A DNA stretch of 10,947 nucleotides from Syntrophorhabdus sp. (GTDB lineage: Bacteria > Desulfobacterota > BSN033 > UBA1163), in NCBI GenBank assembly GCA_020724025.1, contig DYHU01000114.1:1-10947 (forward strand), given 5' to 3'. Position numbers and translations under genes: made by a program. Of the stretch, positions 1 through 10,947 are shown in pieces; position 1 is the stretch's first letter; the number at the start of each line of letters is the position of its first letter. The notes below the pieces were generated by a model. The model saw only the letters and a program-made list of their open reading frames with translations. It did no database searches and had not been told where the DNA came from.

Positions 1-1002
1 GCAAATGCCAGCGTGACCGATGTCAAAGGAGACCGCAATCTGGGCCCCCATGAACAGCCTGATAAGGATATGTACCTTCGCGTCGTCGACCAGACCCAAG
101 AGGGGATCATCGTCAGAGGAGCCAAGGCCCACCAGACCGGGTCAGTCAGTTGCCATGAGGTGATCGTCCTTCCAACGCGTGCGATGGGGAAGGGGGATGA
201 GGATTATGCCCTGGCCTTTGCCATCCCTTCCGACACAAAGAACCTCATTCATGTGGTGGGAAGGAATTCGATGGATACCCGCGAGATCGAAGGAGTCGAT
301 TGCGGAAATATCCGGTACAGCAAGTACTGCCCCACCCTCATCTTTGATGAGGTGTTGGTGCCATGGGACCGAGTCTTCATGTTTAGAGAAGTTGAATTTG
401 CAGGAGAGATGGTGAATCGCTTTTCTGCTTTTCACCGTCAATCTCATGGCGGCTGTAAATCGGGAAAGATCGATGCCATGACCGGCGCCGCCCTGATGAT
501 GATGGAATATAACGGGACATCAAAAGTGAGCCACCACAAGGAGAAGGTGATCAACATGATCCATATGGCGGAGACCCTTTATGGTTGCAGCCTGGCGGCC
601 TCCTATGAGGGAAAGAAGGAACCTTCGGGCACCTATTTCATCGATCCCATCCTGGCCAATGCCTCCAAGATTCACGAAGGGAAAGAGATGGCTGAAGCCA
701 CCCGCCAGATGATCGATATCGCCGGTGGTTTTGTGGCAGACCTGCCTTCTGACAGGGATTTCGAAAATCCTGAGATCGGTGAGCTTTTGAAAAAATATTT
801 AAAGGGCGCTACGGGTATACCGGTTGAGAAAAGGATCAAGATGCTCCGACTGGTTGAGAAAATGGCCATGGAGAGCGCTGATACGATCTCCGATATACAC
901 GGAGGAGGTTCCCCTGCCGCCCACCGGCTTACGATCTTCAGGGAATCGGACATCGACTACAAAAAGAACTGCGCCAAACGTCTGGCCTGCATTGAGGATT
1001 AG
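1..1002 (+). CDS. 4-hydroxybutyryl-CoA dehydratase / HpaB superfamily enzyme, 5'-truncated
   Basis: The frame is open from base 1 to the TAG at 1000-1002, so the gene starts before the window; the GTG at 13 is only the first in-window start-like codon. About 333 residues are visible of a family near 490. Numbering from that GTG, the TDVKGDR and RGAKAHQTG stretches (residues 2-8 and 35-43) and the HRQSHGGCK stretch (141-149) are typical of the flavin-binding acyl-CoA-dehydrogenase-like fold of AbfD (4-hydroxybutyryl-CoA dehydratase / vinylacetyl-CoA isomerase) and the related HpaB hydroxylases. His141 and Cys148 have the seven-residue spacing of the AbfD [4Fe-4S] ligands His292 and Cys299, which favours AbfD over HpaB. 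The other two ligands (Cys99, Cys103) would lie upstream of the window. Lys149 matches AbfD Lys300. By my recollection of AbfD, Glu257, Tyr296 and Glu455 correspond here to Cys106, His145 and Ser293, so the exact reaction is uncertain. It is the first visible gene of a plus-strand catabolic cluster. Confidence 0.85.
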   Translation, partial: ANASVTDVKGDRNLGPHEQPDKDMYLRVVDQTQEGIIVRGAKAHQTGSVSCHEVIVLPTRAMGKGDEDYALAFAIPSDTKNLIHVVGRNSMDTREIEGVDCGNIRYSKYCPTLIFDEVLVPWDRVFMFREVEFAGEMVNRFSAFHRQSHGGCKSGKIDAMTGAALMMMEYNGTSKVSHHKEKVINMIHMAETLYGCSLAASYEGKKEPSGTYFIDPILANASKIHEGKEMAEATRQMIDIAGGFVADLPSDRDFENPEIGELLKKYLKGATGIPVEKRIKMLRLVEKMAMESADTISDIHGGGSPAAHRLTIFRESDIDYKKNCAKRLACIED

Positions 1003-1037
1003 GGAGGAAGGCCATGTCCATGGCCAAAACAAACTAA
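1002..1037 (+). other. Orphan ribosome-binding site with seven-codon ORF (possible gene remnant)
   Basis: A strong Shine-Dalgarno sequence, GGGAGGA (1002-1008), overlaps the stop of the preceding gene. Five bases later an ATG (1014) opens a frame that reads MSMAKTN and stops at TAA (1035-1037). The C-run of the palindromic repeat begins at the next base, 1038. The signal is as good as those of the real genes here, but the product is too short to be a recognisable protein. It may be the 5' end of a gene whose body was lost when the repeat arrived, a leader peptide, or chance. Confidence 0.35.
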
Positions 1038-1077
1038 CCCCCCCTTTTCCCCCCTTTATGAAAGGGGGGTTGGGGGG
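1038..1077. repeat. C/G-rich palindromic intergenic repeat
   Basis: Seven C, four T, six C and TTT are followed by an ATG loop (1058-1060), then AAA, six G, TT and six G. The inner stem (1049-1057 with 1061-1069) is nine perfect base pairs. The outer C and G runs can extend it with a small TTTT/TT bulge. Sequences of this form are common dispersed intergenic elements in environmental bacterial genomes, recognisable from spurious translations such as PPFIKGGKGG. The hairpin sits between the AbfD-like gene and dctP and could affect readthrough or mRNA stability, but it has no following T-run and is not called a terminator. Confidence 0.7.
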
Positions 1078-1109
1078 ATTGGTAAATTTAACGAGAAGGA
1101 GGTAGAGGA

Positions 1110-2129
1110 ATGAAGACGAAGAAGATGTTGACAGGTTTATGGGTAGCAAGTTTGTGTGGGATTTTTCTGACGGCTTTTTTTCTTGTAAAACCAGTGGCCG
1201 CCAAAGAGATTCGTGTTGCCACTGTCGCCCTTCCTGAAACGACTGTCCATCAAGGTCTCGATAGATGGAAGGCAGTGATTGAGGAACGTTCTGGAGGGAA
1301 GTTGGGCGTCAAGGTCCTCGGCCGTGCGGTTATGGGGGGTGACCGCGAAATGATCGAAGGTTGCCGGCTGGGTACCTTGGATGCAGGCATTGTAAGTGGT
1401 TCGGTCCTGGCCACTCTTATCCCCCAGTACTCCATGGTGGCTATGCCTTATCTTTTTAACAACCATGATGAGGTCAACGCCTTTTTAGATGGACCGATTG
1501 GCCAGAAGCTCTTCAAGATGCTGGAAGATAAAGGATTGGTGGGTCTCGGTTGGTCCACCTGGTCATTCCGCGGTATCTGGAATAATGTCAGACCTATCAC
1601 TAAGTCGAAAGACCTCAAAGGTCTGAAGATTCGGACCGTCGAAACCCCTCTGGATGTCTCCACCATGACCTATATGGGGGCCATTGGTACGCCGATTGCG
1701 TGGAGTGAGTGCCTGATCGGTCTAAAGCAGGGAACCGTGGACGGAATTTCGACAACTTATGGTCTGGGTTACCATCTCAAACTCTATGAACTTGCCAAAT
1801 TTGCATCCCGAACCAATCATTACTATGAAACCGCTCCACTCATCATGAGCAAAAAGCTTTTCGACTCCTTCACTCCGGAAGAGCAGAAGATGATCAAGGA
1901 AACGGCGGCGGAGGCCCTGCTCTGGGCCAGAAAAGAACAGGCACAATTTGAGGAAAAGGCCCAGTCCCTCCTGGAGGAGAAAGGTGTGAAAGTAAATTCC
2001 TTGAGCCCCAAGGCCTTTGAGGAATTTAGAGAAAGGACGAAGCCCGTTTATGAACAGTTCCGACTCAAGATTGGTTCGGAGTTTATGGACGAGGTGTTCG
2101 CCTTTATCAAGACGGTAAGAAAAAAATAG
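1110..2129 (+). CDS. dctP: TRAP transporter substrate-binding protein, DctP family
   Basis: This 339-residue periplasmic solute receptor would capture an organic acid anion and deliver it to the DctQ/DctM membrane subunits encoded next. Residues 1-31 form a signal peptide: a Lys-rich start, a hydrophobic core at about 9-26 and a V-A-A end before KEIRV, so cleavage after Ala31 is likely. The mature protein shows the DctP pattern throughout. GLKIRT (171-176) contains the conserved carboxylate-binding Arg (Arg175), and GLKQGTVDG (204-212) is the family signature. The C-terminal part is a charged helix ending in FIKTVRKK. The length is normal for the family. The ATG at 1110 has a strong AAGGAGG 6-12 bases upstream. 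A perfect hairpin follows the gene. The ligand cannot be deduced; the neighbours suggest a hydroxy- or oxo-carboxylate. Confidence 0.95.
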   Translation: MKTKKMLTGLWVASLCGIFLTAFFLVKPVAAKEIRVATVALPETTVHQGLDRWKAVIEERSGGKLGVKVLGRAVMGGDREMIEGCRLGTLDAGIVSGSVLATLIPQYSMVAMPYLFNNHDEVNAFLDGPIGQKLFKMLEDKGLVGLGWSTWSFRGIWNNVRPITKSKDLKGLKIRTVETPLDVSTMTYMGAIGTPIAWSECLIGLKQGTVDGISTTYGLGYHLKLYELAKFASRTNHYYETAPLIMSKKLFDSFTPEEQKMIKETAAEALLWARKEQAQFEEKAQSLLEEKGVKVNSLSPKAFEEFRERTKPVYEQFRLKIGSEFMDEVFAFIKTVRKK

Positions 2130-2144
2130 TCTGATCACCGATAA

Positions 2145-2175
2145 CCTGGGACGGGATCACCATTTCCGTCCCAGG
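2145..2175 (+). promoter_or_regulatory. Perfect 10-bp hairpin between dctP and dctQ
   Basis: CCTGGGACGG (2145-2154) is the exact reverse complement of CCGTCCCAGG (2166-2175). One G-T and one A-T pair extend the stem to 12 bp with a seven-base loop. No T-tract follows, so it is unlikely to be a full terminator. Its right arm runs into the AGGAG (2173-2177) upstream of the dctQ start. In binding-protein transporter operons such hairpins commonly protect the upstream binding-protein mRNA or reduce permease expression. That role is inferred here. Confidence 0.6.
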
Positions 2176-2189
2176 AGTCGGGGATAATT

Positions 2190-2660
2190 ATGAAAATGAA
2201 AAAGGCCTTAGACATCGTCGAAATGGCCATCCGGTTCATTTCCCGGGTATTTATAGGTGCCATCGTAGCCGTTATCTTTTATTCAGTCGTCATGCGTTAT
2301 GTATTCCAGCGCCCCCCCTTCTGGGCAGAAGAGTTGAGCCGATTCATTTTTATCTGGATCATCATGCTTGGAGCAGTTCTGGTCACCCGTGAACAGAGTC
2401 ACATCGAGATTGTTTTTATTGTTAATCTCCTCCCGAAGAAATGGAGGTTTGTTTTATCCATCTTTACCCGTCTCTTAATGATCGCCTTCTGTTGGGTGAT
2501 GGTTCAGCAAGGGCTGAAGATATACCCGATTGTAGCAGAGGCATCCTCACCCACCTTTGGAATCTCCATGGGGTGGTTATACTTATCCATTCCTGTGGGT
2601 GGCTTTTTGATGGGGATCTGCATTCTGGAGAATCTCTTTAAATCTTTTTTAAAACGATAA
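2190..2660 (+). CDS. dctQ: TRAP transporter small membrane subunit, DctQ family
   Basis: This 156-residue inner-membrane protein forms the TRAP membrane complex with DctM. Four hydrophobic segments are visible at about residues 17-36, 50-66, 85-106 and 126-148, the DctQ topology. The stretch at 36-62 (RYVF..PPFWAEELSRF....IIMLGA) is the family signature between the first two membrane helices, and H71-I-E lies just after helix two, as is usual. The ribosome-binding signal is weak: GGGGA at 2180-2184, and AGGAG at 2173-2177 in the hairpin arm. An in-frame ATG at 2196 would also serve. The 60-base gap after dctP holds the hairpin, while dctM follows after only 28 bases, which supports one transcript. 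Confidence 0.93.
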   Translation: MKMKKALDIVEMAIRFISRVFIGAIVAVIFYSVVMRYVFQRPPFWAEELSRFIFIWIIMLGAVLVTREQSHIEIVFIVNLLPKKWRFVLSIFTRLLMIAFCWVMVQQGLKIYPIVAEASSPTFGISMGWLYLSIPVGGFLMGICILENLFKSFLKR

Positions 2661-2688
2661 AGAGGGTTTCCTTCGAGGAGAAATTCGT

Positions 2689-3966
2689 ATGTTGATGGTC
2701 TATGCATTGATCGTTTTCCTTCTCCTTATCTCTATAAGAGTCCCTATCTACTTCTCCTTTGGCTTAACAGCCACCTTTGCCTGCATCGTGGGAGGCCTTC
2801 CCCTACAGATCATCGCACAGCGTCTCATGATCGGAATGGACTCGTTCGTCCTTTTGGCCGTCCCTGGGTTTGTGCTTGCCGGGGAGATCATGTGCCAGGG
2901 AGGGATCTCGAAGCGGATCGTCGATTTTTCAAAGGCCATTATCGGTCATCTTAAGGGTGGACTTACCATGGTGACAGTCTTAACCAGCATGATCATAGGC
3001 GGGATTGCGGGTTCGGCTGTGGCAGAGACGGCTGCCACAGCCTCTATCCTCATCCCTTCACTTGAGAAGGAGAAGTATCCGAAAGAATTTTCTGCAGCAT
3101 TGGTCGGAACAGCTGGACCGGTTGGCAATATCATTCCCCCATCGATTCCCATGGTCGTCTATTCGATGGTTTCAGGCCTTTCTCTACTCGACCTTTTCCT
3201 GGCTGGCTACTTTCCTGGGATGATTATCGGATTCAGCCTGATGGTATATTGCTACCTGGTTTGCAAGAAGAGAGGTTACGGTCGAACCACAACCCGTTTT
3301 TCCTGGAGTAATCTTCTGGTGGTTTTCAAGAGATCGATCTTGGCCATCATCATTCCCATCATCATCGTTGGAGGGATCGTCACTGGTGTGTTTACGCCAA
3401 CTGAATCGGCCATGATCGCTGTTGTCTACTCTTTAATTGTTACCATCCATATCTATAAGGAGATGACCTGGGCCAGTATGCCGAGTATATTGTTAACGAC
3501 TACCAAGACCTCAGCAAAGCTGGTGATGATCATGGGCGCCGGTTCTGTCTTTTCCTACATTTCGATCAACGAGGGGATCCCTGAACTCTTCAAAAATTTT
3601 ATGCTTGGAGTTTCGAGTAATAAATATGTCATTCTCCTCATACTGAACATCATCTTTCTCTTTGCAGGATTCCTGATCGATATCCTGGTGGCAACGATTA
3701 TCTTCGTGCCGGTTCTAATTCCATTGCAGCAGGCCCTGGGACTCGATCCTCTGCATATTGCCATGGTTTTTATTATCAACCTGTCGATCGGGCTTTTGAC
3801 CCCGCCTGTCGGTTATTCTCTCTATGTTTCATCGGCTATCTCTGGCGTCCCCGTGGAGAAGGTTTCACGTCATGCCATTCCTTTTGTGGCCATTATGTTC
3901 GCGATCCTGGGTCTGATGACGATCTTTCCACAACTAACGGTTTTTGTGCCCAGGTTATTTCGTTAA
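2689..3966 (+). CDS. dctM: TRAP transporter large permease subunit, DctM family
   Basis: This 425-residue polytopic inner-membrane protein is the ion-coupled transport subunit of the TRAP system. It is hydrophobic almost throughout, as expected for about 11-13 helices. Family signatures are clear: GGIAGSAVAETAA (104-116), the IIPPSIPMVVY stretch (148-158), and near the C-terminus the NLSIGLLTPPVG stretch (364-375). The length is typical and no frameshift is seen. GAGGAG (2675-2680) precedes the ATG at 2689 by eight bases. An in-frame ATG at 2695 is a less likely alternative. The cupin gene follows after 30 bases, so the whole TRAP set plus cupin probably forms one operon. Confidence 0.96.
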   Translation: MLMVYALIVFLLLISIRVPIYFSFGLTATFACIVGGLPLQIIAQRLMIGMDSFVLLAVPGFVLAGEIMCQGGISKRIVDFSKAIIGHLKGGLTMVTVLTSMIIGGIAGSAVAETAATASILIPSLEKEKYPKEFSAALVGTAGPVGNIIPPSIPMVVYSMVSGLSLLDLFLAGYFPGMIIGFSLMVYCYLVCKKRGYGRTTTRFSWSNLLVVFKRSILAIIIPIIIVGGIVTGVFTPTESAMIAVVYSLIVTIHIYKEMTWASMPSILLTTTKTSAKLVMIMGAGSVFSYISINEGIPELFKNFMLGVSSNKYVILLILNIIFLFAGFLIDILVATIIFVPVLIPLQQALGLDPLHIAMVFIINLSIGLLTPPVGYSLYVSSAISGVPVEKVSRHAIPFVAIMFAILGLMTIFPQLTVFVPRLFR

Positions 3967-3996
3967 TGGTTGGAGTCGTGAAGAAGGAGGAGTCGA

Positions 3997-4353
3997 ATGC
4001 ACTATGTCAAGGAAGAAGGCATCGCAGGAATTCAGTTACCCGGCAGGCTTTGGAAGAAGTTGATCGGACCTGAGGATGGTGGATGCAAGAATATGATTTT
4101 CGGAGTAGTTACTTTTCCTCCAGGCAGTGACCCAGGGACGCACGTCCACCCAGGGGAGGAGGAGATCATCTATGTTCTTTCAGGACGTGGTGAAACAAAG
4201 GTTGGAGGAAAGATCTATCCTTTGGAACCTGGCGTGGGAGTTTATATTGAACCTGAAGTGGAGCACGGCGTCAAAACACTGGGTGATGAACATTTAGTCC
4301 TGATCAGCGTATTTAGTCCACCTGTTAAGCCTGGTTCTTATGATAAGCGATAA
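3997..4353 (+). CDS. Single-domain cupin protein (Cupin_2 type)
   Basis: This small 118-residue soluble protein consists of one double-stranded beta-helix barrel. Cupin motif 1 is present as GSDPGTHVHPGEEE (43-56), giving metal ligands His49, His51 and Glu55 or Glu56. Motif 2 is PEVEHGV (86-92), with the fourth ligand His90. The full metal set suggests a metal-dependent enzyme, such as an isomerase, lyase or oxygenase acting on a small acid, though small cupins can also be sensors or binding proteins. A strong AAGGAGGAG sits just before the ATG. Placement directly after the TRAP permease implies that it acts on, or responds to, the transported compound. The specific reaction cannot be told from sequence. 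Confidence 0.9.
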   Translation: MHYVKEEGIAGIQLPGRLWKKLIGPEDGGCKNMIFGVVTFPPGSDPGTHVHPGEEEIIYVLSGRGETKVGGKIYPLEPGVGVYIEPEVEHGVKTLGDEHLVLISVFSPPVKPGSYDKR

Positions 4354-4475
4354 TGACCAAGTTCCAAGCACCAATAACCAGATAATAACCAATGACCAAA
4401 TTACAATATCCAAACGTTTTTTAAAAATAAGCAACTGGAGCTTATTTGGAATTTGGGATTTGGTTATTGGAATTT
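4354..4475. repeat. AT-rich self-complementary intergenic repeat
   Basis: The element starts directly after the cupin stop codon. The left half is rich in CCAA words and the right half in TTGG words, and the two are inverted copies. CCAATAACCAGAT (4371-4383) matches the complement of ATTTGGTTATTGG (4458-4470) with one mismatch. In the middle, AAATAAGC (4425-4432) pairs perfectly with GCTTATTT (4440-4447) around a seven-base loop. The whole could fold as a long imperfect hairpin. Elements of this look are common dispersed repeats in environmental genomes. No gene is seen in the gap; a clean ribosome-binding site for the next gene follows at about 4503-4509. Confidence 0.65.
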
Positions 4476-4515
4476 AATACAGCATGATTAACATCCCAGT
4501 TTAAGGAGGAATAAG

Positions 4516-5370
4516 ATGGAGCGAAGCAAATTGATTGAGGAGGTGAAGTACTACTTTGCAGAGTCTGATCACTGGAGACGTCTCTGCGCAGCACTCCAAG
4601 ATCCTGATCCCGAAGGGACTCATATCCATGCTTATGTAGAGACATCGGTACATCCTGATTCTCTGGAAGCGATCATGAAAGGGTACTTCAAAAAGAGAGG
4701 CTGGCCGTTGAGGCGAAAGATCGATCACATGGCCCCGAAGGCAGGGATGGGAAGCTTGCACGGTATGGAGCCAAAGGGTAAACCCCATTTTGACTTTCAA
4801 TGGTTCTTCAATAAGGATATAGGCTTAAGGGCATGTGAAGGAGGAGAGTCCGGTTGTAATCTCCTCATTTGGAATCGATGGTACATCAATCAATTCTATC
4901 GCCAGTTTCCATTTCGAAAAGTCGGCCCAAAGGAGGAAAAGGCGTTGAAAGCCTACTTCAAATTGGATCATTTTTTGAAGGGACTTGAATTTCCAGTCAT
5001 GCCAACCACGAACCACATGCATATCAATGTGCACACCCATGTCCATCCCAACAAGATAGCCAAATATGCTGAAGAGGCTTTAGCGCGCGAAGGCATTCAA
5101 CTCTACTACACTTGCCCGAATGTCTATCTCGTCAGTGGAAAATATCGAGGGAAGCTTGTCTTCATGTGCAAAAAACCTGAGGTAGTCTTTGACCTCGGAT
5201 GGCAGTTTGTTCCTGATGTAGTGATCGAGCCAGCATGGGAAACCTGGATCTTCGAAGCCAATCCTGGTTATGACGTATGGACATCCGATATGCTGGCTGA
5301 GGTCATGAGGGCGAACTATATCACACTGGATCAAAAAGAGATCGATGAGATTTTTAAAGCCTGTCGATAA
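4516..5370 (+). CDS. Unrecognised His-rich protein with internal duplication
   Basis: I do not recognise this 284-residue protein. It has no signal peptide or membrane segment, so it is probably cytoplasmic. Two regions share a repeat unit at a constant offset of 131 residues: HIHAYVETSVHP (36-47) and HMHINVHTHVHP (167-178). Each is followed by a 15-residue amphipathic helix-like stretch ending in Gly (Gly62, Gly193) and then Leu (65, 196). In the second copy, His167, 169, 173, 175 and 177 alternate as on one face of a beta strand, which suggests a metal site. Further His residues sit at 71, 82 and 91. The beta-alpha repeats recall a two-module ferredoxin-like arrangement, loosely like vicinal-oxygen-chelate or DOPA-dioxygenase-type proteins, but that resemblance is weak. 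AAGGAGG lies seven bases before the ATG. The stop codon overlaps the ribosome-binding site of the FAD dehydrogenase gene, so the two are co-translated and probably share a pathway. Confidence 0.85.
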   Translation: MERSKLIEEVKYYFAESDHWRRLCAALQDPDPEGTHIHAYVETSVHPDSLEAIMKGYFKKRGWPLRRKIDHMAPKAGMGSLHGMEPKGKPHFDFQWFFNKDIGLRACEGGESGCNLLIWNRWYINQFYRQFPFRKVGPKEEKALKAYFKLDHFLKGLEFPVMPTTNHMHINVHTHVHPNKIAKYAEEALAREGIQLYYTCPNVYLVSGKYRGKLVFMCKKPEVVFDLGWQFVPDVVIEPAWETWIFEANPGYDVWTSDMLAEVMRANYITLDQKEIDEIFKACR

Positions 5371-5374
5371 GGAG
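5369..5374 (+). promoter_or_regulatory. Ribosome-binding site deciding a TTG start
   Basis: AAGGAG overlaps the TAA stop of the upstream His-rich gene and lies six bases before an in-frame TTG at 5381. The in-frame ATG at 5345 has no comparable signal and would make the genes overlap by 26 bases. The TTG start also matches the usual N-terminus of this dehydrogenase family (LLESLIEIFG). Confidence 0.6.
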
Positions 5375-5380
5375 AGCTTT

Positions 5381-6733
5381 TTGCTTGAATCATTGATAGA
5401 GATTTTCGGACGGGAAAGGGTATCCAACGAGGAATTCGAGCTCCTCTGTTACTCAAGGGATGCAGGATCACTCCCGCCCAGATTACCCGAATACGTTGTC
5501 ATTCCCACTTCCAAAGACGAAATCCAACGTCTCTTCCATTTGGCAAAGAAAGAGAAGAAGCCCGTCATGGTCAGAGGCGCAGGATCGAGTATGTGTGGTG
5601 CTCCCATCCCACTGGTGGACTCTTCTATTATGATGGATCTCACAAGGATGAGAAGCATTGTGGATCTGAATGAAGAATCGATGTCGATCTTGGTCGAGGC
5701 GGGTATTACCTGGACCGAGGTGATCGAACATCTGGAAAAGAGGGGCTGGGAGTTGGGGTTGGAAGGCCCCTGGTCAGCGCCCTCGGCGACCGTAGGAGGA
5801 GCAATCGCAGTGGCTGCCATATCCATGGGAGCAGCACGATATGGGGGGCTTGGTTCTCAAATCCTCGGATTGGAAGTCATCCTTCCAGATGGAGAGATGA
5901 TCCGAACAGGATCAGGGGCCAATCCAGTTAACCTCATGGTGGCCAGGGATTGTAACGGGATCGATATGGCTGGTCTTTTTATCGGTTCCCATGGCACCCT
6001 TGGGGTCATCACTGAAGTGGCCTTAAAGATATATCCCCTTCACGAGATGGAAGATTATTTTGCCTTCTCATTTTCAGAATTAAAAGATGCGATTGAAGCC
6101 CTCCATGGCCTTGCAAAATATAGGATCCCTTATGATACCCGAATGTTCGTTCATCCCGTTCCTGAAGAGATCGGTGGAAGGGCAGGCATTGTCTTTATGC
6201 TGAAAGGAAGGAAGAGAGAGGTTCTGGCGCTAAGTCGCTTAGGGCTTGATCTCATGAGGACCGCAAAGGGCAAGGAGATTCCTGACTTCGGAAAAAGCTA
6301 TTATCAGGGAAGATTTACAACCCGCGCAGAGGCATTTGGAAAGGCAGGACCGGGTTGGCTTGAGGTGGCAGGATTTATTCCGATCAAACGGTATCCTGAA
6401 GTGGCAGCTCCGATCCTGGAATACTTCGCAGTACGAAATGTGGAGATCGAGCGATTGGGGATCAAGTGGAGTTTGGGAGGTCTTTTGGAAACGAATGCCG
6501 TCAATATTCCCATGGCCCTCTTCTGTAATGAATCGAATTCAGAGGCTTGGCAGAAGATTCTTGACTATCTTTGGGAACTGACAGATCTGATGTTTGGTCT
6601 CGGTGTCAGCCCCTACTGGATTGGTCACTTAAATCCATACTGGAAAAGAAAGGTTGGGAATTTTTATCAGGTTTATGAGCGAATTAAAAAGAGTCTCGAT
6701 CCTGACGGAATTCTCAATCCGGGATTGTTATGA
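5381..6733 (+). CDS. FAD-linked 2-hydroxyacid-type dehydrogenase (GlcD-like)
   Basis: This flavoprotein is of the VAO/PCMH family (FAD_binding_4 plus FAD-oxidase C domains), the type that oxidises 2-hydroxy acids such as glycolate or D-lactate. Numbering 450 residues from the TTG at 5381, the FAD domain spans about 35-220: VRGAGSSMCG (64-73) binds the pyrophosphate, TVGGAIA (137-143) is the second FAD motif, and GSHGTLGVITE (202-212) closes the domain. The substrate/cap domain follows, and the protein ends in the family signature LDPDGILNPG. If the ATG at 5345 is used instead, the protein has 462 residues. The stop codon overlaps the start of the next gene by four bases (ATGA), so this subunit and the Fe-S protein are very likely partners, the flavin passing electrons to the Fe-S clusters. 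A GlcE-like third subunit is not visible. Alkyl-DHAP-synthase-like activity is possible but less likely. Confidence 0.9.
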   Translation: MLESLIEIFGRERVSNEEFELLCYSRDAGSLPPRLPEYVVIPTSKDEIQRLFHLAKKEKKPVMVRGAGSSMCGAPIPLVDSSIMMDLTRMRSIVDLNEESMSILVEAGITWTEVIEHLEKRGWELGLEGPWSAPSATVGGAIAVAAISMGAARYGGLGSQILGLEVILPDGEMIRTGSGANPVNLMVARDCNGIDMAGLFIGSHGTLGVITEVALKIYPLHEMEDYFAFSFSELKDAIEALHGLAKYRIPYDTRMFVHPVPEEIGGRAGIVFMLKGRKREVLALSRLGLDLMRTAKGKEIPDFGKSYYQGRFTTRAEAFGKAGPGWLEVAGFIPIKRYPEVAAPILEYFAVRNVEIERLGIKWSLGGLLETNAVNIPMALFCNESNSEAWQKILDYLWELTDLMFGLGVSPYWIGHLNPYWKRKVGNFYQVYERIKKSLDPDGILNPGLL

Positions 6734-7917
6734 AGAGAGAACATTTAGAATTGGAGCATTATAAAGAGGAGATCTATCACTGCTTTCGTTGTGGGTTTTG
6801 CAGGGAATTGGTTCTGGCAGGGGCCTATCGCATCTGTCCCATTCGGGAGGAATTGGGTTTTGAGACGACCTATGCCAGAGGTCGGATCGGAGTGGCCAGG
6901 GCACTTCTTGAAGGAAAGATTGAATATACAGATCCCTTGGTGGAGAGAATCTATTCTTGCCTTGGTTGTTATAACTGTAAGGCCCACTGTCCAACGAAAG
7001 TGGATACCCCTTCAGTCGTCCGTGGTCAGAGGAAAGAGATTTTTCAGGAAGGCCTTCGGAAGATCAAGGCCCTCGATGAGATCGATGCCAACATTGAGAC
7101 CTATAAGAACCCCTATGGTCTGGGTAAAAAGATGAGGAACCGATGGGCTGAAGGTCTCGATCTGCCCAATCGAGGGGAACTTCTCTATTTCCCAGGATGT
7201 GCCACTTCTTACGACAGACCAGAGATTGCTCAATCCTTGGCGAGGATCCTGAAGAAGGTTGGAATCGAGTTGGCTTACTTAGGTGAAGAGGAATTGTGTT
7301 GTGGCATTCCTCAAATCTGGAATGGAGGATTTTCATCAGCCAAAGCATTGATGGAGGAGAACGGAAGAAGGTTTGAAGAGGCGGGTGTTAAGACGATCCT
7401 CACCTCCTGTCCAGATTGTTATAATGTTTTTCACCACCACTATCAGTCGATTTTAGGAAAGCAACCTTTTCGAGTAATTCACATTACAGAGTTTCTTCTT
7501 CATCTCATGAAGGAGGGAAGAGTCACTTTTCAAGAGGAGATAAAGAAGAGGGTCACCTATCATGATCCCTGTCGATTGGGCAGAGAAGCCGGCATCTTCG
7601 ACCCCCCGAGGGAGATCCTCAAAAGAATCCCTGGAATTGAGTTGGTTGAAATGAGAAGAAACAGGGAGCATGCTTGGTGTTGTGGAGGAGGAGGGGTGGT
7701 CAATCTGGTCTATCCTAAGTTGAGTATCAAGATTGCAAAGGATCGTGTTCAAGAGGCCCTCGAAACGGGCGCCGAGATGCTCGTCACCTGTTGCCCCCTT
7801 TGTTACAGACAGTTCTATAATCGAGCTTGGGAGAGGGGATTGGAGTTAATAGAATTGATCGTCCTCGCTGCCACTGCAATGGGAATTGAGTCTATAAACC
7901 CTTTACCCTCAACTTAA
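6730..7917 (+). CDS. Fe-S electron-transfer subunit, GlcF/HdrD-like (two CCG domains)
   Basis: This 395-residue protein is the likely electron-accepting partner of the FAD dehydrogenase. The N-terminal part binds two [4Fe-4S] clusters. The first set is Cys18, 21, 24 and 36, with a wide last gap before Cys-Pro; the second is Cys77, 80, 83 and 87 in the classic CxxCxxCxxxCP form. Two CCG (DUF3483/HdrD-type) domains follow: Cys157, Cys190-Cys191-Gly192 and Cys227/230, then Cys281, Cys317-Cys318-Gly319 and Cys355/358. All cysteines of both CCG motifs are present, so both sites look functional. No membrane helix is visible, so electrons probably go on to quinone or another carrier through a partner outside the window. 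Its ATG overlaps the stop of the preceding gene by four bases, which shows translational coupling. A heterodisulfide-reductase-like role is the alternative. Confidence 0.92.
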   Translation: MKREHLELEHYKEEIYHCFRCGFCRELVLAGAYRICPIREELGFETTYARGRIGVARALLEGKIEYTDPLVERIYSCLGCYNCKAHCPTKVDTPSVVRGQRKEIFQEGLRKIKALDEIDANIETYKNPYGLGKKMRNRWAEGLDLPNRGELLYFPGCATSYDRPEIAQSLARILKKVGIELAYLGEEELCCGIPQIWNGGFSSAKALMEENGRRFEEAGVKTILTSCPDCYNVFHHHYQSILGKQPFRVIHITEFLLHLMKEGRVTFQEEIKKRVTYHDPCRLGREAGIFDPPREILKRIPGIELVEMRRNREHAWCCGGGGVVNLVYPKLSIKIAKDRVQEALETGAEMLVTCCPLCYRQFYNRAWERGLELIELIVLAATAMGIESINPLPST

Positions 7918-8027
7918 TCATTACACTGATAACATCTCATCGGAGGAAAAGACAAAGTCACCTTTTTAAGATGGCTGACAGGGGGATAAAAGTACCTTTC
8001 GGAGAATAACCATGGGAGGACAATCTT
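7918..8027. other. Intergenic gap before the Ldh_2 gene
   Basis: This 110-base gap has no recognisable gene or terminator. It contains two similar words, AAAGTCACCTTT (7954-7965) and AAAAGTACCTTT (7988-7999), 34 bases apart, which might be an operator pair or chance. A twelve-codon ATG frame (7971-8009) lacks a nearby ribosome-binding site. GGGAGGA at 8014-8020 serves the next gene. No convincing -35/-10 promoter can be picked by eye. Confidence 0.4.
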
Positions 8028-9110
8028 ATGGGAAATAATGACTTACGGCATATATCGTTTGCTGATTTAAAAAGTTTTTGCAAACAGGTTTATCAGAGGG
8101 TAGGGGTTCCGGATGATGAAGCCGATATTGTAGCAGACCTTCTCGTCAGGGCAGACCTTCGCGGTGTGGAAACACACGGAGTGACAAGGCTTCCAATCTA
8201 TATTCAGAGGCTCCAGAGGGGTTATGTCCGGGCTGAATGTAAAATGACCATCGTTAAGGAGAAGGGGGCCACGGCCTTTGTCGAAGCCCATGGATCGATG
8301 GGTCATGTGGTATCGTATAGAGCGATGGAGATGGTCATCCAGAAGGCGATGGAGTTTGGAATGGGCTGGGTTTCTGTAAAGGATAGCGGCCATTTTGGTG
8401 TGGCGGGTCTTTTCCCCATGATGGCCCTTGAGAAAGGTTTGATAGGCTATGTGGTTACCAACTCGGCACCGATGATGGCTCCCTATGGTGGTCGGGAACG
8501 TATCTTAGGGAATAATCCCTTGTCCTTTGCCTTTCCTGCAGATCGATATCCGGCCATTGTATTGGATATGTCGATCAGTGTGGTCTCGTCGGGGAAATTG
8601 ATATTGTGCCGGAAGAAAGGTGAGAAAATACCCCTGGGTTGGGCTTATGATAAGGACGGTCTTCCAACAGAGGATCCTTATGAAGGCTATGAAGGGGGAG
8701 GTTTTTTAGCCGCAATCGGTGAGTATAAAGGATACGGAATGATTCTGGCCCATGAGATGCTGACATCCGTTTTAACTGGTGGCAAATGGACTCAATACAT
8801 TAAGAGTTTGTACGAGGAGGACAGAACAGGCATCCAGGGAACCTGCCATTCCTTCATGGCCATCGATCCGGACTGTTTTGCCGGAAGAGAAAAGTTTAAG
8901 AAAGACATGGATCAATACATTCAGACCATTAAAGAGAGCAGAAAAGCAAAAAACGCTGAAGAGATCTTAATGCCAGGAGAACCGGAATACCGAACTGAAG
9001 CCAAGCGACTGAAAGAGGGCATTCCTTTGGCTCCAGCCACGACAAAAGAATTGGTTACTCTGGGAGGGCCATTCGGGATTTCGCTTCCGCTGATGGATCA
9101 TCATTTATAA
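8028..9110 (+). CDS. Malate/L-lactate (Ldh_2) family NAD(P)-dependent oxidoreductase
   Basis: This 360-residue protein belongs to the type-2 malate/lactate dehydrogenase family, which is unrelated to classical LDH. Members reversibly reduce 2-oxo acids or cyclic imino acids with NAD(P)H (malate, L-lactate, sulfolactate, ureidoglycolate, piperideine-2-carboxylate). Family landmarks in order: RGVETHGV (45-52), DSGHFGVAG (119-127) with the conserved His122, the PYGG...GNNPLSFAFP stretch (152-170), LDMS...SSGK (179-190) and GEYKGYGM (231-238). The length and C-terminus are normal. The substrate cannot be assigned within this family. The ATG at 8028 has GGGAGGA seven bases upstream. It shares the strand with the upstream operon, but the 110-base gap may separate it. 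In context it would be an NAD(P)-linked counterpart to the FAD/Fe-S dehydrogenase. It converges with the aldolase gene across a 32-base gap with no clear terminator. Confidence 0.93.
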   Translation: MGNNDLRHISFADLKSFCKQVYQRVGVPDDEADIVADLLVRADLRGVETHGVTRLPIYIQRLQRGYVRAECKMTIVKEKGATAFVEAHGSMGHVVSYRAMEMVIQKAMEFGMGWVSVKDSGHFGVAGLFPMMALEKGLIGYVVTNSAPMMAPYGGRERILGNNPLSFAFPADRYPAIVLDMSISVVSSGKLILCRKKGEKIPLGWAYDKDGLPTEDPYEGYEGGGFLAAIGEYKGYGMILAHEMLTSVLTGGKWTQYIKSLYEEDRTGIQGTCHSFMAIDPDCFAGREKFKKDMDQYIQTIKESRKAKNAEEILMPGEPEYRTEAKRLKEGIPLAPATTKELVTLGGPFGISLPLMDHHL

Positions 9111-9142
9111 AATAGATAATCTCAACCCTTTTCCGTTTTCAA

Positions 9143-9913
9143 TTAGGGACGCTTCATTTCTTCGAGCGTGGTTTTGGAAGCATTGTACATAAATCCGATG
9201 TCAGTGGAGCAGGCCAGGACCATCATTCCTTTCGCCTTCCACTTCCTGATTGCATCGACATTTCCGATGTGAATGCCCGAGGCTTTCCCCTTCTTGTTGG
9301 CCGTCTCAACCACCTTGTCAATAGCCCGGGTTAAAATCTCAGATCCCATCTGGTCGGGAACCCCCATGGAGATGGAGAGGTCGTTCGGTCCGATCAGTCC
9401 CACATCAATGCCTTCCACGCCAAGAATGGCATCGATATTTTCGATCGCTTCTTTGGTCTCGATCTGAGCAATGAGGAGGGTTTGTTCATTCGCCTCTTTC
9501 ATGAATTCGAAGGCTTTTAAGGGTTTATAATCGGTCTGGCCGGTCTGGGTGCCGAATCCTCGCTGGCCCAATGGAGTATATTTACTATATTGAACAATTA
9601 CCTCTGCTTGCTCCCTTGTAGAGGTCATGGGGACCATGATTCCCTCTGCTCCTGCATCCAGGACTCTGGCAATGAAATGGGACTCCAGATGTGGGATTCT
9701 GATGACAGGAGCGATCCCGCAAGATTTCGCCCCTCGAATCAAATCAGCCACAGTCTCCATGGAATAGTTCCCATGTTCCATATCAATCAAGACAAAGTCA
9801 TAACCGACTGAGGCAAAGATCACGGGTGCTCCGGGATCACGAGCCTGCCGGATCATCGTTCCATAAACACATTCTCCTGCCAACACCTTCTTTCTTAAAC
9901 CTGCCCAGACCAT
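9143..9913 (-). CDS. HpcH/HpaI family aldolase
   Basis: This is a class II, divalent-metal-dependent pyruvate aldolase of the HpcH/HpaI type (256 residues), which cleaves 4-hydroxy-2-oxo acids to pyruvate plus an aldehyde; citrate lyase beta-like relatives share the fold. Key residues are visible: IDMEHGN (43-49) with the catalytic His47, IRIP (71-74) with Arg72, AQIETKEA (149-156) with metal ligand Glu152, and GLIGPNDLS (172-180) with metal ligand Asp178. The start is taken as the ATG at 9913, because GGGAGG (9924-9919) lies five bases before it; the in-frame GTG at 9919 falls inside that ribosome-binding site. It is probably co-transcribed with the upstream DapA-family gene, although a 143-base repeat-bearing gap separates them. 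The aldehyde product is unknown. Confidence 0.92.
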   Translation of the reverse strand: MVWAGLRKKVLAGECVYGTMIRQARDPGAPVIFASVGYDFVLIDMEHGNYSMETVADLIRGAKSCGIAPVIRIPHLESHFIARVLDAGAEGIMVPMTSTREQAEVIVQYSKYTPLGQRGFGTQTGQTDYKPLKAFEFMKEANEQTLLIAQIETKEAIENIDAILGVEGIDVGLIGPNDLSISMGVPDQMGSEILTRAIDKVVETANKKGKASGIHIGNVDAIRKWKAKGMMVLACSTDIGFMYNASKTTLEEMKRP

Positions 9914-9918
9914 AAGCA

Positions 9919-9924
9919 CCTCCC
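9919..9924 (-). promoter_or_regulatory. Ribosome-binding site fixing the aldolase start
   Basis: GGGAGG on the minus strand is followed by five bases and the ATG at 9913. The upstream in-frame GTG begins on the last base of this site, so it cannot use it. The aldolase is therefore two residues shorter than the longest reading frame. Confidence 0.7.
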
Positions 9925-9938
9925 AAAATAATAGTTTG

Positions 9939-10020
9939 AAAAAGGTAAAGGTTACGAAGCACGTATCGTTTAACGTTAAAAGGTAAAGGCTTATAAACGA
10001 TTAACGTAACCCCTTAACGA
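9939..10020. repeat. AT-rich repeat with imperfect stem-loop between the two aldolase genes
   Basis: GGTTACG (9950-9956) pairs with CGTAACC (10005-10011), and ATCGTTTA (9965-9972) pairs with TAAACGAT (9994-10001), giving an imperfect stem-loop over 9950-10011. The same stretch also holds two near-direct copies of AAAAGGTAAAGG (from 9940 and from 9978). TTAACG words recur up to 10020. Such TTAACG-rich intergenic elements resemble dispersed repeats of environmental genomes. No gene is seen in the 143-base gap. Confidence 0.55.
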
Positions 10021-10062
10021 AACGGGCGTCCTCACCCTAACCTTAACCAAACCCTCTTTTTT

Positions 10063-10947
10063 TCAAAGTAGTTCCATATTCCTCAGGATCTCCTTCAGCT
10101 CCTCTTTAGCCTTTGAACTTATTCCTCCCACAGGGGGTATTCCGACTCCCGCCTCGATCCCGATAAGGTTTAATACTTCCTTAATCACCACGGGGAAAGT
10201 CCCCAGGTCGAAAGCCAATCGCAGGGGAGCCAGACGGAACTGGGCTTCGAGTGATCGTTTCATATCCCCTGCTTTGAAAGCCTCATAAATTTCGACGATG
10301 ACTCTTGGCGCCACATTTGCGGTAGCGGCAATGGCGCCCTTTCCCCCGTAGCAAAGCGTTCCATAAATGAGAGTATCACGGCCAGCCAGAACAGAAAATC
10401 GATCATCCGTCCTACGGATATATTCTGCCGTGAGTGTGAGATCTCCGGACGAATCTTTGATGCCAACGATGTTATCCACCTGAGAAGCACGGACGACAAA
10501 ATCCGCAGAAATGTTCACTCCCGTGCGGCCTGGATTATTGTAAAGGAGGACCGGAAGCCGGGTTGACTTTGAAATAGAAATATAAAATTCCATCAGCTCC
10601 GCATCATTGGGTTTGATGAAATAGGGCGTGAGGACAGAGACCGCATCGACTCCGGCGGCCTCAGCCATCTGTGTCAAAGCAATGGCTTCACGGGTCGTGA
10701 TGGCTCCTGTTCCCGCATAAACCGGAACTCGACCTCTGGTCTCATGGACCACTACCTCGATGATCCTTTTCTTTTCCTCAAAAGTGAGAGCATAAAACTC
10801 TCCCTGACTTCCAACAGGGAAGAGGCCATGAACTCCACCCTCAATCAAGTAGTTGGTCAGTTTCCGGAGGGCCTCCTCATTGATCTTTCCCTCTTTGGTG
10901 ACCGGTGTCACCATCGCCGGAATAATTCCTTTAGGTTGAAAATCCAT
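10063..10947 (-). CDS. Dihydrodipicolinate synthase (DapA) family lyase/aldolase
   Basis: This 294-residue (beta/alpha)8 barrel enzyme belongs to the class I, Schiff-base DHDPS/N-acetylneuraminate-lyase superfamily. The start is the ATG at 10947-10945, exactly at the window end, and MDFQPKGIIPAMVTP is a normal family N-terminus, so the protein is probably complete; its ribosome-binding site is out of view. Lys164 in GIKDSSGD (162-169) is the Schiff-base lysine. Tyr136 in YNNPGRTG (136-143) is the catalytic tyrosine, and Arg141 matches the substrate-carboxylate Arg of true DapA. The GxxGE loop reads GSQGE (46-50), so the second Thr of the DapA TT pair (E. coli Thr45) is Gln. That and the catabolic context argue for a 2-oxo-acid aldolase or dehydratase rather than lysine biosynthesis, but DapA activity is not excluded. 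It heads the minus-strand pair with the HpcH aldolase. Confidence 0.9.
   Translation of the reverse strand: MDFQPKGIIPAMVTPVTKEGKINEEALRKLTNYLIEGGVHGLFPVGSQGEFYALTFEEKKRIIEVVVHETRGRVPVYAGTGAITTREAIALTQMAEAAGVDAVSVLTPYFIKPNDAELMEFYISISKSTRLPVLLYNNPGRTGVNISADFVVRASQVDNIVGIKDSSGDLTLTAEYIRRTDDRFSVLAGRDTLIYGTLCYGGKGAIAATANVAPRVIVEIYEAFKAGDMKRSLEAQFRLAPLRLAFDLGTFPVVIKEVLNLIGIEAGVGIPPVGGISSKAKEELKEILRNMELL

What the first reader, a model, noticed from the sequence alone, without database searches (positions are those of the whole stretch)
4516..5370. Unassigned His-rich protein with duplicated HxHxxVxTxVHP-helix unit in an oxidative catabolic operon
Seen in sequence: residues 36-65 and 167-196 align without gaps at an offset of 131, sharing His36/167, His38/169, Val41/172, Thr43/174, Val45/176, His46/177, Pro47/178, Gly62/193 and Leu65/196. 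The second copy adds His173 and His175, giving five His on alternating positions, as on one face of a beta strand. Inference: an ancient two-module beta-alpha protein with a metal site formed between the modules, perhaps an oxygenase, isomerase or lyase specific to this pathway. It is translationally linked to a GlcD/GlcF-like pair. I know no family with this signature, so it is the best candidate here for an undescribed enzyme.
Basis: partly seen in the sequence, partly recalled or inferred. Interest (0 to 1): 0.75.

Follow-up and report, generated by a model that had tools for sequence, protein, structure and literature searches.

The report
Undescribed duplicated His-rich metalloprotein family
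This gene encodes a member of an unnamed bacterial protein family, built from two copies of one fold unit with strictly conserved metal-binding-type residues, that sits beside a small cupin gene in operons for using organic acids; it is probably an enzyme that has not been described.

Summary
The 284-aa protein (window 4516-5370) is an internal duplication of about 100 residues. No credible Pfam, NCBIfam or PDB-sequence match was found. In 180 sequences of two clades, about 34% identical, H36, H38, H82, H91, D93, H167, H169, N171 and D226 are invariant or nearly so; His175 is in 1 of 180 and His173 in 102. [quoted passage not shown] The first 35 Foldseek PDB rows are vicinal-oxygen-chelate (VOC) enzymes, but the matches are weak, non-VOC chains top the other structural lists, and no sequence homology to VOC was found. 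The constant neighbour is a cupin (11 of 11 loci), not GlcD/GlcF (4 of 11). Best reading: an undescribed VOC-like metalloenzyme, most likely an O2-independent isomerase or lyase of a 2-oxo or 2-hydroxy acid. Metal, substrate and reaction are inferred.

The parts
4516..5370 (+). Protein X, 284 aa: undescribed family, tandem duplication of a beta-alpha-beta-beta-beta module
4528..4842 (+). Module 1 (residues 5-109): strand1 36-43, helix 47-60, strands 70-75, 78-84, 91-98
   Evidence: hhalign range; DSSP on model
4930..5241 (+). Module 2 (residues 139-242): strand1 165-174, helix 178-191, strands 195-206, 209-220, 224-231
   Evidence: hhalign range; DSSP on model
4621..4629 (+). HxH of module 1 strand 1: H36, H38 (177 of 178 aligned sequences each)
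4759..4761 (+). H82, module 1 strand 3 (178 of 179)
4786..4794 (+). H91 and D93, module 1 strand 4 (178 of 178 each)
5014..5028 (+). HxHxN of module 2 strand 1: H167, H169, N171 (180 of 180 each)
5191..5193 (+). D226, module 2 strand 4, equivalent of D93 (178 of 179)
4504..4509 (+). AGGAGG ribosome-binding-type site before X
   Evidence: read in the sequence printed
3997..4353 (+). Cupin_2 protein, 118 aa, with HxH...E...H; directly upstream of X in all 11 loci examined
1110..3966 (+). TRAP transporter DctP (1110-2129), DctQ (2190-2660), DctM (2689-3966)
   Evidence: Pfam; linked in 9 of 11 loci
5345..6733 (+). GlcD-like FAD oxidoreductase; its longest reading frame overlaps the end of X by 26 bases
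   Evidence: seen in 4 of 11 loci
6730..7917 (+). GlcF-like Fe-S / CCG-domain partner
13..1002 (+). C-terminal part of an AbfD-type (4-hydroxybutyryl-CoA dehydratase-like) protein of the HpaB family, cut by the window edge
   Evidence: the longer homologue in L001 (92% identical over the shared part) matches 1u8v at E 1.8e-134
8028..9110 (+). Ldh2-family 2-hydroxyacid dehydrogenase
9143..9919 (-). HpcH/HpaI-family aldolase
10063..10947 (-). DHDPS/DapA-family lyase

Best explanation
X is an undescribed two-module metalloenzyme whose modules have the topology of vicinal-oxygen-chelate (VOC) enzymes. It most likely binds one divalent metal between the modules through the HxH of strand 1 and the Asp of strand 4 of each module. 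The metal would chelate the two neighbouring oxygens of a 2-oxo or 2-hydroxy acid and stabilise an enediolate or carbanion, so that the substrate is isomerised, epimerised or cleaved without O2. Together with the adjacent cupin it would form one or two early steps after TRAP uptake, before oxidation (GlcD/GlcF, Ldh2), aldol cleavage (HpcH, DapA) or ferredoxin-linked acyl-CoA formation and AbfD-type dehydration. Shown: the duplication, the conservation, the predicted fold and the gene linkage. Inferred: metal, site geometry, substrate class, reaction.
For: Duplication P 2.4e-17, far above shuffles. Model pLDDT 95.1, pTM 0.89, two b-a-b-b-b modules; module 2 alone pLDDT 95.5. Foldseek PDB rows 1-35 are all VOC enzymes, many of them chains of the same few proteins: HPPD, hydroxymandelate synthase, methylmalonyl-CoA epimerase, BphC, glyoxalase (class by title and recall). 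Both halves superpose separately on VOC modules, e.g. C-As lyase 63 residues 2.6 A (model 34-120) and 2rk0 58 residues 2.7 A (model 163-234); 25 of the 50 VIA rows carry VOC-type titles by my count. Invariant H36, H38, D93, H167, H169, D226 lie on strands 1 and 4. The cupin is linked in 11 of 11 loci. Genes for 2-hydroxy/2-oxo acids recur around both clades: GlcD/GlcF, Ldh2, HpcH, DapA, LarA-type and 2-oxoacid:ferredoxin oxidoreductase genes around clade 1; D-2-hydroxyacid dehydrogenase, Ldh2, RraA-like and DapA-like genes in the one clade-2 locus.
Against: No PDB match reaches E 0.001; TM-scores of rows 1-35, normalised by X, are 0.14-0.22, so the modules are not shown to be packed as in known VOC pairs. 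The highest VIA Z are non-VOC: amine dehydrogenase 4.3 for the whole model and 4.8 for module 2. With module 2 alone the two best Foldseek rows are non-VOC (a formate hydrogenlyase subunit, biliverdin reductase). Profile comparison with VOC sequences gives at most 16% probability. No coordinates were available, so clustering of the His and Asp was not measured. Only one clade-2 locus was seen, and it has no cupin match.
Confidence: 0.42

Rival explanations
1. X is an O2-dependent Fe(II) oxygenase like hydroxymandelate synthase, HglS or an extradiol dioxygenase.
For: The top structural rows are HPPD and hydroxymandelate synthase; clade 2 occurs in Sinorhizobium, Aureimonas and Salipiger; HglS is a VOC enzyme acting on a 2-oxo acid (PMC7286885, passages).
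Against: Ten of the 11 clade-1 relatives named in the list are Desulfobacterota-type or Aerophobetes, and clade 2 includes Sphaerochaeta; their anaerobic life is recalled. The operons carry AbfD-type, Fe-S and 2-oxoacid:ferredoxin oxidoreductase genes.
Confidence: 0.13
2. X is not a VOC relative but a separate fold whose HxH/Asp sites bind a metal for a hydrolase, decarboxylase or metal-handling role; the VOC resemblance is only a common b-a-b-b-b arrangement.
Against: 35 of the first 35 Foldseek rows for the whole model are VOC; HxH on strand 1 and Asp on strand 4 are repeated in both modules.
Confidence: 0.27
3. X is a structural or third subunit of the GlcD/GlcF oxidoreductase, in the place of GlcE.
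For: Gene overlap with GlcD in the window (26 bases) and adjacency in L001 and L002.
Against: GlcD/GlcF were not seen in 7 of 11 loci (three of these are cut by contig ends or a broken X), and in L003 they lie upstream of the transporter; no FAD-domain match in X.
Confidence: 0.04
4. X and the cupin form one hetero-oligomeric enzyme with the active site between them.
For: Strict adjacency in 11 of 11 loci, with gaps of 30-55 bases in 9 of 11.
Against: The Sinorhizobium relative has no cupin match in the 24.8 kb examined; a PCC-domain gene follows instead. Adjacency alone does not show contact.
Confidence: 0.14

Closest known systems
Vicinal oxygen chelate (VOC) superfamily (HPPD, hydroxymandelate synthase, methylmalonyl-CoA epimerase, glyoxalase I, BphC)
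   Same: b-a-b-b-b module in tandem; conserved His and Asp on strands 1 and 4; first 35 Foldseek rows for the whole model
   Different: no detectable sequence homology; HxH where one His is usual (recalled); a helical pair before each module; TM-score normalised by X at most 0.22 in those rows
HglS / DUF1338 (PF07063), a VOC enzyme acting on 2-oxoadipate
   Same: VOC-type module and a 2-oxo/2-hydroxy-acid setting (PMC7286885 passages)
   Different: no Pfam match; HHE triad there against HxH plus Asp here; HglS is an oxygenase
DOPA 4,5-dioxygenase family PF08883
   Same: HxH early in the module (recalled resemblance)
   Different: 1 of 57 members at E 0.063; not among the 25 of 26 families shown for clade 2
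L-DOPA dioxygenase of Streptomyces sclerotialus (6on1) and C-As lyase (5hcw)
   Same: local superposition of module 1: 67 residues 3.6 A and 63 residues 2.6 A

Membership tests
VOC superfamily | b-a-b-b-b module, usually in tandem (PMC4215206, PMC3143149 passages) | tested here: met
   DSSP order in both halves; local superposition of 56-73 residues at 2.6-4.6 A on VOC chains
VOC superfamily | modules paired around one metal-binding cavity | tested here: inconclusive
   whole-model TM (by X) 0.14-0.22 to VOC rows; no coordinates available to inspect the packing
VOC superfamily | metal ligands on strands 1 and 4 of the modules (positions recalled; the paper search found no text) | tested here: inconclusive
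   invariant H36/H38/D93 and H167/H169/D226 are so placed; metal binding itself untested
VOC superfamily | sequence similarity to a known VOC family (not required by definition; PMC3143149 reports a member without it) | tested here: not met
   no Pfam/NCBIfam VOC hit; hhalign at most 16% probability
VOC superfamily | metal takes direct part as electrophile (PMC4215206 passage), substrate chelates it | not testable with these tools
   needs biochemistry
DUF1338/HglS | PF07063 match | tested here: not met
   (E up to 1)
DOPA dioxygenase PF08883 | PF08883 match over the 25-bit cut-off | tested here: not met
   none; one member of 57 at E 0.063, too weak for the cut-off
GlcDEF subunit | constant linkage with GlcD/GlcF | tested here: not met
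   seen in 4 of 11 loci

The most novel reading that the evidence does not exclude
A VOC-like enzyme with a pseudo-symmetric site of two HxH/Asp sets, possibly dinuclear, and a module packing not seen among known VOC enzymes. It would work without O2 on 2-oxo/2-hydroxy acids with a dedicated cupin partner, as a step of a not yet described anaerobic catabolic pathway.
Probability: 0.15. Interest if true: 0.75.

Novelty: new variant of a known kind. Interest (0 to 1): 0.5.

Why it matters
A family seen here as 180 sequences in two clades, with strictly conserved metal-type residues, has no name in the libraries searched and recurs in transport-linked catabolic operons of mostly uncultured sulfate-reducer relatives, Aerophobetes and some Alphaproteobacteria. 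Assigning it would add an enzyme class and help to identify what these TRAP-linked operons consume. A relative in a named species (Thermodesulforhabdus norvegica) makes the question testable.

Tried and rejected
Sequence-only family searches of the protein, its halves and both clades found nothing convincing. Weak hits in clade 2 that I set aside as chance, without inspecting the stretches: DUF4298 in 14 of 54 members (best E 0.002), UBA_9 in 8 (0.0012), DUF3297 in 2 (0.00027); IcmL/DotI in 4 of 54 (0.00034), TscT in 3 (0.0017). A single DOPA-dioxygenase hit (E 0.063 in 1 of 57) suggested PF08883; it is not among the 25 of 26 families shown for clade 2, and a search for PF08883 genes in 99 genomes found none, the 14 controls included, so it says nothing about absence and the line was dropped.

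Comparison with VOC profiles: the first run translated minus-strand loci in the wrong orientation and is void. The corrected run used 59 of 60 sequences (L036 dropped for a stop; some genes were picked up by both models and count twice). It gave no support: best probability 16%, score 23.1 over 35 columns against a maximum of 17.4 in 40 shuffles. Viral contigs and phages gave no relative, viral structures no match at E 0.001; plasmid searches with three queries found only the one Sinorhizobium place. Families absent from the VIA lists are not excluded by that.

Dropped from the context count: L016 and L028, which hold only a C-terminal fragment of X. L006 (X cut after residue 229) and L005 (contig ends in X) were kept.

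Literature: searches listed no paper that describes this family; only open-licence PMC is held. PMC3143149, PMC4215206, PMC1431709 and PMC7286885 were seen as passages only. Searches were seen as listings only.

Full report
What is there. Window 4516-5370 (+) encodes 284 residues. It lies in a run of genes on the same strand: an AbfD-type HpaB-family protein cut by the window edge, TRAP transporter DctP/DctQ/DctM, a 118-aa cupin, X, GlcD-like, GlcF-like and Ldh2; then HpcH and DapA family genes on the other strand. X has an AGGAGG site before its ATG, and the longest GlcD frame overlaps it by 26 bases.

The repeat. By themselves they are near chance: 30 of 500 shuffles of the protein reach 9 of 30 at some offset. 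With the alignment of 57 sequences (A1), the N-half profile aligns to the C-half profile over 90 columns with score 70.1 and P 1.5e-11; 200 column shuffles reach at most 25.2 and the reversed half 12.7. The second clade gives 87.5, cross-clade halves 93.0 and 66.5, and the combined alignment 102.6 (P 2.4e-17), with at most 22.7 in 100 shuffles. The duplicated unit is about 100 residues and, being in both clades, most likely predates their split.

The family. Three protein searches listed 180 sequences including the window's own: 123 in its clade and 57 in a second clade found through a Sinorhizobium meliloti plasmid (38% identity). The first two searches listed only the best 120 of 161 and of 197, so this is a lower bound. 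In a tree of 171 near full-length sequences the two clades are separated by one branch (local support 1.0, length 1.49; the earlier rooted run gave 0.96 for clade 1 and, as rooted on it, did not recover clade 2 as a unit). Mean identity is 73% and 61% within the clades and 34% between. No Pfam, NCBIfam or PDB-sequence match is credible (weak hits are told under Tried and rejected). The source names shown are 'hypothetical' or 'uncharacterized' protein, or none. The family is rare in the genomes searched: 3 of 395, 1 of 17, 2 of 17, 3 of 291, 1 of 192 and 3 of 39 (the groups overlap, and each contains the genome used as its centre).

Conserved residues (180 sequences, gaps excluded): H36 and H38 177 of 178; H82 and E85 178 of 179; H91 and D93 178 of 178; H167, H169, N171 180 of 180; K213 178 of 179; E222 177 of 179; D226 178 of 179; D253 176 of 176. 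His46 and His177 of the HP motif are less strict (153 of 178 and 175 of 180). His173 is His in 102 of 180, and in the second clade always Glu; His175 is His in 1 of 180.

Neighbourhood. In 10 fetched loci from different genomes plus the window (11), a cupin of the same family lies directly upstream of X in 11 of 11; TRAP genes lie upstream of it in 9 of 11 (not L005, L021); the AbfD-type gene is within the locus in 6 of 11; GlcD and GlcF in 4 of 11 (window, L001, L002, L003). Contig ends limit L003, L005 and L023, and L006 carries a cut X. An FMN/pyridine-nucleotide reductase of the old-yellow-enzyme type is in 7 of the 10 loci (L002, L004, L006, L020-L023). LarA-type genes are in L001 (strong) and L004 and L023 (weaker but over cut-off). 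Parts of a 2-oxoacid:ferredoxin oxidoreductase are in L001, L004, L020 and L022 (other loci not tested). Among solved structures the cupin is nearest to three chains named only as a potential cupin (E 4.1e-9 to 4.7e-9) and to the DMSP lyase DddK (5.8e-9), too distant to name its function. The longer AbfD-type gene in L001 matches 4-hydroxybutyryl-CoA dehydratase-type 1u8v (E 1.8e-134) and keeps the C-x3-C and H-x6-C stretches that I recall as its cluster ligands. The Sinorhizobium locus has no cupin match; it has a PCC-domain gene and a D-2-hydroxyacid dehydrogenase just downstream, and Ldh2, RraA-like, shikimate dehydrogenase-like, DHQase II, TRAP-like and DapA-like genes within 12 kb.

Mechanism proposed. 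Both clades sit among genes for 2-hydroxy and 2-oxo acids, substrates with two neighbouring oxygens of the kind that VOC enzymes chelate (recalled). Invariant His and Asp are on strand 1 and strand 4 of each module, the places where I recall glyoxalase I and extradiol dioxygenases holding their metal. The simplest reading is a divalent-metal isomerase, epimerase or lyase; O2 chemistry is unlikely as the common function because the named members of the window's clade are mostly from groups that I recall as anaerobic. Metal, geometry, substrate and reaction are inferred.

Verdict. I do not file it as a VOC member, because sequence homology was tested and not found and the pairing of modules could not be examined; I say it probably works like one.

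Noticed in passing
window 13-1002: The HpaB-family gene is of the AbfD (4-hydroxybutyryl-CoA dehydratase / vinylacetyl-CoA isomerase) type rather than a flavin monooxygenase; through its L001 homologue.
   Followed up: partly
window 4354-4515: The cupin-X spacer is 162 bases here and 346 in L001 but 30-55 in the nine other loci; the window spacer holds AT-rich inverted repeats (arms 4389-4414 / 4445-4470, 81% complementary), like a small inserted palindromic element.
   Followed up: partly
L006 and L028 (genome G005): X is split in this genome: residues 1-230 at one place and 237-286 about 4.3 Mb away; rearrangement or misassembly.
   Followed up: no
L002 / G002:C10:6345-6407: A short second match to X residues 212-232 just downstream of X, perhaps a partial tandem copy.
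   Followed up: no
L002, L004, L028: A second, different TRAP cluster (about 28-35% identical to the window's) lies nearby, in L004 with metallo-beta-lactamase-fold and arylmalonate-decarboxylase-type genes.
   Followed up: no
L029 11968-12849: In Sinorhizobium meliloti plasmid NZ_CP146207 the gene has no annotated feature in the plasmid collection, whose gene table for this record holds only 3 features.
   Followed up: yes
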